Source of the DNA: a bacterium HR21
Lineage (GTDB): Bacteria; Bacteroidota; Ignavibacteria; Kapaibacteriales; HRBIN21
Reading direction: 5' to 3'
Length of the DNA stretch: 64,000 bases
NCBI GenBank assembly: GCA_002898295.1
Contig: BEHX01000006.1
Location: 62,001-126,000, forward strand
The translations under genes were made by a program, and so were the position numbers. Every line of letters starts with the position of its first letter. The stretch's first letter is position 1. This document shows, in pieces, positions 1-64,000 of this stretch. Below the pieces are notes generated by a model, which ran no database searches, was not told the origin of the DNA, and saw only the letters and a list, made by a program, of their open reading frames with translations.

Positions 1-74
1 TGGGAGAGCTAGTTGGGCGGCTCCCTGTCTTCGACATGGAGCAGGAGCTGTACCAGGTGCGGATTCGCCTCTGA
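1..74 (+). CDS. C-terminal fragment of an unidentified protein
   Basis: An open frame enters from the left edge (codons in phase from base 3) and stops at TGA 72-74. It encodes about 23 residues that end in LYQVRIRL. The alternating hydrophobic and charged residues look like a closing beta strand, but the fragment is too short to identify. It lies on the same strand as rpsA, about 100 bases upstream. A real gene end is plausible because this genome leaves very little non-coding sequence, but no family can be named. Confidence 0.45.
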   Translation, partial: GELVGRLPVFDMEQELYQVRIRL

Positions 75-88
75 AGGAAGCTTGCGGC

Positions 89-114
89 AAAAAGCGTAAT
101 TTGCGTTGCTTTTT
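89..114 (+). promoter_or_regulatory. Inverted repeat around the putative rpsA promoter
   Basis: AAAAAGC at 89-95 and GCTTTTT at 108-114 form a perfect 7-bp inverted repeat with a 12-base loop. The loop holds TAATTTG (97-103), a one-base-shorter version of the TAnnTTTG promoter box seen elsewhere in the window. The site could be the rpsA promoter with an overlapping operator. It could also be a weak terminator of the upstream gene, because the right arm is a U-run. The sequence does not decide between these. Confidence 0.4.
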
Positions 115-175
115 CAGGTCTACCCTGCCCGAAGATTGTTGGGGTATGTCTCACTGACAGAGAGTAGCGGAGTGA

Positions 176-2143
176 ATGGCGAATCCAACCAGCACTAGCG
201 CCGTACAGCGCACAGCGTTCCAGCGGCAGCAGCTCCTGGAGTCCCTCCTTGAAGGGACAGAAGCCCCTGCCACCATAGACGACGCTCAATTAGAGCAGTT
301 GCTCGAACAGAGTCTTTCCCGCATCCGCGAGGGGGAATTGGTCAAAGGACGTGTTGTGGGGTTTAGCAAGAATGAGGTGCTCGTTGAGCTCGGAGCAAAG
401 TCGCTCGGGGTAGTGCCGCGGCGAGAGTTCAGCACTGACCCGAAAATCGGCGAGGAAATCGAGGTTTTCGTGGAGAAGGTCGAGGACAAAGAAGGGCGAG
501 CTGTGCTTTCCCGTCGGCGAGCGGAGCTACTCCGCGTCTGGGAGCGGATTCAGCAGCTCTACGAGAAGCAGGAGACGGTGCAGGTCACCATTACCCGCCG
601 AGTCAAAGGTGGGTTCGTCGTAGACCTGATGGGCATGGAGGCATTTCTGCCAGGCTCGCAGGTTGATATCCGCCCGGTGCGGGATTTCGATGCATGGCTG
701 GGCAAGACCATTGAGGTCCGCATCGTCAAGCTCAACCAGCCTGGGGAAAATGTCGTGGTAAGCCGCAAGGTCTTGCTCGAAGACCAAATTGCCGAGCAGC
801 GGCAACGGATTCTCAGCCAGCTCGAGCGTGGGTTGGTCCTGGAGGGCACGGTCAAAGCGATCACTGACTTCGGAGTCTTCGTGGATCTGGGCGGGGTAGA
901 TGGACTGGTTCATATCACCGACCTCTCCTGGGGACGAGTCAATCACCCCAGTGAGATTGTATCGCTGGACCAGACGGTCAAGGTAGTCGTGCTGGACTTC
1001 GACGAGGAGAAGAAGCGTATCTCGCTCGGCATCAAGCAGTTGACCCCGCATCCCTGGGAAACCATTGGGGACAAGTACCAGCCCGGGACGATTGTCCGCG
1101 GCAAGGTGGTCAGCATTACCGACTACGGCGCTTTTGTGGAGATCGAGAAGGGCATTGAGGGACTGATTCACATCAGCGAGATGTCCTGGACGCAGCACAT
1201 CAAGCATCCCTCGCAGGTGCTCTCCCTCGGGCAGATGGTCGAAGCGAAGGTGCTCAGCATTGATAAGCAAGAGCGCAAGCTCGCGCTCGGACTCAAGCAG
1301 TTGCAGCCCGACCCGTGGCAGGAGCTGGTCAAGAAGTACCCGGTGGGCTCACGGCACAAGGGGATTGTGCGCAACATCACAAACTTCGGGGTCTTCGTAG
1401 AGCTGGAGCCGGGGGTTGAAGGCTTGGTGCACGTCAGCGACCTTTCCTGGACGAAGAAGGTTCGCCATCCCGGGGAGCTGGTCCGACGCGGACAGGAGCT
1501 GGAGGTGGTGGTCCTGGAGGTGGACCCGGAGCATCGGCGCATCGCACTCGGACACAAACAGTTGCAACCGGATCCCTGGGAGTACTTTGCCGAAAAATAC
1601 CGTGTCGGTGCTGAGACCGAAGGACGCATTGTGCGTATTCTGGAGCGTGGAGTTATTGTAGAGCTCCCCGATGGGGTTGATGGCTTCGTGCCCGCATCGC
1701 AGCTCTCCTTTGCCCCCATCTCCTCGATTGCCGATTACTTCCAGGTCGGCGATGTGCTCAATTTGAAGGTTGTCGAGTTCGATCGCGAAGCCCGCAAGAT
1801 CGTGCTCTCCGCGGTTGAGTATTTCCGTGATAAAGACCGGGCAACCATCGAAGCCTACATTGCTCAGCATCCAGTTCCGGGAGCGGAGAAGTACGCCTTC
1901 GTTGCACCGGTGACCGAGAGCCAGAGTGCCCCAGAGCCGCCGGATGGAGGAGAGCCGAAGAAGAAGAGTGCGGCACGGCGGAAGAAAGCTACTGCCGCAG
2001 ATGAGCAGGACAGCAGCGAAGCGGCAGGTCAGACGCCGTCCGGTGCGGCAGGGGCGGCTCCGGAAGCTTCCATCGAAACTTCTGCCTCGGCGGAAAATTC
2101 TTCCGCCGCTGATCAGGAGCAGGCTCCAGCAGCAGATCAATAG
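176..2143 (+). CDS. rpsA: 30S ribosomal protein S1
   Basis: The product has 655 residues. Six S1 (OB-fold) domains lie at roughly residues 53-119, 137-201, 221-290, 307-375, 394-462 and 481-548. The later ones carry the repeating pattern of a glycine/valine-rich entry strand, DFGVFVDL or DYGAFVEI, then GLVHI(S/T)D or GLIHISE. S1 binds mRNA on the small ribosomal subunit and helps initiation on mRNAs with weak Shine-Dalgarno sequences, which suits this genome. A tail of about 75 residues rich in Ala, Ser, Glu and Lys follows domain 6 and is probably disordered. The ATG at 176 has only a short purine stretch (CGGAG) just upstream. The gene ends 3 bases from the stop of the convergent Wzi-like gene, with no terminator between. 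Confidence 0.95.
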   Translation: MANPTSTSAVQRTAFQRQQLLESLLEGTEAPATIDDAQLEQLLEQSLSRIREGELVKGRVVGFSKNEVLVELGAKSLGVVPRREFSTDPKIGEEIEVFVEKVEDKEGRAVLSRRRAELLRVWERIQQLYEKQETVQVTITRRVKGGFVVDLMGMEAFLPGSQVDIRPVRDFDAWLGKTIEVRIVKLNQPGENVVVSRKVLLEDQIAEQRQRILSQLERGLVLEGTVKAITDFGVFVDLGGVDGLVHITDLSWGRVNHPSEIVSLDQTVKVVVLDFDEEKKRISLGIKQLTPHPWETIGDKYQPGTIVRGKVVSITDYGAFVEIEKGIEGLIHISEMSWTQHIKHPSQVLSLGQMVEAKVLSIDKQERKLALGLKQLQPDPWQELVKKYPVGSRHKGIVRNITNFGVFVELEPGVEGLVHVSDLSWTKKVRHPGELVRRGQELEVVVLEVDPEHRRIALGHKQLQPDPWEYFAEKYRVGAETEGRIVRILERGVIVELPDGVDGFVPASQLSFAPISSIADYFQVGDVLNLKVVEFDREARKIVLSAVEYFRDKDRATIEAYIAQHPVPGAEKYAFVAPVTESQSAPEPPDGGEPKKKSAARRKKATAADEQDSSEAAGQTPSGAAGAAPEASIETSASAENSSAADQEQAPAADQ

Positions 2144-2146
2144 GGT

Positions 2147-3763
2147 TCAATATCCGAGGCGGATTTCGAGCACTCCCCACAGCTGGCGTGTGGGAGCATT
2201 GCCGCCGCTGCGGTGGAGGTAGCCCACGGTGACAAATCCCCTGAGGTTGGGGAGCCACTCTGCGGCGAGCTGGAGCTGAAACCGTCGTGTGGAGCTCCGG
2301 ACACCTCGCAGGAAACGGTTCGGCGCCAGCATATCGCCGTCCCCGCGGAGGATATCCCCACCGACATTCCCAATGGGAACAATGACACCATTACGCACCT
2401 CGGTGAGGAGCTTGCCATCGGGTCCGAGGAGGTTCTCTCCGTGCCGTGTATAGTCGGCTGTCAGCGTTAGCATCGCTCGAGGAGCAAGCCAGGAGCGGAG
2501 CTGGAGAGCGACCCGGTCGCTATTGGGTTGCATGGAGTAGCCCAGTGGGGCATTCAGGTGCGTCCACGAGTTGACAATCGTCCGGTGGGTGTACACAAAC
2601 GGTCCGATACGGACGTACTCGGCGGCGACCTGGAGCCCGAGAGGACCTACCGGGAGCAGTGTAGCAGCCCCGAGCTGGAATGCGAATTTGTTCGTATTGC
2701 CGGCAATGCTCGTGTCGAAGAGGGTGGAGTAGTTCAAATCGTCAACCAGGAGGGTGCCATAGAGGAGTACCCGGGGGCGGGGACGAAGGGCAAGTTCGAG
2801 AGCGAGGAGGGAATTGTCGCGGTTGCTCCGTTCGGCAGTCTGCAACCCAGCAGATACGAAGAAAGCCAGTGGATTGGCGTATGCCAGGTCAAATCCCCGT
2901 CCGGAGTAGACAATCATATCGTAGAGAGCGAGGCTCAGCCCTGGGAAAGGTTCCCAGCCGAGGCGGTGCAGGGCAATGTACTTCGAGGGGACGGGAGCTC
3001 CGGCGGTGTCTGTCCCTTCAGCGGCGGCATGGAGGTACGTGAAGCGGAGCCGGGAGTGGGTGATGTCCAATAGCACCCCATCCAGCATCGGCGCTTGGGC
3101 AGAGAGGATGAGGTTGTCAATGGGACTGTAGCCGAGGCTGAGCACTTCCCGTCCGAGGCGCACGCGGGCACTGCCCCAGCGCAGCTGGAGGTAGCCGGCA
3201 TAGCGGTCAAAGTAGCGTTGTCCCTCGATGGTGAACTTCAGAATGCGTCCCAAGCTGGGGTCGGTCCGGAGAGCTGCCTCCGGCGGTCCGGCAAGGCGTG
3301 CCCCGTTGGAAATATCCAGAAAGCCTTCGAGGACATCTCGGTAGCGCACAAATGCTTGCCCTCCCAAGCGGGCCAGGAGAAAGCTGGAGGTAGTGTCACC
3401 GTATCGAGCTACCCCTGTCCGGCTCATGAGGCTCAGGTGGAGGAGCAATTGCAGGAGGCTATCGGAGGCGCCGAGCAGGAAGCGGTGGGAGCCGACCGAG
3501 GGCACAAGCTGAAATCCAGGACGCTGCACGGCAGAGTCGAGCCACTGGGCATAGGGTGGCTGCTCGCTACCCGGGAGAAGTCCGGCAAGCTCGCCGACAG
3601 GAATCGGCCAGAGGACAATCTGCTGCAGTGGAGCAGGACCGAGCAAAATCCGGCGGAACGCTAATCCGTAGGTCCAGGGATCGGAGAGCGCGTCCACGTT
3701 CTGGGCGGAGAGAGTTCCGGCGAGAATCCCAGCAGCACAGCAGCCGAGCAGAATGTACCGCAT
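2147..3763 (-). CDS. Wzi-like capsule assembly outer-membrane protein
   Basis: The product has 538 residues with a signal peptide over the first ~20 (it ends near GTLSAQ). The rest alternates aromatic and small residues as in a large beta barrel, with many paired strands (for example YLQLRWGSARVRLGREVLSLGY) and a C-terminal LEIRLGY strand suited to BAM insertion. The pattern fits the Wzi-type capsule assembly family, which anchors or organises surface polysaccharide at the outer membrane. It is the last gene of a three-gene minus-strand operon. Its ATG overlaps the stop of the upstream oxidoreductase by one base. Function is inferred from fold pattern and neighbours. A generic porin is the main alternative. 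Confidence 0.75.
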   Translation of the reverse strand: MRYILLGCCAAGILAGTLSAQNVDALSDPWTYGLAFRRILLGPAPLQQIVLWPIPVGELAGLLPGSEQPPYAQWLDSAVQRPGFQLVPSVGSHRFLLGASDSLLQLLLHLSLMSRTGVARYGDTTSSFLLARLGGQAFVRYRDVLEGFLDISNGARLAGPPEAALRTDPSLGRILKFTIEGQRYFDRYAGYLQLRWGSARVRLGREVLSLGYSPIDNLILSAQAPMLDGVLLDITHSRLRFTYLHAAAEGTDTAGAPVPSKYIALHRLGWEPFPGLSLALYDMIVYSGRGFDLAYANPLAFFVSAGLQTAERSNRDNSLLALELALRPRPRVLLYGTLLVDDLNYSTLFDTSIAGNTNKFAFQLGAATLLPVGPLGLQVAAEYVRIGPFVYTHRTIVNSWTHLNAPLGYSMQPNSDRVALQLRSWLAPRAMLTLTADYTRHGENLLGPDGKLLTEVRNGVIVPIGNVGGDILRGDGDMLAPNRFLRGVRSSTRRFQLQLAAEWLPNLRGFVTVGYLHRSGGNAPTRQLWGVLEIRLGY

Positions 3764-4803
3764 CAGGCGAACAGCAGCGGGAGAGAGGGGAGACTATACT
3801 CGGCGGACAATCGAATGCGCTGCCCGCACTGACTCAGAGACTGCTCCGCTGCCTCAAGCAGTGCAACGACCGCCCGTCCGAAGGCTCCGTCACTGATGGG
3901 GCGCTGCCCTGTGCGAATACATCTCAGGAAGTGCTCTACCACACGGGTGAGCGCTTCCTGATTCGGTAGAGGGGGGGCGTACATCTGACCGGCACGGTAC
4001 TGGACGCGGAGCTGTTCTTCGCCCTCCTTCGAGCTGATTTCTACGCCCCGGTCATAGACCCGGACCTTCTCGCTGGTTTCCATATCGTCGTAGATGACCA
4101 TGCGTCGGGAGCCTCCAATGCAGATTGTCCGGAGCTTGACCGGCGACAGCCAGTTGACATGGAAGTGTGCCAGGAAGTCCGTCTCGTAATGGACTGTGAT
4201 GTAGGCAAGGTTTTCCAGCGCGTAGTAGTGCCGCATGCCTACGGCAGAGACTGCAACGGGGGGAAACTCGATGAGGTAGAGTAGGATTGCAGCATCGTGC
4301 GATGCAAGATCCCAGACAACGTTCACATCCGGCTGGAAGAGCCCCAGATTTGCCCGAACCGAATCGAAGTAGAGCGGTTTGCCCAGCTCTCCCGACGAGA
4401 TGAGCTCTTTGAGCTTCTGCACCGCGTCAGTAAACAGGAAAGTGTGGTCTACCATGAGAGTGCACCCCATGGCATCGGCGAGCATGACCAGCTCAGTTGC
4501 CTCGCGAGTATTCCGGGTCATGGGTTTTTCCACGAGGACATGTTTGCCAGCGCGGAGCGCGGCTGCTGCCAGCTCATGGTGGAAGGCAACAGGGGTGGCG
4601 ATTGCCACCGCCTCTACGGCAGGATCACGGAGGAGGGCGTGTACGGAAGTGGTTGTCCGAACCCATCGGAAGCGTCGGCGGACGGCTTCCAAACGCTGCT
4701 CGTTCGGGTCACAGGCGATGACGGCTTCGACCTCTGCACACTGCAGGAAGTTCCGAATCAGGTTGGGTCCCCAGTACCCGCAGCCGAGCACAGCCACGAC
4801 CAT
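3763..4803 (-). CDS. Gfo/Idh/MocA-family oxidoreductase (polysaccharide operon)
   Basis: The product has 346 residues. The N-terminal Rossmann fold starts VAVLGCGYWGPNLIRN, followed by the family motif VLVEKPMTRN near residues 93-102. The C-terminal half is the mixed alpha/beta substrate domain. Members use NAD(P) to oxidise or reduce sugars, and those in polysaccharide loci usually act on nucleotide-sugar intermediates. It sits between the sugar-phosphate transferase (3 bases upstream) and the Wzi-like porin (1-base overlap), so a role in making a surface polysaccharide sugar is likely. The exact substrate cannot be read from the sequence. Confidence 0.85.
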   Translation of the reverse strand: MVVAVLGCGYWGPNLIRNFLQCAEVEAVIACDPNEQRLEAVRRRFRWVRTTTSVHALLRDPAVEAVAIATPVAFHHELAAAALRAGKHVLVEKPMTRNTREATELVMLADAMGCTLMVDHTFLFTDAVQKLKELISSGELGKPLYFDSVRANLGLFQPDVNVVWDLASHDAAILLYLIEFPPVAVSAVGMRHYYALENLAYITVHYETDFLAHFHVNWLSPVKLRTICIGGSRRMVIYDDMETSEKVRVYDRGVEISSKEGEEQLRVQYRAGQMYAPPLPNQEALTRVVEHFLRCIRTGQRPISDGAFGRAVVALLEAAEQSLSQCGQRIRLSAEYSLPSLPLLFA

Positions 4804-4806
4804 GGC

Positions 4807-6237
4807 TTACCGATTCTGCCCTCGGAGGATGTACGGGATGGTCTTCAGCACGATGTAGAGGTCCAACCACGGGGAGACGTTCTGCACGTAGTAGATGTCC
4901 AGCAGCAGCATTTGTACGAACGTATGGGAGCGGTCCGAGATTTGCCACAGTCCCGTACAGCCTGGGGGAATCTGATGGCGCCACTGCTGGCACTCCGGAA
5001 AGTAGGTTGCCTCTTCCGGCAGAAGCGGGCGGGGACCGACTAGGCTCATCTCTCCGCGGAGCACATTCCAGAGTTGGGGAAGCTCATCCAAGCTCCACCG
5101 TCGCAGCCAGCGCCCGACACGAGTAATCCGGTGCTGGGGGACAACTTTGTAGAGGGGCTTTCCTGCGTGGATGCGTTCCCGGATGCTCTCTTCCCACTCT
5201 TGATAGACCGGAGCGCCGTGCTCCATTGTGCGAAATTTGTACATCCAGAAGCGCTTCCCGTGGCGTCCGATGCGCTGCTGGCGGTGAACGATAGGTCCCG
5301 GGGAATCCAGCCAAATTGCCAATGCAATGAGGGCGAAAAGCGGTGCCAGCACGACGAGCGCCAGGGCAGCCAGGAGGAGATCCGTGGCACGCTTGAAGAG
5401 CAGAAGCAGTTGCCGCGTCTCAACCCCGGAGAAGGACAGGAAGCGCAGCCCGGCAATGTCTTCTACCATCCGCTCTGGGATGAGCGTGGGATAGAGCTCG
5501 GCCACAACAGACGTGGTGGCACCGTGCCGGACCCACGAGGATGCTGATTGCAGAAGGTCTTCCGGGGAGAGCATAGGCTCAGCGTAGATGATATGTTCGA
5601 GCTCCGCCGTTTGAGCCGTTGGGTGGTGCCATGAGCCTAGGACGCGGTAGCCGTTGAGTACCGGGGTGCCGACCGGGAGGGAATCGCTCAGAAAGCCAAC
5701 CAGCTGGTGGTCGTGCTCACCGTCCAGCAGGAGCCGTTCGGCAACGTAGTGTGCCAGCGTCCCGGTGCCAGCGATTGCTGTCCGACGCCGGAGCCGCTCG
5801 GAGCGGAGCAGCTGCCGGTGGAGTTGCGGGAACAGCCCAAGACGCCAGCAACTCAACAGGAGGAATGCGGCGATGAAGGTCGTCCCCGTGATCAAGCGGC
5901 TGTCGAGCCAGTGTGGCGGACGGAGGAAGAAGGCGATCAGGGCAAAGCCAATGAGGGCGTAGAAAGCTGAGCGGAGGAGCAAGACAGTGTGTCGAGAACG
6001 GGAGCGGAAGATGTGCTGCTTGTACAGACCGTGGTGTTGTAAGATGAGCAGCCACACTAGCCCAAAGCCAGCAAATGCCAGCCACGGCTCCCACTGCCGA
6101 AGCAATCCCCAGGCATCTGGTCGTCCGAAGCCGTATGCCAATACGGCAACGGCAATCCCATAGCCACTGACTACGGCTGCATAGTCTCCGAAGACGAGCA
6201 CGAGTTTGGAGGCAGGGTAACGGGGGAAAAACCTCAT
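4807..6237 (-). CDS. Undecaprenyl-phosphate sugar phosphotransferase (WcaJ/WbaP-like)
   Basis: The product is about 476 residues from the ATG at 6237. The N-terminal part has four to five membrane helices and a CoA-binding-like segment (residues ~145-260, including [17 protein letters not shown]). The C-terminal catalytic domain has the hallmarks of polyprenyl glycosylphosphotransferases: [34 protein letters not shown] and TGLWQIS. It starts glycan assembly by moving a sugar-1-phosphate onto undecaprenyl phosphate at the inner membrane. It is first in the operon, behind an exact TAnnTTTG box at 6319-6326. The frame stays open further upstream, so a GTG start a few codons earlier is possible. 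Confidence 0.92.
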
Positions 6238-6318
6238 GGTGTCTTGCTGTTGCTGGGACCGTTCCCGTTGGGTCTGTTTCACAACCGCCCCCACCTTCCC
6301 TGACACCCGAGGCGAACA

Positions 6319-6326
6319 CAAACTTA
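6319..6326 (-). promoter_or_regulatory. TAnnTTTG promoter box of the polysaccharide operon
   Basis: On the minus strand this reads TAAGTTTG, an exact match to the Bacteroidota -7 box. It lies about 81 bases before the ATG of the sugar-phosphate transferase, a longer leader than the 20-40 bases seen at other genes here. No clear -33 element is visible. Confidence 0.6.
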
Positions 6327-6388
6327 GGGAAAAGCCGGCAACGGGACGCAGTCTGTCCCCTGCGCTGGCACCATAACGGTTTGCTTTG

Positions 6389-6396
6389 TAAGTTTG
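6389..6396 (+). promoter_or_regulatory. TAnnTTTG promoter box of the ferredoxin gene
   Basis: TAAGTTTG, an exact match on the plus strand, 41 bases before the ferredoxin ATG at 6438. It diverges from the box at 6319-6326, so the 200-base gap holds two back-to-back promoters. Confidence 0.6.
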
Positions 6397-6437
6397 CAAG
6401 TGTTCCAAGACTGTTGGATGGCATTCTTCCAGTACCC

Positions 6438-6785
6438 ATGGCACTCTACATCACGAGCGATTGTATCAACTGCGGTGCATGCGAGCCTGAGTGCCCGAAC
6501 ACGGCGATCTATGAGCCAGGCTCTGAGTGGACGCTCGGGGGGCAGACGTACACAGGCTCCTACTCTCCCGGCGGGTATCAGCGGGACTTCTGGTCAGCCG
6601 AGTACTACTTCATCGTCCCGGACAAGTGCACGGAGTGTGTGGGCTTCTACGATGAGCCGCAGTGTGCGGCGGTTTGCCCCGTGGATTGCTGCTTGCCGGA
6701 TCCCTTAGCGCCGGAGACGCGGGAGCAGTTGGAGGCGAAGAAGCGGTACCTGGACCAGATTGATCCGGGTCGGGTGCGGGTCTGA
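6438..6785 (+). CDS. 2[4Fe-4S] ferredoxin, Bacteroidota type
   Basis: The product has 115 residues. The first cluster motif is C9-x2-C12-x2-C15-x3-C19-P. The second is C64-x2-C67-x8-C76-x3-C80-P. The x8 spacing is that of the Chlorobium/Allochromatium-type ferredoxins. About 44 residues separate the two motifs, and a charged helical tail follows PVDCC. This layout, with [18 protein letters not shown] near the start, is that of the soluble ferredoxin widespread in Bacteroidota. It carries low-potential electrons in the cytosol. The ATG at 6438 gives the expected MALYIT start. The amidohydrolase gene follows after 8 bases. Confidence 0.93.
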
Positions 6786-6793
6786 CATCCACG

Positions 6794-8347
6794 ATGGAAG
6801 CACAGCAGGTGCTGATTCGCATCCGCGGAGGGCGAATCCGTGAGCTTTCTCCAGCCGATGGAGGCGTCACCATCGAGACAGAGGCAGGAATCGACACCTA
6901 TCCAGGTGCGTGGGTTCTGCCCGGATTTGTGGATGCTCATGGACACCTTGTGCACTACGGGCTCGAGCTTGGGCAGCCTCAGTTGCGGCACTGTACGAGT
7001 TTGGAAGAGTGTCTGGAGCTCCTGCGCTCCTGGGGTCCGAACCGAGGCGAGTGGTTGCTTGGGGGCGGCTGGAATCACGAGCGCTGGAATCCTCCGCGGT
7101 TCCCTGAGGCTACCCTCCTGGATGCGCTCTTCCCGGATATTCCCGTGGTGCTCCGCCGTGTCGATGGGCATGCTCTCTGGGTCAATAGTGAGGCGCTCCG
7201 TCGGGCAGGGATTACGGCACAGACGCCCGACCCTCCTGGTGGACTGATTCTCCGTCGAGCTTCCGGGGAGCCCAGTGGTATCCTCATTGACGCAGCGGCA
7301 GAGCTCGTGCTCCGGCACGTCCCTGCTCCGAGCCCGGAGGAGCTCCGGAGGGCGATTCTGCAAGCTGTGCAGCGCCTGCTTCCATTGGGCATCACAGAAG
7401 TTCACGACATGGATGTTGACCCTGCTTGGGTGCCGGTCTTCCAGGAGCTGGCAGCCAGCGGGCAACTGGCGATTCGGGTGCAGAGCTATGTGCGGGCACA
7501 GCACCGTGAGTGGTATGCTGCTGGACTGCTGCCAACGACGGGAGAGTTCTTTCGGCTCTGCGGAGTCAAGTTCTACGCTGATGGAGCGTTGGGATCCTAT
7601 GGAGCGGCGCTGTTGGAGCCGTATGCAGACCGTCCCGAACAGCGGGGACTGCTCTTCTTTGAGACGGCGCAGCTGGAGCAGCTGGTCAGCGAGGCATTAG
7701 AGGCGGGCTGGCAGGTTGCTATCCACGCTATTGGGGACGCTGCCAACCGGCAGGTGGCACGGGTGTATCACACTGTGCGGGTGCATGGTCGTGCCGAACT
7801 CGAACAGCGGCTCCGCATCGAACATGCACAGCTGGTTCATCCAGACGACCTTGCCCTCATGGCGGAGGCAGGCTGTATTGCCTCAGTGCAGCCGCTCCAC
7901 TGCGTTCACGATGCTCCCATGGCACGGCGGCGCTTGGGCAACCGACGTGAGAGCATCCCCTACCCGTGGCGTAGCCTCCTGCAGGCGGGTATTCCTCTGG
8001 CAGCAGGCTCGGATTTCCCCATTGAGTCTCCGGATGTAGCAGCAGGCTTAGCAGCCTTCCGCTTCCGCATCCCCCTGGGCGAAGAACAGCCGTGGGGAGC
8101 CGAGGAGTGCCTCACAGCAGCGGAGAGTCTGGCAGCATATACGACGTGGGCACACTACGCCGCTGACCTTGACGACCGGCGGGGACTCCTCCTGCCGGGC
8201 TACGATGCGGATCTGGTTGTGCTGGATCGCAACCCCGCACACTGCTCCCGTGAGGAGCTTGTTGCCCTTCGAGTCCGTGCCGTCTACATTGCCGGTGTCC
8301 GACGCTGGTGTGCGGAGCTAAGTAGCAAGGCAGAGGGAGTTGCGTAA
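6794..8347 (+). CDS. Amidohydrolase, YtcJ-like metal-dependent hydrolase
   Basis: The product has 517 residues. Amidohydrolase-superfamily signatures appear in order: VLPGFVDAHGHL (residues ~37-48, HxH metal ligands), a long insertion typical of the YtcJ/DUF1446-like branch, AIHAIGDAANR (~310), RIEHAQLVHPDD (~340) and AAGSDFPIES (~395). The C terminus (GLLLPGYDADLVVLDRNP) is the usual beta-sandwich return. Substrates of this branch are poorly known, so hydrolysis of an amide-like bond in a small molecule is as far as the call goes. It is 8 bases downstream of ferredoxin and probably cotranscribed. Its stop codon forms part of the promoter box of kbl. Confidence 0.88.
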   Translation: MEAQQVLIRIRGGRIRELSPADGGVTIETEAGIDTYPGAWVLPGFVDAHGHLVHYGLELGQPQLRHCTSLEECLELLRSWGPNRGEWLLGGGWNHERWNPPRFPEATLLDALFPDIPVVLRRVDGHALWVNSEALRRAGITAQTPDPPGGLILRRASGEPSGILIDAAAELVLRHVPAPSPEELRRAILQAVQRLLPLGITEVHDMDVDPAWVPVFQELAASGQLAIRVQSYVRAQHREWYAAGLLPTTGEFFRLCGVKFYADGALGSYGAALLEPYADRPEQRGLLFFETAQLEQLVSEALEAGWQVAIHAIGDAANRQVARVYHTVRVHGRAELEQRLRIEHAQLVHPDDLALMAEAGCIASVQPLHCVHDAPMARRRLGNRRESIPYPWRSLLQAGIPLAAGSDFPIESPDVAAGLAAFRFRIPLGEEQPWGAEECLTAAESLAAYTTWAHYAADLDDRRGLLLPGYDADLVVLDRNPAHCSREELVALRVRAVYIAGVRRWCAELSSKAEGVA

Positions 8348-8352
8348 ATTTG
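8345..8352 (+). promoter_or_regulatory. TAnnTTTG promoter box of kbl
   Basis: TAAATTTG, an exact match whose first three bases are the TAA stop codon of the amidohydrolase. It lies 28 bases before the ATG at 8381. Confidence 0.6.
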
Positions 8353-8380
8353 CATCGTCTGAGCTCTAACGGGCACGGCA

Positions 8381-9592
8381 ATGTATGATGCGGCTTTCCG
8401 CGAGTTCCTCCTGCGCGAGCTAGCGAGCCTCCGTGAAAGCGGACTCTACAAAGAGGAGCGAGAGATCCTCGGTCCGCAGGGACCGGTGGTCCGCGTACGC
8501 ATCAACGGTGAGGTGCGGGAGCTTTTGAACTTTTGCGCCAACAACTACCTCGGTCTCTCGGCTGATCCGCGCATCATCGAAGCAGCGAAGCGAACGATGG
8601 ATACCCACGGCTTTGGTATGTCCAGCGTTCGCTTTATCTGCGGCACGCAGGACCTACACAAGGAATTGGAGCGGAAGATCGCCGAATTCTGCGGTACCGA
8701 GGACACGCTACTGTACGCTGCTTGTTTCGACGCCAACGGAGGGCTGTTCGAGCCGTTCTTTACAGAGCAGGACGCGATCATCTCCGACGAACTCAACCAT
8801 GCCTCGATCATCGATGGCATCCGCCTGACCAAAGCGAAGCGCTACCGCTACCGCAACTGCGATATGAGCGATCTGGAAGCCAAGCTCCAACAAGCTGATG
8901 CCGAGGGGGCGCGCTTCAAGATTATCGCAACCGATGCTGTCTTCTCCATGGATGGCAATCTGGCGCCGCTGGATCGCATCTGCGAGCTGGCAGAGCGCTA
9001 CCGAGCGCTGGTAATGGTGGATGAGAGCCATTCTCTGGGCTTTGTCGGCAAGACTGGGCGTGGGGTAACAGAGTACTTCGGCGTCATCGGAAGAGTGGAT
9101 CTCATCACTGGGACTCTGGGCAAGGCACTGGGCGGGGGAATTGGAGGCTTTACAACCGGGCGACGGGAAATCATTGAGATGCTCCGCCAACGTTCGCGAC
9201 CGTATCTGTTCAGCAACTCGCTGCCACCGATGGTGGTCGGCGCAGCAATTGCTGTCTTCGATCTGCTCTCGGAGACCACGGAGCTACGCGACCGTCTGGA
9301 ACAGAACACCCGCTACTTCCGGCAGCGCATGACGGAAGCGGGCTTTGAGCTCAAGCCCGGAGACCATCCCATTGTGCCCATCATGCTCTATGACGCCGTG
9401 TTGGCACATCGGTTTGCCCATCGCATGCTCGAAGAGGGGATCTACGTTGTGGGTTTCTCTTACCCGGTAGTCCCGCGAGGGCAAGCCCGGATTCGGGTCC
9501 AGATTTCGGCAGCGCACACGCGCGAGCACCTCGACCGGGCACTTGAAGCCTTTATCAAGGTTGGGCGAGAGTTCGGCGTGCTGAAGGACTGA
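8381..9592 (+). CDS. kbl: Glycine C-acetyltransferase (2-amino-3-ketobutyrate CoA ligase)
   Basis: The product has 403 residues. It is a PLP-dependent alpha-oxoamine synthase joining or cleaving glycine and acetyl-CoA via 2-amino-3-ketobutyrate in threonine catabolism. Visible family features are NFCANNYLGLS (~50-60), GTQDLHKELE, SDELNHASIIDG (~140), DESHSLGFVGKTGRG (~215) and the PLP lysine in GTLGKALGG (K248 by codon count). Close relatives such as BioF and 5-aminolevulinate synthase share the fold, but the length and the FICGTQDLHK segment favour Kbl. No threonine dehydrogenase is seen nearby. A 3-hydroxyacyl-CoA dehydrogenase gene follows after 2 bases. Confidence 0.93.
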   Translation: MYDAAFREFLLRELASLRESGLYKEEREILGPQGPVVRVRINGEVRELLNFCANNYLGLSADPRIIEAAKRTMDTHGFGMSSVRFICGTQDLHKELERKIAEFCGTEDTLLYAACFDANGGLFEPFFTEQDAIISDELNHASIIDGIRLTKAKRYRYRNCDMSDLEAKLQQADAEGARFKIIATDAVFSMDGNLAPLDRICELAERYRALVMVDESHSLGFVGKTGRGVTEYFGVIGRVDLITGTLGKALGGGIGGFTTGRREIIEMLRQRSRPYLFSNSLPPMVVGAAIAVFDLLSETTELRDRLEQNTRYFRQRMTEAGFELKPGDHPIVPIMLYDAVLAHRFAHRMLEEGIYVVGFSYPVVPRGQARIRVQISAAHTREHLDRALEAFIKVGREFGVLKD

Positions 9593-9594
9593 GC

Positions 9595-10443
9595 ATGGAG
9601 ACGATCGGTATCTGCGGTGCCGGGACAATGGGGCGCGGGATTGCTATCGCCTGTATGCAAGCAGGCTACCGCGTGCGCCTCTACGATATCCGCCCCGATG
9701 CTCTGCGGAACGCCGAAACGGCGATCATGGAGCATTTTCAGAGAGCAGAAGCCAAGGGGAAACTCTCCGAGCCGCTCGATACGCTCCGCGCTCGCCTGGA
9801 ATTAGCAACGACGCTCGTCGAGTTGCTGCCCTGCGATCTCATCGTGGAAGCCATTGTCGAGAACCGGGCAGCAAAGCAGGAGCTGTTTCGAGCACTGGAG
9901 TCGTTGGGGATCTCCCCGAGGACGATTATTGCCAGCAATACTTCCTCTATCTCGATTGCCGCCCTTGCCTCAGTGCTCCACCACCCAGAGCGCTGTATCG
10001 GGCTCCACTTCTTCAATCCCGCCCACATTATGCGCCTGGTAGAGGTGGTTCGCAGTGCCCGCACCTCGGAAGAGACCTTACAGCGGGCACTTGCCTTCGT
10101 TGAGCGCCTAGGCAAGACACCCGTAGTCGTCCGGGATATCCCCGGTTTTGTTGTCAACCGAATAGCGCGCAATTACTATAATGAAGCGCTCCGCCTGGTC
10201 ACGGAAGGAGTTGCTGCCCTTGAGCAGATTGACCGCCTCATGCGGAGCGCAGGGTTCCCAATGGGTCCCTTCGAGCTGATGGACCTCATCGGGGTGGATG
10301 TCAACATGGATGTGACGCGCTCCATCTATGAGCAGCACTTCCACGAGCCCCGCTTTGCCCCCTCGCTGCTCCAACAGCAGTACGTCGATGCCGGACTGCT
10401 CGGGCGGAAAGTCGGGCGCGGATTCTATGCCTACGACACGTGA
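9595..10443 (+). CDS. 3-hydroxybutyryl-CoA (3-hydroxyacyl-CoA) dehydrogenase
   Basis: The product has 282 residues. The N-terminal NAD-binding fold opens IGICGAGTMGRGIA. Family motifs follow: IVEAIVEN, ASNTSS (~115), HFFNPAHIMRLVEVV (~138) and the linker DIPGFVVNRI leading into the C-terminal helical domain (PMGPFELMDLIGVDV). The enzyme interconverts 3-hydroxyacyl-CoA and 3-ketoacyl-CoA in fatty-acid oxidation or butyrate-type pathways. Length matches the single-domain Hbd/PaaH type rather than the fused FadB type. It lies 2 bases after kbl, so the two are almost certainly cotranscribed, though the metabolic link is not obvious. Confidence 0.93.
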   Translation: METIGICGAGTMGRGIAIACMQAGYRVRLYDIRPDALRNAETAIMEHFQRAEAKGKLSEPLDTLRARLELATTLVELLPCDLIVEAIVENRAAKQELFRALESLGISPRTIIASNTSSISIAALASVLHHPERCIGLHFFNPAHIMRLVEVVRSARTSEETLQRALAFVERLGKTPVVVRDIPGFVVNRIARNYYNEALRLVTEGVAALEQIDRLMRSAGFPMGPFELMDLIGVDVNMDVTRSIYEQHFHEPRFAPSLLQQQYVDAGLLGRKVGRGFYAYDT

Positions 10444-10468
10444 TGTTCCACAAATGGTGCCGAGTCCC

Positions 10469-12457
10469 ATGCGGTATGTCGCAATCTATCTGAGCGTTGG
10501 AATCGTGAGCATCAGTGCGGCGGCGCAGTTCTTGCTGCCGGGACCCCCCAGTGTGCCTGCCCTATCGGAACCACCGGTGGTGCGGCAGAGAGATGGGGTT
10601 CTTCCCACAACGGCTCATCTGCCGTTCCTTCTCGGCAACGGGCAGCGCCCGACGGAAATCCAGGAGTTTGTCTTCGATTCGCTCATCAATGCCTTCTCGT
10701 ACTACTCCTGGCAGCAGCAGCCACTCTGGTGGGATCCCGCCAGTAATGTGCTCGTCACCGTCAAACGCGGCGGCTCGACTCAGCAGACAGGGGATGGCAA
10801 CCGACTCTACTACCGCTACTCCACCACGCGCGGGCAATCGTGGTCGCAGCCCGTACAGATCTTCGACGGAAACCCGGTTACCCAGCTGCCGCGCTATCCG
10901 AGTGGCTATCTCGTCAACCCGGGCAACTCCCAGAATCCGGAGGATCTCATCCTGGTATTCACCAGTCCGGTGACCAGCGGGCAGGGGTGGATCGGCTCTC
11001 GGGATGGCTTCGTGCAGGTTGGCAGTGCCGATGTGGAAAGCTGGTTCAGTGATGGGGCAACAGTCACCATTCCCGGCAGCGGTTCGGTTCAGTACACCTG
11101 GAGCACGGACTCCCGCATCACTGCCACAGCTGCTGGTGACATTGCCTTTGTCCTGAGCTCGCTCATTGCGCCGAACACTGTGCCGACCTCGGAGCAGAAC
11201 TACATCGGTTTGCGGCTCCACGACTTCAGTGCTCCTCCTGTGGGCTACGTCCCTGACGAGTGGAGGAGTACGGTCTTTGCTGATCCGGGGCAGCCCGGCT
11301 TTCGTACCAATACCCCGATTGGGATTGCTCGGGATGATGCGGGCAATATCGTTGCGGCTGTCTTCGGACGCTTCGCCAATGCGGACGATCCCGGACTGCC
11401 AACCGTTGGCTTCTTCATTTCCCGGGACGGCGGCAATACGTGGCAGGGTCCGACTTTCCTCCAGCCCTCGGCGATTCGCTCCTACGCCTTCGACCAGGGA
11501 GCAACGGTAGACAACATTAGTGTTCCGTTCGGGCTCCAAACGGTTGCCGGAGGGGCAGTCGCAGTGCCAAAGTCCTTTGCCGCATACGGCAACGGAGCGG
11601 TTAGCATTGCCTTCCAGATTTTCGATTTCGACACGACCAAGCCGCTGCAGGACCGCATTGCCCAGATGGTCGAGGCTACCTATGCCAACGGGACCTGGAC
11701 GCTCCGCAAGATTGCCGACCGCTCGTGGCTGACTTTCGCCCTGATTCCAGACCCGAACTCGCCGGCGGCAACCCAGGTGGGGAACGAACTGCAGCTCTGC
11801 CGGACTGCCGATGGCACGAAGCTGCTGGCAAAGTGGATTGAGGGAACCGTGTACATTGCCCAGGTGGACATCAACAACGATGGAGTGGCACCTGATACGT
11901 TCCTGACCACCGATGTCTATGTGGCAACCCGGACCCTGCCTGATGGTGCTTGGTCGGAGCCGGTCAATGTCACGCAGACGCCCATCTGGGACAAGCTTGC
12001 GTGGATACCGCCGATTGTCCCGAACGATTTGCAGCAGATTCCGCTCGTGATGGTCAAGACCATCGTGGATACGAACGTTGTGCCGACCATTCTGCAGCGC
12101 CTGGTTGATGCGCAGTGGCAGCTCCTGGATCGGCAGTATGTCACCATTGCCACCTTCTCGGCCGTGACCTCGGTTGAGGAACCGAGGGCATCTGGAGGGG
12201 AACAGCTCCAGGTTCGGGTTACGCCGCAGCCAGTCCGGCAGGAACTTCGGTTGCTGGTAGGAGGAGCTGCCGGAGGGCGCGCTATTGTGGAGCTGTACAC
12301 AGTTGCCGGTGAGCGTGTGGCGGTCCGAGAGTTGGAGCTGACCCCAGGGCAGCAGCTCGTGGTGTTGCCTCTCGATGGTGTTGCCTCGGGAACGTACATG
12401 CTCCAAGTCCGTCATGGTGCTTCGGTGGCGACAGTTCCGGTTGTGGTGGTCCGCTAG
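10469..12457 (+). CDS. T9SS-secreted protein with BNR/Asp-box repeats
   Basis: The product is about 662 residues from the ATG at 10469; an ATG at 10454 is an alternative. A signal peptide covers the first ~20. The middle is beta-rich with Asp-box-like motifs (STTRGQSW near 115 and SRDGGNTW near 315), as in sialidase/BNR propellers. The last ~85 residues resemble a type A T9SS sorting domain: QLQVRVTPQPV, IVELYTVAGERV, LPLDGVASGTYMLQV. This predicts export across the outer membrane by T9SS. Catalytic activity cannot be assigned, because the full set of sialidase active-site residues is not evident. It follows the dehydrogenase gene by 25 bases and ends at a strong terminator. Confidence 0.8.
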   Translation: MRYVAIYLSVGIVSISAAAQFLLPGPPSVPALSEPPVVRQRDGVLPTTAHLPFLLGNGQRPTEIQEFVFDSLINAFSYYSWQQQPLWWDPASNVLVTVKRGGSTQQTGDGNRLYYRYSTTRGQSWSQPVQIFDGNPVTQLPRYPSGYLVNPGNSQNPEDLILVFTSPVTSGQGWIGSRDGFVQVGSADVESWFSDGATVTIPGSGSVQYTWSTDSRITATAAGDIAFVLSSLIAPNTVPTSEQNYIGLRLHDFSAPPVGYVPDEWRSTVFADPGQPGFRTNTPIGIARDDAGNIVAAVFGRFANADDPGLPTVGFFISRDGGNTWQGPTFLQPSAIRSYAFDQGATVDNISVPFGLQTVAGGAVAVPKSFAAYGNGAVSIAFQIFDFDTTKPLQDRIAQMVEATYANGTWTLRKIADRSWLTFALIPDPNSPAATQVGNELQLCRTADGTKLLAKWIEGTVYIAQVDINNDGVAPDTFLTTDVYVATRTLPDGAWSEPVNVTQTPIWDKLAWIPPIVPNDLQQIPLVMVKTIVDTNVVPTILQRLVDAQWQLLDRQYVTIATFSAVTSVEEPRASGGEQLQVRVTPQPVRQELRLLVGGAAGGRAIVELYTVAGERVAVRELELTPGQQLVVLPLDGVASGTYMLQVRHGASVATVPVVVVR

Positions 12458-12479
12458 GGCAGTGTCTTTGGACTCTTGG

Positions 12480-12512
12480 GGCGCCGCGCCGGTCGAGGGC
12501 GGCGCCTTTTTT
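12480..12512 (+). terminator. Rho-independent terminator
   Basis: An 8-bp GC-only stem (GGCGCCGC 12480-12487 pairing with GCGGCGCC 12499-12506) with an 11-base loop is followed by six T. It lies 22 bases after the T9SS protein stop, ends the run that begins at the ferredoxin or kbl promoter, and isolates adenine deaminase downstream. Confidence 0.9.
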
Positions 12513-12546
12513 CTGTTGAGCATGTCCGGTGCGGGGCGGAGAGCCG

Positions 12547-14253
12547 ATGAGTAGTGAATTCCCAGCAGCAGGCGGGAGCTTCCGTATTGCAGGACATGTG
12601 GTCGATATCCTCCGACGGCAGATTCTGCCGGCTGAAGTCGTGGTCCAGGACGGGCGGATTGTTGCACGGGAGCCACGGGCAGCCTCGGAAGTTCCATCGG
12701 TGTACCTCTTGCCCGGGTTCGTCGATGCCCATGTCCATGTGGAGAGCTCGCTGCTACCGCCGCCGGAGTTTGCCCGCTTAGCCGTCATCCATGGGACGGT
12801 GGCGACAGTCTCTGACCCGCATGAGATCGCCAATGTCCTGGGTATTGAAGGGGTGCGCTACATGCGCCGGACAGCGTCGGAGGTGCCTTTCCTTTTCTGG
12901 TTCGGGGCACCGTCATGTGTCCCGGCAACGCGTTTTGAGACGGCTGGGGCAGAACTGAGCGTGGAGGAGATTCGCACACTTTTCGACGAAGGGGTGCCGT
13001 ACTTGAGCGAGATGATGAACTACCCCGGCGTCCTGGCAGAGGACCCAGAGGTGATGGCAAAACTCCGGCTTGCCCAGACGTATGGACGCCCCATTGATGG
13101 GCATGCGCCGGGACTGCGCGGGGAGGAGGCTCGCCGCTACGCTGCGTATGGGATTACGACCGATCACGAGTGCTTCACGCTGGAAGAAGCCCTCGAGAAG
13201 GTCGCAGCGGGCATGTGGATCTTGATCCGTGAAGGCTCTGCAGCACGGAATTTCGAGGCACTCCACCCCTTGCTCCGGCTCCATCCAGAACGCTGTATGT
13301 TGTGCACGGATGACTTGCATCCTGACGCGCTCGTTGCTGGACATATCAACGTGCTGGTGCGTCGGGCGGTTGCAGCCGGCTACGATCTGTTCGACGTTCT
13401 GCGGGCTGCGTGCCTGCATCCGGTGCAACACTACGGGTTGCCCCTTGGGATGCTGCGTCCGGGTGATTCAGCGGATTTCATCGTGGTGGAGGACCTGCAG
13501 GACTTCTCCGTGCTGGCAACCTACGTCCGTGGTCACTGCGTCGCACGGGAAGGCGAGAGCCTGTTGCCTCACCGGGAAGTTGAGTTGGTCAATCGCTTCG
13601 TTAGGCGTCTTGTGCGGACAGAGGAGCTGCGGGTGCCGGCGTGTCCGGGGCGTGTGCGGGTCATCGAGGCGTACGATGGACAGCTCATCACCGGCGAACT
13701 CCTCTGGGAAGTACCGACTCGGGACGGGGAGCTCGTGCCGGACCCGACTCACGATGTGCTCAAGCTCGTGGTCGTCAATCGCTACGCTGAGGCGCCCCCG
13801 GCGGTGGCATTTATCCGAGGATTTGGGCTGCGGCGGGGGGCAATTGCCTCCAGTGTGGCGCATGATTCGCACAATGTCATTGCCGTGGGAGCAAGCGATG
13901 AGGAGCTCTGCCGCGCCCTCAATGCGGTCATGGAGAACCGGGGTGGGCTTGCCGTTGCGGAGGGCAACTCTGTCCAGGTCCTGCCGCTCGGCATTGCGGG
14001 ATTGATGAGCCCGGAGGAGGGCTATACGGTTGCCCGCCGCTACATGGAGCTGGATGCAGCCGCCAAGCGTCTGGGGTCTCCGTTGCGAGCCCCATTCATG
14101 ACCCTGTCCTTCATGGCATTGCTGGTTATTCCGATCCTCAAGCTCAGCGACCGTGGGCTCTTCGATGGGCGCGCCTTCCGCTTCGTCTCGCTGTGTGCAG
14201 CGCAGGAGGAGGCAGGAGGTGGGGTGCAGAGCACTGCGGTGTCATCACGGTAA
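12547..14253 (+). CDS. ade: Adenine deaminase
   Basis: The product is about 568 residues from the ATG at 12547; the GGGGCGGAGAG tract upstream supports this start. It hydrolyses adenine to hypoxanthine and ammonia in purine salvage. Bacterial Ade/AdeC signatures appear in order: LPGFVDAHVHVESS (~58), VSDPHEIANVLG (~92), IDGHAPGLRG (~182), GITTDHE, CTDDLHPDALVAGH (~258) and the C-terminal SVAHDSHNVIAVGASDEEL (~437). Length is normal for the family. It sits just after a strong terminator, so it must have its own promoter in the 34 bases between, although no exact TAnnTTTG is visible there. The E1 gene follows after 8 bases. Confidence 0.93.
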   Translation: MSSEFPAAGGSFRIAGHVVDILRRQILPAEVVVQDGRIVAREPRAASEVPSVYLLPGFVDAHVHVESSLLPPPEFARLAVIHGTVATVSDPHEIANVLGIEGVRYMRRTASEVPFLFWFGAPSCVPATRFETAGAELSVEEIRTLFDEGVPYLSEMMNYPGVLAEDPEVMAKLRLAQTYGRPIDGHAPGLRGEEARRYAAYGITTDHECFTLEEALEKVAAGMWILIREGSAARNFEALHPLLRLHPERCMLCTDDLHPDALVAGHINVLVRRAVAAGYDLFDVLRAACLHPVQHYGLPLGMLRPGDSADFIVVEDLQDFSVLATYVRGHCVAREGESLLPHREVELVNRFVRRLVRTEELRVPACPGRVRVIEAYDGQLITGELLWEVPTRDGELVPDPTHDVLKLVVVNRYAEAPPAVAFIRGFGLRRGAIASSVAHDSHNVIAVGASDEELCRALNAVMENRGGLAVAEGNSVQVLPLGIAGLMSPEEGYTVARRYMELDAAAKRLGSPLRAPFMTLSFMALLVIPILKLSDRGLFDGRAFRFVSLCAAQEEAGGGVQSTAVSSR

Positions 14254-14261
14254 ATCGAGCA

Positions 14262-16361
14262 ATGCGCAAAGCTGCCCAGAGAGTAGTGGCTTCCCCGAGG
14301 CGGGGACCACATGCAGCGATAGACTGGCGCGAAGTCGCTCGGCTGTTGCTCCTTTCCCGACGCATTGATGAGCTGGAAGAACAGGAACTGCTCCCGGCTG
14401 GGAAGATCACGTATCAGTTCTCGGCAAAGGGGCATGAGCTGGCGCAAATCCTTCTGGGGCTGCAGCTGCGCCATCCCCACGACGGGGCAACGGTCTACTA
14501 CCGTTCGCGCCCGTTTATGCTGGCAGTAGGACTGACGCCGGAGGAGGCATTTGCTGGACCCCTGGCTCGGGTTGGCAGCCCGAACGGGGGACGGGACATT
14601 GGGGTAGTCTTCAACATGCCGCCGCGGCGTGGTGTGACGGTCCTGCCTGCCAGCGGTGATGTCGGGGCGCAGTATACACCGGCGGCGGGCTGGGCACAGG
14701 CAATTCTCTATCGCTGGCGTGTACTGCGGGAACCGGACTGGGAGGGGGCAATTGCCGTCGCACTCGGTGGGGATGGGTCGGTGGCAACCAATGGCTTTTG
14801 GTCAGCGCTGACGCTGGCGACAACGCTCCGGCTGCCGATGCTCTTCTTCATCGAGAACAACGGCTACGGCATCTCCGTGCCGGCGCAGCAACAGACCCCC
14901 GGAGGGCGGATTGCCCCGAACCTGCGCTCGTTTGCCGGGCTGCGTATCTGGGAAGCAGATGGAACCGACCCGGAAGCCCTCGCAGAGGTGCTCGCGGAGG
15001 CAATCCCGTACGTGCGTTCGGCTGCTGGTCCGGCATTGCTGGAGGTCTCCGTGCCCCGCCTCTGCGGGCACTCCAGCGCCGATAACCAAGCCTACAAGAC
15101 CGCAGAGGAGCGGGAGGCAGAGCAGCGGCGGGATCCGCTCCCGCGCCTGCGGACCTTCCTGCAGCGCCGTCGTGTGCTGGGCCGCCGTGCTTGGGAGGAA
15201 CTCGAAAGAGAGGTCGAAGTCGCTGTGCATGAAGCGCTCGCTGCTGCGCTCGCGCAGCCTGAGCCGGACCCAGCAACGGCTCGGCGTTTCCTCTTCTTTG
15301 AGCCGGGATTCCCCCAGCAGGTCGGTGGTATGCTCCCGGAGGGAGTCTCCCTCCCTGCTGGGTCGCCCGTGCCGGAGCCGAGCGGACCGCGCATCAATAT
15401 GGTGGACGCAATTCGGCGGACTCTGGAACGGGAACTGGAGCTCAATCCGCGGGTGCTCGTCTTCGGCGAAGATGTCGGTCTCAAGGGTGGGGTGCACGGG
15501 GCGACGCTCGATCTGCAACGGCGTTTTGGCGCCGAGCGCGTCTTCGATACCTCGCTCTCCGAGGAGGGCATCATTGGGCGGGCAGTTGGGATGGCACTGG
15601 CGGGATTGGTCCCGGTGCCGGAAATCCAGTTCCGCAAGTATGCCGACCCTGCTACCGAGCAGCTCAACGACTGTGGTACCATCCGCTGGCGTACTGCCGG
15701 TCGGTTTGCAGCCCCGATTGTCGTGCGGATTCCAGTCGGGTTTAGCAAAGTCACGGGCGATCCCTGGCATAGCGTCTGTGGTGAGGCTGTCTTTGCCCAT
15801 GCTCCAGGGTGGCGGATTGCTTTTCCGTCGAATGCCGAAGATGCTGTCGGGCTTCTGCGGGCGGCACTCCGAGGCAATGACCCGACGCTGTTTCTAGAGC
15901 ATCGGGCGCTGTACGATACCCCGCCGGCACGGCGTCCCTATCCAGGAGATGCTTTCGTGCTCCCCTTCGGGAAAGCGGCACTGGTCCGCCCAGGCACCCA
16001 GGTGACGGTTGTAACCTGGGGAGCGATGCTCTACCGCGTCTTGGAAGCAGTCGAGCGACTCGGAGCCGATGCGGAAGTCATAGACCTGCGGACTCTAGTC
16101 CCATGGGATGTCGAGAGTGTGCTGGCATCGGTGCGCAAGACGAGCCGTTGTCTGATCGTGCATGAGGACACCTGGACCTGCGGCTTTGGGGCAGAGATTG
16201 CTGCAACGGTTGCTCGCGAAGCCTTCCGGTGGTTGGATGCCCCTGTGGAGCGGGTGGCAGCTCCCGATTGTCCGGTGCCGTACAACCGTGTGCTCATGGA
16301 TGCGGTGATTCCAACGGTTGAGCAGATTGCTGCGGTACTGGCGCAGCTCCTCCGCTTTTGA
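14262..16361 (+). CDS. Fused alpha/beta E1 of a 2-oxoacid dehydrogenase
   Basis: The product has 699 residues. The first half is an E1-alpha: the ThDP motif runs from ALGGDGSVATNGFW (~166) to FIENNGYGIS (~202). The second half (from ~375, INMVDAIRRTLERELE) is an E1-beta with VFGEDVGLKGG, SEEGIIGRAVGMA and LRTLVPWD. Fusion of the two subunits in one chain is known in Bacteroidota. The complex decarboxylates pyruvate or a branched-chain 2-oxoacid and passes the acyl group to lipoyl-E2; substrate choice is unclear and no E2 or E3 gene is in the window. The 3' end overlaps the convergent waaA coding region by 68 bases. Confidence 0.9.
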   Translation: MRKAAQRVVASPRRGPHAAIDWREVARLLLLSRRIDELEEQELLPAGKITYQFSAKGHELAQILLGLQLRHPHDGATVYYRSRPFMLAVGLTPEEAFAGPLARVGSPNGGRDIGVVFNMPPRRGVTVLPASGDVGAQYTPAAGWAQAILYRWRVLREPDWEGAIAVALGGDGSVATNGFWSALTLATTLRLPMLFFIENNGYGISVPAQQQTPGGRIAPNLRSFAGLRIWEADGTDPEALAEVLAEAIPYVRSAAGPALLEVSVPRLCGHSSADNQAYKTAEEREAEQRRDPLPRLRTFLQRRRVLGRRAWEELEREVEVAVHEALAAALAQPEPDPATARRFLFFEPGFPQQVGGMLPEGVSLPAGSPVPEPSGPRINMVDAIRRTLERELELNPRVLVFGEDVGLKGGVHGATLDLQRRFGAERVFDTSLSEEGIIGRAVGMALAGLVPVPEIQFRKYADPATEQLNDCGTIRWRTAGRFAAPIVVRIPVGFSKVTGDPWHSVCGEAVFAHAPGWRIAFPSNAEDAVGLLRAALRGNDPTLFLEHRALYDTPPARRPYPGDAFVLPFGKAALVRPGTQVTVVTWGAMLYRVLEAVERLGADAEVIDLRTLVPWDVESVLASVRKTSRCLIVHEDTWTCGFGAEIAATVAREAFRWLDAPVERVAAPDCPVPYNRVLMDAVIPTVEQIAAVLAQLLRF

Positions 16362-17634
16362 GGAGCGCTTCGATCAGGGTGACGACGCGGAGGGTTCCTC
16401 CGGTGTTGTGTCCAACGAGCTCTCGGGCGGCACGTCCTTGATGGGACCGCCGGGCTTCGTCGGTCATCATCGTGGAGAGCCAAGCAGCAAGCTCTGCTGG
16501 CGTGCGGATTACGGTGAGTGCCCCGCTGGCGTGGAATTTCGGCGCATCGAGCGAACAGCCGATGGCAGGACCACAGACAAGCGGGAGCCCATAGGCGGCG
16601 GGTTCGACCACGTTGTGGACACATCGTCCGAAGCCACCTCCTACGTATGCAGCCTCACCGTGCCGGTAGAGCTGCAGCAGCATCCCCACGCGGTCAACCA
16701 CGAGTACCTGCATGCCCTGCCGGGGTGCGCTGCCGGCATGGAGTTCTGACAGGCGGCTCCAGCGCAGTGCTCCCGGAAAGAGCCGCTCCAGCGAAGCGAG
16801 AACCTCCAGGGTAGGCTCGTGGGGGACCAGGACCACGCAGAGACGGCGCTGCAGCTGTGGTGGAAGCCGGCGGATAGCCTCAGCGATGACACGGTGGTCC
16901 GCCTTCCAGGTACTGCCAGCAATCAGGCGGAAGAACGAGGAATCAGACCAGGGGAAGCCGAACGTGTCAGGAGCAGGGCTGGTGGCAACCGACCAAATGC
17001 GGTCATAGCGGGGGTCCGGGACCAGCTCAACGGGTAGCTCGGGCACGAGCTTCCGGAAGGCGACAACATCGTCAGGTCGGACGGCGGCAAGCACGGTGAA
17101 GGAGCGCAGCATACGGCGCAGGACAGACCGAGCTCCAGGGAGGCGCCAAAGTGGACTCTGCGGGAATGTCGCCGCGACAAGTACTGCGGGAATGCCACGG
17201 CGTTGCAGAGCCTCAAGGTATCCAGGCCAGAGCTCGTAGCGCACGAAGACGGCAACCTTTGGGTGGAGGAGCTCCAGGAATGCTTCCACCGCTGCTGGTG
17301 TATCCGGTGGGAGTAGCAGGACGTGGTCCGCCAGCGGCGTCTGCCGGTGAGCTTCCCAGCCCGATGGGGAGAAGAAAGTCAGGACCACGCGGAGCCCGGG
17401 ATGCCGATGCCGGAGGAGTTCGAGCACCGTCCGCACATGTTCAAATTCTCCCGCTGATGCGGCATGGACCCAGAGGAGCTCTCCCTTGAGCGGCGCCTCC
17501 TGCTGCAGGCGGTGGAGTAAGGGGCGCCACTGCCGGCGTGCCCGCAGCTTCGAGCGGAGGCTCGGGGAAAGCCGTGCACCGACTGAGGCGAGCCCGAGGA
17601 GGAGGTGGTAGAGTGTGCGACGTGCTGTGCTCAC
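16294..17634 (-). CDS. waaA: 3-deoxy-D-manno-octulosonic acid transferase (Kdo transferase)
   Basis: The product is about 446 residues from a GTG at 17634 (start VSTARRTLYHLLLGL, one membrane helix). The GT30 N-terminal signature LLWVHAASAGEFEHV lies near residue 62. VFVRYELWPGYLEAL (~135) and, in the C-terminal GT-B domain, VGGGFGRCVHNVVEPAAYGLP (~330) are typical of WaaA/KdtA. It adds Kdo from CMP-Kdo to lipid A precursor at the inner membrane, so the organism makes Kdo-containing LPS. An in-frame extension reaches 17745, but that would cross the putative promoter palindrome. The last ~22 codons overlap the convergent dehydrogenase gene. Confidence 0.9.
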   Translation of the reverse strand: MSTARRTLYHLLLGLASVGARLSPSLRSKLRARRQWRPLLHRLQQEAPLKGELLWVHAASAGEFEHVRTVLELLRHRHPGLRVVLTFFSPSGWEAHRQTPLADHVLLLPPDTPAAVEAFLELLHPKVAVFVRYELWPGYLEALQRRGIPAVLVAATFPQSPLWRLPGARSVLRRMLRSFTVLAAVRPDDVVAFRKLVPELPVELVPDPRYDRIWSVATSPAPDTFGFPWSDSSFFRLIAGSTWKADHRVIAEAIRRLPPQLQRRLCVVLVPHEPTLEVLASLERLFPGALRWSRLSELHAGSAPRQGMQVLVVDRVGMLLQLYRHGEAAYVGGGFGRCVHNVVEPAAYGLPLVCGPAIGCSLDAPKFHASGALTVIRTPAELAAWLSTMMTDEARRSHQGRAARELVGHNTGGTLRVVTLIEALLKSGGAAPVPQQSAQPLESPHP

Positions 17635-17665
17635 GGTGCTGGTAGACAGCTCGGGAGACTGCTGC

Positions 17666-17681
17666 CAAATTACGTAATTTG
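17666..17681. promoter_or_regulatory. 16-bp palindrome, divergent promoter of waaA and a membrane protein
   Basis: CAAATTACGTAATTTG is a perfect 16-bp palindrome. Each arm reads TAATTTG outward, a near match to the TAnnTTTG box, so it could drive waaA (GTG 31 bases away) and the plus-strand gene at once. The two polymerases would compete for one site. It could instead be a repressor operator. Confidence 0.55.
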
Positions 17682-17688
17682 CTTGCCC

Positions 17689-18234
17689 ATGGCAGAGTCT
17701 GGGCAGATGCTGTCTGAACATGTGCTGCAGGCGGTTCTGGAGCACAAAGTACGCCGCCGGCTCTGGGAGTATGTTGTGTTGTTGGCGGTGCAGGGCTTCT
17801 TCGTTGGCGCATTTACGCCGGTGGTGACGGTCGAGGTAGCGCTGCCCATCGGGATTTTGACAGCCGGGGCAGGGATGGCGCTGGCGTGGATACGCGAGCA
17901 GCGGCGTCTGCTGGGCAATCCGTACCAGAGACTCTGGCTTGATGCGTCGGAGATTTTTCTCCTGTTGCTCGTGCTGGGCATTTCAGCGCTGGTTGCCTCC
18001 GGGTTTGGGCTCTCGCTGGTGGTGTACCAAGGGCATTTGAGCTACGTGCTCTTCGGCTATGTCCTCGGGTCATTGCTCGGGGAAGTGGGGTGGCGCCGTC
18101 GGGTCTTCCGGCAATTGCCGGCGGAGGAGCGATACCGCTACGTTCAGAATCTGGCGCCGTCGCTGGTATTTCCTTATAGCGTAGGGCATCTGCGGCGTCT
18201 GTGGCGTCGGTGGCGGCAGCCCAAGCGACAGTAA
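17689..18234 (+). CDS. Small membrane protein of unknown function
   Basis: The product has 181 residues, or about 175 from the in-frame ATG at 17707. Four hydrophobic stretches suit membrane helices at about residues 27-45, 48-65, 85-105 and 110-128. The C terminus is basic (LWRRWRQPKRQ). No family was recognised. If transcription starts from the palindrome arm at 17675-17681, the ATG at 17689 would be nearly leaderless; the ATG at 17707 would have a 25-base leader like other genes here. It overlaps the next gene by one base (TAATG), so the pair is translationally coupled with the phosphodiester glycosidase. Confidence 0.6.
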   Translation: MAESGQMLSEHVLQAVLEHKVRRRLWEYVVLLAVQGFFVGAFTPVVTVEVALPIGILTAGAGMALAWIREQRRLLGNPYQRLWLDASEIFLLLLVLGISALVASGFGLSLVVYQGHLSYVLFGYVLGSLLGEVGWRRRVFRQLPAEERYRYVQNLAPSLVFPYSVGHLRRLWRRWRQPKRQ

Positions 18235-19616
18235 TGGGTACAGTGCTCGCTGCGGTCGCGTTTCTCTTCCTTGCACCGGGGGAAATCCGGCAGAATCCCT
18301 TCCCGATGGTGGTCGAGGCGCGTGCAGCGGCGGTGGAGCGGGACCGCCGCACCCGGCAGCCACGCTCGGCAAAGGTAAGTAGGAAGAGCTCGAAAGTATC
18401 CCGGACAAGAGCGCGTCCGACTCGCTCGATGAGGCGCTCCGCCGCGCGCAGCCGCCGCGTTCGGGCACCTCGCTGGGAGCGCCTTGCTGACACGCTCCTG
18501 ACCCCGGGTGTGCGCTACCAGGAGTACCGACTTGAAGGAGCCGTTGTGCAGCGGCTCCACGTCGTGCGGGTGGATACACGGCAGCCTTCGCTGGAGGTTA
18601 TGCTCATTCCTTCCCAGCCGGGACGGCAGGAGACACTCTCGGATATCGTCCAGCGATATGACTCGCTGAACCCAGTGCGTGAGGTGGTCGCGGCGGTCAA
18701 TGGGTACTTCTGGAGTCGTGGCGGGTCTCCGGTCGGGATCACCGCCTCGGAGGGTGAGGTGTTGCAGCTGCGGCGCTACAAGCGCTGGAGTGCAATAGTC
18801 ACTGACGGGGCAGGACGGTTCCTGCTGGATACCTTTTTGCTATCGCTCTGGGTCCGTCTGCCCGACAACAGCCGAATCCCGCTGTCTGCGGTCAACAGTC
18901 GGGAGGGGCAGCAGGGAATGGTGCTCTACACACGGGCTGCCGGTGATACGATTCCCCGGCTGTTTCCGAGCTTGGTCAATATGCCCGATGAGGAGAATCC
19001 CGATAGCTTCGTCGTGGTAACTATTCCTGCCGATACGGTTGAGTGCCGACTGTGGAAGCTTCGGCTGCGCTACCTGCGGGAGCCTTATCTCAACGGAAGC
19101 GTCCCCTGCCAAGTAATCGGGGTGGATTCCGGCGTTGCCGTGGTGCCGCTGCGGGGCTGTCTGCTCTCGCTCGGGAGTGATGTGGTATGGCGCCCCGGCA
19201 TCGGTGATACGGTCTGGCTGGAGAGTCGGTTGAGTCCTTCGGTTCCCTTCCCGGTGCGGCATATCTGGAGCGGGACACCGCAGCTGGTGCGCAACGGACG
19301 CGTGCGTCTGACGGCGGAGCTGGAGGGGACAGTTTCCCGGCGCTTTCTCCACCGGCGGCGCTCCCGGACGGCTCTGGGACAGACTCGTCAGGGCGAGCTG
19401 CTGCTGGTCGTGGTCGAGCAGAACGCTACCTCTGCAGGGGCAACAGTCGCAGAACTTGCCCGCATCATGCAGCGCCTGGGGGCATATCGGGCATTGAATC
19501 TGGACGGCGGTTCCTCGTCGGGGATGTACATGCGAGGCGGAACCGTACACGGGAATCACCATCCCGTAGCGTCAGCATTGGCGGTGGTGCAGCGCCGTCT
19601 GCGCTCAGTGCAGTAG
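18234..19616 (+). CDS. Phosphodiester glycosidase-family (NAGPA-like) secreted protein
   Basis: The product is about 460 residues from the ATG at 18234, with an N-terminal hydrophobic segment (TVLAAVAFLFLAP) serving as signal or anchor. Residues ~30-85 are an unusually basic Arg/Lys/Ser-rich linker. The catalytic domain matches the family of human NAGPA (uncovering enzyme): AAVNGYFWSRGGSP (~152) and the C-terminal ALNLDGGSSSGMYMRGG (~420), with VVEQNATSAGATVAELA between. Bacterial members are thought to cleave sugar-phosphodiester or related glycosidic bonds in envelope glycans. It shares an operon with the small membrane protein and ends exactly one base before the convergent HlyD gene. Confidence 0.85.
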   Translation: MGTVLAAVAFLFLAPGEIRQNPFPMVVEARAAAVERDRRTRQPRSAKVSRKSSKVSRTRARPTRSMRRSAARSRRVRAPRWERLADTLLTPGVRYQEYRLEGAVVQRLHVVRVDTRQPSLEVMLIPSQPGRQETLSDIVQRYDSLNPVREVVAAVNGYFWSRGGSPVGITASEGEVLQLRRYKRWSAIVTDGAGRFLLDTFLLSLWVRLPDNSRIPLSAVNSREGQQGMVLYTRAAGDTIPRLFPSLVNMPDEENPDSFVVVTIPADTVECRLWKLRLRYLREPYLNGSVPCQVIGVDSGVAVVPLRGCLLSLGSDVVWRPGIGDTVWLESRLSPSVPFPVRHIWSGTPQLVRNGRVRLTAELEGTVSRRFLHRRRSRTALGQTRQGELLLVVVEQNATSAGATVAELARIMQRLGAYRALNLDGGSSSGMYMRGGTVHGNHHPVASALAVVQRRLRSVQ

Positions 19617-20849
19617 TTACCGAGTCAGCTCTTGCCAGAGGTGACGGGAACGGTCGAAGAGCCAGGCGGCAACGGGTTTGCGCCCGACGTGGATTGCTGC
19701 CTCCAAGGGAAGTCCTTTCCGAAGCTGGACCTGCGGAGCATGAGCCGAGCGCAGCTGCATCCGGATTGTGGTTGTATCCACCGATGCCCGTATCCGATAG
19801 GCGAGTACTGCCCCCTCGGCGCTGACGTCTTCGGCGACGCTCTCCACTGTGCCCCAGAGCGGTTCCCACTGCCCCGGCGGAAGCCCAGCAATGCTGTAAC
19901 GAACGCGCTGCCCAGGGCGGACGAGCGTGATGTCCTGAGGCGAGACGAGCAACTCTGCTTCCAACCGTGCCTCCGGCGTGATGGTGAGCAATTCTTGCCC
20001 GGCTGCGACGTAGACACCGGGTTTCTGGATGGACAGCTGGGTTATCTGCCCGTCTACATTCGCCACCAGAGCTGTTTTCTGCAGCTGTTCCTGCAGTACA
20101 CCGAGCTGTTGGCGGAGGTCCTGGAGACGGTGTTCGAGAGCATCCCGCTGCTGTTCCAACTCCTGGCGTCGGGATTGGAGGTATTGCAAGACTCTGAGCT
20201 CTTGGAGGCGGAGCTCGGCGGTGACGGATTCATACTCTTCGGGGCTAGCGAATTGCTTTTCGTGGAGGGCAGCGGTGCGCTCCCAGCGTTTTGTGAGAGC
20301 TTCGTGCTGGCGAGCAAAGAGTTGGAGGTCCTTCCGGATGAGTTCAGCCAGGCTGCGAACAAGCGGTGTGCGCCAGCGCAGGGGAGAGGGCAGGTTTTGC
20401 ACAATCTGCGATGGGGTTCCCCCATCCGGTAACAGGCGCAGCAAAGCGGATAGTTCGGCGAAGAGCTGGCTCTGGTGGGCGAGCTCCTGCTGCAGAGCCT
20501 CCAGCCGCACACGCAGCTCGCTGTCGCGGAGCCGCAAGAGCGTATCACCCCGGCGAACGTGCTGGTGGAGGCGTACCTGCACTGCTTCCACGATCCCGTC
20601 GTACGGGCTGTGGAAGACCTGTGGAGGAACAACCGAGCGCAGATATCCGCGGCAGCGTACCGTGACCTCCAGTTCAGCGAAGGCTGCCCAGAGAAGGGCG
20701 ATGCCCAGCAGGAGAGCCACTGCCCAGAAGCTCCAAAGCCCTGCTGGCGAAGGACGCACCAATTGTGCTTCGAGGCTCTCCGGTAGTTCTTCTGCCGGAA
20801 GTAAGTGGCGTTCGAGCTCTTCCCAGCGATGGCGCTCGCCAGAACTCAT
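19617..20849 (-). CDS. HlyD-family periplasmic adaptor of a C39 exporter
   Basis: The product is about 410 residues. A cytosolic N terminus leads to one membrane helix (~35-57, SFWAVALLLGIALLWAAF). A biotinyl-lipoyl half (VFHSPYDGIVEAVQV, ~75) and a long alpha-helical coiled-coil hairpin (~110-265) follow, then the second lipoyl half (VDGQITQLSIQKPGVYV) and the beta-barrel domain. This is the membrane-fusion protein that links an inner-membrane ABC exporter to an outer-membrane TolC channel. The ATG at 20849 shares one base with the stop of the ABC gene (TGATG), so the two are coupled. No TolC gene is in the window. Confidence 0.92.
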   Translation of the reverse strand: MSSGERHRWEELERHLLPAEELPESLEAQLVRPSPAGLWSFWAVALLLGIALLWAAFAELEVTVRCRGYLRSVVPPQVFHSPYDGIVEAVQVRLHQHVRRGDTLLRLRDSELRVRLEALQQELAHQSQLFAELSALLRLLPDGGTPSQIVQNLPSPLRWRTPLVRSLAELIRKDLQLFARQHEALTKRWERTAALHEKQFASPEEYESVTAELRLQELRVLQYLQSRRQELEQQRDALEHRLQDLRQQLGVLQEQLQKTALVANVDGQITQLSIQKPGVYVAAGQELLTITPEARLEAELLVSPQDITLVRPGQRVRYSIAGLPPGQWEPLWGTVESVAEDVSAEGAVLAYRIRASVDTTTIRMQLRSAHAPQVQLRKGLPLEAAIHVGRKPVAAWLFDRSRHLWQELTR

Positions 20850-23038
20850 CAGGAAAGCGCCAGCTCGGAGACAGCACCGGCGGTGTAGCGCTGCCACAGG
20901 CGTGCGTAGAGCCCCTGGCGGGCGAGGAGTTCCCTGTGGGTGCCTTCCTCAATGAAGTGCCCGTCGGCCAGTACGGCGATTTTGTCAGCAATCTGCACGG
21001 TGCTGAGCCGATGGGCGATGAGCACGATGGTTATCCCTTCGTGGCGTAACTCGCGCAGCAGTTGGAGCAGTGCCGCTTCTGCTTCGGCGTCGAGGTTGCT
21101 GGTAGCTTCATCCAGAACGAGCACACGGGGTTGGCGGTAGAGAGCGCGAGCAATAGCCAAGCGCTGGCGTTGCCCACCGGAGAGAGTCACCCCGTGCTCG
21201 CCCAGCAAGGTTTCGTACCGCCCAGGCAGCTCGGCGATCATGCGGTCTAGTCCCAGACGGCGGCAGACGGCAAGGGCACGTTCGCGGTCGGGTTGCATAT
21301 CCCCGTAAGCGATGTTTTCCAGGACGGTTCCATGGAAGAGCTCCACCTCCTGTGGGACTACTCCAATGATGCGGCGCAGCGACTCGGTGTCAATGTCCCG
21401 GATGTCAATGCCGTCGAGCAGTACGGCGCCTTCCTGAATGGGGTAGAGCTTGAGCAGGAGGCGCACCAGGGTGGTCTTCCCCGAGCCGGATTCCCCCACG
21501 ATGGCGGTGATGCTCCCGGCGGGAATCCGCAACGAGCATTCGCGCAAGACAGGGGGACGCGCTCCGTAGCGGAAAGTGCAGCGGCGGAATTCGATTTCGC
21601 CCCGCACTTCTGCCGGCACAAGGACAATTCCCCGGTGGGCTGTCGGGGTCTCCGTCTCCAGCACCATGATCTCAAAGAGACGGTCGGCAGCGATGAAGGC
21701 GTCATGGAGCAGCTGTTGCAGGGAAAGGAGCCGTCCCAACGGCTGCAGGACAAATCCAAGCAGGAGCGAGACGGCAAGCAGTTGTCCCACGCTCAGCTGA
21801 GCCTGTAAGACCAGCAGGCTTCCCCACCAGAATACTACCGCCGTGGCGAGCCCACTGAGGAGTTCGGCAGCGGTGGTTGCCGTCAAATACTGCCGCAGAG
21901 AGCGCCCGAGGAGGCGCAGAATGCCAACGAAGGTGCGCTCAGCTTTCCACTGGCTATACACTTCGGCAGTCAGCGCCTTGACAGTTGCCATACCGGTAAT
22001 GGTCGCGGTGAAGTGAGCATGGAGTTCCGCCCCCTGTTCCATCAGTGCGCGTTGCGTCTGCTGCATGGGGCGGCGCACGAGCGCGATGACCCCGGCGTAG
22101 AGCGGCAATGTGCCCGTTGTTACCAGCGCCAGTTGGGGGGAGTAGAGCCACATGAGGGCGAATGCCGTCGCTAGCATGGTGGCGTCCACCAAGAGAGTGA
22201 GGGTCGCCGTGCTAATGGCATTGCGTACCTTGACGGCATCGGTCACGCGGGAGAGAATTTCTCCAGTCCGCCGGGCATCGAAGAAGGCTTGCGGCAAACG
22301 CAGCAGGTGGCGGAAGTAGCCCAGAACCAGCCCTGCATCGATACGCTGCACGACGTGGAAGAGCAGAACAGAGCGCATCCAACCCAAGAAGGCACGCACC
22401 AGGACAATTCCCACCAGAGCAGCGCTGAGAGCGTGGAGCAGGGCGGTGTTCCCGGTCGGGATGACGGTGTCGAAGAGCAATCCCACGTAGATTGCTGGCG
22501 CCATCCCAAGCAGTGTGAACAGGAGTGCGCCCAGGAACGCCTGCAGGAACCACGCCTGGTGTGGACGCAGCAGACGCCAGAAGAGCCTCCAGCGTGACGT
22601 ACCGACCTCAGCCTCCTGGAAATCTTCCCGTGGTGCCAGGATGATGACAATGCCCGTCCAATGTGCCAGGAACTCTTCCATCGGCATCTGCACCAGCCCG
22701 CGGGCAGGGTCGCCGAGCAGGACCGAGTCAGACTTGACCCGATAGAGCACCACGAAGTGGTACCACCGCCGCTCGGCGACGTACATGTGGGCAATGGCAG
22801 GCAGCGGGACATCCGGGAGCATCGTCGGCAAGATGCGAGCACCCTTAGCGTAGAAGCCCAACTGTTCGGCGGCGCGGACAATACCGAGCACGGTTGTGCC
22901 TTCCCGATCTGTCATCGTATACTGGCGCAGGAGTGCCAGCGGGAGGTGAAGCCCCCAGTAGCCCGCCACCGATGCCAGAACCGCTGCGCCGCAGTCGGTT
23001 GGATCGTGCTGCCGAACGACAAGAGGACGCCGCTTCAT
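20849..23038 (-). CDS. Peptidase C39-containing ABC exporter (PCAT)
   Basis: The product is about 729 residues. The N-terminal C39 protease has its catalytic set: Q10 and C16 in RQHDPTDCGA, H94 in RRWYHFVVLY, and D110 in LLGDPARG. Six membrane helices follow (~155-430). The ATPase (~475-720) has Walker A GESGSGKTTL, signature LSGGQRQRLA, Walker B VLVLDEATSNLD and the H-loop IAHRL. PCATs cut double-glycine leader peptides and export the cargo (bacteriocins, RiPPs, signals). All protease residues are present, so it should be active. The start at 23038 lies 23 bases after a TAnnTTTG box. Extending the frame upstream would run antisense through two tRNA genes and is rejected. Confidence 0.95.
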   Translation of the reverse strand: MKRRPLVVRQHDPTDCGAAVLASVAGYWGLHLPLALLRQYTMTDREGTTVLGIVRAAEQLGFYAKGARILPTMLPDVPLPAIAHMYVAERRWYHFVVLYRVKSDSVLLGDPARGLVQMPMEEFLAHWTGIVIILAPREDFQEAEVGTSRWRLFWRLLRPHQAWFLQAFLGALLFTLLGMAPAIYVGLLFDTVIPTGNTALLHALSAALVGIVLVRAFLGWMRSVLLFHVVQRIDAGLVLGYFRHLLRLPQAFFDARRTGEILSRVTDAVKVRNAISTATLTLLVDATMLATAFALMWLYSPQLALVTTGTLPLYAGVIALVRRPMQQTQRALMEQGAELHAHFTATITGMATVKALTAEVYSQWKAERTFVGILRLLGRSLRQYLTATTAAELLSGLATAVVFWWGSLLVLQAQLSVGQLLAVSLLLGFVLQPLGRLLSLQQLLHDAFIAADRLFEIMVLETETPTAHRGIVLVPAEVRGEIEFRRCTFRYGARPPVLRECSLRIPAGSITAIVGESGSGKTTLVRLLLKLYPIQEGAVLLDGIDIRDIDTESLRRIIGVVPQEVELFHGTVLENIAYGDMQPDRERALAVCRRLGLDRMIAELPGRYETLLGEHGVTLSGGQRQRLAIARALYRQPRVLVLDEATSNLDAEAEAALLQLLRELRHEGITIVLIAHRLSTVQIADKIAVLADGHFIEEGTHRELLARQGLYARLWQRYTAGAVSELALS

Positions 23039-23061
23039 TCGGCAAGTGCCGGAGTGGTGTG

Positions 23062-23069
23062 CAAAATTA
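23062..23069 (-). promoter_or_regulatory. TAnnTTTG promoter box of the exporter operon
   Basis: On the minus strand this reads TAATTTTG, an exact match, 23 bases before the exporter ATG. It diverges from the tRNA promoter at 23125-23132. Confidence 0.65.
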
Positions 23070-23124
23070 TGCCGCTGCCTGGCTCGCTCTCGGCTCGGAG
23101 GTAGGTCGGGCAGGCGCTTTTCCC

Positions 23125-23132
23125 TATTTTTG
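23125..23132 (+). promoter_or_regulatory. TAnnTTTG promoter box of the tRNA pair
   Basis: TATTTTTG, an exact match, with tRNA-Ala starting 14 bases downstream. That leaves room for a short 5' leader removed by RNase P. Confidence 0.65.
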
Positions 23133-23146
23133 CATCCGCACGGTGT

Positions 23147-23219
23147 GGGCCGGTAGCTCAGTTGGGAGAGCGCCAGAATCGCACTCTGGAGGTCGGGAGT
23201 TCGAATCTCCTCCGGTCCA
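23147..23219 (+). tRNA. tRNA-Ala, anticodon CGC
   Basis: The 73-base cloverleaf has acceptor stem GGGCCGG paired with CCGGTCC, D-arm GCTC...GAGC, anticodon stem CCAGA/TCTGG with loop ATCGCAC (anticodon CGC, reads GCG), and T-loop TTCGAAT. The acceptor has the G3:U70 wobble that marks alanine tRNAs. The 3' CCA is not encoded, so it must be added after transcription. Confidence 0.95.
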
Positions 23220-23226
23220 CGCAGGT

Positions 23227-23299
23227 TGCCCCGTGGTGTAATTGGCAACACGCCTGACTCTGGATCAGGAGAGTCCAGGTTCGAGTCCTGGCGGGGCAG
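23227..23299 (+). tRNA. tRNA-Gln, anticodon CTG
   Basis: The 73-base cloverleaf has acceptor stem TGCCCCG paired with CGGGGCA, discriminator G, anticodon stem CCTGA/TCAGG with loop CTCTGGA (anticodon CUG, reads CAG), and T-loop TTCGAGT. CCA is not encoded. It lies 7 bases after tRNA-Ala and 16 bases before the next ATG. Confidence 0.95.
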
Positions 23300-23315
23300 C
23301 AGAGTGAACCCGCTG

Positions 23316-23987
23316 ATGGATGTCCGTCTGCCACTTTCCCTCGCTGCTGGTGTTCGTGCAGCTCGGCTTGCCTGGTTTTTGGCACTTGCGACAGTAGCGT
23401 ACAATTTCGCCGAGGGGGCTGCGGCACTCTGGCTCGGGCACCTCTCGGAGAGTTGGGGGATTATCAGTTTTGGTCTGGAGGCGGTGGTGGAATCCCTCTC
23501 CGGAGCGGTGATTCTCTGGCGCTTCTCCCCTGCGCTCAGTCCGGAGGAACGCAGGCGCTCCAGTTCCCGGGAACAGCGGGCGGTACTCCTGCTGGGATGG
23601 AGCTTCCTTGTGCTGGCAGCTTTCATTGCCGTTGAGGCGGTTGAGCGGATGCTGGGGCATGTTGTTGCCCACCCCCATGGGCTGGTATTCGTGCTGGCGG
23701 GCATCTCCGTGATGGTCAAGCCGCTGCTTTTCTGGGCAAAGAGCCGGCTAGGACGGCGGCTGGGGAGCGCGGCACTCCTTGCCGATGCGAAGCAGACGCT
23801 GGCGTGTGCTGGACTGTCAGCAGCGTTGCTCGTCGGAGTCCTGGTGCGGGAGTGGGTGGGGCTGTGGCGGGCGGATTCTCTGCTGGCACTGCTGATTGCC
23901 GCGGTCCTGGTACGGGAAGGGATTCACACGCTGCGCCATCGGCACATCCTCTGCTGTCCGGTAGAAGCCTCACGGGAGACGTCATGA
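23316..23987 (+). CDS. Cation transporter, CDF/TMEM163-like membrane domain
   Basis: The product is about 223 residues from the ATG at 23316; a GTG at 23304 is the alternative. Six membrane helices are predicted. It lacks the C-terminal cytosolic domain of classical cation diffusion facilitators. Motifs fit a divergent branch: SFGLEAVVESLSG in helix 2 and LLADAKQTLACAGLS in helix 5, where the usual HxxxD metal site is absent. Metal specificity is unknown. It starts 16 bases after tRNA-Gln with no terminator between, so it may be transcribed with the tRNAs. Its stop overlaps the next ATG by 4 bases. Confidence 0.8.
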   Translation: MDVRLPLSLAAGVRAARLAWFLALATVAYNFAEGAAALWLGHLSESWGIISFGLEAVVESLSGAVILWRFSPALSPEERRRSSSREQRAVLLLGWSFLVLAAFIAVEAVERMLGHVVAHPHGLVFVLAGISVMVKPLLFWAKSRLGRRLGSAALLADAKQTLACAGLSAALLVGVLVREWVGLWRADSLLALLIAAVLVREGIHTLRHRHILCCPVEASRETS

Positions 23988-25717
23988 GAGGATGGTCAGC
24001 TGTAGTGATAGCCGGAGCACTGCTCGGCTGTGCTCGCCCGCAGGCACCGCAGGAGATGCTCCGCCCGGCGGCTGGAGAGCGCTTCTACGGGGGGACGTAT
24101 CGGGTCAACGAAGTCGGCGAAGTGCGGTCGCTAGACCCGGTGCAGATCAACGACGTCACCTCAGCACACGTTGCCGAGCAGATTTACGACAAGCTGCTCA
24201 CGCTCGATGAACAGCTCCACCTGCAGCCCGAGCTGGCAGAGCGGTGGGAGGTTTCCCCTGACGGGCTGATCTACCGCTACTACCTGCGCCGCGGGGTGTT
24301 CTTCCACGACAATCCGTGCTTCCCTGGCGGTAAGGGGCGGGAGCTGACAGCAGAGGACGTTCGCTATTCGCTCACCCGCGCCTGTGATTTTCGCACAGGG
24401 ACGCTGGGTTTCGACTACTTCCGTGGCAAGGTCAGGGGTGCCGATGCGTACTTTGAGGCGACTCGGCAGGCAGCGCAGACGGGGCAAGCCCCAGCAGTTG
24501 CGGGAGTCTCTGGTTTCGTCGTCCGGGACCGCTATACCTTCGAAATCCACCTGACCCGCCCCTTTGCACCGTTTGAGTACTATGTCTCGCTGGTCACCTT
24601 CGCGATTGTGCCGCGGGAAGCCGTGGAGTACTACGGTGCCGATTTCTTCCGCAATCCCGTCGGTTCCGGACCGTTCGTGTTCGTCTCCTGGGTGCCGGAT
24701 CGGGAGCTACTCTTACGGCGCAACCCGAACTACTGGCAGCGGGACGAGTTCGGCAACCCGTTGCCGTACATGGATGCCATCCGCTTCAGCTTCATCAAGG
24801 ATGAGAAGACGCAGTTGCTCGAATTCCGCCAGGGGAATCTGGAGGAGTGCTACCGTATTCCGGCGGAATTCTTCCCGCAGGTGGTCGATGAACACAAGCA
24901 ACTGCGGGGGGAATGGCGGCGCTTCCAGCTCTTCCGGGTTCCGGCGCTGGCAACGCAGTACTACGGCATGCTGACGCAGCATCCGCTCTTCCGCGATCGT
25001 CGGGTGCGGCAAGCGTTTGCCTATGCTATAGACCGGGAACGCATCGTGCGCTACGTTCTCCGGGGGCAGGCGGGAGAGCCAGGGCACTATGGGCTTATCC
25101 CGCCCTCCATGCCGGAGTATCCGGCGCGCCAGGTGCGCGGCTATCGCTTCGATCCGGAGCGGGCACGCCAGCTCCTGGCGGAAGCAGGCTATCCTGGTGG
25201 ACGTGGCTTCCCGAAGGTCACGCTCCAGCTCAATGCTGGTGGTGGACGCAACGTGCAGGTTGCCGAAGCCGTCCAAGCAATGCTGTGGGAGAACCTCGGC
25301 ATCGAGGTTGAACTCCGGCAGGTAGAGTTTGCCCAGCATCTGCAGGACATTGATGCCGGGCGTGTGCCCTTCTTCCGGCTAGGGTGGGTGGCAGATTACC
25401 CTGACCCGGAAAACTTCCTCAATCTCTTCTACGGCAAGCTGGTCCCAGAGTCTGAGCAGCAGCCTAGCCCCATCAATTCCACGCGCTACCGCAATCCTGC
25501 TTTCGATGCTGTCTTCGAGCAGGCGCTTGCCACCACGGACCGGCAGCGCCGAGTGGAGCTCTACCGCCAGGCAGAACAGATCGCTCTGGACGATGCCCCG
25601 ATGATCATCCTCTTCTACGACGAAGACTATCGGCTGCTCCAACCTTACGTTGCCGGCTACCGCAACAACGCCATGGACCGACGCTTCTACAAGTACGTCT
25701 GGCTGCGTCCACGGTAA
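23984..25717 (+). CDS. Family-5 ABC solute-binding lipoprotein (peptide type), copy 1
   Basis: The product is about 577 residues. The signal peptide ends in a lipobox (ALLGC at ~13-17), so it should be lipid-anchored. SBP_bac_5 (DppA/OppA-like) features are YRVNEVGEVRSLDPVQ, PELAERWEVSPDGL, GSGPFVFVSWVPD, QAFAYAIDRERIVRYVL (~345) and LGWVADYPDPENFLNLFYG (~465). These proteins bind peptides or similar solutes outside the inner membrane for import. The start overlaps the transporter gene by 4 bases (ATGA). A paralogue follows, but no permease or ATPase gene is in the window, so it may share a distant transporter. Confidence 0.92.
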   Translation: MRGWSAVVIAGALLGCARPQAPQEMLRPAAGERFYGGTYRVNEVGEVRSLDPVQINDVTSAHVAEQIYDKLLTLDEQLHLQPELAERWEVSPDGLIYRYYLRRGVFFHDNPCFPGGKGRELTAEDVRYSLTRACDFRTGTLGFDYFRGKVRGADAYFEATRQAAQTGQAPAVAGVSGFVVRDRYTFEIHLTRPFAPFEYYVSLVTFAIVPREAVEYYGADFFRNPVGSGPFVFVSWVPDRELLLRRNPNYWQRDEFGNPLPYMDAIRFSFIKDEKTQLLEFRQGNLEECYRIPAEFFPQVVDEHKQLRGEWRRFQLFRVPALATQYYGMLTQHPLFRDRRVRQAFAYAIDRERIVRYVLRGQAGEPGHYGLIPPSMPEYPARQVRGYRFDPERARQLLAEAGYPGGRGFPKVTLQLNAGGGRNVQVAEAVQAMLWENLGIEVELRQVEFAQHLQDIDAGRVPFFRLGWVADYPDPENFLNLFYGKLVPESEQQPSPINSTRYRNPAFDAVFEQALATTDRQRRVELYRQAEQIALDDAPMIILFYDEDYRLLQPYVAGYRNNAMDRRFYKYVWLRPR

Positions 25718-25768
25718 GCGGGGTCGGTGCTGTATGTGCCTGGAATTTCGTTTTTTGCATGCCCGCTG

Positions 25769-27475
25769 ATGTGCAGGGTCCAGAGGCAGTGGCGCTCTTT
25801 GACAACTGGGGTGGTAGGGCTGTTCCTCCTGATTGGAGGGTGTCGCCCTGCGGGAGAGGGATATCAAGGGGAACGCAAGAGTTTTGTGTACAACGAGGCA
25901 GAAGGAATTTCGACGCTGGACCCCGCTCACATGAGCTACATCGCGGCAATTTGGGCGGGGACACAACTTTACAATGGCTTGGTGGAATTGGACACGGCGC
26001 TCCACATTGTGCCTGCGCTTGCTCATCGCTGGAGTGTACACTCCAGCGGACGGCGCTGGCGCTTCTGGCTTCGGTCGGATGTCTTCTTCCACGATGATCC
26101 ATGCTTCGGCGGTGTGCCACGGCGGCTCCGCGCTGCGGATGTGAAGTTCTCCTTCGAGCGCCTCTGCGATGCTCGGACCCGCTCGCCCGGGCTGTGGGTT
26201 TTCTGGGGCAAGCTCGTCGGAGTGGAGGAATTCCACGCGGTAACGGCGCGTGGGGAGCGCCCAGCAGAGGGAATCCGCGGGATACGTGTCCTCGATGATA
26301 CGACTGTGGAATTCGAGCTTCAGCGACCTTTTGCGCCATTTCTGGCACTGCTGACTCTGCCCTACTGCTGGATTATCCCCGAAGAGGCGGTTCGCTTCTA
26401 CGGTGCAGACTTCTTCCGGCATCCGGTAGGGACAGGTCCGTTTCGGCTCAGCGAATGGGTTCCCGATGTGCGGCTCGTGCTGGTACGCCATGCGCGCTAC
26501 TGGAGGCGGGATGAGAGCGGACGGGTATTGCCGTACCTGGATTCCGTTGTGGTGCGCTTCCTTCGGGACCCGAAGACCGCTTTCTGGGAGTTCCAGCAGG
26601 GACGGCTGGATATGCTCTCGGGACTCGACCCCGGCATTGTGCCATCGGTGCTCACCCCAGAGGGGAAGCTCCGCCCAGAGTTTTCCCACTACCAGCTCCT
26701 GAGTGTCCCGGCCTATGCGGTGGAATACTACGGCATCATGCTGGATACCACGACTGAGGGCGGACGGTTCTCCCCGCTGGCGCGGTCACGGGCACTGCGG
26801 CAGGCACTCAATTACGCCATTGACCGTGAGCGGCTGATTCGGTACGTGCTCTATGGCTTGGCTGAACCGGCACACTATGGAATCCTGCCGCCGGGATTCC
26901 CGGGCTTTTCCCCACAGACGATCGGGTATCGGTACGATCCTGAGCGAGCGCGGAAGTTGCTGGCAGAGGCGGGCTTCCCGAATGGGCGCGGGTTGCCGCC
27001 GCTCGTCCTCCACCTCGGTGCTAGTCCTCGCACACTCTCTGTTGCCGAAGCCGTTCAGCAGCAGCTTGCTGACCTCGGCATCCGGTTAGAGCTTCGGCAA
27101 GCCAGTTTCCCGCAGCACCTGGCATTGGTCCGCGAAGGACGTGCCATGTTCTGGCGCACGAACTGGGTTGCCGATTACCCCGATCCGGAGAACTTCCTGG
27201 CACTGTTCTATTCCCCGTACCGTGCTCCGGGGGGACCGAATACGACGCGGTTTGGCATGCCTGAGGTGGATTCGCTCTACGAGCAAGCTCTTACCGAAAG
27301 GGACCAGGAGCGCCGTTTCGAGCTCTATCGCCAGATGGAGCGCCGTGTTCTGGATGAGGCGCCGTGGGTCTTGCTCTACTACCCACGCCTTCTCCGATTG
27401 CTCCAGCCGGGCGTCAGGGGAATGCACCTGGACGGGATGGATCGGCTCGTGCTGGAGCGCGTCCGCATGGAGTGA
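25769..27475 (+). CDS. Family-5 ABC solute-binding lipoprotein (peptide type), copy 2
   Basis: The product is about 568 residues from the ATG at 25769; a GTG at 25727 in frame gives 14 more. A lipobox (LIGGC) follows the hydrophobic GVVGLFLL stretch. The domain order repeats that of the preceding gene: STLDPAHMSY, GTGPFRLSEWVPD, QALNYAIDRERLIRYVLYG and NWVADYPDPENFLALFYSP. The two are clearly paralogues but well diverged, so the duplication is old. A T-rich stretch just before the start (TTTTTTG at 25751-25757) lacks the TA of the usual promoter box, so cotranscription with copy 1 is more likely. Confidence 0.9.
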   Translation: MCRVQRQWRSLTTGVVGLFLLIGGCRPAGEGYQGERKSFVYNEAEGISTLDPAHMSYIAAIWAGTQLYNGLVELDTALHIVPALAHRWSVHSSGRRWRFWLRSDVFFHDDPCFGGVPRRLRAADVKFSFERLCDARTRSPGLWVFWGKLVGVEEFHAVTARGERPAEGIRGIRVLDDTTVEFELQRPFAPFLALLTLPYCWIIPEEAVRFYGADFFRHPVGTGPFRLSEWVPDVRLVLVRHARYWRRDESGRVLPYLDSVVVRFLRDPKTAFWEFQQGRLDMLSGLDPGIVPSVLTPEGKLRPEFSHYQLLSVPAYAVEYYGIMLDTTTEGGRFSPLARSRALRQALNYAIDRERLIRYVLYGLAEPAHYGILPPGFPGFSPQTIGYRYDPERARKLLAEAGFPNGRGLPPLVLHLGASPRTLSVAEAVQQQLADLGIRLELRQASFPQHLALVREGRAMFWRTNWVADYPDPENFLALFYSPYRAPGGPNTTRFGMPEVDSLYEQALTERDQERRFELYRQMERRVLDEAPWVLLYYPRLLRLLQPGVRGMHLDGMDRLVLERVRME

Positions 27476-27502
27476 GGTCTCACATTCAGGGAGGGTGAAG
27501 TC

Positions 27503-28339
27503 ATGAAAGCACTAATCCACGTCCTCTGCGCTGCCGTTGCCTTCGTCGCCGTGGATATGTGGAAAGCTCCTGCAGCCTTTGCCGTTCAGCAACTCAAGAA
27601 AGCCAGCCAGTGGGTCAGTAAGGCAAAGAAGAAAAAGGCGCGCTCGCACCGGCATAGCGCCCGCCGGGAGCAGCTCCGCGAGCAGGCGTTGGAGGTGCTC
27701 CGCACGCAATCGCATGCTCTCTGGGATATGGTCAACGGTGTGTCCGCTACTGAGACGAGCATGACGGCAGAGCCCGTGCTTGAAGGGGAAGATCCGGAAG
27801 AGTTGGCGCAGGAAGATGATGTCCCGGTCGATATGGAAACCTTCCGCCGCCTCTGGCTCTCGTATATGGAAGGTTCAGCTGCCGATGAGCTGACGGCTGC
27901 AGGCGTCAGCAAGCGGGCAATCATGGATTTCATCCTCGACTGGCTTGGGACACCATACCGGTTCGGCGGGACGAGCGCCAGCGGGATTGACTGCTCGGGC
28001 TTTATCCGTCGCCTCTTCGCCGAAGTTGCCCAGGTGTGGCTTCCGAGAACAGCCGCAGTGCAGTATACCCTCGGGGTGCCCGTCGCCCGGGAGGAACTCC
28101 AGTTCGGGGATTTAGTCTTCTTCCATACCCGGCGCCATGCGTATATCTCGCACGTGGGGATCTACCTGGGCGACGACCTCTTTGCCCATGCCAGCTCCCG
28201 CAATGGGGTGACGATTTCCTCTCTGCGCAGCACCTACTACAGCAAGCGCTTCATTGGTGCACGCCGCCTTACAGAGCGCGTTCTCCAGCAGCTGGCAGCT
28301 GTGGAAACAGCATCTGGGAAGGTTGGGGTAGCAGACTAA
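27503..28339 (+). CDS. NlpC/P60-family peptidoglycan endopeptidase
   Basis: The product has 278 residues. An N-terminal hydrophobic segment (~1-26) is the export signal. A Lys/Arg-rich stretch (KKKKARSHRHSARR, ~42-55) and an acidic linker follow. The C-terminal catalytic domain (~138-262) has C164 in GIDCSGFI, H217 in YISHVGIYL and H229 in LFAHASS, the Cys-His-His arrangement of NlpC/P60 enzymes that cut gamma-D-Glu-diamino acid bonds in peptidoglycan stem peptides. A clear GGGAGGGTG ribosome-binding tract precedes the ATG, which is rare here. It closes the operon with the two peptide-binding lipoproteins, and a strong terminator follows 20 bases after the stop. Confidence 0.92.
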   Translation: MKALIHVLCAAVAFVAVDMWKAPAAFAVQQLKKASQWVSKAKKKKARSHRHSARREQLREQALEVLRTQSHALWDMVNGVSATETSMTAEPVLEGEDPEELAQEDDVPVDMETFRRLWLSYMEGSAADELTAAGVSKRAIMDFILDWLGTPYRFGGTSASGIDCSGFIRRLFAEVAQVWLPRTAAVQYTLGVPVAREELQFGDLVFFHTRRHAYISHVGIYLGDDLFAHASSRNGVTISSLRSTYYSKRFIGARRLTERVLQQLAAVETASGKVGVAD

Positions 28340-28358
28340 GCGGCGCTGGCATCCACTG

Positions 28359-28389
28359 ACGGGGCATCGGAGGGATGCCCCGTTTTTTT
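28359..28389 (+). terminator. Rho-independent terminator
   Basis: A perfect 10-bp stem (ACGGGGCATC 28359-28368 with GATGCCCCGT 28374-28383), a 5-base loop and a run of T to 28389. It ends the tRNA/transporter/NlpC transcription unit. Confidence 0.92.
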
Positions 28390-28594
28390 CTGCCCGCTGC
28401 CGGGCAATGCCCCACCGGTCAGCTCAAATCGCACTCCTGTGGGATTGAAACGGCGTAGGCACTGAGCAACCGCACCGTCCGCTGGTCCGTGGGTGCCGGA
28501 GAAGAGGACATTCCCGCAGTGCGAAGTGAGAACACCCTCCCCGGCGTGCCCGGCAGCGAAGCCAGAGTAACCGGGGTGCCGCCCCTTCCTGCGC
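28390..28594. other. Non-coding stretch between terminator and the next promoter
   Basis: About 205 bases with no convincing gene. Short open frames exist on both strands but have no recognisable start signal or protein character. It contains a lone GTGGGATTGAAAC, which resembles the end of some CRISPR repeats but is not repeated. I see no tRNA and no strong hairpin. It may be a decayed gene or spacer. Confidence 0.4.
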
Positions 28595-28602
28595 TAATTT
28601 TG
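28595..28602 (+). promoter_or_regulatory. TAnnTTTG promoter box of the oxidoreductase gene
   Basis: TAATTTTG, an exact match, 30 bases before the ATG at 28633. Confidence 0.65.
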
Positions 28603-28632
28603 CATCCGAGTGCCGACATCACGCAGAAGTCC

Positions 28633-29634
28633 ATGCGAGCACTGGTATTGCGGCAGACCTCTTTCGGCATCGAGGACGTGGAATTGCCTCCGCTGCAGCC
28701 TGGGGAGGCGCGGGTGCGTGTGCTGGCAGCGGCGCTCAATCGGCGGGACGAATGGATTCGCCAAGGACGCTATGCCCGCATTCAGTATCCTGCGATCCTC
28801 GGTTCTGATGGGTGCGGTGTGGTCGAAGCGGTCGGCTCAGAGGAGCACCGCCAGTGGGTGGGCAAGCTGGTCGTGATCAATCCGAGCCTCAACTGGGGAG
28901 ACAATCCACGGGCGCAAGGGCGCGCCTACGAAATTCTCGGCATGCCTCGGGCAGGTACGCTTGCCGAGTACGTTCACGTCCCAGTAGAGCAGCTCTTTGA
29001 GAAACCGCCCCACTTGAGCATTGAGGAGGCGGCGGCGCTCCCCTTGGCGGGGCTGACAGCGTACCGGGCACTCTTTACGCAGGGACAGCTACGACCACAG
29101 CAGAGAGTGCTCATCACCGGAATCGGGGGCGGGGTTGCGGTTCTGGCTCTCCAGTTTGCCGTTGCTGCCGATGCCCGGGTATACGTAACCTCAGGGCGTG
29201 CTGAGAAAATCGAGCGGGCACAAGTACTGGGGGCACTCGGCGGCGTGACCTATACCCATGCCGAATGGGGGCGCCTCCTGCTGGAGCTTGCCGATGGGGA
29301 GTTTGAGCTCGTTGTGGATAGTGCCGGTGGTGACCCCTTCAATGTCCTGCTCACTGTGGCGGCACCTGGAGGGACGATTGTCACCTATGGAGCAACTCTG
29401 GGGGCGGTGCCCCAGCTGAATCTGCATCGGGTCTTCTGGCGCCAGCTGCGCATCATTGGCTCAACGATGGGGACAGCAGAGGAATTTGCGGCGATGCTGC
29501 GCTTTGTAGAGCAGCACCAGCTTGTGCCGGTGGTCGACTCCGTCTTCGCTTTCGAGCGCGTCCTCGATGCTTTTGAGCGGCTCCGCTCTGAGGAGCACAT
29601 GGGGAAGGTTGTTGTGCGGATTGCCCAGGGCTAG
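28633..29634 (+). CDS. Zinc-less MDR-type NADPH:quinone oxidoreductase-like protein
   Basis: The product is about 333 residues. It is a medium-chain dehydrogenase/reductase: a GroES-like N-terminal domain (AALNRRDEWIRQGRY, ILGSDGCGVVEAVG) and a Rossmann domain starting near VLITGIGGGVAVLALQFA. It oxidises NAD(P)H with a quinone or an alpha,beta-unsaturated carbonyl acceptor, or acts as an alcohol dehydrogenase. The structural-zinc cysteine cluster of classical alcohol dehydrogenases is missing, favouring the quinone oxidoreductase branch. Upstream codons in frame lie before the promoter box, so 28633 is the start. The stop overlaps the stop of the convergent J-domain gene by 4 bases. Confidence 0.87.
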   Translation: MRALVLRQTSFGIEDVELPPLQPGEARVRVLAAALNRRDEWIRQGRYARIQYPAILGSDGCGVVEAVGSEEHRQWVGKLVVINPSLNWGDNPRAQGRAYEILGMPRAGTLAEYVHVPVEQLFEKPPHLSIEEAAALPLAGLTAYRALFTQGQLRPQQRVLITGIGGGVAVLALQFAVAADARVYVTSGRAEKIERAQVLGALGGVTYTHAEWGRLLLELADGEFELVVDSAGGDPFNVLLTVAAPGGTIVTYGATLGAVPQLNLHRVFWRQLRIIGSTMGTAEEFAAMLRFVEQHQLVPVVDSVFAFERVLDAFERLRSEEHMGKVVVRIAQG

Positions 29635-30488
29635 CGGCGCCCGTAGGTCTGTTCGGCAATGTGGCGGGCAAGCTCCGTGTCGCGGAGTTCCTCTGCCGAG
29701 AAGGTGGTATTCCGGAGGCGTTCTAGGAGCTGGCTATAGAAGGCGATGTCCCGCCTGCGCTGCTCAATTTCCTGCTGCAGTTCCCGGCGGCGCTGCTCAA
29801 TCCACGTGGGGTCGGTCAGGGGCAGGCAGAAGGGTTCCTCCGACCGGAGGCGGTCCAGACGCCGCTGTTCAGCAGCCAGGCGCAGCTCCAGGCGCCGAAC
29901 GTAGGCGCGCAGTGCCTCGAGCTCTTCGGGGATTGCCCCTTCAGAAGCATCTGTTCCCTCGCCGCAGAGCAGCAGGTGGAGTTGCCGCAGCTGGTGGACA
30001 TTGCGTTCGCGATAGGCGCGCTGCAGAACGGACCAGTACTGCCGAAATTCCTCCGTCTCGGTGCCGAGAGCATCGGGATGGAGCCGTTTGACCAAGGTGC
30101 GGTAGAGCTTGGGAAATTCCCCGGCGGTGTCTTCCGCGAGGGAGCGTTCCCATGGCTCCTCGGCTGCTTTGAGACGTTGCCAGAGTTGGGCGAACTCCCG
30201 CTCGACGATCTGCTCTACCAGAGCGAAGGTGCGCTCCGTGAGGGGCTCACCGCGTTCGAGTTTGAGCACCAGAAGCTCGGTCCGGCGCTTGAGCTGGGCA
30301 GCCTGCAGCGAGAGCCGCTGTCGTTCCCGCTCTTCTTCTCCGAAGAGGCGCTCGTACTCTGCCAGCAGGCGGGGATACACTTCTGTGCGCAGGCGGAACC
30401 ACTCGCGGAGAGTTTCCCGGAGCGCTTCCTGGAGTTGACGGCAGCGCTGCCGGAGCTGCTCATGTTCCGGATGGAGAATCGGCTGCAT
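29631..30488 (-). CDS. Coiled-coil protein with a J-domain-like HPD segment
   Basis: The product has 285 residues, nearly all alpha-helical and very rich in Glu, Arg, Leu and Gln. Long coiled coils are predicted at ~5-75 and ~195-265. Between them, LYRTLVKRLHPDALGTE (~148-164) and the following helix look like the helix II, HPD loop and helix III of a DnaJ J-domain, which stimulates Hsp70 ATPase. Helix I is not obvious. It has no zinc-finger or C-terminal DnaJ domains. It is last in a chain of minus-strand genes, overlapping the AhpD-like gene by 29 bases. A DnaK co-chaperone role is inference. Confidence 0.65.
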   Translation of the reverse strand: MQPILHPEHEQLRQRCRQLQEALRETLREWFRLRTEVYPRLLAEYERLFGEEERERQRLSLQAAQLKRRTELLVLKLERGEPLTERTFALVEQIVEREFAQLWQRLKAAEEPWERSLAEDTAGEFPKLYRTLVKRLHPDALGTETEEFRQYWSVLQRAYRERNVHQLRQLHLLLCGEGTDASEGAIPEELEALRAYVRRLELRLAAEQRRLDRLRSEEPFCLPLTDPTWIEQRRRELQQEIEQRRRDIAFYSQLLERLRNTTFSAEELRDTELARHIAEQTYGRR

Positions 30489-30834
30489 CAGGCTCTGGCT
30501 CCCATTGTTCTAAGGCGTCGAGCGCAAAACGGAGGTGCGGGATAACAATCGAGCCGCCCACGATCAGCCCAACGGCAAGCGCTTCGTATACCTCTGCGCG
30601 TGTTGCCCCGAGGTGGAGCACCTGATCCAAGTGGTAGAGGATGCAGTCATTACAGCGCAGCACAAGCGAGGCAACCAATCCCATGAGCTCTTTGGTCTTC
30701 CGTGGCAGCGCGCCGTCCTCGTACACCGCCCCGTCGAGGGCGAGAAAGCGGCGGAAGCTTCTCTCACCTGCGGCGACCACTAGTCTCTGCTGTCGTGCGC
30801 GCCGGCTGCGGAACTCCTGCCACAGGGTGCTCAT
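30460..30834 (-). CDS. AhpD/carboxymuconolactone decarboxylase-like protein
   Basis: The product has 124 residues. The CMD fold is marked by KTKELMGLVASLVLRCNDCILYHLDQVL with C61, C64 and H68, the CxxC-x3-H redox motif of AhpD-type alkylhydroperoxidases. The helix GATRAEVYEALAVGLIVGGSIV follows, as in the family. Such proteins reduce peroxides or handle disulfides in the cytosol. Its ATG overlaps the stop of the upstream WD40 gene (ATGA) and its 3' end overlaps the J-domain gene, so the three should be coupled in translation. The tie to a secreted WD40 protein is unexplained. Confidence 0.85.
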   Translation of the reverse strand: MSTLWQEFRSRRARQQRLVVAAGERSFRRFLALDGAVYEDGALPRKTKELMGLVASLVLRCNDCILYHLDQVLHLGATRAEVYEALAVGLIVGGSIVIPHLRFALDALEQWEPEPDAADSPSGT

Positions 30835-32714
30835 CGGCTCGACCAGACTGGAGCGACGACGACTCGGCTGGGAGAGCGGACCACAAGCCAGAAAAGCCCC
30901 GGTGCCGCTTCCCAGGGAAAACTCAAGACGTGTTGCCCGTTCCGGAGGTGCAGGGAACGACGCGCGAGGAGACGCCCGAGACTGTCGAAGAGCTCCAGGG
31001 TATACGTGCCATCTTCATCTGCGAGGAGCTCCACGGAGAGCATTCCCGGGGACTTCTCCTCCAGGACCAGCCGTAAGGGACTACCCGGGCTCATGGATTC
31101 CGTGCCCGGACAATGGGGGCGGACGAGCACGCTGCCTGCCTGGGTTTCCGCCCGAAAGGCATTTGTCCCACGCCAGCGGACAGCAAGCAGCTCCAGCAGA
31201 GCACCCGTGGGTACGCCGTGCAGGAAGCGCACCGGAAGCCGGACGAGAGTGTCAGCTGCTCGGAGCCAGGTATCCACTACGAGGGTGTCCCACGAGCCTG
31301 GAGAGGTGCCGCCATACTCCACCAGCCACGTAGGCAGACGCAGGAGCAATTGGCAGGCAAAGCTATCGGAGCGCAGCGGAGGAATCCAGGCGTAGTCCTC
31401 GTGCAGGACCGGTACCAGTGCTTTCTCGCCGGGCATTCCGGCAAGAGATGGCAGCCGAAGCCGAACAGGGTACTGCAGGACGACGGCGATGGTATCCTCT
31501 GCACTGCGTTCTACGCCACTTTCCCAGAGCCGGATGGCAGAATCACGTCCGACCGAGGCGATCAGGCGCCCATCGGGGGAGTAGTCCACGGACAGCACCT
31601 GCCCACCGTGGAAGAGCGGTGCCCCCAGCGGCGTCCCGGAAGGTGTCCATTGGCGTACGGTACTGTCCAACGAGCCCGAGACAGCCCGGCGTCCCCATGG
31701 GAGTGCGCGCACAGAACGCACGTGTGCGCGATGGCTCCCGCGGGCGTGTTCCTTCACCGCTCGAATGTCCCAAAAGCGTACGGTTCGGTCCACCCCGCCG
31801 GAGATGAGCAGAGCCTCTTCGGTCCCAAAGCACACCGACCAGACGACACGGTTGCCGCTGGAGTCCCCATGCTGGCGAAAGCGCTGTGGAGGCTGAGCAA
31901 GCTGCTGCCAAGCACGGACGTAGACGACGCCATCGTTACCGGCATACGCCAGAAGAGTGCCGTCGGGAGAAAAAGCAACGCTATACCACGAGCTTACACC
32001 CGCCTCGCTCCAGCAGCGCAGCGGCTGCAAGGTGCTCAGATCCCAGAGGCAGACCAAGGAGTCGTCGGCAGCTGTTGCGGCGTAGAGCCCGCGCGGATCA
32101 ACGGCAAGGTCGCGGATGAAGCTGCGGTGGACCCCATTGCCGAACAGCCAGCGCTGCCCTGTTGGACGCTCGTAGAGCAGGAGCAGCGAGTCAAACGCGA
32201 TGAGGACTCGGTTGGAATCTCTAACGAACGCCGCTCTGGCGAGCACGTTCGAGCGCGTGCCGAGCACGAGGACATCGGTTGCCTCCAGCGTGTTCACGTT
32301 CCAGAGCTTGACAATTCCCTCCTCGGCGGTGGTGACTAGGAAGTGCCCATCAGGGGAAAAACGGACAGAGCGCAGAGCTGCCTGGTGAGCTTGACGGCGC
32401 TCCCGGACCGGGATCGGGGATGCTCCTGACTCAACCCGCAGCCGGAGGAGCAGACGGACGGTATCCAGCAGCGGAACATTCCAGAGGAAGCTCCCGGTTC
32501 TTTCATCCGTCAGCAGCGGGAGCCACGTCCTTCCCGTGTCGAGCGAATACCAGACACTTGCGCTGATCTCCCCAGCAGTATCCCACCGGAGCAGCAGTGG
32601 ACGCCCCATCAGGACAGTGTCCCCGTCCTGGGGAGAACGCCACAGCGTCTGTCCCAACCCCAGCAGGGTGCTGGCTCCCATCAGCAGGGCGAGGAGGTTA
32701 GGTCTGGAGCTCAT
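30831..32714 (-). CDS. Secreted WD40-repeat protein with a T9SS-like C terminus
   Basis: The product has 627 residues. A signal peptide (LLALLMGASTLLGLGQ) and a beta domain come first. About seven WD40 repeats (~105-405) follow, with units such as LRSVRFSPDGHFLVTTAEE...VKLWN, VAFSPDGTLLAYAGNDG, ISGGVDRTVRFWD and VDYSPDGRLIASVGRDSAIRLWE. The last ~75 residues (VELLADEDGTYTLELFDSLGRLLARR...APGLFWLVV) resemble a T9SS sorting domain. It probably forms a beta propeller for protein binding at the cell surface. Its start overlaps the end of the BatA/VWA gene by 17 bases. Confidence 0.85.
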   Translation of the reverse strand: MSSRPNLLALLMGASTLLGLGQTLWRSPQDGDTVLMGRPLLLRWDTAGEISASVWYSLDTGRTWLPLLTDERTGSFLWNVPLLDTVRLLLRLRVESGASPIPVRERRQAHQAALRSVRFSPDGHFLVTTAEEGIVKLWNVNTLEATDVLVLGTRSNVLARAAFVRDSNRVLIAFDSLLLLYERPTGQRWLFGNGVHRSFIRDLAVDPRGLYAATAADDSLVCLWDLSTLQPLRCWSEAGVSSWYSVAFSPDGTLLAYAGNDGVVYVRAWQQLAQPPQRFRQHGDSSGNRVVWSVCFGTEEALLISGGVDRTVRFWDIRAVKEHARGSHRAHVRSVRALPWGRRAVSGSLDSTVRQWTPSGTPLGAPLFHGGQVLSVDYSPDGRLIASVGRDSAIRLWESGVERSAEDTIAVVLQYPVRLRLPSLAGMPGEKALVPVLHEDYAWIPPLRSDSFACQLLLRLPTWLVEYGGTSPGSWDTLVVDTWLRAADTLVRLPVRFLHGVPTGALLELLAVRWRGTNAFRAETQAGSVLVRPHCPGTESMSPGSPLRLVLEEKSPGMLSVELLADEDGTYTLELFDSLGRLLARRSLHLRNGQHVLSFPWEAAPGLFWLVVRSPSRVVVAPVWSSR

Positions 32715-34767
32715 GCTGTCCGGAACGGCTCAAAGCCACCTCCAGAGCTGCCAAGAGAAGCGCCAGCACGAGGAAGTAACGCCATAGTTCCGTTGCTTGG
32801 CTCCCTTCCACTGCGATGGCTGCGGATTCTTCGGGCGTGGGAATATATCGGAACGGGGTTGCCGGATTCAAGAGCTGCCGGAACCACTTCTGGACTTCCT
32901 CCGGGGTGGCAGAGCTCAGCTGGAGCTCGGCTGTCGGGATATTTGCCGTGACGGTTGCCACAGGAGTGCCGTTGGGCGTAAAGAGCTCGTAGACGCCCGC
33001 GAGCTGGAGCTGTCCGAGTTCAACCCGAGCACCAGCACTGAGCATTACCGGGGCAAGTGTACGCCGGGTCCCGTCGGGTTCACGGACAATGAGGGTCGGG
33101 GGCGCCGTGCCGAGTGTGAGAGCTACCCGTTCACCGACCTCGGAGAGGAGTGCTGGCACAGTTGCCGAACCCAACAACAGCAGTCCGCGCACGACCGTTG
33201 TGGGGAATAGCCCACTGCGGGGGAATTCGCTCCAGGATATGTTGGGCACGATGCCGCACAGCAGAAGCCGCCCTCTCCCAGCAGCGTGCTCGACTAGAAC
33301 AGCCCCAAGGGTACTCTTCATCAGCGGCATACCGCCAGTGATGGTAGCGAACTTCTCCAGTCGCGGCGTCTCTGGCAAGTGCTCGCCACTCCCCTGGAAC
33401 ACCCCCGCGAAGAGTGGATGCTGACGGTCTACCCATGTGATGGTGGCAGCTTCCGCGCTGGACAGTTCGTGCCATTGGAGCGTCAATCCCAGTCCTGCCA
33501 GCCACGTGGACAGCACCGCAGAGGGTTTGTCCGGCAGGAACAGGAAGAGATTCCCGCCCGAGAGCACGAATGTCTTCAACCATTCCAGCTGCAACGCGGA
33601 CAGATTCGAACTTGCCAGTAGCAGGACGCTTCCACTCCCGGGCGGCAGGGAGCTTACCTGTGCCAGCGTCGTGCGCTCGAAGACGAAGAGCGCATGCGCA
33701 GAGGCGTTTAGGGCAGACTCAAACAGCGGTGCGAAGGCGTCATCGAGCACAATTTTGACGGACGGTCCCTCTCTCAGCGCGAACCCTGCCAGACGCCGGT
33801 TCCCGATGGAGTGCACATCACCTTCGGCGACGATTTCCGCCCGGAAGAAGCCGGAGCGTTTGGGGATGCCCGAGAGGGAGAGGGTGTGTACCTCGCCTTC
33901 CCGGAGTGTGAGCGGTTGCTGAGAAACCCGTGTACCGTCCCAGAAGAGGCTCACCACAGCGTGAGCCGTTCCTTGCCCGAAGGCGCGTGCCCGAACAGTG
34001 AGGGTCACAGGACTGTAGGGCGTACGGAGCTGGGACTCCAGGGCAACGGAGTCAATGACGATACCGGCACGCAGCGCGTCCTTATCCCCGATTGGGAGAG
34101 CAACGACGGTGGTTTGGGCATCGAAGAGAGGCTGCTGTTCGCGGCTCAGCTCCGTGAGAGCGCTTTTCTGGAAATCGCTCACGATGACCACGAATCGATG
34201 GAAGTGGCGGGCGTCGCGTACCAGGACTGCGGCGCGCCGGAGTGCTTGCAACAGTTCTCCGCGTTCGGGCTGCGGAGTAAGCCGGGAGAGCATCTGCAGG
34301 AGAGCGCCTCGGGGAGTTCCCCAGGTTTCTGAGAGGCTTCCCCGGACGGGAACAACGGGTAGCAGCGCGACCTCGTCATCGGCTTTGAGCGAGCGGAGGA
34401 GGCGTTCGGCAACCTGCTGGAGCCGCCGGAAACGCTCACCGAGGGCGTCTGCTACTCCCATACTGGCGGAGTTGTCTACCACGAGGACGATGCTTGCTGG
34501 GGCTCGGTCTCCGAGGAGCGGCACAGCACCGGGCAGGACTGGTCGGGCAAAGGCAAGCACGATAGAAGCGATCAGCCCCATGCGAACGGCAAGCAGCAGG
34601 AGCTGCCGCAGCCGGAAACGGCGGGCTGCGCTCCGTTGGAGCTCCTTCAAGAAGCGCACCGAACTAAACGGGAAAGGGCGGAGCCTGCGGAGCGTCAGGA
34701 AGTGGAGGAGCAGCGGGACGAGCGCCGCAGCCAGTGCGAGCAGCACCAGTGGATTGAGGAAATTCAT
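32698..34767 (-). CDS. BatA/VWA-domain membrane protein
   Basis: The product has 689 residues. The N terminus is the BatA-type membrane segment (MNFLNPLVLLALAAALVPLLLHFL, a second helix ~57-75, and FPFSSVRFLKELQ between). A von Willebrand A domain follows with the MIDAS motif VDNSASMG (~97-104). A long beta-rich middle is followed by a single C-terminal helix (WRYFLVLALLLAALEVAL). Bat proteins are associated with aerotolerance and envelope stress in Bacteroidota, usually next to MoxR ATPase and DUF58 genes, neither of which is here. It lies 63 bases after dnaB and overlaps the WD40 gene. The function is unproven. Confidence 0.88.
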   Translation of the reverse strand: MNFLNPLVLLALAAALVPLLLHFLTLRRLRPFPFSSVRFLKELQRSAARRFRLRQLLLLAVRMGLIASIVLAFARPVLPGAVPLLGDRAPASIVLVVDNSASMGVADALGERFRRLQQVAERLLRSLKADDEVALLPVVPVRGSLSETWGTPRGALLQMLSRLTPQPERGELLQALRRAAVLVRDARHFHRFVVIVSDFQKSALTELSREQQPLFDAQTTVVALPIGDKDALRAGIVIDSVALESQLRTPYSPVTLTVRARAFGQGTAHAVVSLFWDGTRVSQQPLTLREGEVHTLSLSGIPKRSGFFRAEIVAEGDVHSIGNRRLAGFALREGPSVKIVLDDAFAPLFESALNASAHALFVFERTTLAQVSSLPPGSGSVLLLASSNLSALQLEWLKTFVLSGGNLFLFLPDKPSAVLSTWLAGLGLTLQWHELSSAEAATITWVDRQHPLFAGVFQGSGEHLPETPRLEKFATITGGMPLMKSTLGAVLVEHAAGRGRLLLCGIVPNISWSEFPRSGLFPTTVVRGLLLLGSATVPALLSEVGERVALTLGTAPPTLIVREPDGTRRTLAPVMLSAGARVELGQLQLAGVYELFTPNGTPVATVTANIPTAELQLSSATPEEVQKWFRQLLNPATPFRYIPTPEESAAIAVEGSQATELWRYFLVLALLLAALEVALSRSGQHELQT

Positions 34768-34830
34768 CAGCGCCGGTTTCTCTATCCGTTCCGGAGTGCA
34801 GAGACGAACCCTGCCGGAGCCCCGTGCCTC

Positions 34831-36312
34831 TCAGAAGGGAACGTCTTCGCCGTACGGCGGGGGAGGTGGCTCGGGATAGTGCAGTGCCAGATTCTCAAAG
34901 CGAGCGAAATCCCGCAGGTATGCCAAGCGGATCTCCCCGGTGGGTCCGTTACGTTGCTTGCCGATGATGATTTCCGCGGTGCCTTCCGTGGGGGTTCCGT
35001 CATCGTACGTGGTGATGCCGTACACTTCCGGTCGGTGGACGAAGAGCACCACATCGGCATCCTGTTCCAAGGAGCCCGATTCCCGCAAGTCTGCCAGCAG
35101 CGGGCGCTTGTCGGCGCGGGATTCCACCGCGCGGTTCAACTGTGCCAGAGCCACCACCGGGATGTTCAGTTCCTTTGCCATCATCTTGAGCGAGCGCGAA
35201 ATGAGAGCAACTTCGCGCTCGCGGCTTTCCGCCTTCGGTGGGTGAATCAGCTGGAGGTAGTCCACGATGATGAGCTCGACATTGTGCTCGGCACGCAGGC
35301 GGCGGGATTTGGCACGGAGTTCCAGCAGGGAAAGCAGTGGGGTGTCGTCCACGAAAATGGGTGCTTCTGCCAGGCGCCCGGTTGCGTGCACAATCCGGGG
35401 CATCATCTCCGGGCTGATCCGCCCGGTGCGGAGGCGGTGGAGGTCAATTTGGGCTTCCGCTGCCAGCAGACGGAACATGAGCTGCTGGGCAGACATTTCC
35501 AGCGAGAAGATCGCCACCGGAATGTGGTACTCAACGGCAACGTTACGGGCAATGGAGAGCGCCAGCGCGGTCTTGCCCATGGACGGGCGCCCTGCCAGGA
35601 CGATGAAGTCCGAACGCTGCAAGCCGCCCAGGAGCTCGTCGAGCCGAATGTAGCCCGTGGGGATTCCCGTCACCCCATGTTTGGCACTGCGCTCGATGAG
35701 GTGGGTCAGCGTCTCGAAAGTCGAGCGGGCAAGCGTCCGCAGGGAGAGAGCACTCTGCCGGAGCCGCTTCTCAGCAATCTCGAAAATGGCACTCTCTGCC
35801 CGGTCGAGCTCCTCCAGAGCGTCCACGGCGTCGTCGTAGCAGCTATAGAGGATTTCCGCTGCCGTGCGGATGAGGCTTCGCTTGATGGCATGCTCCAGCA
35901 CAATCCGAGCGTAGTGCTCAACTGCGCTAACTGAGGGCACACGCAGACTCAGTTCTGCCAGGTACGTCGTCCCGCCGACACGGTCGAGCAATCCCTGCCG
36001 CCGCAGCTCTTCTGCAACAGTGAGTGTGTCCACAGTCACACCCCGTTCGAAGAGGGAAGTCATCGTGGCGAACAGCAGCTGGTGTGCCTCGCGGTAGAAG
36101 TTTTCAGGCTCCAGGAGCTCGATTGCCTTGACTACAGCGGCGCGATCCAGGAGCATTGCCCCCAAGACTGCCATTTCAGCTTCGAGCGAGTGCGGAGGGA
36201 CACGCTCGGTCAGTCGCTCCAGTGGGATGACTTCGGCAGTGCGCCGCCTGCCTGCGCTGAGGAATTTCTCCAGAGGATACTCCGCTGCCCCTTCAAGCCC
36301 GCCAGGTGCCAT
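34831..36312 (-). CDS. dnaB: Replicative DNA helicase
   Basis: The product is about 493 residues from the ATG at 36312. The N-terminal primase-interacting domain begins at VPPHSLEAEMAVLGAMLLD. The RecA-like helicase domain has Walker A AGRPSMGKTALALS (~210), the H2 motif FSLEMSAQQLMFRLL, Walker B VELIIVDYLQLI (~310) and DLRESGSLEQDADVVLFVHR (~372). DnaB unwinds DNA at the replication fork as a hexamer. Length is normal and no intein is present. An exact promoter box lies 26 bases upstream. It appears to head the chain that continues with the BatA/VWA gene. Confidence 0.96.
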   Translation of the reverse strand: MAPGGLEGAAEYPLEKFLSAGRRRTAEVIPLERLTERVPPHSLEAEMAVLGAMLLDRAAVVKAIELLEPENFYREAHQLLFATMTSLFERGVTVDTLTVAEELRRQGLLDRVGGTTYLAELSLRVPSVSAVEHYARIVLEHAIKRSLIRTAAEILYSCYDDAVDALEELDRAESAIFEIAEKRLRQSALSLRTLARSTFETLTHLIERSAKHGVTGIPTGYIRLDELLGGLQRSDFIVLAGRPSMGKTALALSIARNVAVEYHIPVAIFSLEMSAQQLMFRLLAAEAQIDLHRLRTGRISPEMMPRIVHATGRLAEAPIFVDDTPLLSLLELRAKSRRLRAEHNVELIIVDYLQLIHPPKAESREREVALISRSLKMMAKELNIPVVALAQLNRAVESRADKRPLLADLRESGSLEQDADVVLFVHRPEVYGITTYDDGTPTEGTAEIIIGKQRNGPTGEIRLAYLRDFARFENLALHYPEPPPPPYGEDVPF

Positions 36313-36338
36313 GGGCGTTTCGGCTGCTGTGGACACCT

Positions 36339-36346
36339 CAAAAATA
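36339..36346 (-). promoter_or_regulatory. TAnnTTTG promoter box of dnaB
   Basis: On the minus strand this reads TATTTTTG, an exact match, 26 bases before the dnaB ATG. It is the only clear promoter found for the dnaB to J-domain chain. Confidence 0.65.
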
Positions 36347-36499
36347 CGGTGCTCTAGACGATGGCTGGGGTCCCTGCACACGGTAGCCCTCACCCTGCTC
36401 CGAGCGGCTCGGAAACCGACGGCGATGCACCGGAAGTAGAACGGTGCCGATTACGGTGGGTGTCACAAAGTCACATGTGCCACAAGCAGGAGTCTTCCC

Positions 36500-38410
36500 A
36501 TGGTGCTCTCGCGGCCTATCGGGCTTGCCCTGGCTGCCGTAGTCGTGGCAGCCCAACCGCTCCAGGTCACACTCCAGCTGCCTTTTGCCGACAACATGCC
36601 GGCTCGGATAGACGAGTGGATCCAAAACGAACAGCTCATTCGCGTCCTCGTCCACAATACCGATCGTCGGAGCGGCTACGAGAATCTGATGATCCTCTCG
36701 GTGCGGGTCGAGCGCGAAGGGAAAGTCATCGTGCGCAGCAAGGATGGTCACCCGGCACAACCGCGGTGGGCGCTCGGACCAGGTCAGACGCAAGCCTTCA
36801 GCTGGCGGGAAGTGGTTGCCCTGGAAGCGCTGGAGTATGACCAGATCTTAGCACAGCAGACCATAGCAACGGGTGAACTTCCCGAAGGGCGCTACCAGCT
36901 GTGCTTGACTGTCCTCCAGCTCCCGCTCCTGCAGCCAATGAGCCTGCCGGCGTGTGGCAGCTTCCGTGTCGTGTCCTGCTGTCCGCAGCCGATTACCCTG
37001 CTGAATCCGCCAAATGGTGCAACTGTTTCGGCGCCTCCGCTGCTGCAGTGGACTCCTTGCGCTCCGCCGACGGTGGCACCGTTGTTCTACCGGGTCACAG
37101 TCGCTCCGCGCTGGTTTGGACAGAGCCCGGCGGATGCCATCAAGAATCCACCACGGGTTCAGCAGGTTGTCCCAGTTCCGCAGTACCAGGTTACGCCGAC
37201 AGAGTGGAGCCAACTCCTTTCAGATGCAGCGGTTACCGGAGACTATGTCAGCCATGTCTGGCAGGTGCAGCCCCTCCGACAGGTTCCTGGTGGTTTTCTC
37301 CCCTGCGGGAAGCCGAGCCCGATCGGGGAATTCCGTGTTCGCTCGAAGCTTCCCCCGCCGGCAGACTCCTGGTCAGTAGCGAGGGGTCGCCTCCAGCTGG
37401 ATACGATGATTGTGCTGCCGGACACTATCCGCTTCCTCTGCGATCTACCTGTACCACCACCGGATACTGTGCTGATGGAGCTGGAGCTGGAATATCCCAC
37501 CACACTCCCAACTCCCGGCGGGTCGGCAATTCTCCAGGATCGTAGCGGTAGCATCATCTTCGGTCAGCTGCGCCCCGATAGCATCCTCATACCGGTCCCC
37601 ATCCTCGGTGCACGAGGGACGAGCTACTACTATGCTCCAGACCCAAAAGGTGGGCAGCAGCTCAGCGGATATGTCTACAATGGCTATTACCTCTTCGGCG
37701 TGCAGCCCGGGGACACGTTGGGACTGAGCTATTATGGCCGGTACACTGGCGGCTATTACCTCTTCGGGATGCACCCTGGTGACACGTTGGGACAAGTAAA
37801 GAGGACTCGGTATACTGGTGGTTACTTCCTTTACAGGATCTCGCCTGGGGACACGTTGGGATTGAGCTATTATGCGGGTGGTTACTACCTCTACGGGATG
37901 CACCCTGGTGACACGTTAGGTGGAGGAGAACCCCAAGCGAAATATACTGGTTACGTCCTTAACCAGGCGATTGCCTCGGGAGCTGGTCGGGCGTCTGGGA
38001 GAACATTAGGCGCAGTTACACGCCAGGCAGGACCGTCGAGAACACAGATTGTCAGGGGGAAGATCAAGCTCAATGAGCCGGTGGATATTGTTGGGCTGCG
38101 GTCTAGAGGATTCCCTCAGGATACAATGGAGGGACAGGTGGTTCAAATGAGAAATTGGGCATATGAAGTCCGTAAAGACGCAAGTGTCTATCCGAACCGG
38201 CGTGTATCCCCCACAGGACAAGATACTACCGGATTCGGAGGCGGTGTGGTTGTCTGCTGGCCCCAAGGGAGGCCAGGGGATCGCCCAGTGGCAGTGTATC
38301 GCTGGCTGATGATCCGCGGTTCGAAGCCACTGCCACCAGAAGCGCAGAAGTACGAGCTGGAACTGGAGATTGTCAAGATGATCATAGACAGACCCGACGA
38401 GGTGGAGTGA
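36500..38410 (+). CDS. Exported surface protein with tandem GYYLFGMHPGDTLG repeats
   Basis: The product has 636 residues. A short signal peptide (PIGLALAAVVVAAQ) is followed by ~270 residues resembling the TANFOR-type proteins of Bacteroidota (from memory): GELPEGRYQLCLTVL, then ITLLNPPNGATVSAPPLLQWTPC, then SPADAIKNPP. Two Cys-rich spots (SCCPQ and RFLCDLP) are seen. Residues ~392-475 hold four imperfect copies of a ~20-residue unit, GGYYLFGMHPGDTLG plus a variable spacer. No T9SS domain is evident at the C terminus. No TAnnTTTG box precedes it; direct repeats of GTCACA at 36462 and 36470 may be regulatory. A strong terminator follows. Function unknown. Confidence 0.65.
   Translation: MVLSRPIGLALAAVVVAAQPLQVTLQLPFADNMPARIDEWIQNEQLIRVLVHNTDRRSGYENLMILSVRVEREGKVIVRSKDGHPAQPRWALGPGQTQAFSWREVVALEALEYDQILAQQTIATGELPEGRYQLCLTVLQLPLLQPMSLPACGSFRVVSCCPQPITLLNPPNGATVSAPPLLQWTPCAPPTVAPLFYRVTVAPRWFGQSPADAIKNPPRVQQVVPVPQYQVTPTEWSQLLSDAAVTGDYVSHVWQVQPLRQVPGGFLPCGKPSPIGEFRVRSKLPPPADSWSVARGRLQLDTMIVLPDTIRFLCDLPVPPPDTVLMELELEYPTTLPTPGGSAILQDRSGSIIFGQLRPDSILIPVPILGARGTSYYYAPDPKGGQQLSGYVYNGYYLFGVQPGDTLGLSYYGRYTGGYYLFGMHPGDTLGQVKRTRYTGGYFLYRISPGDTLGLSYYAGGYYLYGMHPGDTLGGGEPQAKYTGYVLNQAIASGAGRASGRTLGAVTRQAGPSRTQIVRGKIKLNEPVDIVGLRSRGFPQDTMEGQVVQMRNWAYEVRKDASVYPNRRVSPTGQDTTGFGGGVVVCWPQGRPGDRPVAVYRWLMIRGSKPLPPEAQKYELELEIVKMIIDRPDEVE
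37682..37925 (+). repeat. In-frame tandem repeat array (four imperfect copies)
   Basis: Four copies begin near 37682, 37751, 37820 and 37877. The best conserved part of each ends in GGTGACACGTTGGG or GGGGACACGTTGGG (PGDTLG). Spacing varies (about 69, 69 and 57 bases) but stays a multiple of three, so reading frame is kept. The spacers between cores differ more than the cores. Such arrays gain and lose copies easily. Confidence 0.85.
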
Positions 38411-38428
38411 AACCATCGAGCATGTGGG

Positions 38429-38464
38429 GAGGGGCATCCCGTACGGGGGTGCCCCTCTTTTTTT
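38429..38464 (+). terminator. Rho-independent terminator
   Basis: A 12-bp stem (GAGGGGCATCCC 38429-38440 with GGGGTGCCCCTC 38446-38457, one G-T wobble), a 5-base loop and seven T. It lies 18 bases after the repeat-protein stop and directly abuts the stop of the convergent DUF2520 gene. Confidence 0.92.
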
Positions 38465-39336
38465 CATCGCTGTGCGGGCATCCCGAGGAGGGCGAGGAGT
38501 TCCTGGTATTGCGTGCTACTCAGGAGTCCTTCGCGGCGGGCAAGGATTCCAAGCGCTGCGCACAGATGGCGGTATGCCGCTGCTTCCGTGGCGGGCAGCT
38601 CCTGGAGATGGCGGCGGAGTGTTTCCCAGTCACCGCGCACGACGGGTCCGGTCAGGGGAAGCGAATCCAGAGAGGCGAAGAAGTTTGTGACGCTGGTCTG
38701 TACGATGGGCTGGAGAAAGAGCAGCTCTGGCAGCTCAGCGGCACGGGCAAGATGCTGGGCAAGGTGCAACACGGCAAAGAGGGTATTTGAGGCGACAACA
38801 GCGGCGGCGTGGTAGAGCACCCGCCGGTGGGGGTCGAACGTTGCAAAGACAACGGGGATTCCTTCCAGTGCCCGCACCAGGAGTGTCAGCCGCTGCCGAG
38901 TCTGGTGCCACGGGCTTTCAATGAGCCAGCCGATGCAGCGGAGCCGGTGCAGATCAGGCGGTTCCGGGAAGGTCTGAAAAGGATGTGCTGCGCCGAGTTC
39001 CGTACCCTCCGGAAGCAGTGCGTGGAACGGGGATACCCCAAGGCTACCGGCGCAGTGGACGAGACTGCAGTGGAGCGACCACTCGGCGCAGTGGTGGGCA
39101 CATTCTGCAAGCACCTCAGTAATGTGGGTGTCCGGAACGGTGATCCAGAGAACTTCAACGGGTTCCGCCTCCGACCACTGTGTCACGTAGGGAATGCCGT
39201 GCAGGGCTGCCCAGTGAGCGTGCTGCTCGGAGCGTCCTTTGACCCAGCGCAGGCAGCCGAGGCGGTGCAGTGCCAGTGCAATGGTCTTCCCCAGCCGTCC
39301 GGGACCGAGAATCCCACAGGTGGGCAGCGCTGTCAT
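38464..39336 (-). CDS. Rossmann-fold DUF2520 protein
   Basis: The product has 290 residues. The N-terminal NAD(P)-binding fold begins GILGPGRLGKTIALALHRLG. The middle contains HPFQTFPEP (~137), and the helical C-terminal DUF2520 domain includes VLYHAAAVVASNTLFAVLHLA (~195). The architecture resembles F420- or NADP-dependent reductases and ketopantoate-reductase relatives, but no reaction is established for the family. Its start overlaps the cysS stop by 4 bases (ATGA), so the two genes are coupled. Confidence 0.82.
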   Translation of the reverse strand: MTALPTCGILGPGRLGKTIALALHRLGCLRWVKGRSEQHAHWAALHGIPYVTQWSEAEPVEVLWITVPDTHITEVLAECAHHCAEWSLHCSLVHCAGSLGVSPFHALLPEGTELGAAHPFQTFPEPPDLHRLRCIGWLIESPWHQTRQRLTLLVRALEGIPVVFATFDPHRRVLYHAAAVVASNTLFAVLHLAQHLARAAELPELLFLQPIVQTSVTNFFASLDSLPLTGPVVRGDWETLRRHLQELPATEAAAYRHLCAALGILARREGLLSSTQYQELLALLGMPAQR

Positions 39337-40793
39337 AGAGGCTCAAGGATGTAGCCGTCGCGGAGGTCTTTGATAACGTAGCCAGCACGCTGGATGCGTT
39401 CCCGCAGGGCGTCTGCTTCCGCATAGCGGCGTTGCAACCGGAGCTGCCAGCGTTTCTCGGCAAGCTCGCGGATTTCCGCCGGGATGTCCTGTTGCCGTGG
39501 GGTGCGGGGAGCAATCTCCCAGACGTCCACAATGAGGTTGAACTCCGAGAGGAAGTGGAGGAGTTGGCGCCGGCTCTCCGCATCGAGCTCTGCTGCTGGT
39601 GTGGCATTCAGGAACCGGAAGAAGGCAGCAAAAGCTTTCGGGGTGTGCAAATCCTGCGCGAGGTGCCCGAAAACTTCAGCCCGTACGGCAGCAACCTCTA
39701 CGCTCAGCCCATCAGGGGGAGCAGGTTCGTGGAGCTGGTAGATGTACTCCTGTACCCGCTGCCGTGCTCGGCGAGCGGCTTCCACCCCGGCAAAGGTGAA
39801 GTTGAACGGCAAGCGGTAATGTGCCTGCAGCAGCGCAAAGCGGATGTCGAGCGGATCGAGTCCCCGAGCGATGAGGTCGCGGAGCGTAAAGAAATTGCCC
39901 AGCGACTTGCTCATCTTCTGCCCTTCGACTTCGAGGAATTCGTTGTGCACCCAGAAGCGCGTCGGGTCAATACCGTAACCCGCCATGCTCTGGGCGATTT
40001 CGTCCTCGTGGTGTGGGAAACGCAGGTCAATGCCGCCGGTGTGGATGTCGAAGGGCAGACCGAGCAGGGTATACTCCATGGCGGAGCATTCCAGATGCCA
40101 GCCCGGACGACCAGGCAGCTGCTGCCCGTTGAGTTCAAAATCCCAGAAGGGTTCCCCGGGCTTGCGTCCTTTCCAGAGAACGAAGTCGCTGACCTCCTCG
40201 CGCTCGTACTGGTCTGCATCAACGCGGGCACCAGGCTTGATGTGGGCGGGATCAATGGGCAGCAGACGTCCGTACCGAGCAACTTGCCGCCATGCCGACA
40301 GGTCGAAATAGACACTCCCTGCCGCGACGTAGCCGAAGCCCCGGGCGACGATGCGGCGCACCAGCTCCTGCATCGGCTCGATGTACTCCGTTGCCCGGGG
40401 CAGCGCGAAGAGATCCTCGCGCCGGATGTGCAGCCGAGCGATATCCTCGAGAAACGCCTGCTCGTAAAAGCGCGTATACCGGCGCAGATTCTCTAGCGGG
40501 TCGTCTGTCTGCTCGCCCATCTCCGGGCGCCACAGGGGACTGCCCGGCGCGCTGCCCCGGATAGTCTTGTCGTCGATGTCGGTAATGTTCATCACCCAGC
40601 GGACCTGGTATCCACCCACAACGCGGAGCACCCGCTGCAGCAGGTCTGCACACAGGAATGCCCGCATGTTGCCAATGTGGGCGTAGTCATAGACGGTCGG
40701 TCCGCACGTGTACATACGCACCAGCTTCGGCTGCAGCGGCTCGAAAGGTTCGAGTTGGTGCGAGAGCGTGTTGAAGAGCTCAATTCTCATCAC
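39333..40793 (-). CDS. cysS: Cysteinyl-tRNA synthetase
   Basis: The product has 486 residues. It charges tRNA-Cys. Class I signatures are MYTCGPTVYDYAHIGNMRAF (~28, HIGH-type site with a zinc cysteine), the zinc-binding GWHLECSAM (~230), HHEDEIAQS and the KMSKSLGNFF loop (~290), followed by the anticodon-binding helical domain. A KMSKS-type cysteinyl-ligase called MshC is shorter, so CysS is favoured. It lies 8 bases downstream of the NtrC-type regulator gene and overlaps the DUF2520 gene. Confidence 0.96.
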   Translation of the reverse strand: MMRIELFNTLSHQLEPFEPLQPKLVRMYTCGPTVYDYAHIGNMRAFLCADLLQRVLRVVGGYQVRWVMNITDIDDKTIRGSAPGSPLWRPEMGEQTDDPLENLRRYTRFYEQAFLEDIARLHIRREDLFALPRATEYIEPMQELVRRIVARGFGYVAAGSVYFDLSAWRQVARYGRLLPIDPAHIKPGARVDADQYEREEVSDFVLWKGRKPGEPFWDFELNGQQLPGRPGWHLECSAMEYTLLGLPFDIHTGGIDLRFPHHEDEIAQSMAGYGIDPTRFWVHNEFLEVEGQKMSKSLGNFFTLRDLIARGLDPLDIRFALLQAHYRLPFNFTFAGVEAARRARQRVQEYIYQLHEPAPPDGLSVEVAAVRAEVFGHLAQDLHTPKAFAAFFRFLNATPAAELDAESRRQLLHFLSEFNLIVDVWEIAPRTPRQQDIPAEIRELAEKRWQLRLQRRYAEADALRERIQRAGYVIKDLRDGYILEPL

Positions 40794-40801
40794 ACCAGCG
40801 G

Positions 40802-42208
40802 CTATCTCGAGCGGTACTCCTGAGGATTAATCTTGTATTGGCGGCAGAGTCGGTGTAAGTGAGTCCGGGTTACTCTAAGCTCACGTGCTGCTTTGGTCAT
40901 ATTCCCGCGATACTTCTCGAGCACCTCTTTGATCCGCTCCTTCCTCGCCTTCTGCTCTATGTCCCCCAGTGTCCCATTGTTCCCTGAGACCGAGTCGGAG
41001 CGTGGTTCCGAGGAGAGGACTTCCCGCAAGATGCGCGGGGTGATGGAGTCAGCCTTTTGCTGTTCGGCCAAGATGAGGCATCGCCGGACGACGTTCTGGA
41101 GCTGACGCACGTTCCCATCCCAGGGGTACCTTTGGAGTTCTTCCAACGTGGCATCAGCGAACTGGAACCTCACGGAGGTATCTCGCCAGATCTCTGCCGG
41201 GAGGGTTTGGGCAAAGTAGGTAGCCAGCAAGGGGATATCTTCCCGACGCTCCCGCAGCGGCGGCAGGAAGATGATTTCCTGTGCCAGGCGCTCATAGAGG
41301 TCGCGGCGGAAGCCCCCCGTATCAACCATCTGGGCGATATCGCGATTGGTCGCCGAGATGATGCGGATGTCAACCTGTTCCTCCTTGGTAGAGCCGACGC
41401 GGCAGAAGCGCTTTTCCTCAACAGGCTTGAGGAGAGTGCTTTGCTGCTCTCGGGAGAGTTCCCCGATTTCGTCCAGGAAGAGGGTGCCGCCGTCGGCTTC
41501 GTGGAAAAAGCCGGTCGATCCCTGGGGCGGAGCCCCTGTAAAGGCGCCCGGCGCTGTACCGAAGAGGCGGGAACTGAGGAGCTCTGCCGAGCTGCTCACG
41601 TTGGGGATGTCAACCGTGACGAATGGTCCGTTGGAGCGGCGGCTATACTGGTGGAGGGCTCTGGCAACCAGACTTTTGCCCGTTCCGGTTTCTCCCACGA
41701 TGAGGACGGTGAGCTCTGTCGGAGCGCAGCGCTGGATTTTCTCGGCAACCTTGCGCATCGGCTCGCTCTGTGTCAGGATTCCGAACTGGCGGAGGAACTG
41801 GTACAGCTCTTTGAACTCCTTGGAACGCTTCAGGCGGTAGCTTTCCAGGCGTTCCGGGAGGCTCTCTAAGTCGTCCTTGGCTACGTAGGCGTCCGCTCCC
41901 CGTTTGAGTGCCGTTTCGATCAAGCGAGCCCGCTCGTGTGCCGATAGCATGAGCACTGGGGGGACAAACGGCAGGGAGCATATCTCCTGGAGGATGTCTA
42001 AACCCCGAGCGTGGTCGCCGAACATGACGTCGAGCAGGACAGCCAGCGTCTCCCGCGCGTGCGAGCGCAAGTACTCCAGCCCTTCCTCCGGGGAGAGAAA
42101 CGCCCGGGGTGGTTGGTACCCGGCGGCGGTGAGCACCTCGCTGATGCGGCGAATGCTCTCGGGGTCATCGTCAATGACAACGACAGTGGACAGATGGGGA
42201 TGCTTCAT
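40802..42208 (-). CDS. Sigma-54-dependent response regulator (NtrC family)
   Basis: The product has 468 residues. A receiver domain (residues ~8-125) has acidic DDD 13-15 and likely phosphorylation site D60. The AAA+ domain (~155-395) has Walker A GETGTGKS, the sigma-54 contact loop as GAFTGA, Walker B GGTLFLDEIGELS and the arginine-finger region. A Fis-type helix-turn-helix lies at the C terminus (KAARELRVTRTHLHRLCRQ). It should activate sigma-54 promoters when phosphorylated. No partner histidine kinase is in the window. A near-match promoter box (TATGTTTC, 42227-42234 on the minus strand) lies 18 bases upstream. Confidence 0.94.
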   Translation of the reverse strand: MKHPHLSTVVVIDDDPESIRRISEVLTAAGYQPPRAFLSPEEGLEYLRSHARETLAVLLDVMFGDHARGLDILQEICSLPFVPPVLMLSAHERARLIETALKRGADAYVAKDDLESLPERLESYRLKRSKEFKELYQFLRQFGILTQSEPMRKVAEKIQRCAPTELTVLIVGETGTGKSLVARALHQYSRRSNGPFVTVDIPNVSSSAELLSSRLFGTAPGAFTGAPPQGSTGFFHEADGGTLFLDEIGELSREQQSTLLKPVEEKRFCRVGSTKEEQVDIRIISATNRDIAQMVDTGGFRRDLYERLAQEIIFLPPLRERREDIPLLATYFAQTLPAEIWRDTSVRFQFADATLEELQRYPWDGNVRQLQNVVRRCLILAEQQKADSITPRILREVLSSEPRSDSVSGNNGTLGDIEQKARKERIKEVLEKYRGNMTKAARELRVTRTHLHRLCRQYKINPQEYRSR

Positions 42209-42255
42209 GGTACTCCACGATACGGCGAAACATACAGCGCGAATTTACAACTCGG

Positions 42256-42696
42256 TTATCGAAGCAGTTGGGAGCGGGCACTTTCCAGGGAATCGTAGAG
42301 CCGCCAGAAGAGCTCGTTGCCGTGTGTCCGGTAGTGCGGATTCCACACGGCGCGCATACGGGCGGCAGGCGCCTGGTATTCGACGAAGCGTTGCAGGGGA
42401 GCAGGCACGTAGAAGGCTTGGACGGTGAGGAAGGCGCGGTGTGCCTGGATGAGGAGGCGGCAGTAGAGAGTTGGCTCAAGTCTGCCCACAAGGCGGCGGT
42501 GGAGGATGGAGTCGCCTGTTGCCTCGTACTGGAAGAGCTCTGCCCGGGCGGTCAGTTCGTAGCCCCGGATGGTGTTTCCGGTACTGTCTTGCTCGCCCCA
42601 CCGGAGGCGGAGTTCCTGGAGTGCCGGTGTGACGCACGGGGGCAGGCTCTGACACGCTCCCACGAGGAGGAAGAGAGCAGAGACGGCACCTCTCAT
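42256..42696 (-). CDS. Small putative lipoprotein of unknown function
   Basis: The product is about 146 residues from the ATG at 42696. The N terminus is a short hydrophobic signal (VSALFLLVGAC) ending in a plausible lipobox cysteine, C15. The rest is soluble alpha/beta with many aromatics (YCRLLIQAHRAFLTVQAFYVP). No family was recognised. The ATG overlaps the gltX stop by 4 bases (ATGA), so it is translated with gltX. Frames extending further upstream are antisense-free but lie inside gltX and are not needed. Confidence 0.65.
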   Translation of the reverse strand: MRGAVSALFLLVGACQSLPPCVTPALQELRLRWGEQDSTGNTIRGYELTARAELFQYEATGDSILHRRLVGRLEPTLYCRLLIQAHRAFLTVQAFYVPAPLQRFVEYQAPAARMRAVWNPHYRTHGNELFWRLYDSLESARSQLLR

Positions 42697-44174
42697 GCCG
42701 GAGGGGATTGCTCCAAGTGAGCGGGGAGCAGCTCCTGGAGGAAGTGGCGGAGCCGCTGAATGCATTCGCGTTTGCCCAGCACTTCCATCGTCTCGAAGAT
42801 GCCGGCGCCAACGGATTTCCCTGTCAGGATGAGCCGTAAGGGGTGGACAATTGCCCGCAGTGGCTGACCCCGCTCGGCAACGAACTGACGGAAGCGCTCC
42901 TGCAGGACAGCGGCGTGGAACGGCTCTGTTGTCTGCAGCAGTTCCACGGCTTCCTCCAGCCATTGGGGAAGCTCCGGGCGCCAGTGTGCCCGGAAGTAGT
43001 CCCAATCATACTGGCGAGGAGGCACGAACATGTAGTCGCCGAAGGTGGCAATTTCGGGGAGCCGGTCAACGCGTTCACGCAGCAGGGCGATGACCCGCAT
43101 GAGGTATTCCGGTGGGTATTCCGGGTAACCCATCTGGCGCAGAATTGGCTCTAGGTCACGGGCAAGGCGCTCCAGCGGCAGCTGGCGCAGATACTGGGCA
43201 TTCATCCAATCGAGTTTCCTGCGGTCAACGATTGCCGCGGCGCGGTTGACTTTGCTGAGCTCAAAATGGGCGATGAGCTCCTCGAGCGTGAAGAGTTCCC
43301 GGTCTGCAGTTGGGTTCCACCCCAGGAGGGCGACGAAGTTGAGCAGTGCCTCGGGAAAGTAACCCTGACGGCGGAAGTCTTCAACGGCAACATCACCGTG
43401 GCGCTTGCTGAGCTTGGTGCGGTCTGGGTTGAGCAGGAGCGGCAGATGGGCAAACTGCGGAGGCTCCCAGCCAAAGGCTTCGTAGAGCAGGATGTGCTTC
43501 GGCGTGGAGGGAATCCACTCCTCGCCTCGGATGACGTGGGTGATGTGCATGAAATGGTCGTCCACCACATTCGCCAGGTGGTAGGTCGGGAAACCGTCGG
43601 ATTTCAGCAGGACCTGGTCGTCGATATCCCGGCTGTGTACGGTGATTTCCCCGCGAATGATGTCCGTAAAGCGAACCTCGCGGTCGAGCGGGACCGCCAG
43701 CCGGATGACAGCGGGCATGCCCTCGGCGAGCAAGCGCTGGACTTCCTCCGCGGGGAGGGTGAAGCTATTCCGCATGCTGAAGCGGTCGTACTTCGGTGCG
43801 ATGCCTGCCCGGCGTTGGCGTTCGCGCATGCGCTCCAGTTCCTCCGGGGTGTCGAAAGCGTGGTATGCCGCTCCCCGCTCGAGCAGAAGCTGTGCCTGCT
43901 GCCGGTACAGCTCCAGACGCTGAGATTGGATGTAGGGACCGTATGGACCGCCGATGTGCGGACCTTCGTCGAATTCCAACCCAACCCAGCGTAACGTCTC
44001 GATGATGTTATCCACTGCGCCGGGGACGGTTCGCTCCTGATCGGTATCCTCAATGCGCAAGATGAAGCTCCCGCCGTGATGTCGGGCAAAGAGGAAGTTG
44101 TACAGCGCTGTCCGGAGCCCCCCGATGTGCAGAAAACCGGTCGGCGAGGGAGCAAAGCGGACTCGCACACTCAT
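42693..44174 (-). CDS. gltX: Glutamyl-tRNA synthetase
   Basis: The product is about 493 residues from the ATG at 44174. It charges tRNA-Glu. The HIGH site is APSPTGFLHIGGLRTAL, then ILRIEDTDQER. The KMSKS loop is KLSKRHGDVAVEDFR (~245), followed by YFPEALLNFVALLGWNP and a full anticodon-binding domain. Length and the C-terminal domain show it is a true GltX, not the short GluQ-RS that modifies queuosine in tRNA-Asp. It overlaps queD upstream and the lipoprotein gene downstream by 4 bases each. Confidence 0.95.
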   Translation of the reverse strand: MSVRVRFAPSPTGFLHIGGLRTALYNFLFARHHGGSFILRIEDTDQERTVPGAVDNIIETLRWVGLEFDEGPHIGGPYGPYIQSQRLELYRQQAQLLLERGAAYHAFDTPEELERMRERQRRAGIAPKYDRFSMRNSFTLPAEEVQRLLAEGMPAVIRLAVPLDREVRFTDIIRGEITVHSRDIDDQVLLKSDGFPTYHLANVVDDHFMHITHVIRGEEWIPSTPKHILLYEAFGWEPPQFAHLPLLLNPDRTKLSKRHGDVAVEDFRRQGYFPEALLNFVALLGWNPTADRELFTLEELIAHFELSKVNRAAAIVDRRKLDWMNAQYLRQLPLERLARDLEPILRQMGYPEYPPEYLMRVIALLRERVDRLPEIATFGDYMFVPPRQYDWDYFRAHWRPELPQWLEEAVELLQTTEPFHAAVLQERFRQFVAERGQPLRAIVHPLRLILTGKSVGAGIFETMEVLGKRECIQRLRHFLQELLPAHLEQSPPA

Positions 44175-44641
44175 GGAGCACTGACATACCGACTGGGACG
44201 GATATCGACAGGGGAAAGCTCGCAGGCAACCTCCGCGGAGGTCCGTTCCGTTTCCTGGACGCGGACCCAGAAGCGGCGGAGCTGCGGGAAGCAACGCAGC
44301 GACTCAGCAAGGCGTTCGGCTAGGTAACGGGCAAGGTTTTCCGCCGTTGTAGGAAACGGGACAATCACCACCTTGAACTCCGGATGCTGACCGAAGAAGT
44401 CGAGCATGACGGTGTCGTCTGCCGAGCAGAGGAAGGCGTGATCCAGCTCTGCGAGGAGCGGCTCAACAATCCGGGCAAGCTCCAGGTAGTCGAGTATCAT
44501 TCCGCGCTCGTCGGGTTCGCCCTCGAGGGTGATCACTGCGCGGTAGGAATGTCCATGGATGTTCTGGCAGCCACCGGTGTGGAAGGGAAGCCGGTGCGCC
44601 ATCTCCCAGCGAAACTCTTTGGCGATCCGGAGGCTACTCAT
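44171..44641 (-). CDS. queD: 6-carboxy-5,6,7,8-tetrahydropterin synthase
   Basis: The product is about 156 residues from the ATG at 44641; an ATG at 44671 adds 10. It converts dihydroneopterin triphosphate to carboxytetrahydropterin, the early step of queuosine synthesis. Zinc ligands H16, H29 and H31 lie in WEMAHRL and NIHGHSY, with catalytic C25 in [14 protein letters not shown] (~85) is the other conserved histidine site. It overlaps queF by 8 bases (38 with the longer start) and gltX by 4, making queF-queD-gltX one operon. Confidence 0.92.
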
Positions 44642-45002
44642 GGGGTTCTGCGCTTGCTGGTGGTCGCTCATACCGGGCGTGGATCACCGAGCGCATCCCG
44701 CCGCGGGTGTTCCATTCAGTGATGACCTCCATTTCCAGCGGGTCGCAGGCAGCAACGAGGTCATCCAGGATGCGATTCGTGACGTCTTCGTAGAAGATGC
44801 CCATGTTGCGGTACTGCAGGAAGTAGTATTTGAGCGACTTCAACTCCAGGCAGAGCTTGTCTGGGACGTAGCGGATGGTCACGGTGCCGAAGTCGGGCAG
44901 ACCCGTGCGGGGGCATACGGAGGTGAACTCCGGGTTGATGTGCGTGATCAGGTAACGCCGCCCGGGCTTCGGGTTGGGGAATGTTTCAAGCTGCACCGCC
45001 AT
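44634..45002 (-). CDS. queF: NADPH-dependent 7-cyano-7-deazaguanine reductase
   Basis: The product has 122 residues, the short (type I, homodimer-of-tunnel) form. It reduces preQ0 to preQ1 in queuosine synthesis. Catalytic C30 and D37 lie in [15 protein letters not shown]. The QueF signature [21 protein letters not shown] (~53-72) carries the substrate-binding glutamate. The ATG at 45002 gives the usual [11 protein letters not shown] start. An exact promoter box lies 24 bases upstream. It heads the queF-queD-gltX-lipoprotein operon. QueC and QueE genes are not in the window. Confidence 0.94.
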
Positions 45003-45026
45003 GGAAACAGCAGACGGTTTACGGCG

Positions 45027-45034
45027 CAAAATTA
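45027..45034 (-). promoter_or_regulatory. TAnnTTTG promoter box of the queF operon
   Basis: On the minus strand this reads TAATTTTG, an exact match, 24 bases before the queF ATG. No preQ1 riboswitch-like structure is evident in the short leader. Confidence 0.65.
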
Positions 45035-45057
45035 GACGCTACGGAGCAGACCGGGGG

Positions 45058-45744
45058 CTACGGACGTTCGACGACGATGGGCTGGCAGCGGCACTGCGCA
45101 GCGACTGTAGCGCGGGACTTCTCGGCAGCCTCGCGGCTGGAATAGTCTCCGACAATGACGGCGAAGTGGAGCTGGTTTTGCCAGAGTTTTTCCAGGATGG
45201 TGGCACGCAGCCGCCGCCGGCGGAGGCGTTCTACCTCGTGCTCAGCGAGCTCTCGGGTGCGAAATAGCCCGACTTGCAGGGCATACCGTTCTGCAGCAGC
45301 CTTCCGTGGGGGTGTTTCTGCCGGGGACCCAATGGTTGTGCGGAGCACTTCCCACGCCAATGGGAGGAAGTCAGAGGTAGGGAAATCTCGGCGGAGCTGC
45401 TCGAAGAACTGGCTCGCGCGGAGACTGTCACGGCGGAGGGCGTAGTACTGAACGAGGCGGCAGAGGGCATCATCGGTCCACTCGCTCCGGGGAAAGTCCC
45501 GGACAAGGCGCTCGTAGAGGGCGACTGCTTGCTGGGCATCGGAGAGCGTTGCGGCGTGGAGGAAGAGGATTGCCGGATCGTTGGGGTAGCGCGCTAACCA
45601 GTCGGGAAGTTCCCGGCGGACGGCGTCCAGCTCTCCAGAGGCAATGCGGAGGAGAGAGCGGCGCGTATACTCTGTTGGCGACTGCGCCCACAGGCTGCTG
45701 ACGAGGAGCCCCAACCCCAAGAGGACGATGGAGGTGTGTGTCAT
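45058..45744 (-). CDS. TPR and SPOR-domain envelope protein
   Basis: The product is about 228 residues from the ATG at 45744. A signal peptide (SIVLLGLGLLVSSLWAQ) is followed by TPR-like helices (~30-140; AVALYERLVRDFPRSEWTDDAL resembles the YbgF/BamD type). A C-terminal SPOR domain (~160-228) begins ERYALQVGLFRTRELAEHEV. SPOR domains bind glycan strands stripped of stem peptides, typically at the division septum. It is likely periplasmic and peptidoglycan-associated. It diverges from murG over 88 bases. Confidence 0.85.
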   Translation of the reverse strand: MTHTSIVLLGLGLLVSSLWAQSPTEYTRRSLLRIASGELDAVRRELPDWLARYPNDPAILFLHAATLSDAQQAVALYERLVRDFPRSEWTDDALCRLVQYYALRRDSLRASQFFEQLRRDFPTSDFLPLAWEVLRTTIGSPAETPPRKAAAERYALQVGLFRTRELAEHEVERLRRRRLRATILEKLWQNQLHFAVIVGDYSSREAAEKSRATVAAQCRCQPIVVERP

Positions 45745-45799
45745 CACGCGGGTGTGAGCGTCGAGAACCAATACGAAATTACGGAAGGGCTTGCCCTCC

Positions 45800-45807
45800 T
45801 AAGTTTG
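45800..45807 (+). promoter_or_regulatory. TAnnTTTG promoter box of murG
   Basis: TAAGTTTG, an exact match, 25 bases before the murG ATG at 45833. A weaker TAATTTC at 45775-45781 on the minus strand may serve the divergent SPOR gene. Confidence 0.65.
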
Positions 45808-45832
45808 CACGCTAGTACGCCGAGGAAAGGGA

Positions 45833-46954
45833 ATGGAGCAGGAACTGCGGATTCTGGTTGCTGCTGGCGGGACAGGGGGACACCTCTTCCCGGCGCTGGC
45901 GGTTCTACGGGCAGCTGAGCGGATGGGCAAGGTGCGGGCGTGCTTTATCGGGCGGCGCGATCGGATCGAAGGGCGCTTGGTGCCGGCATTGGGCTATGAG
46001 TTTGTTGCACTGCCCCTGTTCGGCTTGGGTGGCTGGAAGCGGCTCCGCAGCTATGGGATGCCCTTTGCCGTGGGATGGAGTGTCGCACGCGTATGGGCGT
46101 ATGTGCGCGTGTTTCGCCCGCAGCTTATCATGACCACGGGTGCCTACCACGGGGTACCGGCAGGGATTGTTGCCCGGCTCTGTGGGACACCACTGGTGGT
46201 CGTTGAAGTCAACCGCAAGCCTGGTCGGGCGGTTCGGCTGCTGGCACGCTGGGCGGATGTTCTGGCTACTGGATATGAAGAGACCGCGGAGGTGTTCCCT
46301 GAGAGAGTGCGGAGGCGGATCCACTGCTTTGGGGTTCCGGTACGGGAAGAGTTTTTCAATGTTCCCTCTGCAGCGGAGGCTCGGCGGCGTTTGGGTTTGC
46401 AAGCCGAGCGTCCCGCGGTGGTGGTGCTGGGTGGCAGCCTAGGGGCTGCGCGCTTGAATGCTGTGGCGCAGCGGTTGCTCCCGTATGTTGAGGCAGGCGT
46501 ATTCCAGCTTATCTGGCAGCACGGGGAGCGCTTCGCTGTTCCCGCTCGGCTTCCCAGAGGTGTCCTTGCTCGTCCGTTCTTTGAGGATCCGGCATTGGTA
46601 CTGGCTGCGGCAGAGTGCGTGGTTGCCCGAGCAGGTGGCATGACAATTGCTGAGCTTTGTGCTGTTGGTCGTGCTGCGCTCCTGGTTCCGTATCCGGGAG
46701 CCAGGGACCAGCACCAGCTGGACAATGCCCGGTGGATGGAACAGAAGGGGGCTGCCCTCTGTATCGCGGATGACCGGGCAGAGCTGGAGGTCCCCGTGCT
46801 CCTGCAGCAGCTTCTGGCAGATGAGGAGCGGCGCCAGCAGATGTCCGACGCAGCACGCCGGCTCGCCCGCCCGGACGCTGCTCAGCAGATTGCCCGTCTT
46901 CTGTGGAATAGTCGAGGTGCGGAGCGATGCGGTATACTCTCGTTTTCCTGCTGA
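45833..46954 (+). CDS. murG: UDP-GlcNAc:lipid I GlcNAc transferase
   Basis: The product has 373 residues. It makes lipid II, the last cytosolic-face step of peptidoglycan precursor synthesis. GT-B features are VAAGGTGGHLFPALAV near the N terminus, VLGGSLGAARLNAV (~197), ARAGGMTIAELCAVG (~263) and PYPGARDQHQLDNARWM (~285). The first-domain loop reads EVNRKPGRAVR rather than the usual EQN form, a mild divergence. It stands apart from the usual mur/fts cluster. The last 28 bases overlap the next gene. Confidence 0.93.
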   Translation: MEQELRILVAAGGTGGHLFPALAVLRAAERMGKVRACFIGRRDRIEGRLVPALGYEFVALPLFGLGGWKRLRSYGMPFAVGWSVARVWAYVRVFRPQLIMTTGAYHGVPAGIVARLCGTPLVVVEVNRKPGRAVRLLARWADVLATGYEETAEVFPERVRRRIHCFGVPVREEFFNVPSAAEARRRLGLQAERPAVVVLGGSLGAARLNAVAQRLLPYVEAGVFQLIWQHGERFAVPARLPRGVLARPFFEDPALVLAAAECVVARAGGMTIAELCAVGRAALLVPYPGARDQHQLDNARWMEQKGAALCIADDRAELEVPVLLQQLLADEERRQQMSDAARRLARPDAAQQIARLLWNSRGAERCGILSFSC

Positions 46955-48045
46955 GCACGCTTGCTGTGGTGGCTCAACCGTGGCAGCTGGGGCGCCCGCG
47001 AGTGCTGGTGGAGGGCTTCGTCGGTGCGACGAAGTACTTCGGGGAGTTCACCGACATTTCCTTCTGGTACGGTGGCGGAGGAGCGCTCTGGTACCGGGTC
47101 GAGGACCGTATCTGGGTCGGGACCTCGGTTGGAATTGGGCAAATCCGCTTTCGCGTCGTCAATGAAGCGCGGCGCTGGTTTAGCTTCCGGGAAGTGCTCA
47201 CCCGCATTACCCCCGTGGAGGTGCTCCTACGCTGGAATATGCTGCCCTGGGAGCAGGGCAGTCCTTATATAACGCTCGGCGCTGGATGGCTTGGCTTCGA
47301 GGTCCATGAGGAGGATGGCACAATTGTGCCGCTCCGATTCGCTGACCCGGCGCAACGGCGGGCGTGGGCTCATCCCCTCAATCGGGAAGGGATCAAGTCG
47401 TGCTTCCAGTGGAACCTCGGTGCCGGCTATGAGTGGCGACTGAGCCGTGGTATTGCCCTCGGCGTCTTTGCCCGGTACTACTTCCCCGCGAGCGACGTGC
47501 TCGATGGTATTGCCTATGTGAACAGCGCTGCGGATCATTTCCTCGTGTTCGGTGTGACAGCCAGTTTCGGTGTGAGTTCTCCGCCGCCTCCGCCGAGGCT
47601 AGTGCGGGTGGATACTCTCCGTGTGCCGGTTCGGGACACGGTCTGGGTCCAGCGGACTGATACCGTCTACGTGCCCTTGTCTGTGGCGGAACACTACGTG
47701 TCGGTGACGGAGTTTTCGCCAGAGCCGATTTACTTTGCCTATGGCAGTGCGGAGATTACCCCTGAGGGGGAGCGGGTTATCCGACAGGTTGCGAGCTTCC
47801 TGCGGGAGCATCCGGGTAGTGTTGTGGAAATCAGCGGCTACGCTGATCTTGCCGGGTCTTTTGAATTCAACCAGCGTCTGGCACTGCGTCGGGCACAGGC
47901 GGTGGCACAACGGCTGCAGGAGCTCGGGATTGAACCCTGGCGGCTAATTTTGCGCCCGTACGGGAAGGTCCTGGCTACCCAGGTCAGTGAGCACGAGCGA
48001 CGTGTCGAATTCAAGCTCCTGCAGTTGCGTGGTACGCAGCAGTGA
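46927..48045 (+). CDS. OmpA-family outer-membrane protein
   Basis: The product has 372 residues. A signal peptide (LVFLLSTLAVVAQP) is followed by a beta-barrel-like region (~20-215) and a proline-rich linker (SSPPPPPRL). The C-terminal OmpA/peptidoglycan-binding domain (~258-372) contains YFAYGSAEITPEGERVI, EISGYADLAGSFEFNQRLAL and RRAQAVAQRL. It should tie the outer membrane to peptidoglycan. The start lies inside murG (28-base overlap), so it is coupled to murG translation. Confidence 0.92.
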   Translation: MRYTLVFLLSTLAVVAQPWQLGRPRVLVEGFVGATKYFGEFTDISFWYGGGGALWYRVEDRIWVGTSVGIGQIRFRVVNEARRWFSFREVLTRITPVEVLLRWNMLPWEQGSPYITLGAGWLGFEVHEEDGTIVPLRFADPAQRRAWAHPLNREGIKSCFQWNLGAGYEWRLSRGIALGVFARYYFPASDVLDGIAYVNSAADHFLVFGVTASFGVSSPPPPPRLVRVDTLRVPVRDTVWVQRTDTVYVPLSVAEHYVSVTEFSPEPIYFAYGSAEITPEGERVIRQVASFLREHPGSVVEISGYADLAGSFEFNQRLALRRAQAVAQRLQELGIEPWRLILRPYGKVLATQVSEHERRVEFKLLQLRGTQQ

Positions 48046-48506
48046 TGACCACAGGCTCGGGGGAGAGAGTCTTCCGCTATCGCTTGGATATCTACTGGCG
48101 GGCATTGGCGCTCTACCTGCTGGCATTGCTCGGCTATGGACTTGTGCGGGGTGGGGTTGCCAATGGGTACATTGCCGTGGTGCTCTCTGACCCGTTGGTG
48201 CTGTTACTGTTGCTCTTCGTCTTCTGGACGGCAGGGGTGTTGCTGTGGGCTTGGTCGCGGGCTCCCAGTATTGTGGTGGGGGACACGTATTTGCGGTTAC
48301 GCAACCGCTTCGGGGAGCGGCTCCTCCGGCTTGAGGAGATCGAGCAGGTGAGGCTTCCGCGGAGGCAGCAGGGCTGGGGACGTCTGATTCGGATTCGCCT
48401 CAAAGGGCGCCGGCGTGTGATCGTCGTCCGTCCGGCAGCGTATGAGCGTCCGCAGGAGTTATTCCAGGAGTTCGTGCGCCTGAGCCGTCAGCTGCGGACG
48501 CCATGA
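48042..48506 (+). CDS. Small membrane protein with a bacterial PH-like domain
   Basis: The product has 154 residues. Two membrane helices (~21-38 and ~48-72) precede a soluble domain (~77-150): SIVVGDTYLRLRNRFGERLLRLEEIEQVRLP followed by RLIRIRLKGRRRVIVV. The strand order resembles bacterial PH (bPH/YdbT-like) domains. It overlaps the OmpA gene and the next gene by 4 bases each. The function is unknown; membrane or lipid sensing would be a guess. Confidence 0.6.
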   Translation: MMTTGSGERVFRYRLDIYWRALALYLLALLGYGLVRGGVANGYIAVVLSDPLVLLLLLFVFWTAGVLLWAWSRAPSIVVGDTYLRLRNRFGERLLRLEEIEQVRLPRRQQGWGRLIRIRLKGRRRVIVVRPAAYERPQELFQEFVRLSRQLRTP

Positions 48507-49072
48507 GACCCATGATGCTCCTCTGCCTTGCTGTTCCCTGCCTGGGGCAGCCTCTGGAAGGGAACGTCGAACGACTGCGCTCCCTGGCGGATTCTCTGGC
48601 TGTAATGCTCTGCCGGGAGCTTCAGGGCTGGTCCCAGGTACAGCTCTCGGTTGAGCCGCATCCCGCGCGGTGGCTCCTGGAACATGCGCTGGTTCAGGGA
48701 TTGGCTGCTTGTGGCTGCCAGCTCTCTAGCTCAACGGCAGATACACTGCCGCGGCTGACCATTGCCATTGCCGATGTCGGCATTCGGTATGAGAGGCTCT
48801 CTGCAGACCGCGTGCAACGCACGGTGCGCTGGCATGTCTTGGCAACGCTTCGGCTGCCGGATGGATCCCTTCGGGCGCTAGCGCCCTGGCGTGTTGCGGC
48901 AGAAGATACGCTTCCGCAGGCAGCTATCCCGCAAGTTGAGCAGCCGTATAGCTTTGCCAGTGCCCTCCTGCCCGAATCACGCTCACTGTGGCAGGAGCTC
49001 GTGGAGCCCGCTCTTGCCATTGGAACAGGAGCGGTGATTTTGCTCCTGCTCTTCACCCTTCGTTCGCGGTAG
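48503..49072 (+). CDS. Exported protein with C-terminal membrane anchor, unknown function
   Basis: The product has 189 residues. A short signal sequence (MLLCLAVPCLGQ) is followed by an alpha/beta domain with a cysteine pair near residues 70-72 (AACGCQL). One C-terminal helix (~168-184, ALAIGTGAVILLLLF) ends in LRSR, predicting a periplasmic domain anchored by its C terminus. No family was recognised. It is last in the murG operon and overlaps the PH-like gene by 4 bases. Confidence 0.6.
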   Translation: MRPMMLLCLAVPCLGQPLEGNVERLRSLADSLAVMLCRELQGWSQVQLSVEPHPARWLLEHALVQGLAACGCQLSSSTADTLPRLTIAIADVGIRYERLSADRVQRTVRWHVLATLRLPDGSLRALAPWRVAAEDTLPQAAIPQVEQPYSFASALLPESRSLWQELVEPALAIGTGAVILLLLFTLRSR

Positions 49073-49299
49073 TGCGCCGACGCACCCGCACACCTTCTCG
49101 CCCGGTAATGTCCGAACCGCCAAGGGAGGCGACTCTGTCACACGACTCCCGGACGGTCTCCTGCCTGTCCCCTGGTGGACATCGAAGAGCCAGGCATGGG
49201 TGGTCTTCGGGAGCGTTGTGTCGCTGGAGAACCATCGTACTCTTGCCCGTGCGAGCAGCACAGCGGAGCAGCGCACGCAGGGCAGTAGAACGTGCACGG
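49073..49299. other. Non-coding stretch between convergent genes
   Basis: It spans 227 bases, the longest gap between convergent genes in this window. GTGCG/CGCAC (49072-49085) and TGTCC/GGACA (49166-49181 region) can form short hairpins. No T-run, tRNA or recognisable tmRNA, RNase P or SRP motif is seen. Open frames cross it on both strands, but none has protein character. Confidence 0.4.
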
Positions 49300-50322
49300 T
49301 TACTGTGCCGGAACCTCCAGAATAACTTCGCAGCGTTCTTCGCCCGAGCGGTAGAGTGCTTCGACAATGCGCATGCGATGGACTGCTTCCTGCACGGTGG
49401 ATACCGGTGGGAGATTCCCGCGCAGGACGTTGAGAAAGTACTGCCACTCTGCCTGGTACGAGTGCATGTATTGCCGTGCTGAGGGAAGGCGGGCATGCCC
49501 TTCGGCGTGGAGAGTGACGAAGTCGCCGTTGACCTGGCGAACCAGCCGGAAGGGATTGATGTATCCGCTGCCGCGAGTGCCGAAGAGATTGCAGTAGTAG
49601 AGGTTTTCCGGGCGCATCAAGGACCAAGAGCACTCCAGTGTTGCCACGCTCTCGTCGGCAAAGTAGAGGGTTGCCAGCACCAGATCTTCGACCAATCGGG
49701 TCTGATGGTGGAAAAGCGCGGCGTGGACAGAGCGGACCGGGGCGAAGTTATACATCCAGAGGATGAGGTCGAGCAGAACAATGCCGAGGTCCAGGAGGAC
49801 GCCGCCGCCGGAGATATCTGCCTGTGTCAGCCAGCGTTGTTCCTTCTGCCGGGGCTGGAGCCAGCCCGCTTTGATGTAGTAGACCCGCCCGAGCTCGCCC
49901 CGGCGTACGTATGACTTCAGCAGCATCACGTCCGGACGGAAGCGGTGATTCATCCCGACCATCAGGTGGCGTCCGCTGGCGGCAACGGCTGCTGCCACCT
50001 GCTGTGCTTCAGCAAGCGTTCTCGATAGGGGTTTCTCCACGAAGACATGTTTTCCCTGCTCCAGCGCCGCACAGGCAATCTCCGGATGGGAGTCCGTAGG
50101 AGTACAGACATCCACAATCTGCAGCTCCTCCAGTTGCCAGAGCTCCTCAAGCCGGGAGAATGCATGGGGAATACCGAACCGTTCAGCAACCATCCGGGCT
50201 TTCGAGGCAACACGGTCGCAGACGGCAACAACTTCAACGTCAGGCAGCCGCTTCAGCAACGGGAGGTGGATCGTCTGCGCAACGTTACCCACTCCAACTA
50301 CAGCAACACGGAAGCGTTCCAT
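49300..50322 (-). CDS. Gfo/Idh/MocA-family oxidoreductase (second copy)
   Basis: The product is about 340 residues from the ATG at 50322. The N-terminal Rossmann fold starts VAVVGVGNVAQTIHLPLL. HVFVEKPLSRTLAEA (~92) carries the conserved EKP, followed by GMNHRFRPDVMLLKSYV. The C-terminal substrate domain includes SGGGVLLDLGIVLLDLILWM (~175). It is an NAD(P)-dependent sugar or cyclitol dehydrogenase of unknown substrate. It is clearly a different subgroup from the enzyme in the capsule operon. It stands alone on the minus strand. A near-match box (GAGTTTTG, 50352-50359) may be its promoter. Confidence 0.88.
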   Translation of the reverse strand: MERFRVAVVGVGNVAQTIHLPLLKRLPDVEVVAVCDRVASKARMVAERFGIPHAFSRLEELWQLEELQIVDVCTPTDSHPEIACAALEQGKHVFVEKPLSRTLAEAQQVAAAVAASGRHLMVGMNHRFRPDVMLLKSYVRRGELGRVYYIKAGWLQPRQKEQRWLTQADISGGGVLLDLGIVLLDLILWMYNFAPVRSVHAALFHHQTRLVEDLVLATLYFADESVATLECSWSLMRPENLYYCNLFGTRGSGYINPFRLVRQVNGDFVTLHAEGHARLPSARQYMHSYQAEWQYFLNVLRGNLPPVSTVQEAVHRMRIVEALYRSGEERCEVILEVPAQ

Positions 50323-50399
50323 CCCGGGTGCATGGATGACCAACGACGGAGCAAAACTCGGCAATTTGCGGCAGATGGCTTCCCTCTGCTGGGGTTGTG

Positions 50400-50407
50400 T
50401 AATTTTG
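50400..50407 (+). promoter_or_regulatory. TAnnTTTG promoter box of the OmpA-dxs operon
   Basis: TAATTTTG, an exact match, 30 bases before the OmpA-like ATG at 50438. It is the only box found ahead of the five-gene run ending at PBP2. Confidence 0.65.
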
Positions 50408-50437
50408 CAGGGTCGTTCTGGAAAGGGCATCCCTCCG

Positions 50438-52270
50438 ATGCGTACTGTGGCGATTGGATGGATGGTACTCACTCCGGTCGTGCTGGCACAGCATCCCGTG
50501 CTGCACCAACAGACTTCTCTGGGCTTCTGGGGAGCTCTGGGGGCGAACTTCCACAGTCCTGATCTCCAGACAGCCTGGGGAGTCTACAACCGCAGTGCGG
50601 CGGGGCTGGGATGGGGAATCGGCGGTGCAGTCGTCTTCCCTGTCTCTCCGGCTGTAGGATTTGGGGTACGGGCAGGATACGAAGCGCTAGGAGCAGAGCT
50701 GCGTTCCGGTACCGGCTCTACGCTGGCAAGCCGAATCGGGGCAGTCGAGCTGTTCCCACACGCGCTCGTGTGGGTGGGACAGAGTCGGTTCTATGTCCCC
50801 GTTGGACTGGAGCTCGGGATCGGGACGGGAGCTTCCGTGCAGCCGCCGGGGCAGACCGTCTGGCAGGATGTGCCCGAACGCGCTCTTCGGTTCGCAATTG
50901 CCGCGGGTGTCGGGTGGGCCTTTCCCTTCAGCCGCACGACGGCGCTGGTGCCCGAGGTAACGCTCCGTGTGCCGTTCTCCGATGTTTCCTCTGCGACGGG
51001 GTGGAAGCCGTGGAAGGTAACGCAGGCGCGGTTGACGCTCGGGCTTTTCTTCGGGATCCCGCGCCCGGAGCGGGAAGAGGAACCCGCGGGGAGTGCCCCC
51101 ACAGTAGCGCTGACCGTTGATGTTCCCCGGCTGCGCGTGGAGGAGGTTCGCTGGACGGAATACTTCCCGCTTCTGCCGTACATCTTCTTCAATGAGGCTT
51201 CGGCAGAGCCGCGAACTGAGTATACTTCCATTGCAACCCGTGGGGAATTCCGTTGGGAGGAGCTCCCGATGGATGCCCTCGGGGTGAATCGTTCCGTGCT
51301 CGACATTGTCGGGAAGCGGATGCAGGAGTATCCCACCGCCCGGCTTACTTTGACCGGGACAGCCGATGGGCGGCAGGAAGCTCGCATCCCAGGGCTGCCG
51401 CGCCAGCGTGCTGAGCGCATCAAGGAGTACCTGGTCACTCGCTGGGGGATTTCGCCGGAGCGCATTACAATCGTCTCCCGTCCCTATCCGGAGAAGCCCT
51501 CTGCCAGCCGAACGGGGATACCGGAGGATCGGCGGGATGGGGATGAGGAGAACCGGCGTGTGGAGCTTACTGCAACGGTGCCGGAGCTGCTGATGCCGGT
51601 GATGCTCACGGCAGAGAGCCGGCAGTACGTCCAGCCAGAGGTACTTTCCTGGCAACCCACCATCAGCTCACAGGCACCCATTGCGTCGTGGGAGCTGACG
51701 CTGAGCCAGGCGGGACGGGTCCTCGACGTTGTTCGGGGAGAGGGAGCCCCGCCGTCGCCTCTGCGCTGGCGTGTGCCGGCTGCGGTGCTGCAAGCAGGGG
51801 AGCTCCCGCTGGAGTACCTTTTCCGGGTGACCGATGTGCGTGGACGCTCTGCCCAGGTGGTTGGCTCGCTGCCCGTGGAGTACATTTCCAGCTTCCGCAA
51901 GCGCACCGAACAGCTGCCCGATCGAACAGTGACCCGCTTCAGCCTCATTCTCTTTGACTTCGACAGCGATGCCCTCACGCCCGAAAACCAGAGCATTCTG
52001 GAAACCCTCGTCCTTCCTTTCGTGCAGGCAACCTCCACGGTACGGATTGCGGGGTACACTGACCGCATTGGGCAGGCGGACTACAACCAGCAGCTCTCAC
52101 TGCGGCGGGCTCGCCGGGTGCGGGATTTCCTGGCTGCCCGCGTTCCCGGTGCTCGCTACGACATTGCCGGGTACGGGGAAAGTGTCCTCCTCTTCGATAA
52201 CCAGAGCCCGATTGGACGCCAGCTGAGCCGAACAGTGCAGATAACGATTGAGACTCCAACAGCTCCATGA
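50438..52270 (+). CDS. Outer-membrane protein with two OmpA-like domains
   Basis: The product is about 610 residues. A signal peptide (VLTPVVLAQ) precedes a beta-barrel-like region (~25-210). A first OmpA-like domain (~245-385) contains IFFNEASAEP, ARLTLTGTADG and RAERIKEYLVTRWGI. A beta-sandwich spacer (~390-495) is followed by a second, canonical OmpA domain (~500-605) with LFDFDSDALTPENQSIL, IAGYTDRIGQADYNQQLS and RRARRVRDFL. Two OmpA-like domains in one chain could bind two glycan sites, or one may have lost binding. The gene overlaps dxs by 4 bases. Longer in-frame starts begin before the promoter box. Confidence 0.9.
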   Translation: MRTVAIGWMVLTPVVLAQHPVLHQQTSLGFWGALGANFHSPDLQTAWGVYNRSAAGLGWGIGGAVVFPVSPAVGFGVRAGYEALGAELRSGTGSTLASRIGAVELFPHALVWVGQSRFYVPVGLELGIGTGASVQPPGQTVWQDVPERALRFAIAAGVGWAFPFSRTTALVPEVTLRVPFSDVSSATGWKPWKVTQARLTLGLFFGIPRPEREEEPAGSAPTVALTVDVPRLRVEEVRWTEYFPLLPYIFFNEASAEPRTEYTSIATRGEFRWEELPMDALGVNRSVLDIVGKRMQEYPTARLTLTGTADGRQEARIPGLPRQRAERIKEYLVTRWGISPERITIVSRPYPEKPSASRTGIPEDRRDGDEENRRVELTATVPELLMPVMLTAESRQYVQPEVLSWQPTISSQAPIASWELTLSQAGRVLDVVRGEGAPPSPLRWRVPAAVLQAGELPLEYLFRVTDVRGRSAQVVGSLPVEYISSFRKRTEQLPDRTVTRFSLILFDFDSDALTPENQSILETLVLPFVQATSTVRIAGYTDRIGQADYNQQLSLRRARRVRDFLAARVPGARYDIAGYGESVLLFDNQSPIGRQLSRTVQITIETPTAP

Positions 52271-54207
52271 CCGACTGGAGCGGCTACCGGTACCTGCCCT
52301 CGATTAGCTCGCCGCAAGACTTGCGAGAATTGCCCGAAAGTGCTCTGCCAGAAGTCTGTGCTGAACTGCGGCGCTACCTCATTGACGTCATCACCCAAGT
52401 AGGTGGGCATTTCGGTGCTGGGCTCGGCGTGGTGGAGCTGACCGTCGCGTTGCACTACGTCTTCAACACTCCTGAGGACAAGCTCATCTGGGACACCGGG
52501 CATCAGGGCTACCCGCACAAGATTCTCACCGGACGCCGTGACCAACTCTGGACGATCCGACGGAAGGGGGGCATTTCCGGCTTCCTGAAGCGCAGCGAGA
52601 GCCCATACGATGTCTTCGGTGCCGGGCATGCTAGCACGAGCATCTCCGCAGCGCTCGGGATTGCCACCGCCCGGGATATGCAGGGCAAGGATTTCAAAGT
52701 GGTCGCCATCATCGGTGATGGCGCCATGACGGGTGGGCTGGCCTATGAGGCGATGAATAACTGCGGACTCCAGAAGCGGGATTTGATCGTTGTGCTCAAC
52801 GATAACCGCATGTCTATCGCCCCGAACGTGTGGGCATTGTCGAACTACTTCACGCAGCTGTTTGCCTCGCCCGCGGGACTGAAAGTCCGCAGAGCTGCCT
52901 GGGAGTTGACTGAGCGGATGGATGAGGTCGGGGACCGCCTCCGCCGGTTGCTCGCCCGTGTTGAAAGCGGGGTCAAGGCGATCATTACCCCAGGGATGCT
53001 CTTCGAGGCGCTCGGCTTCAAGTACTTCGGTCCAGTCAACGGACATAACGTGCGCCTCCTGGTGCGGCTGCTGCGCTCGCTCAAGGAACTGCACGGTCCG
53101 GTCCTGTTCCATGTTATCACGCAGAAGGGCAAAGGGTACGAGCCTGCCGAGCGTGACCGCCAGAATCTGCATGCCATTGGCAAGATTGACAAGATTACCG
53201 GTCAACCGCTCGCAGGGAGCTCTGCTCCGAAGGCGCCGCTGTACCAGACTGTCTTCGGACAGGCGATGCTCGAGCTCTGTGAACGCGACCCCCGCATCGT
53301 GGGTATTACCGCCGCAATGCCCGATGGAACGGGGCTGAACATCGTGCAGGAGCGCTTCCCTGACCGCGTCTTCGATGTCGGGATTGCTGAAGCCCATGCT
53401 GTGACCTTCGCCGCTGGGCTGGCAGCCGAGGGGATGCTGCCGGTTTGCGCGATCTACTCCACCTTCCTGCAGCGTGCCTTCGATCAGATTGTGCACGATG
53501 TTGCCTTGCAGCACCTGCATGTGGTCTTCGCCCTCGACCGTGCCGGGCTGGTCGGGCAGGATGGTCCGACCCACCATGGGATGCTCGATTTAGCATACCT
53601 GCGCATCATCCCAGGGATGGTCGTGATGGCGCCGAAGGATGAGCAGGAGCTTCGCAACATGCTGTATTCGGCGCTGTACTGCTACACCAGTGGTCCGGTA
53701 GCAGTGCGCTATCCACGCGGGAATGCCGTTGGGGTTCAGCTCGGTCCAATGGAGCCGCTGCCTTTGGGTAAAGCGGAAGTGCTCCGCCGTGGGGAGGATG
53801 TGGCTATTGTGGCAATCGGGAAGCCAGTTATGGAAGCCCTCAAAGCAGCCGATCTCCTGGCAGCGGAGGGCATAAGTGCTGAGGTGGTCAACGCACGTTT
53901 TGCCAAGCCGCTCGATACAGAGCTCCTCGATGAGCTCTGCGAGCGCTTCTCTGCTGTGGTGACGGTCGAAGATGGGCAGGTCCTGGGGGGATTTGGTTCA
54001 GCGGTTCTGGAGTACATTGGGCAGCGCTATAATCGGCGAGTGGATGTGCTCCTGCACGGAATCCCCGATATCTTCGTTGAGCACGCAACGCCGGAGGAAC
54101 AGTACCAGGAGCTGCGGCTTGATGCCCACGGCATTGCTTCCGTTGTCCGGGAGTTCTTGCAGCGCCGCAGCCCACGCCGGTGGTGGACACGACGCTTCTT
54201 CGCATAG
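52267..54207 (+). CDS. dxs: 1-deoxy-D-xylulose-5-phosphate synthase
   Basis: The product has 646 residues. It condenses pyruvate and glyceraldehyde-3-phosphate, the first step of the MEP isoprenoid route. Features include LIWDTGHQGYPHKILTGR (~76), FGAGHASTSISAALG (~118), the ThDP motif IGDGAMTGGLAYEAMNN (~153), DRAGLVGQDGPTHHG (~423) and VRYPRGN (~480). Length is normal. It overlaps the OmpA gene by 4 bases and is followed 9 bases later by the Wzz gene. Isoprenoid supply for undecaprenyl phosphate may explain its place among envelope genes (inference). Confidence 0.96.
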   Translation: MTDWSGYRYLPSISSPQDLRELPESALPEVCAELRRYLIDVITQVGGHFGAGLGVVELTVALHYVFNTPEDKLIWDTGHQGYPHKILTGRRDQLWTIRRKGGISGFLKRSESPYDVFGAGHASTSISAALGIATARDMQGKDFKVVAIIGDGAMTGGLAYEAMNNCGLQKRDLIVVLNDNRMSIAPNVWALSNYFTQLFASPAGLKVRRAAWELTERMDEVGDRLRRLLARVESGVKAIITPGMLFEALGFKYFGPVNGHNVRLLVRLLRSLKELHGPVLFHVITQKGKGYEPAERDRQNLHAIGKIDKITGQPLAGSSAPKAPLYQTVFGQAMLELCERDPRIVGITAAMPDGTGLNIVQERFPDRVFDVGIAEAHAVTFAAGLAAEGMLPVCAIYSTFLQRAFDQIVHDVALQHLHVVFALDRAGLVGQDGPTHHGMLDLAYLRIIPGMVVMAPKDEQELRNMLYSALYCYTSGPVAVRYPRGNAVGVQLGPMEPLPLGKAEVLRRGEDVAIVAIGKPVMEALKAADLLAAEGISAEVVNARFAKPLDTELLDELCERFSAVVTVEDGQVLGGFGSAVLEYIGQRYNRRVDVLLHGIPDIFVEHATPEEQYQELRLDAHGIASVVREFLQRRSPRRWWTRRFFA

Positions 54208-54216
54208 CTTCAGCCT

Positions 54217-55428
54217 ATGACGGCACCGCAGACTTCTCCGACGGTGGAACCACGCCTGGAAGACCGGCAGGGGGCTCTTCCCATCCCTCCCGGCGTCCAG
54301 CTGTTGCAGCTGGTCCAGCGCCACTGGAAGTTCCTCCTCGGCAGCGTTGTCCTGACCACAGGAGTCACCCTGGGGGTGAGCTTCTTGATACCGAACTGGT
54401 ATGAGGCAACAGTCAGTGCCGTCCCATCCTCGCGTGGGCTTCCCGGCTTGGAAAGCGTCCTGGGAGCTGCGGCGGGAGTGCTGCGGGATATTGGTGCGCT
54501 GCGGCTCGGCTCCCTTGGGCAGCAGGGATACAATTTCCTGGTCATCCTCGAAAGTCGCCGGCTGAAGGACTCCCTCATTGAACGCTTTCGGCTCTGGGAG
54601 CTTTACGATCTGCCCGATACCGCTCGACACCGCCTCTACCGCAAGCTGGAGAAGGACCTGGAAGTCACCTACGAGCTCAACGGGAACTACACGGTCACGG
54701 CGCGCCATACCGACCCGCAGAAAGCAGCCGCCATGGCAAATGCAGCCATTGAGGTAGCCAATGCAATTGCTGCCGAGGTTACCCAGCAGGAAAGCGGGCA
54801 GCTGCGCCGGTACTTGGAGAGCCGACTGGCACGGTTGGATAGCGCCGCGGCACAGGTTGCCGATTCGCTGCGGCTGTTTTCTCGGCAGACGCTCGTGTTC
54901 TCGCCCCTCGACCAGGCACAGGCAGCAGCAAAGGCATTGGCAGAGCTCAAAGCACAGGCACTTTCCCAGCAGATCCTCTTAGAGGCTCTCCGCCAGGCAT
55001 ACGGGGAGAGCGATCCGGTTGTTCGGGCACAGCAGCGGCTGCTGGAGGAAGTTCGGCAGCAACTCCAGCAGGCAGAGCAGCGACCGGGCTTGGTTGGGGA
55101 TTTCCCCTTGCGGGAGGCTGCCGGTGTTGGGTTGCGCTTTCTACGCTTGTACACGGAGCTGGAGACCTACCAACGGGTGCGGAGTTTGCTGCTGCCGACC
55201 CTGGAGCAAGTGCGGCTCGATGAGCAGCGGGCGCGTCCGGTGCTCTACGTCGTGGATCCCGCGGTCCCTCCACAGTTGAAGGCCTATCCGAAGCGACTGC
55301 TCCTTGCCCTCGGGGCAGCAATTGGTTCAGCCGTGCTATCGTTGCTTGCTCTGCTGCTGTGGCAGCGGTGGCGGGAATGGCGAGCTCTCATGCAAGATGA
55401 CCACCTCCGTGCAGGACAGGAAGGATAA
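54217..55428 (+). CDS. Wzz-type polysaccharide chain-length regulator
   Basis: The product has 403 residues. Two membrane helices (~38-58 and ~370-392) flank a long periplasmic helical domain. The N-terminal Wzz domain shows WKFLLGSVVLTTGVTLGVSFLIPNWYEATV, and the C-terminal motif PVLYVVDPAVPPQLKAYPKRLLLAL precedes the second helix. There is no tyrosine-kinase domain. Wzz proteins set polymer length for O-antigen or capsule. The gene overlaps the O-antigen ligase/polymerase gene by 32 bases, a fitting partner. Confidence 0.9.
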   Translation: MTAPQTSPTVEPRLEDRQGALPIPPGVQLLQLVQRHWKFLLGSVVLTTGVTLGVSFLIPNWYEATVSAVPSSRGLPGLESVLGAAAGVLRDIGALRLGSLGQQGYNFLVILESRRLKDSLIERFRLWELYDLPDTARHRLYRKLEKDLEVTYELNGNYTVTARHTDPQKAAAMANAAIEVANAIAAEVTQQESGQLRRYLESRLARLDSAAAQVADSLRLFSRQTLVFSPLDQAQAAAKALAELKAQALSQQILLEALRQAYGESDPVVRAQQRLLEEVRQQLQQAEQRPGLVGDFPLREAAGVGLRFLRLYTELETYQRVRSLLLPTLEQVRLDEQRARPVLYVVDPAVPPQLKAYPKRLLLALGAAIGSAVLSLLALLLWQRWREWRALMQDDHLRAGQEG

Positions 55429-56800
55429 AGCACCGCCGGCGGGCTTCCTTGTGGGAGTCATCGCGCTCGAAGGCAGCGCTGCAGCGATTGCTGTGGCGAC
55501 GCGGCAAGAGCTCCTTGCCTTTGCCCTCGTTGTCGGGGTAGCGGCTGTAAGCGCAATGGTGCGCTATCCTCTCCTGTGGCTCTGCACCCTTGCGCTCGCT
55601 GCGATCCCGCTTTTCTTCCTGCAGGGACCGACTGTGGAGCCAACGGAGGTGGTGCTGGTGCTCTTCCTCCTGGCAGTGTTGGTAGGCTGGCTCCTTTGGC
55701 AGGGCGTCGTGGAGCGGCGCCGTCTTTTCCAGCACTGGGGTGATGTGTTGCTGGTGCTGTTCCTGCTCCTCTCCGGGCTGAATGCACCGCTGGCGCTCCT
55801 CAACGATGTCCCCATAGAGGAATGGCTGCGACGGTGGCTGCCAATGTGGCTGCTGCTTTCTTACATCCCGGTGCGGATGCTCGTGCGGACGCCTCGCCAG
55901 CTGTTGCTGCTCCTGATGCTGCTGCTACTTGCGGGGGTTGTCATTGCTGGAGCGACGGTGGAACGCTACCGGTCTGGGGTTGCTCTGGCGGAGTACGCCT
56001 ACCAGCTGCGCAGCGGCTATGCGCGAACGCAGGGCGAGCATTTTCTCGCCTTTGCTCTGGTCAGCTGTCTGATTGGGGCAGCGTTTGGGCGGGCGCTCCT
56101 GTGGCGGCTCTTCTTGGTGGGCTGTGCGATTGTCATGGCAGTTGCCATCGTGGTGACGTTTTCCCGTACAGCATGGCTTTCGGTCTTATTAGGCTTGGCG
56201 GTAGGGTGGATGCTTCTGTCGTGGCGGCAGCGGCTGCAGACGCTGCTGCTCGGTGGGGCACTGGTCGCTGTGGCTCTCGGAGTTCTGGTGGCGACCTTCC
56301 CACGGGTTTCCTCCATCTTGCTGCGTTTGATCGAGCAGCGCTTCCTCTCTCTTGCCGTGGGGAGGCAGCGGGATTTGGCCCTTCAGGGGCGCTTCTTCCA
56401 GCTGCAGAAGGCGCTGGAGCAGACCTGCCTCTACCCGCTCGGTGGACACGGTCTAGGGAAGGCGTTCCCGTACTACGAAGCGGGAGCTCGGCGGCACATT
56501 CACTACAGCTACATCCACAACGGCTACGTGGCTACAGCGTACCGCTACGGCATTCCACTGGCACTTCTGCTCCTTGTGGCACTGGGGACACATCTGGTCA
56601 ATGCCTTTCGGCAGCTGCGGCGGACGCCACCGGGTTCGCTGTGGCGGATGGCGGCGGTGACGGGATGTGCGGGGATGGTGGGCGTGATGTTCTCGCTGAT
56701 GATGACGGAAAATCCGCTCGACATGCGGATGACCACACTGACCCTCGCGTGGGTGCTGGCATTGGCGAATGTCTCCCCACCGTCGGCACGCAATGGCTGA
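55397..56800 (+). CDS. O-antigen ligase/polymerase family membrane protein
   Basis: The product is about 467 residues from the ATG at 55397. About twelve membrane helices are predicted. A large periplasmic loop at ~345-395 holds HGLGKAFPYYEAG and HYSYIHNGYVATAYRYGIP, the HN(G)Y pattern of the Wzy_C/O-antigen ligase superfamily. It either polymerises O-antigen units (Wzy) or ligates glycan to lipid A core (WaaL); sequence alone does not separate these. Being paired with Wzz favours a polymerase-type role. It overlaps the PBP2 gene by 8 bases. Confidence 0.85.
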   Translation: MTTSVQDRKDKAPPAGFLVGVIALEGSAAAIAVATRQELLAFALVVGVAAVSAMVRYPLLWLCTLALAAIPLFFLQGPTVEPTEVVLVLFLLAVLVGWLLWQGVVERRRLFQHWGDVLLVLFLLLSGLNAPLALLNDVPIEEWLRRWLPMWLLLSYIPVRMLVRTPRQLLLLLMLLLLAGVVIAGATVERYRSGVALAEYAYQLRSGYARTQGEHFLAFALVSCLIGAAFGRALLWRLFLVGCAIVMAVAIVVTFSRTAWLSVLLGLAVGWMLLSWRQRLQTLLLGGALVAVALGVLVATFPRVSSILLRLIEQRFLSLAVGRQRDLALQGRFFQLQKALEQTCLYPLGGHGLGKAFPYYEAGARRHIHYSYIHNGYVATAYRYGIPLALLLLVALGTHLVNAFRQLRRTPPGSLWRMAAVTGCAGMVGVMFSLMMTENPLDMRMTTLTLAWVLALANVSPPSARNG

Positions 56801-58580
56801 GAAACCGGTGCGGTTGTGGGTAGTCCGTGGCGTGATAGGAGTAACGTTCGTGCTCTTCCTCGGGCGCCTTGTGCAGCTGCAGCTTCTGCAAGGAGGGATG
56901 TACCGGGAACGGGCAGAGGCGCAAGCTCTCAAGCGCTTGGTGGTCTATCCCCCGCGGGGTGTGATCTACGACCGCTCGGGGACACCTTTGGTGGAAAACG
57001 CCCCAGCGTTCAGTATCGTGGTTGTTCCCGGGGAATTCCCAGTAGAACGAACTCCGCTCTTGGCGACGCTGTTGGGGATAGATAGCGTGCGTCTGCGCCA
57101 GCAGCTTGAAGCAGCTCTCCGGACAATGCGCTTTACACCCATCCGACTTGTTCGGGATGCAGATTTCCACACGATTGCTGCTGTTGAGGAGCATCTGTGG
57201 CAGCTTCCTGGGGTGATGGTCGAGATAGAGATGCGCCGCCTCCATCGGGGTCCGGCACGGCTGGCGCATGTGCTGGGCTACGTTCGGGAGGTGGGTCCGC
57301 AGCATCTGGAGCGTATGGGCGATTACTACCGACCGGGGAGCCCAATCGGCTACACAGGTGTGGAAGCCACATACGAGCCTTTCCTGCGGGGTGAGAAGGG
57401 ATACCGCTTCGTGGTGGTCAATGCGCTAGGGCAGCCCGTGGCTGCGTTCCGGGAGCGACGTTACGACGTTCCGGCACGGAAGGGGTTCGACCTGTACCTA
57501 AGCATTGACGCTCGGCTGCAGGCAATTGCTGAGCAGCTCCTGGAGGGACACCGGGGTGCCATCGTGGCACTAGACCCGCAGACGGGGGAAGTCTTGGCAC
57601 TGGTCAGTAAGCCAGACTACGATCCAGAGCCATTGAATCGACGAGATGCGGGCAGCTATTATCTGCGCTTGCTGCAGGATCCCGAACGTCCGCTCTTCAA
57701 CCGGGCGCTGCAGTCGCTCTACCCGCCGGGGTCTACGTGGAAGATGGTTGTGGCAGCAGCAGCACTTCAGGATAGTCTCATTACGGAGCGGACGCACGTG
57801 TCGTGCACTGGGGGCTTCGTCTACGGGGGGAGGATGTATCGGTGCCATCATGCCCATGGGGCGGTCAATGTTGTCCAGGCGTTGCGCGTTTCGTGCAACA
57901 CGTTTTTCTACCAGCTGGGGTTGCGAGTTGGACTGGAGCGGCTCTCTCGCGTAGGAGCTCTGTTCGGATTTGGACATCCCACGGGCATTGATCTGCCGGG
58001 GGAAAGCAGGGGTGTACTGCCCACACGGGATTACTACGAGCGCCGGTATGGGAAGCAGGGATGGTCTGAAGGTGGGCGACTGGTCAATTTAGGGATTGGG
58101 CAAGGGGAGCTGAGCGTGACCCCGTTGCAAATGGCAGTGTATGCGGCTGCGCTGGCGACCGGCGTAGTGCGTCAGCCCCATGTCGTCCGGGCGGTGGTCA
58201 ATCCGTATACGGGTGAGCTGCAGCCGTTGACGCATGCGGAGGCTCGTCTCCCGCTCCGTCCAGAGGTGCTCGAGCTGCTGCGGCAGGGGATGGAAGAGGT
58301 GGTCAATGCTCCCGGTGGGACGGCACAAGCAGCTCGGCTGCCGGGCGTGCGAGTGTGTGGGAAGACAGGGACAGCCCAGAATCCGCATGGGAAGGACCAT
58401 GCCTGGTTTATTGGCTTTGCCCCACGGGAGAATCCCCGGATTGCCTTCTGCGTGATGGTGGAGAATGCCGGCTTTGGCGGAGCAGTGGCGGCTCCGATCG
58501 CTCGGCAGTTGCTCGAGGCATTTTTCGGGACGTTGCGCGATTCAACACAAGTGGCGCCCTCTGAGATTGCTGCCCGGTAG
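56793..58580 (+). CDS. mrdA: Penicillin-binding protein 2 (class B transpeptidase)
   Basis: The product is about 595 residues from the ATG at 56793. One N-terminal helix (~10-30) is followed by the PBP dimerisation domain (VVYPPRGVIYDRSGTPLVEN, ~50-70) and the transpeptidase domain. The active-site SxxK is STWK with S314 by codon count. SCN (in RVSCNTFFYQLG) and KTG (in CGKTGTAQNPHGKDH) complete the catalytic motifs. PBP2 cross-links peptidoglycan during cell elongation. Its usual neighbours mreC, mreD and rodA are absent. It ends the OmpA-dxs-Wzz-Wzy operon. Confidence 0.93.
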   Translation: MAEKPVRLWVVRGVIGVTFVLFLGRLVQLQLLQGGMYRERAEAQALKRLVVYPPRGVIYDRSGTPLVENAPAFSIVVVPGEFPVERTPLLATLLGIDSVRLRQQLEAALRTMRFTPIRLVRDADFHTIAAVEEHLWQLPGVMVEIEMRRLHRGPARLAHVLGYVREVGPQHLERMGDYYRPGSPIGYTGVEATYEPFLRGEKGYRFVVVNALGQPVAAFRERRYDVPARKGFDLYLSIDARLQAIAEQLLEGHRGAIVALDPQTGEVLALVSKPDYDPEPLNRRDAGSYYLRLLQDPERPLFNRALQSLYPPGSTWKMVVAAAALQDSLITERTHVSCTGGFVYGGRMYRCHHAHGAVNVVQALRVSCNTFFYQLGLRVGLERLSRVGALFGFGHPTGIDLPGESRGVLPTRDYYERRYGKQGWSEGGRLVNLGIGQGELSVTPLQMAVYAAALATGVVRQPHVVRAVVNPYTGELQPLTHAEARLPLRPEVLELLRQGMEEVVNAPGGTAQAARLPGVRVCGKTGTAQNPHGKDHAWFIGFAPRENPRIAFCVMVENAGFGGAVAAPIARQLLEAFFGTLRDSTQVAPSEIAAR

Positions 58581-58609
58581 GCTTACAGGCGCTTCTGTTG
58601 CGGGCTTCG

Positions 58610-58617
58610 TAGCTTTG
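58610..58617 (+). promoter_or_regulatory. TAnnTTTG promoter box of the DUF2723 module
   Basis: TAGCTTTG, an exact match, 32 bases before the ATG at 58650 and 29 bases after the PBP2 stop. It separates the last module from the PBP2 operon. Confidence 0.6.
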
Positions 58618-58649
58618 TACGCCTGATGTCTGTCTGAGCGGAACGCAGC

Positions 58650-61600
58650 ATGAGTCCACAGCGGATTCGGCTCGGTGGTGCAGTCCTGGTCTTTTTGCTC
58701 TCGGCTGGAACGTACATTGCCACGCTCCAACCGTCGGTGCCGTTCTGGGATTGCGGCGAGTTCTCTGCTGCCATTGCCTTGCAGCAGGTGCCGCATCCGC
58801 CGGGAGCACCGCTGTTCCTGATGGTGGGGAAGCTCTTCCATCTGCTGCCCTTCGGTGACCCGGGGTGGCGGATAAATCTGCTCTCCGCTTTGGCCAGTTC
58901 GGCAGCGTCGGTTCTGCTCTACCTTTTGCTGGCGCTGGTCCTTGAGCGGCTATGGAAGGTGCCGACGGGCTCTTGGGTTGATGCCCTTCACGTCTACGGA
59001 GCTTCGGCTGTCGGGGCGCTGGCGCTCACCTATAGCGATACGGTCTGGTTCAACGCTGTGGAGTCGGAAGTGTACGCTACCTCGCTCCTCTTTGTGGCTG
59101 CTGTGTTGTACCTGGGCTTCCTGTGGTACGTACGGGCAGACGAACCAGGGAGCGAGCGCTATCTGCTACTGGCAGCCTACCTGGTTGGGCTCTCCATCGG
59201 GGTGCATCTGCTCAGTATCCTCGCCGTTCCGGGCATTCTCTACTTGGTGGTATTCCGCAAGTACGGGGCAAATCCGGCGGAGGCGACCTTCCGCAACGCG
59301 CGGTATGTGCTCCTGTGGCTGGCAATCCCGCTGGGAGGCTTTGCCATCGTGTACTGGGGAATTACCCAGTGGTTGCCGGCGCTGCTGGCAGGGGATTTAC
59401 CGTTCCGGACCGAGGCGCGGGAACACCTCATCGAAGATAGCCCGGTGGTCACGCTCATGACGCTTCTCCTGCTGGGCTTTCTGGGCTGGCAGCTGTATCG
59501 AGCATACCGGGCACAGCGGGCAGCGACGGCGCTGGCTCTGAGTGCCTTCTTCGCCGTTGTGCTGGGATTTACCACGTATGCCCATGTGCTCATTCGGGCA
59601 AACTCCCACCCGCCGATGAATGAGAACGAACCTACAACGCTAGCACGGCTGATTAGCTACCTGGGACGCGAGCAGTACGGGGAAGCGCCGTGGTGGCCGC
59701 GGCGGTATCGGTACGACGACCCGTACTACTCGCAGCACTACTCGAAGTACGGCGTCTGGTACCCTCCGCGCATTGAGCGGGTACAGCGCCGTGACGGCTC
59801 CCTGGTGCCTGTTCCTCGATGGCACCGGATCAACCTCGCCGGGGAGTTGCGCTACCTGTGGGAGTACCAGATTTCGCACATGTACCTGCGGTATTTCCTC
59901 TGGAACTACCTCGGGCGCATGAGCGACGTGCAGGATGCCCCAGCTGCGGGTCCGCTGGCAACCAAGCGGGATGCCCTCCCGTACAACTACGACTCCGGCT
60001 ATGCTGATGCTTTCCCGGTGCGCTTCTTCGGCTTACCGCTGCTGCTGGGGCTGCTGGGGATAGGCTTCCACTTCGGTCGGGACCGGCGGACGGCATGGGT
60101 GATGCTGGTGACCTTCCTCCTGATGGGTGTCCTGGCAGCGATTGCGCAGAACCAGCAGCTTCCCCAGCCCCGCGAGCGGGATTACTTCTACGTCGGCTCC
60201 TTCCTCGTGTTCTGCTTCTGGATTGGGCTGGGAGCTTATGGGGTGACAGAGCTTCTGCGGCAACGGCTGTCGCGCCTTCCGGCGCTGGCTGTTGGGGCGG
60301 GGATCGGTCTCAGCGCGCTGGCTGCCCCTGTCAATATGGCGCTCGGGGGCTGGCGGATCCACGACCGCTCGGGCAATTACTTGCCCTTTGACCATTCGTA
60401 CAACATCCTCCAAAGCTGCGAGCGGGATGCCATCCTCTTCACCAACGGGGATAACGATACTTTCCCGCTGTGGTACCTGCAGGACGTGGCCGGAGTGCGC
60501 CGGGATGTGCGGGTTGTCAACCTCTCGCTCGGGAACACGCTCTGGTACATCCGACAGCTCAAGCACAAGGAACCGCATGGAGCGAAGCGTATCCCACTGA
60601 GCTTCCCCGACGAAGCACTCGAATCCGAGGACTCGCCCCGGGCGCTGCAGCCAGAGGTCGGTCCGGCTCGCGAGGTCTCGATCCCAGTACGGCGAGACAT
60701 CCTGGAGCGCTTCACCCAGGATACGGCAATCCTCCGCGAGGGGCGCATGCGCTTTACCTTCGTCGGCATGCCGTGGCGCCAGGAGCAGGGGCGGACGCTG
60801 TACTTGTTCCGGGTACAGGATAAGCTCATCCTGGACATCCTCCAGCAGACCCGCTTCGAGCGCCCGGTATACTTCGCCATCACAGTCGGCTCGGATGCCT
60901 ATGCCGGTCTGGATCGCCATCTGCGGCTGGAAGGGATGGTCTACCGTATCTGCCCCGTCCCGCAGAGTTCTGGACAGCAGATGGAGGCGATCGACCCGAC
61001 CGTCATGGAGGCATGCCTGCTCAATGTGGATAATACCAACGCTTATCACACCGAGCCGCACTACGGCTTCAAGTTCCGCAACCTGAACAATCCTCGGGTC
61101 TACTACGACGAGGTCCACCGGCGGCTCATCCTCAACTACCGGACACTCTACGTCCGGTACGCGATGTATGCCTTGGAACAGCAGGGCGATTCTGCCAAGG
61201 CTCTTGCCGTTCTGGACGCCATGGACCGTTTCATCTCCACGGAGCAGTTCCCCGTGTCGTACTGGTTTGCGTACAACCTCGCGCAGCTCTATCAGCGGGC
61301 GGGGGCTGCGGAGAAGGCACGACACTTCGCACTGATGGCGGCAAAAGCGGCTGAGCTTGTGGCGCGGACTCCCGAGATTGCCCAGCGGGAGACGGCTGTC
61401 CAATACACCAACCCGCGCTGGATTGCCGCGGAAGCTTACCAGCTTGCCGGGGAGTACGATCAGGCACGCCTCGTGTTGCAGGAGTTATTGGCAGAGTACC
61501 CCAATGAGCCGACTCTCCAGGCTCGCCTCGGGGAGCTGACAATTTCCCAGCTGGAGGCGCAAGGGAAGTACCGGGAAGCGCTCGATACGGCAGAAGCGCT

Positions 61601-61736
61601 GCTGACACGGTACACCCACTCAGCAAGCGAGACACTCCGTTCCATGGTGCCCCAGCTGCGTGAGCATGTTGTTCGGCTCCGGCAGCGGCTCGGTCTGCCC
61701 GAGGCAGCGCTGGCTGATACGACGCCGGCACGCTGA
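58650..61736 (+). CDS. DUF2723-family giant membrane protein (likely GT-C glycosyltransferase)
   Basis: The product has 1028 residues. The N-terminal ~250 residues are the DUF2723 domain: VPFWDCGEFSAAIALQQVPHPP with acidic residues after the first helix, as in GT-C enzymes such as PMT and STT3. About 13 membrane helices extend to ~570. A soluble domain and TPR-like helices (~830-1010; AYQLAGEYDQARLVLQELL) close the protein. The family is common in Bacteroidota and its acceptor is unknown. The next gene makes polyprenyl-phosphate sugars, the donor type GT-C enzymes use, which supports a glycosyltransferase role (inference). Confidence 0.88.
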   Translation: MSPQRIRLGGAVLVFLLSAGTYIATLQPSVPFWDCGEFSAAIALQQVPHPPGAPLFLMVGKLFHLLPFGDPGWRINLLSALASSAASVLLYLLLALVLERLWKVPTGSWVDALHVYGASAVGALALTYSDTVWFNAVESEVYATSLLFVAAVLYLGFLWYVRADEPGSERYLLLAAYLVGLSIGVHLLSILAVPGILYLVVFRKYGANPAEATFRNARYVLLWLAIPLGGFAIVYWGITQWLPALLAGDLPFRTEAREHLIEDSPVVTLMTLLLLGFLGWQLYRAYRAQRAATALALSAFFAVVLGFTTYAHVLIRANSHPPMNENEPTTLARLISYLGREQYGEAPWWPRRYRYDDPYYSQHYSKYGVWYPPRIERVQRRDGSLVPVPRWHRINLAGELRYLWEYQISHMYLRYFLWNYLGRMSDVQDAPAAGPLATKRDALPYNYDSGYADAFPVRFFGLPLLLGLLGIGFHFGRDRRTAWVMLVTFLLMGVLAAIAQNQQLPQPRERDYFYVGSFLVFCFWIGLGAYGVTELLRQRLSRLPALAVGAGIGLSALAAPVNMALGGWRIHDRSGNYLPFDHSYNILQSCERDAILFTNGDNDTFPLWYLQDVAGVRRDVRVVNLSLGNTLWYIRQLKHKEPHGAKRIPLSFPDEALESEDSPRALQPEVGPAREVSIPVRRDILERFTQDTAILREGRMRFTFVGMPWRQEQGRTLYLFRVQDKLILDILQQTRFERPVYFAITVGSDAYAGLDRHLRLEGMVYRICPVPQSSGQQMEAIDPTVMEACLLNVDNTNAYHTEPHYGFKFRNLNNPRVYYDEVHRRLILNYRTLYVRYAMYALEQQGDSAKALAVLDAMDRFISTEQFPVSYWFAYNLAQLYQRAGAAEKARHFALMAAKAAELVARTPEIAQRETAVQYTNPRWIAAEAYQLAGEYDQARLVLQELLAEYPNEPTLQARLGELTISQLEAQGKYREALDTAEALLTRYTHSASETLRSMVPQLREHVVRLRQRLGLPEAALADTTPAR

Positions 61737-62473
61737 TGAGTCTCGGTGCTGACCCGTACCTTTCCCTCATTATCCCGAGCTACAACGAGGCGCAGCGTAT
61801 TGGGACAACTCTGGAGTCTGTGCTCGCCTACCTCCGGCGGCAGCCATATGCGGCGGAAGTTCTCGTGGTTGACGATGGCTCGCGGGATAGGACACCAGAC
61901 ATCGTTGCTGCCTACGCTCCGGCGGTAACTCTGGTCAGGCTCCCGCATAACCGGGGCAAGGGAGCCGCCGTGCGGGAGGGGATGCTCCGGGCTCGGGGGC
62001 GCTATCGGGTCTTTACGGATGCGGACTTGTCTACCCCGATTGAGGAGCTCGAGCCGTTGTTAGAGCAGCTTGAAGCTGGAGCCGACATTTGTATCGGGAG
62101 CCGGGAGCTCGATCCGAGCCGTCTTCTCCGTCCGCAGCCTGCCTATCGGCGCTGGATGGGACGCCTTTTCCGCCGGATTGTACAGCTGTTGGTCTTCTTC
62201 GACCTCCCGCAGCTCCGCTCTGTAGAAGATACCCAGTGCGGCTTCAAGGGCTTCCGAGCGGACGTGGCGGAAAAGCTCTTTGCCCAGGCGCGGGTTGACG
62301 GTTTCGGTTTCGATGTGGAAATTCTCTACCTGGCAGCGCGAGCCGGATATCGCATTGTGCAGATTCCCGTCCGCTGGCGTAATGACCCCCGGAGTCACAT
62401 TCACCTGCTGCGTGATCCGCTGCGGATGCTCATAGAAGTTGCCCGCATTCGTCTCCTACACCGCCCGAGATGA
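61736..62473 (+). CDS. Polyprenyl-phosphate glycosyltransferase (DPM1/ALG5-like GT2)
   Basis: The product has 245 residues. GT-A fold motifs are LIIPSYNEAQRIG, VVDDGSRDRTPDIV (~43), FTDADLSTPIEELE (~91, metal-binding DxD) and VEDTQCGFKGFRADVA (~162). The last is diagnostic for dolichyl-phosphate glucosyl/mannosyltransferase-like enzymes, which load a sugar onto a polyprenyl phosphate. It lacks C-terminal membrane helices, so it works from the cytosolic face. It shares one base with the DUF2723 stop (TGATG) and overlaps the MFS gene by 4 bases. Confidence 0.9.
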   Translation: MSLGADPYLSLIIPSYNEAQRIGTTLESVLAYLRRQPYAAEVLVVDDGSRDRTPDIVAAYAPAVTLVRLPHNRGKGAAVREGMLRARGRYRVFTDADLSTPIEELEPLLEQLEAGADICIGSRELDPSRLLRPQPAYRRWMGRLFRRIVQLLVFFDLPQLRSVEDTQCGFKGFRADVAEKLFAQARVDGFGFDVEILYLAARAGYRIVQIPVRWRNDPRSHIHLLRDPLRMLIEVARIRLLHRPR

Positions 62474-63729
62474 GACCAACTGCAGAGATGGATACCTCGT
62501 TGCCGGCTGCCAGCAGCTTTCCCCACTGGCGCTGGAACCTGCGGATTCTCTGGCTGACTCAGGCAATAGCGATGGCGGGAATGAGTGCATTCCTGCCGTT
62601 TTTGCCACTCTACGTGCGCCAGCTGGGGCATTTCTCTGTGGCACAAGCGCAGTGGTGGGGCGGATTGGTGATTGCCGCGCCTTTCCTGACAGCGCTGGTA
62701 GCAACTCCCCTGTGGGGCATCGTTGCAGACCGGTACGGGCGCAAGCTCGTGCTCGTTCGGGCTGCGTTTGGGTTGGGGGTGACGGTCTTCCTGATGGGGC
62801 TGGCGCCGACCGTGGAGACGCTCTTCCTGTTGCGCTTGCTGCAAGGAGCGCTCAGCGGGTTTGTGGCAGCAACGACGGGATTTGTTGCCGCGGAGACCCC
62901 ACCGCAGCGAGTTGGCTATGCTCTGGGATTGTTGCAGAGCGCTGCCGCAACCGGAAGCGTGGTGGGACCCCTCGTCGGTGGGATATTCTCCGATGCCTTC
63001 GGGATGCGCTGGACGTTCTTCGTGGTCGGAGGACTCTGCATCGGCGCCGGCATCATCGTATGGAGGTTCGTCCGGGAGCAGAACCGACCGAGGCAGCAGT
63101 CTGGGTCGGCGTGGGAACCATTTCGCTACGTTGCTCACTCCCCGACAGTGCTCCTGGTTCTGGGTGCAATTGTCCTTGCCCAGGCAGCAATGGTGCTGCC
63201 CGCGCCGATTTTCCCGCTGTACCTCGAGTGGCTTGCTGCACCGCGGGGGCTTCTTTCAACGATCACGGGGATCTCCGTCGGTATTGCAGGGCTTATGATG
63301 GCGCTGGCGGCACCGCTGTGGGCGCGCATTGCGGAGTCCCGGGGCTCTGGGCATACGCTTTTCTTCTGTACGGCAGCGGCAGCCGTGCTCTACCTTGCCC
63401 AAGCATTTGCTCCGCACTACGCCGTGGTTGTGCTCTTCCGTGCCCTTGTGGGGGCAGCAGTTGCCGGTGTTTTGCCAACGCTCTACGCCGTGTTGAGCTC
63501 CCATGCTCCGGCATCCTTCCGGAGCAGCGTCATGGGGGTCGGCAGCAGCGCCACGTTGCTGGGCAATCTGCTCGGACCTCTGCTGGGGAGTGTCCTTGCT
63601 GCGTCGTTGGGGATGCGCTGGGTCTTTGTCGCTGCGGCTATGCTGATGACGGTGCTTGCGGCACTCAATCCGCGGGCACGGCTTCTGACGCGGCAGCTCC
63701 TGCTACGGGCGTGGTCACAGCGGCACTGA
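62470..63729 (+). CDS. Major facilitator superfamily transporter
   Basis: The product has 419 residues with twelve predicted membrane helices in two halves. The MFS motif A loop appears as ATPLWGIVADRYGRKLVLV (~78), the central loop is basic (REQNRPRQQ), and helix 5 has the GPLVGGIFSDAFG pattern seen in drug-efflux members. Substrate is unknown. It is coupled to the glycosyltransferase gene by a 4-base overlap, so a sugar or lipid-linked cargo is possible but not shown. Its last 15 bases overlap the convergent gene at the window edge. Confidence 0.9.
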   Translation: MRPTAEMDTSLPAASSFPHWRWNLRILWLTQAIAMAGMSAFLPFLPLYVRQLGHFSVAQAQWWGGLVIAAPFLTALVATPLWGIVADRYGRKLVLVRAAFGLGVTVFLMGLAPTVETLFLLRLLQGALSGFVAATTGFVAAETPPQRVGYALGLLQSAAATGSVVGPLVGGIFSDAFGMRWTFFVVGGLCIGAGIIVWRFVREQNRPRQQSGSAWEPFRYVAHSPTVLLVLGAIVLAQAAMVLPAPIFPLYLEWLAAPRGLLSTITGISVGIAGLMMALAAPLWARIAESRGSGHTLFFCTAAAAVLYLAQAFAPHYAVVVLFRALVGAAVAGVLPTLYAVLSSHAPASFRSSVMGVGSSATLLGNLLGPLLGSVLAASLGMRWVFVAAAMLMTVLAALNPRARLLTRQLLLRAWSQRH

Positions 63730-64000
63730 CGGTTCGCCCGGAAGGCTGAGGGTTTCCGGACGCCGGGGATAGCTTGCACGGAAGGCGCGGAACGCCTGAG
63801 GTTGCTCCGACTCCGGGAGGTTCCGCCAGGAGCGCACGGTGCGGGTATCGTCTTCCAATCGGCGGCGTTCCCGCAGGAGAGCCAAAAGCCGGTGGGGATC
63901 TTCCCAGGGAAGCTCCGGCGGTGGTGGGGGGCAGTCAGCAAGGGCACGCTCGCATGGGGCTGTGTCTACCGTCAGTCCTGCCCAGCGGGCGAACTGCTCC
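63715..64000 (-). CDS. C-terminal part of an unidentified protein
   Basis: An open frame enters from the right edge on the minus strand and stops at TGA 63717-63715. It encodes at least 94 residues, starting EQFARWAGLTVDT. It contains a proline run (CPPPPPELPW), a charged helix (LLALLRERRRLEDDTRTV) and a Pro-rich end. Its residue mix is protein-like. No family was recognised. It converges on the MFS gene and overlaps its last 15 bases. Confidence 0.55.
   Translation of the reverse strand, partial: EQFARWAGLTVDTAPCERALADCPPPPPELPWEDPHRLLALLRERRRLEDDTRTVRSWRNLPESEQPQAFRAFRASYPRRPETLSLPGEPSVPL

Follow-up and report, generated by a model that had tools for sequence, protein, structure and literature searches.

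The first gene of a compact three-gene operon in the 64,000-nucleotide stretch of DNA analyzed here (the window) encodes, as judged from its sequence, a new member of the known family PF11028/GT117. We propose that this long-form DUF2723 protein may be the initiating polyprenyl-phosphate-mannose:protein O-mannosyltransferase of the general O-glycosylation system of Bacteroidota, a reading to which we give an even chance.

The window sits in contig C6 of a genome of 1.83 Mb, and the operon consists of three open reading frames on the plus strand, at 58650-61736 (1028 aa), 61736-62473 (245 aa) and 62470-63729 (419 aa), with Pfam matches to PF11028 TMEM260-like (2.6e-55), Glycos_transf_2 (4.5e-33) and MFS_1 (1.8e-53), respectively. 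As the initial annotation had stated, the genes overlap by 1 and 4 bases; the DUF2723/GT2 junction reads TGATG and the GT2/MFS junction ATGA. Three close relatives (L100-L102) have the identical order DUF2723-GT2-MFS at 66-81% identity, so that an artefact of assembly or of open reading frame calling does not account for it. The nearest named loci (~81% identity) belong to Candidatus Kapaibacterium/Kapabacteria MAGs, in which the genes likewise run Wzy_C - PBP2 - DUF2723 - GT2 - MFS. The operon had further been described as having a promoter box of its own, and this part of the claim holds in so far as a TAnnTTTG box, TAGCTTTG, a candidate Bacteroidota-type -7 element, is located at 58610-58617 on the plus strand, ~32 bp before the start of DUF2723. 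The chance expectation for such a box in the 69-bp gap is about 0.4% per strand. Across the window TAnnTTTG occurs 16 times against 6.7 expected by shuffling, with no shuffle reaching 16, and this enrichment supports a Bacteroidota-type -7 element. Note that no convincing -33 box was seen upstream of DUF2723 and that the PBP2 gene ends 69 bases upstream on the same strand, so that a separate promoter for the three-gene operon is plausible at most. A sigma-70 promoter scan of the gap between PBP2 and DUF2723 found nothing.

In the current Pfam, DUF2723 has become PF11028, 'TMEM260-like, Protein O-mannosyl-transferase', an entry with a curated cut-off of 24.2 bits against which the window protein reaches 187.4. 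Its sole significant sequence match in the PDB is human TMEM260 (9rql), with E-values of 1.4e-15 in phmmer and 3e-31 for a profile built from 48 members. As evidenced by the alignment, the similarity spans two parts of the molecule, a catalytic loop with PSVPxxDxGE and HPPGxPLF and an extracytoplasmic stretch of the form GDxxxxxLxY...GxRxDxxxV. The predicted catalytic acidic motif in the first extracytoplasmic loop, D34-C-G-E37 (58749-58760, this and all following motifs on the plus strand), aligns with the D-x-G-E of human TMEM260, and D34, G36, E37 and H49-G52 are invariant across 48 homologues. The H49-P-P-G52 motif (58794-58805) is invariant in the long-form alignment as well as in TMEM260, and the DTVWFNAVESEVY motif of residues 130-142 (59037-59075) contains nine invariant positions. 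Further along the chain follow PRERDY at residues 507-512 (60168-60185), GDNDTFPLWY in the extracytoplasmic domain at residues 600-609 (60447-60476), which aligns with GDLPGNSLRY of TMEM260, and a TPR repeat at residues 924-963 (61419-61538) that was recognized by Pfam TPR_14. The initial annotation had described DUF2723 as a family with no established acceptor, and this is outdated: human TMEM260 (CAZy GT117; PDB 9rql, 9rqm and 9rqn) is an O-mannosyltransferase for Ser/Thr in IPT domains, and its C-terminal part likewise contains TPR, for which a role as an acceptor-recruiting module was proposed (PMC11292533).

An AlphaFold (AF2) model of the window protein (pLDDT 88, pTM 0.87) was compared to known folds with Foldseek and matched PglB/STT3, ALG9, ALG12, PMT1/2 and Pmt4 at a probability of 1.00, while its C-terminus separately matched TPR proteins. 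The TM-scores were low or modest and only two E-values were below 0.001, so that the assignment of the fold leans on sequence and fold jointly. By the model, the protein has a GT-C fold with an extracytoplasmic C-terminal domain that carries the TPR. The GT-C-like features claimed for DUF2723 at the outset are thus borne out, by sequence with respect to TMEM260, by fold with respect to PglB, ALG9/12 and PMT, and by the invariant acidic residues in the loop. A structural comparison to PMT, STT3 and ArnT had been suggested as a check; the first two were matched, and ArnT was not among the best 50 fold matches. TMEM260 was not among these 50 either, and it may not be in the fold library. Membership in the PMT or STT3 families was rejected, as a profile search up to E = 10 gave no PDB sequence match to either; the likeness to PMT/POMT and PglB/STT3 is one of the GT-C fold only.

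The absence of ArnT from these matches bears on the nature of the acceptor, for which the initial annotation had considered a pathway that glycosylates proteins or lipids on the outer side of the inner membrane. The protein pathway is the best reading of our data, and a glycolipid acceptor remains its rival: DUF2723 might act in the manner of ArnT on lipid A, the LPS core or another envelope glycolipid or glycan, and the operon would then be an envelope-glycolipid module. In line with this, at four loci of other Bacteroidota DUF2723 is directly followed by LpxA-like genes, and at nine loci by a GT9 heptosyltransferase-like gene (both identified by eye), and in the window Wzy_C and a Wzz-like gene are found upstream of the operon. 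We nevertheless consider a glycolipid acceptor quite improbable, given that two separate regions of the protein are akin in sequence to a protein O-mannosyltransferase, and that ArnT is absent from the best 50 fold matches.

Two forms of DUF2723 are found in the order. The long form (~900-1100 aa), to which the window protein belongs, has PRERDY in 145/146 cases and a signature of the GDNDTFPLWY type in 130/146, and it differs from human TMEM260 by these two elements and by ~300 additional residues. The short form (~620 aa) lacks both signatures (PRERDY in 0/6 proteins), but shares the D-x-G-E / HPTG motif of the family and is colinear with TMEM260 over 430 aa (3.3e-18). In the genus of the window the short form directly precedes a GDP-mannose pyrophosphorylase gene (PF00483 and PF22640) at three loci (L095, L096 and L097). 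The window genome has a GDP-mannose pyrophosphorylase gene too, and at the syntenic site, where aconitase stands beside it (G000:C7), there is no short DUF2723. The window genome carries the long form only.

The family is nearly universal in the phylum. Of the 393 Bacteroidota genomes sampled, 392 have PF11028, as do all of the genera (180/180). Coverage beyond Bacteroidota consisted of a set of 14 control genomes, a Bacteroides genome included, and this one alone has PF11028; a search of plasmids yielded five matches, all from Bacteroidota. The only genomes without a DUF2723 match were G047 and G228, the former being 98% complete and devoid of a match by Pfam as well as by a full-length profile. 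As a consequence of this near-universality, co-distribution cannot set DUF2723 apart from any other core gene, and a test by co-loss is precluded.

General O-glycosylation in Bacteroidota targets D-[ST]-hydrophobic sites, with the sequon D-[ST]-[AILVMT], in non-cytoplasmic proteins (PMC12871550). For this sequon we analyzed 506 kb of sequence from the window genome, with 40 predicted exported and 159 cytosolic proteins and with expectations derived from their own composition. In the exported proteins D[ST][AILVMT] occurs 131 times against 36.7 expected, an observed-to-expected ratio (O/E) of 3.57 (protein bootstrap 2.54-4.70), and the ratio in the cytosolic proteins is 1.20. Note that genes and signal peptides were called by simple home-made rules, which should dilute the contrast rather than create it. 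Of two controls in the exported proteins, the reversed tripeptide gave an O/E of 0.98 and E[ST]h one of 0.76, and the sequon in exported proteins of E. coli gave 1.01. In the exported proteins D[ST] is followed for the most part by L, A, T, V or I and seldom by R, P or Q, matching the published sequon. As the enrichment is confined to exported proteins and the following residue agrees, the lineage very probably uses the same D-[ST]-[AILVMT] system. With the short form missing from its syntenic site, the strong signal in the window genome goes with the long form alone. In G047, the one candidate for a natural knockout of DUF2723, the sequon O/E is 1.60 (1.15-2.20), a mild skew of intermediate size that is close to the 1.83 of relatives that have the gene.

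The second gene of the operon (61736-62473, plus strand, 245 aa) encodes a putative polyprenyl-phosphate sugar synthase with the motifs DADLSTP, DTQCGFK and FDVEILYLA. It shares the GT2 catalytic domain with the DPM1 and ALG5 synthases and matches Pyrococcus dolichyl-P-mannose synthase (5mlz) with an E-value of 1e-16. It contains DTQCGFK and FDVEILYLA (FDVExxYxA), which we take, as a lead, to be ALG5-type motifs, and by these it looks ALG5-like. The sugar of ALG5 in eukaryotes is glucose, and the ALG5-like appearance of the linked enzyme is a point against DUF2723 as a mannose-transferring initiator. Among the GT2 proteins of the window genome it is not the one closest to DPM1, as an unlinked paralogue (G000 C1:317393-318046) matches 5mlz with 1.8e-29. 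A canonical, unlinked DPM1-like gene was present in 36/36 sampled genomes, and close orthologues of the window GT2 in only 6/36, by which the latter was rejected as the universal donor enzyme. The description of this gene as a DPM1/ALG5-like donor enzyme stands with respect to its domain, its 5mlz match and its ALG5-like look, but a universal role is unlikely. Since the unlinked gene is found in every sampled genome and is the better match to 5mlz, we read the general donor as the product of the DPM1-like enzyme; the linked GT2, we think, adds to the supply in this lineage alone, with the same polyprenyl-phosphate hexose or with a different one.

That other hexose might be glucose, in which case the linked enzyme would make polyprenyl-phosphate-glucose, to be used in Kapabacteriales by DUF2723 or by a second enzyme in place of mannose. 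This concerns the sugar only and is compatible with the other readings. The ALG5-type motifs, the separate gene for canonical DPM1 and the tight linkage, including a DUF2723-GT2-DUF2723 arrangement at two loci (L163 and L165), point in this direction. We regard glucose as possible but doubtful, as a GDP-mannose pyrophosphorylase and the universal DPM1 are present, and as the ALG5-type motifs are a lead that does not fix the sugar specificity of bacterial enzymes.

The linkage itself is confined to part of the phylum. In Kapabacteriales and relatives an orthologue of GT2 lies directly downstream of DUF2723 on the same strand at 35 of the 81 long-form genes, with a rhomboid protease in its place at 11/81, and on the tree of these 81 genes the DUF2723-GT2 linkage requires 12 changes and is itself clustered, consistent with an old association and several losses. 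In other Bacteroidota, none of 35 loci has a close orthologue of GT2 next to DUF2723. A phylum-wide DUF2723-DPM1 module was ruled out by this 0/35 count and by the 12 changes within Kapabacteriales and relatives. The association thus recurs beyond chance, yet it does not extend to the phylum as a whole, and the three-gene operon is a lineage-specific arrangement.

The third gene (62470-63729, plus strand) encodes an MFS transporter of 419 aa that is MdtG-like by profile. Its product may flip the lipid-linked sugar, or it may be unrelated to the pathway. Because its closest profile matches, all of them far under their own cut-offs, are to MdtG and tetracycline-type exporters, we lean slightly towards an exporter of drugs or metabolites with no tie to the pathway beyond the shared transcript, an alternative that applies to the third gene only. 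At about 20 related loci, however, DUF2723 is followed by an orthologue of the MFS gene, with GT2, a rhomboid or nothing in between, which argues against a simple exporter.

Most known O-glycans of Bacteroidota begin with mannose, followed by rhamnose, and the core flippase, OTase and ligase of the system were undiscovered as of a 2025 review (PMC12871550; also PMC8729774). A GT-C family of protein O-mannosyltransferases that is nearly universal in the phylum, a universal DPM1, a mannose-first glycan and a missing initiator together lead us to propose DUF2723 as this initiator. In the proposed mechanism, GT2 enzymes would make the donor on the cytosolic side, namely the universal unlinked DPM1-like enzyme, joined in this lineage by the operon-linked ALG5-like synthase. 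On the periplasmic side DUF2723 would take the hexose, probably mannose, from the polyprenyl-phosphate sugar and attach it to Ser/Thr of exported proteins, and so initiate glycosylation by the sequon system. What our data show is the family, the fold and the catalytic motif, the near-universal distribution, the selection for the sequon in the window genome and the local linkage; from these we infer the activity, mannose as its sugar, the sequon as its acceptor and what GT2 and MFS do.

Alternatively, DUF2723 may be a protein O-mannosyltransferase for a narrow set of folded domains, with the general sequon system served by another enzyme. Its closest characterized relative, human TMEM260, is domain-specific for IPT (PMC11292533), and the TPR at the C-terminus of DUF2723 could serve to recruit certain domains. 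Such a restricted role seems unlikely to us, since a presence in 392/393 genomes suits a general rather than a niche function and since the general glycan is mannose-first with its initiator missing (PMC12871550). That TMEM260 is known for IPT domains and not for a D-S/T sequon does count against DUF2723 as the general initiator. So do two statements of the 2025 review, the proposal of an OTase that transfers a disaccharide and not a monosaccharide, and the exception of Tannerella, whose O-glycans are without the common core start (PMC12871550).

Among the known systems, the general O-glycosylation of the LFG type resembles the situation in the window genome in the enrichment of its sequon in exported proteins, and the link from there to DUF2723 is the one that we suggest. 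Bacteroidota make up a large part of the bacteria in the human gut and in many soils and seas. In the species studied, a single glycan is attached to many exported proteins, and the enzyme for the first sugar was listed as unknown in papers of 2022 and 2025 (PMC8729774, PMC12871550). A literature search, with preprints and subscription papers outside its scope, retrieved no article that contained the word DUF2723 or joined O-mannosyltransferase with Bacteroidota. The interest of the finding lies in this tie between a known family and the initiator question of Bacteroidota O-glycosylation: with a near-universal candidate for the first-sugar enzyme, itself kin to a human disease gene, the question becomes testable, and the lineage-specific donor enzyme of the operon could show how donor supply and transfer are coupled. 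That DUF2723 is the missing starter throughout Bacteroidota, placing a single mannose on D-[ST], has in our estimate just under an even chance; if true, a phylum-wide bacterial system and O-mannosylation by human TMEM260 would be the work of one enzyme family.

DUF2723 was not found in G047, a genome of the same order that is 98% complete, by either the Pfam or the full-length profile, and the skew of the D-[ST]-[AILVMT] sequon in its predicted exported proteins (observed over expected) is 1.60, lower than the 3.57 of the window genome. Loci L193, L218-L237 and L283-L302 are stretches of G047, and none of them is a DUF2723 locus. In another genome, G008, the otherwise universal DPM1-like gene seems broken into two frames (contig C1, 688025-688724); this genome has a DUF2723-linked GT2.

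In the window itself, the interval 54217-56800, just 5' of PBP2, encodes two proteins, one Wzz-like and the other of the Wzy_C (O-antigen ligase/polymerase) type. Wzy_C enzymes elsewhere include protein O-oligosaccharyltransferases as well as ligases. Within the window's genus, a GDP-mannose pyrophosphorylase gene directly follows the short TMEM260-like gene at three loci (L095 6202-9191, L096 6211-9208 and L097 4278-7331); in the window-genome counterpart (L179 1482-5439) the interval between aconitase and pyrophosphorylase lacks the short gene.

Long DUF2723 paralogues, about 5 kb or less apart, are paired at L163 (9968-17281), L165 (8801-16204), L131 (6803-13051) and L151 (2234-13072), with a GT2 gene between them in two of the four. 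The DUF2723 loci L154 and L165 are of Kapabacteria/Chlorobiota type and stand in MAG records titled Bradyrhizobiaceae and Armatimonadetes, taxon labels that look wrong. In one subclade, a rhomboid-family protease occupies the GT2 slot 3' of DUF2723, often ahead of MFS (L040, L045, L114, L123, L129, L138, L146, L152, L153, L154, L157, L168 and L173). At four loci of other Bacteroidota (L062, L066, L077 and L088) the gene immediately 3' of DUF2723 encodes an LpxA-like acyltransferase, a neighbour that hints at a link to lipid A.
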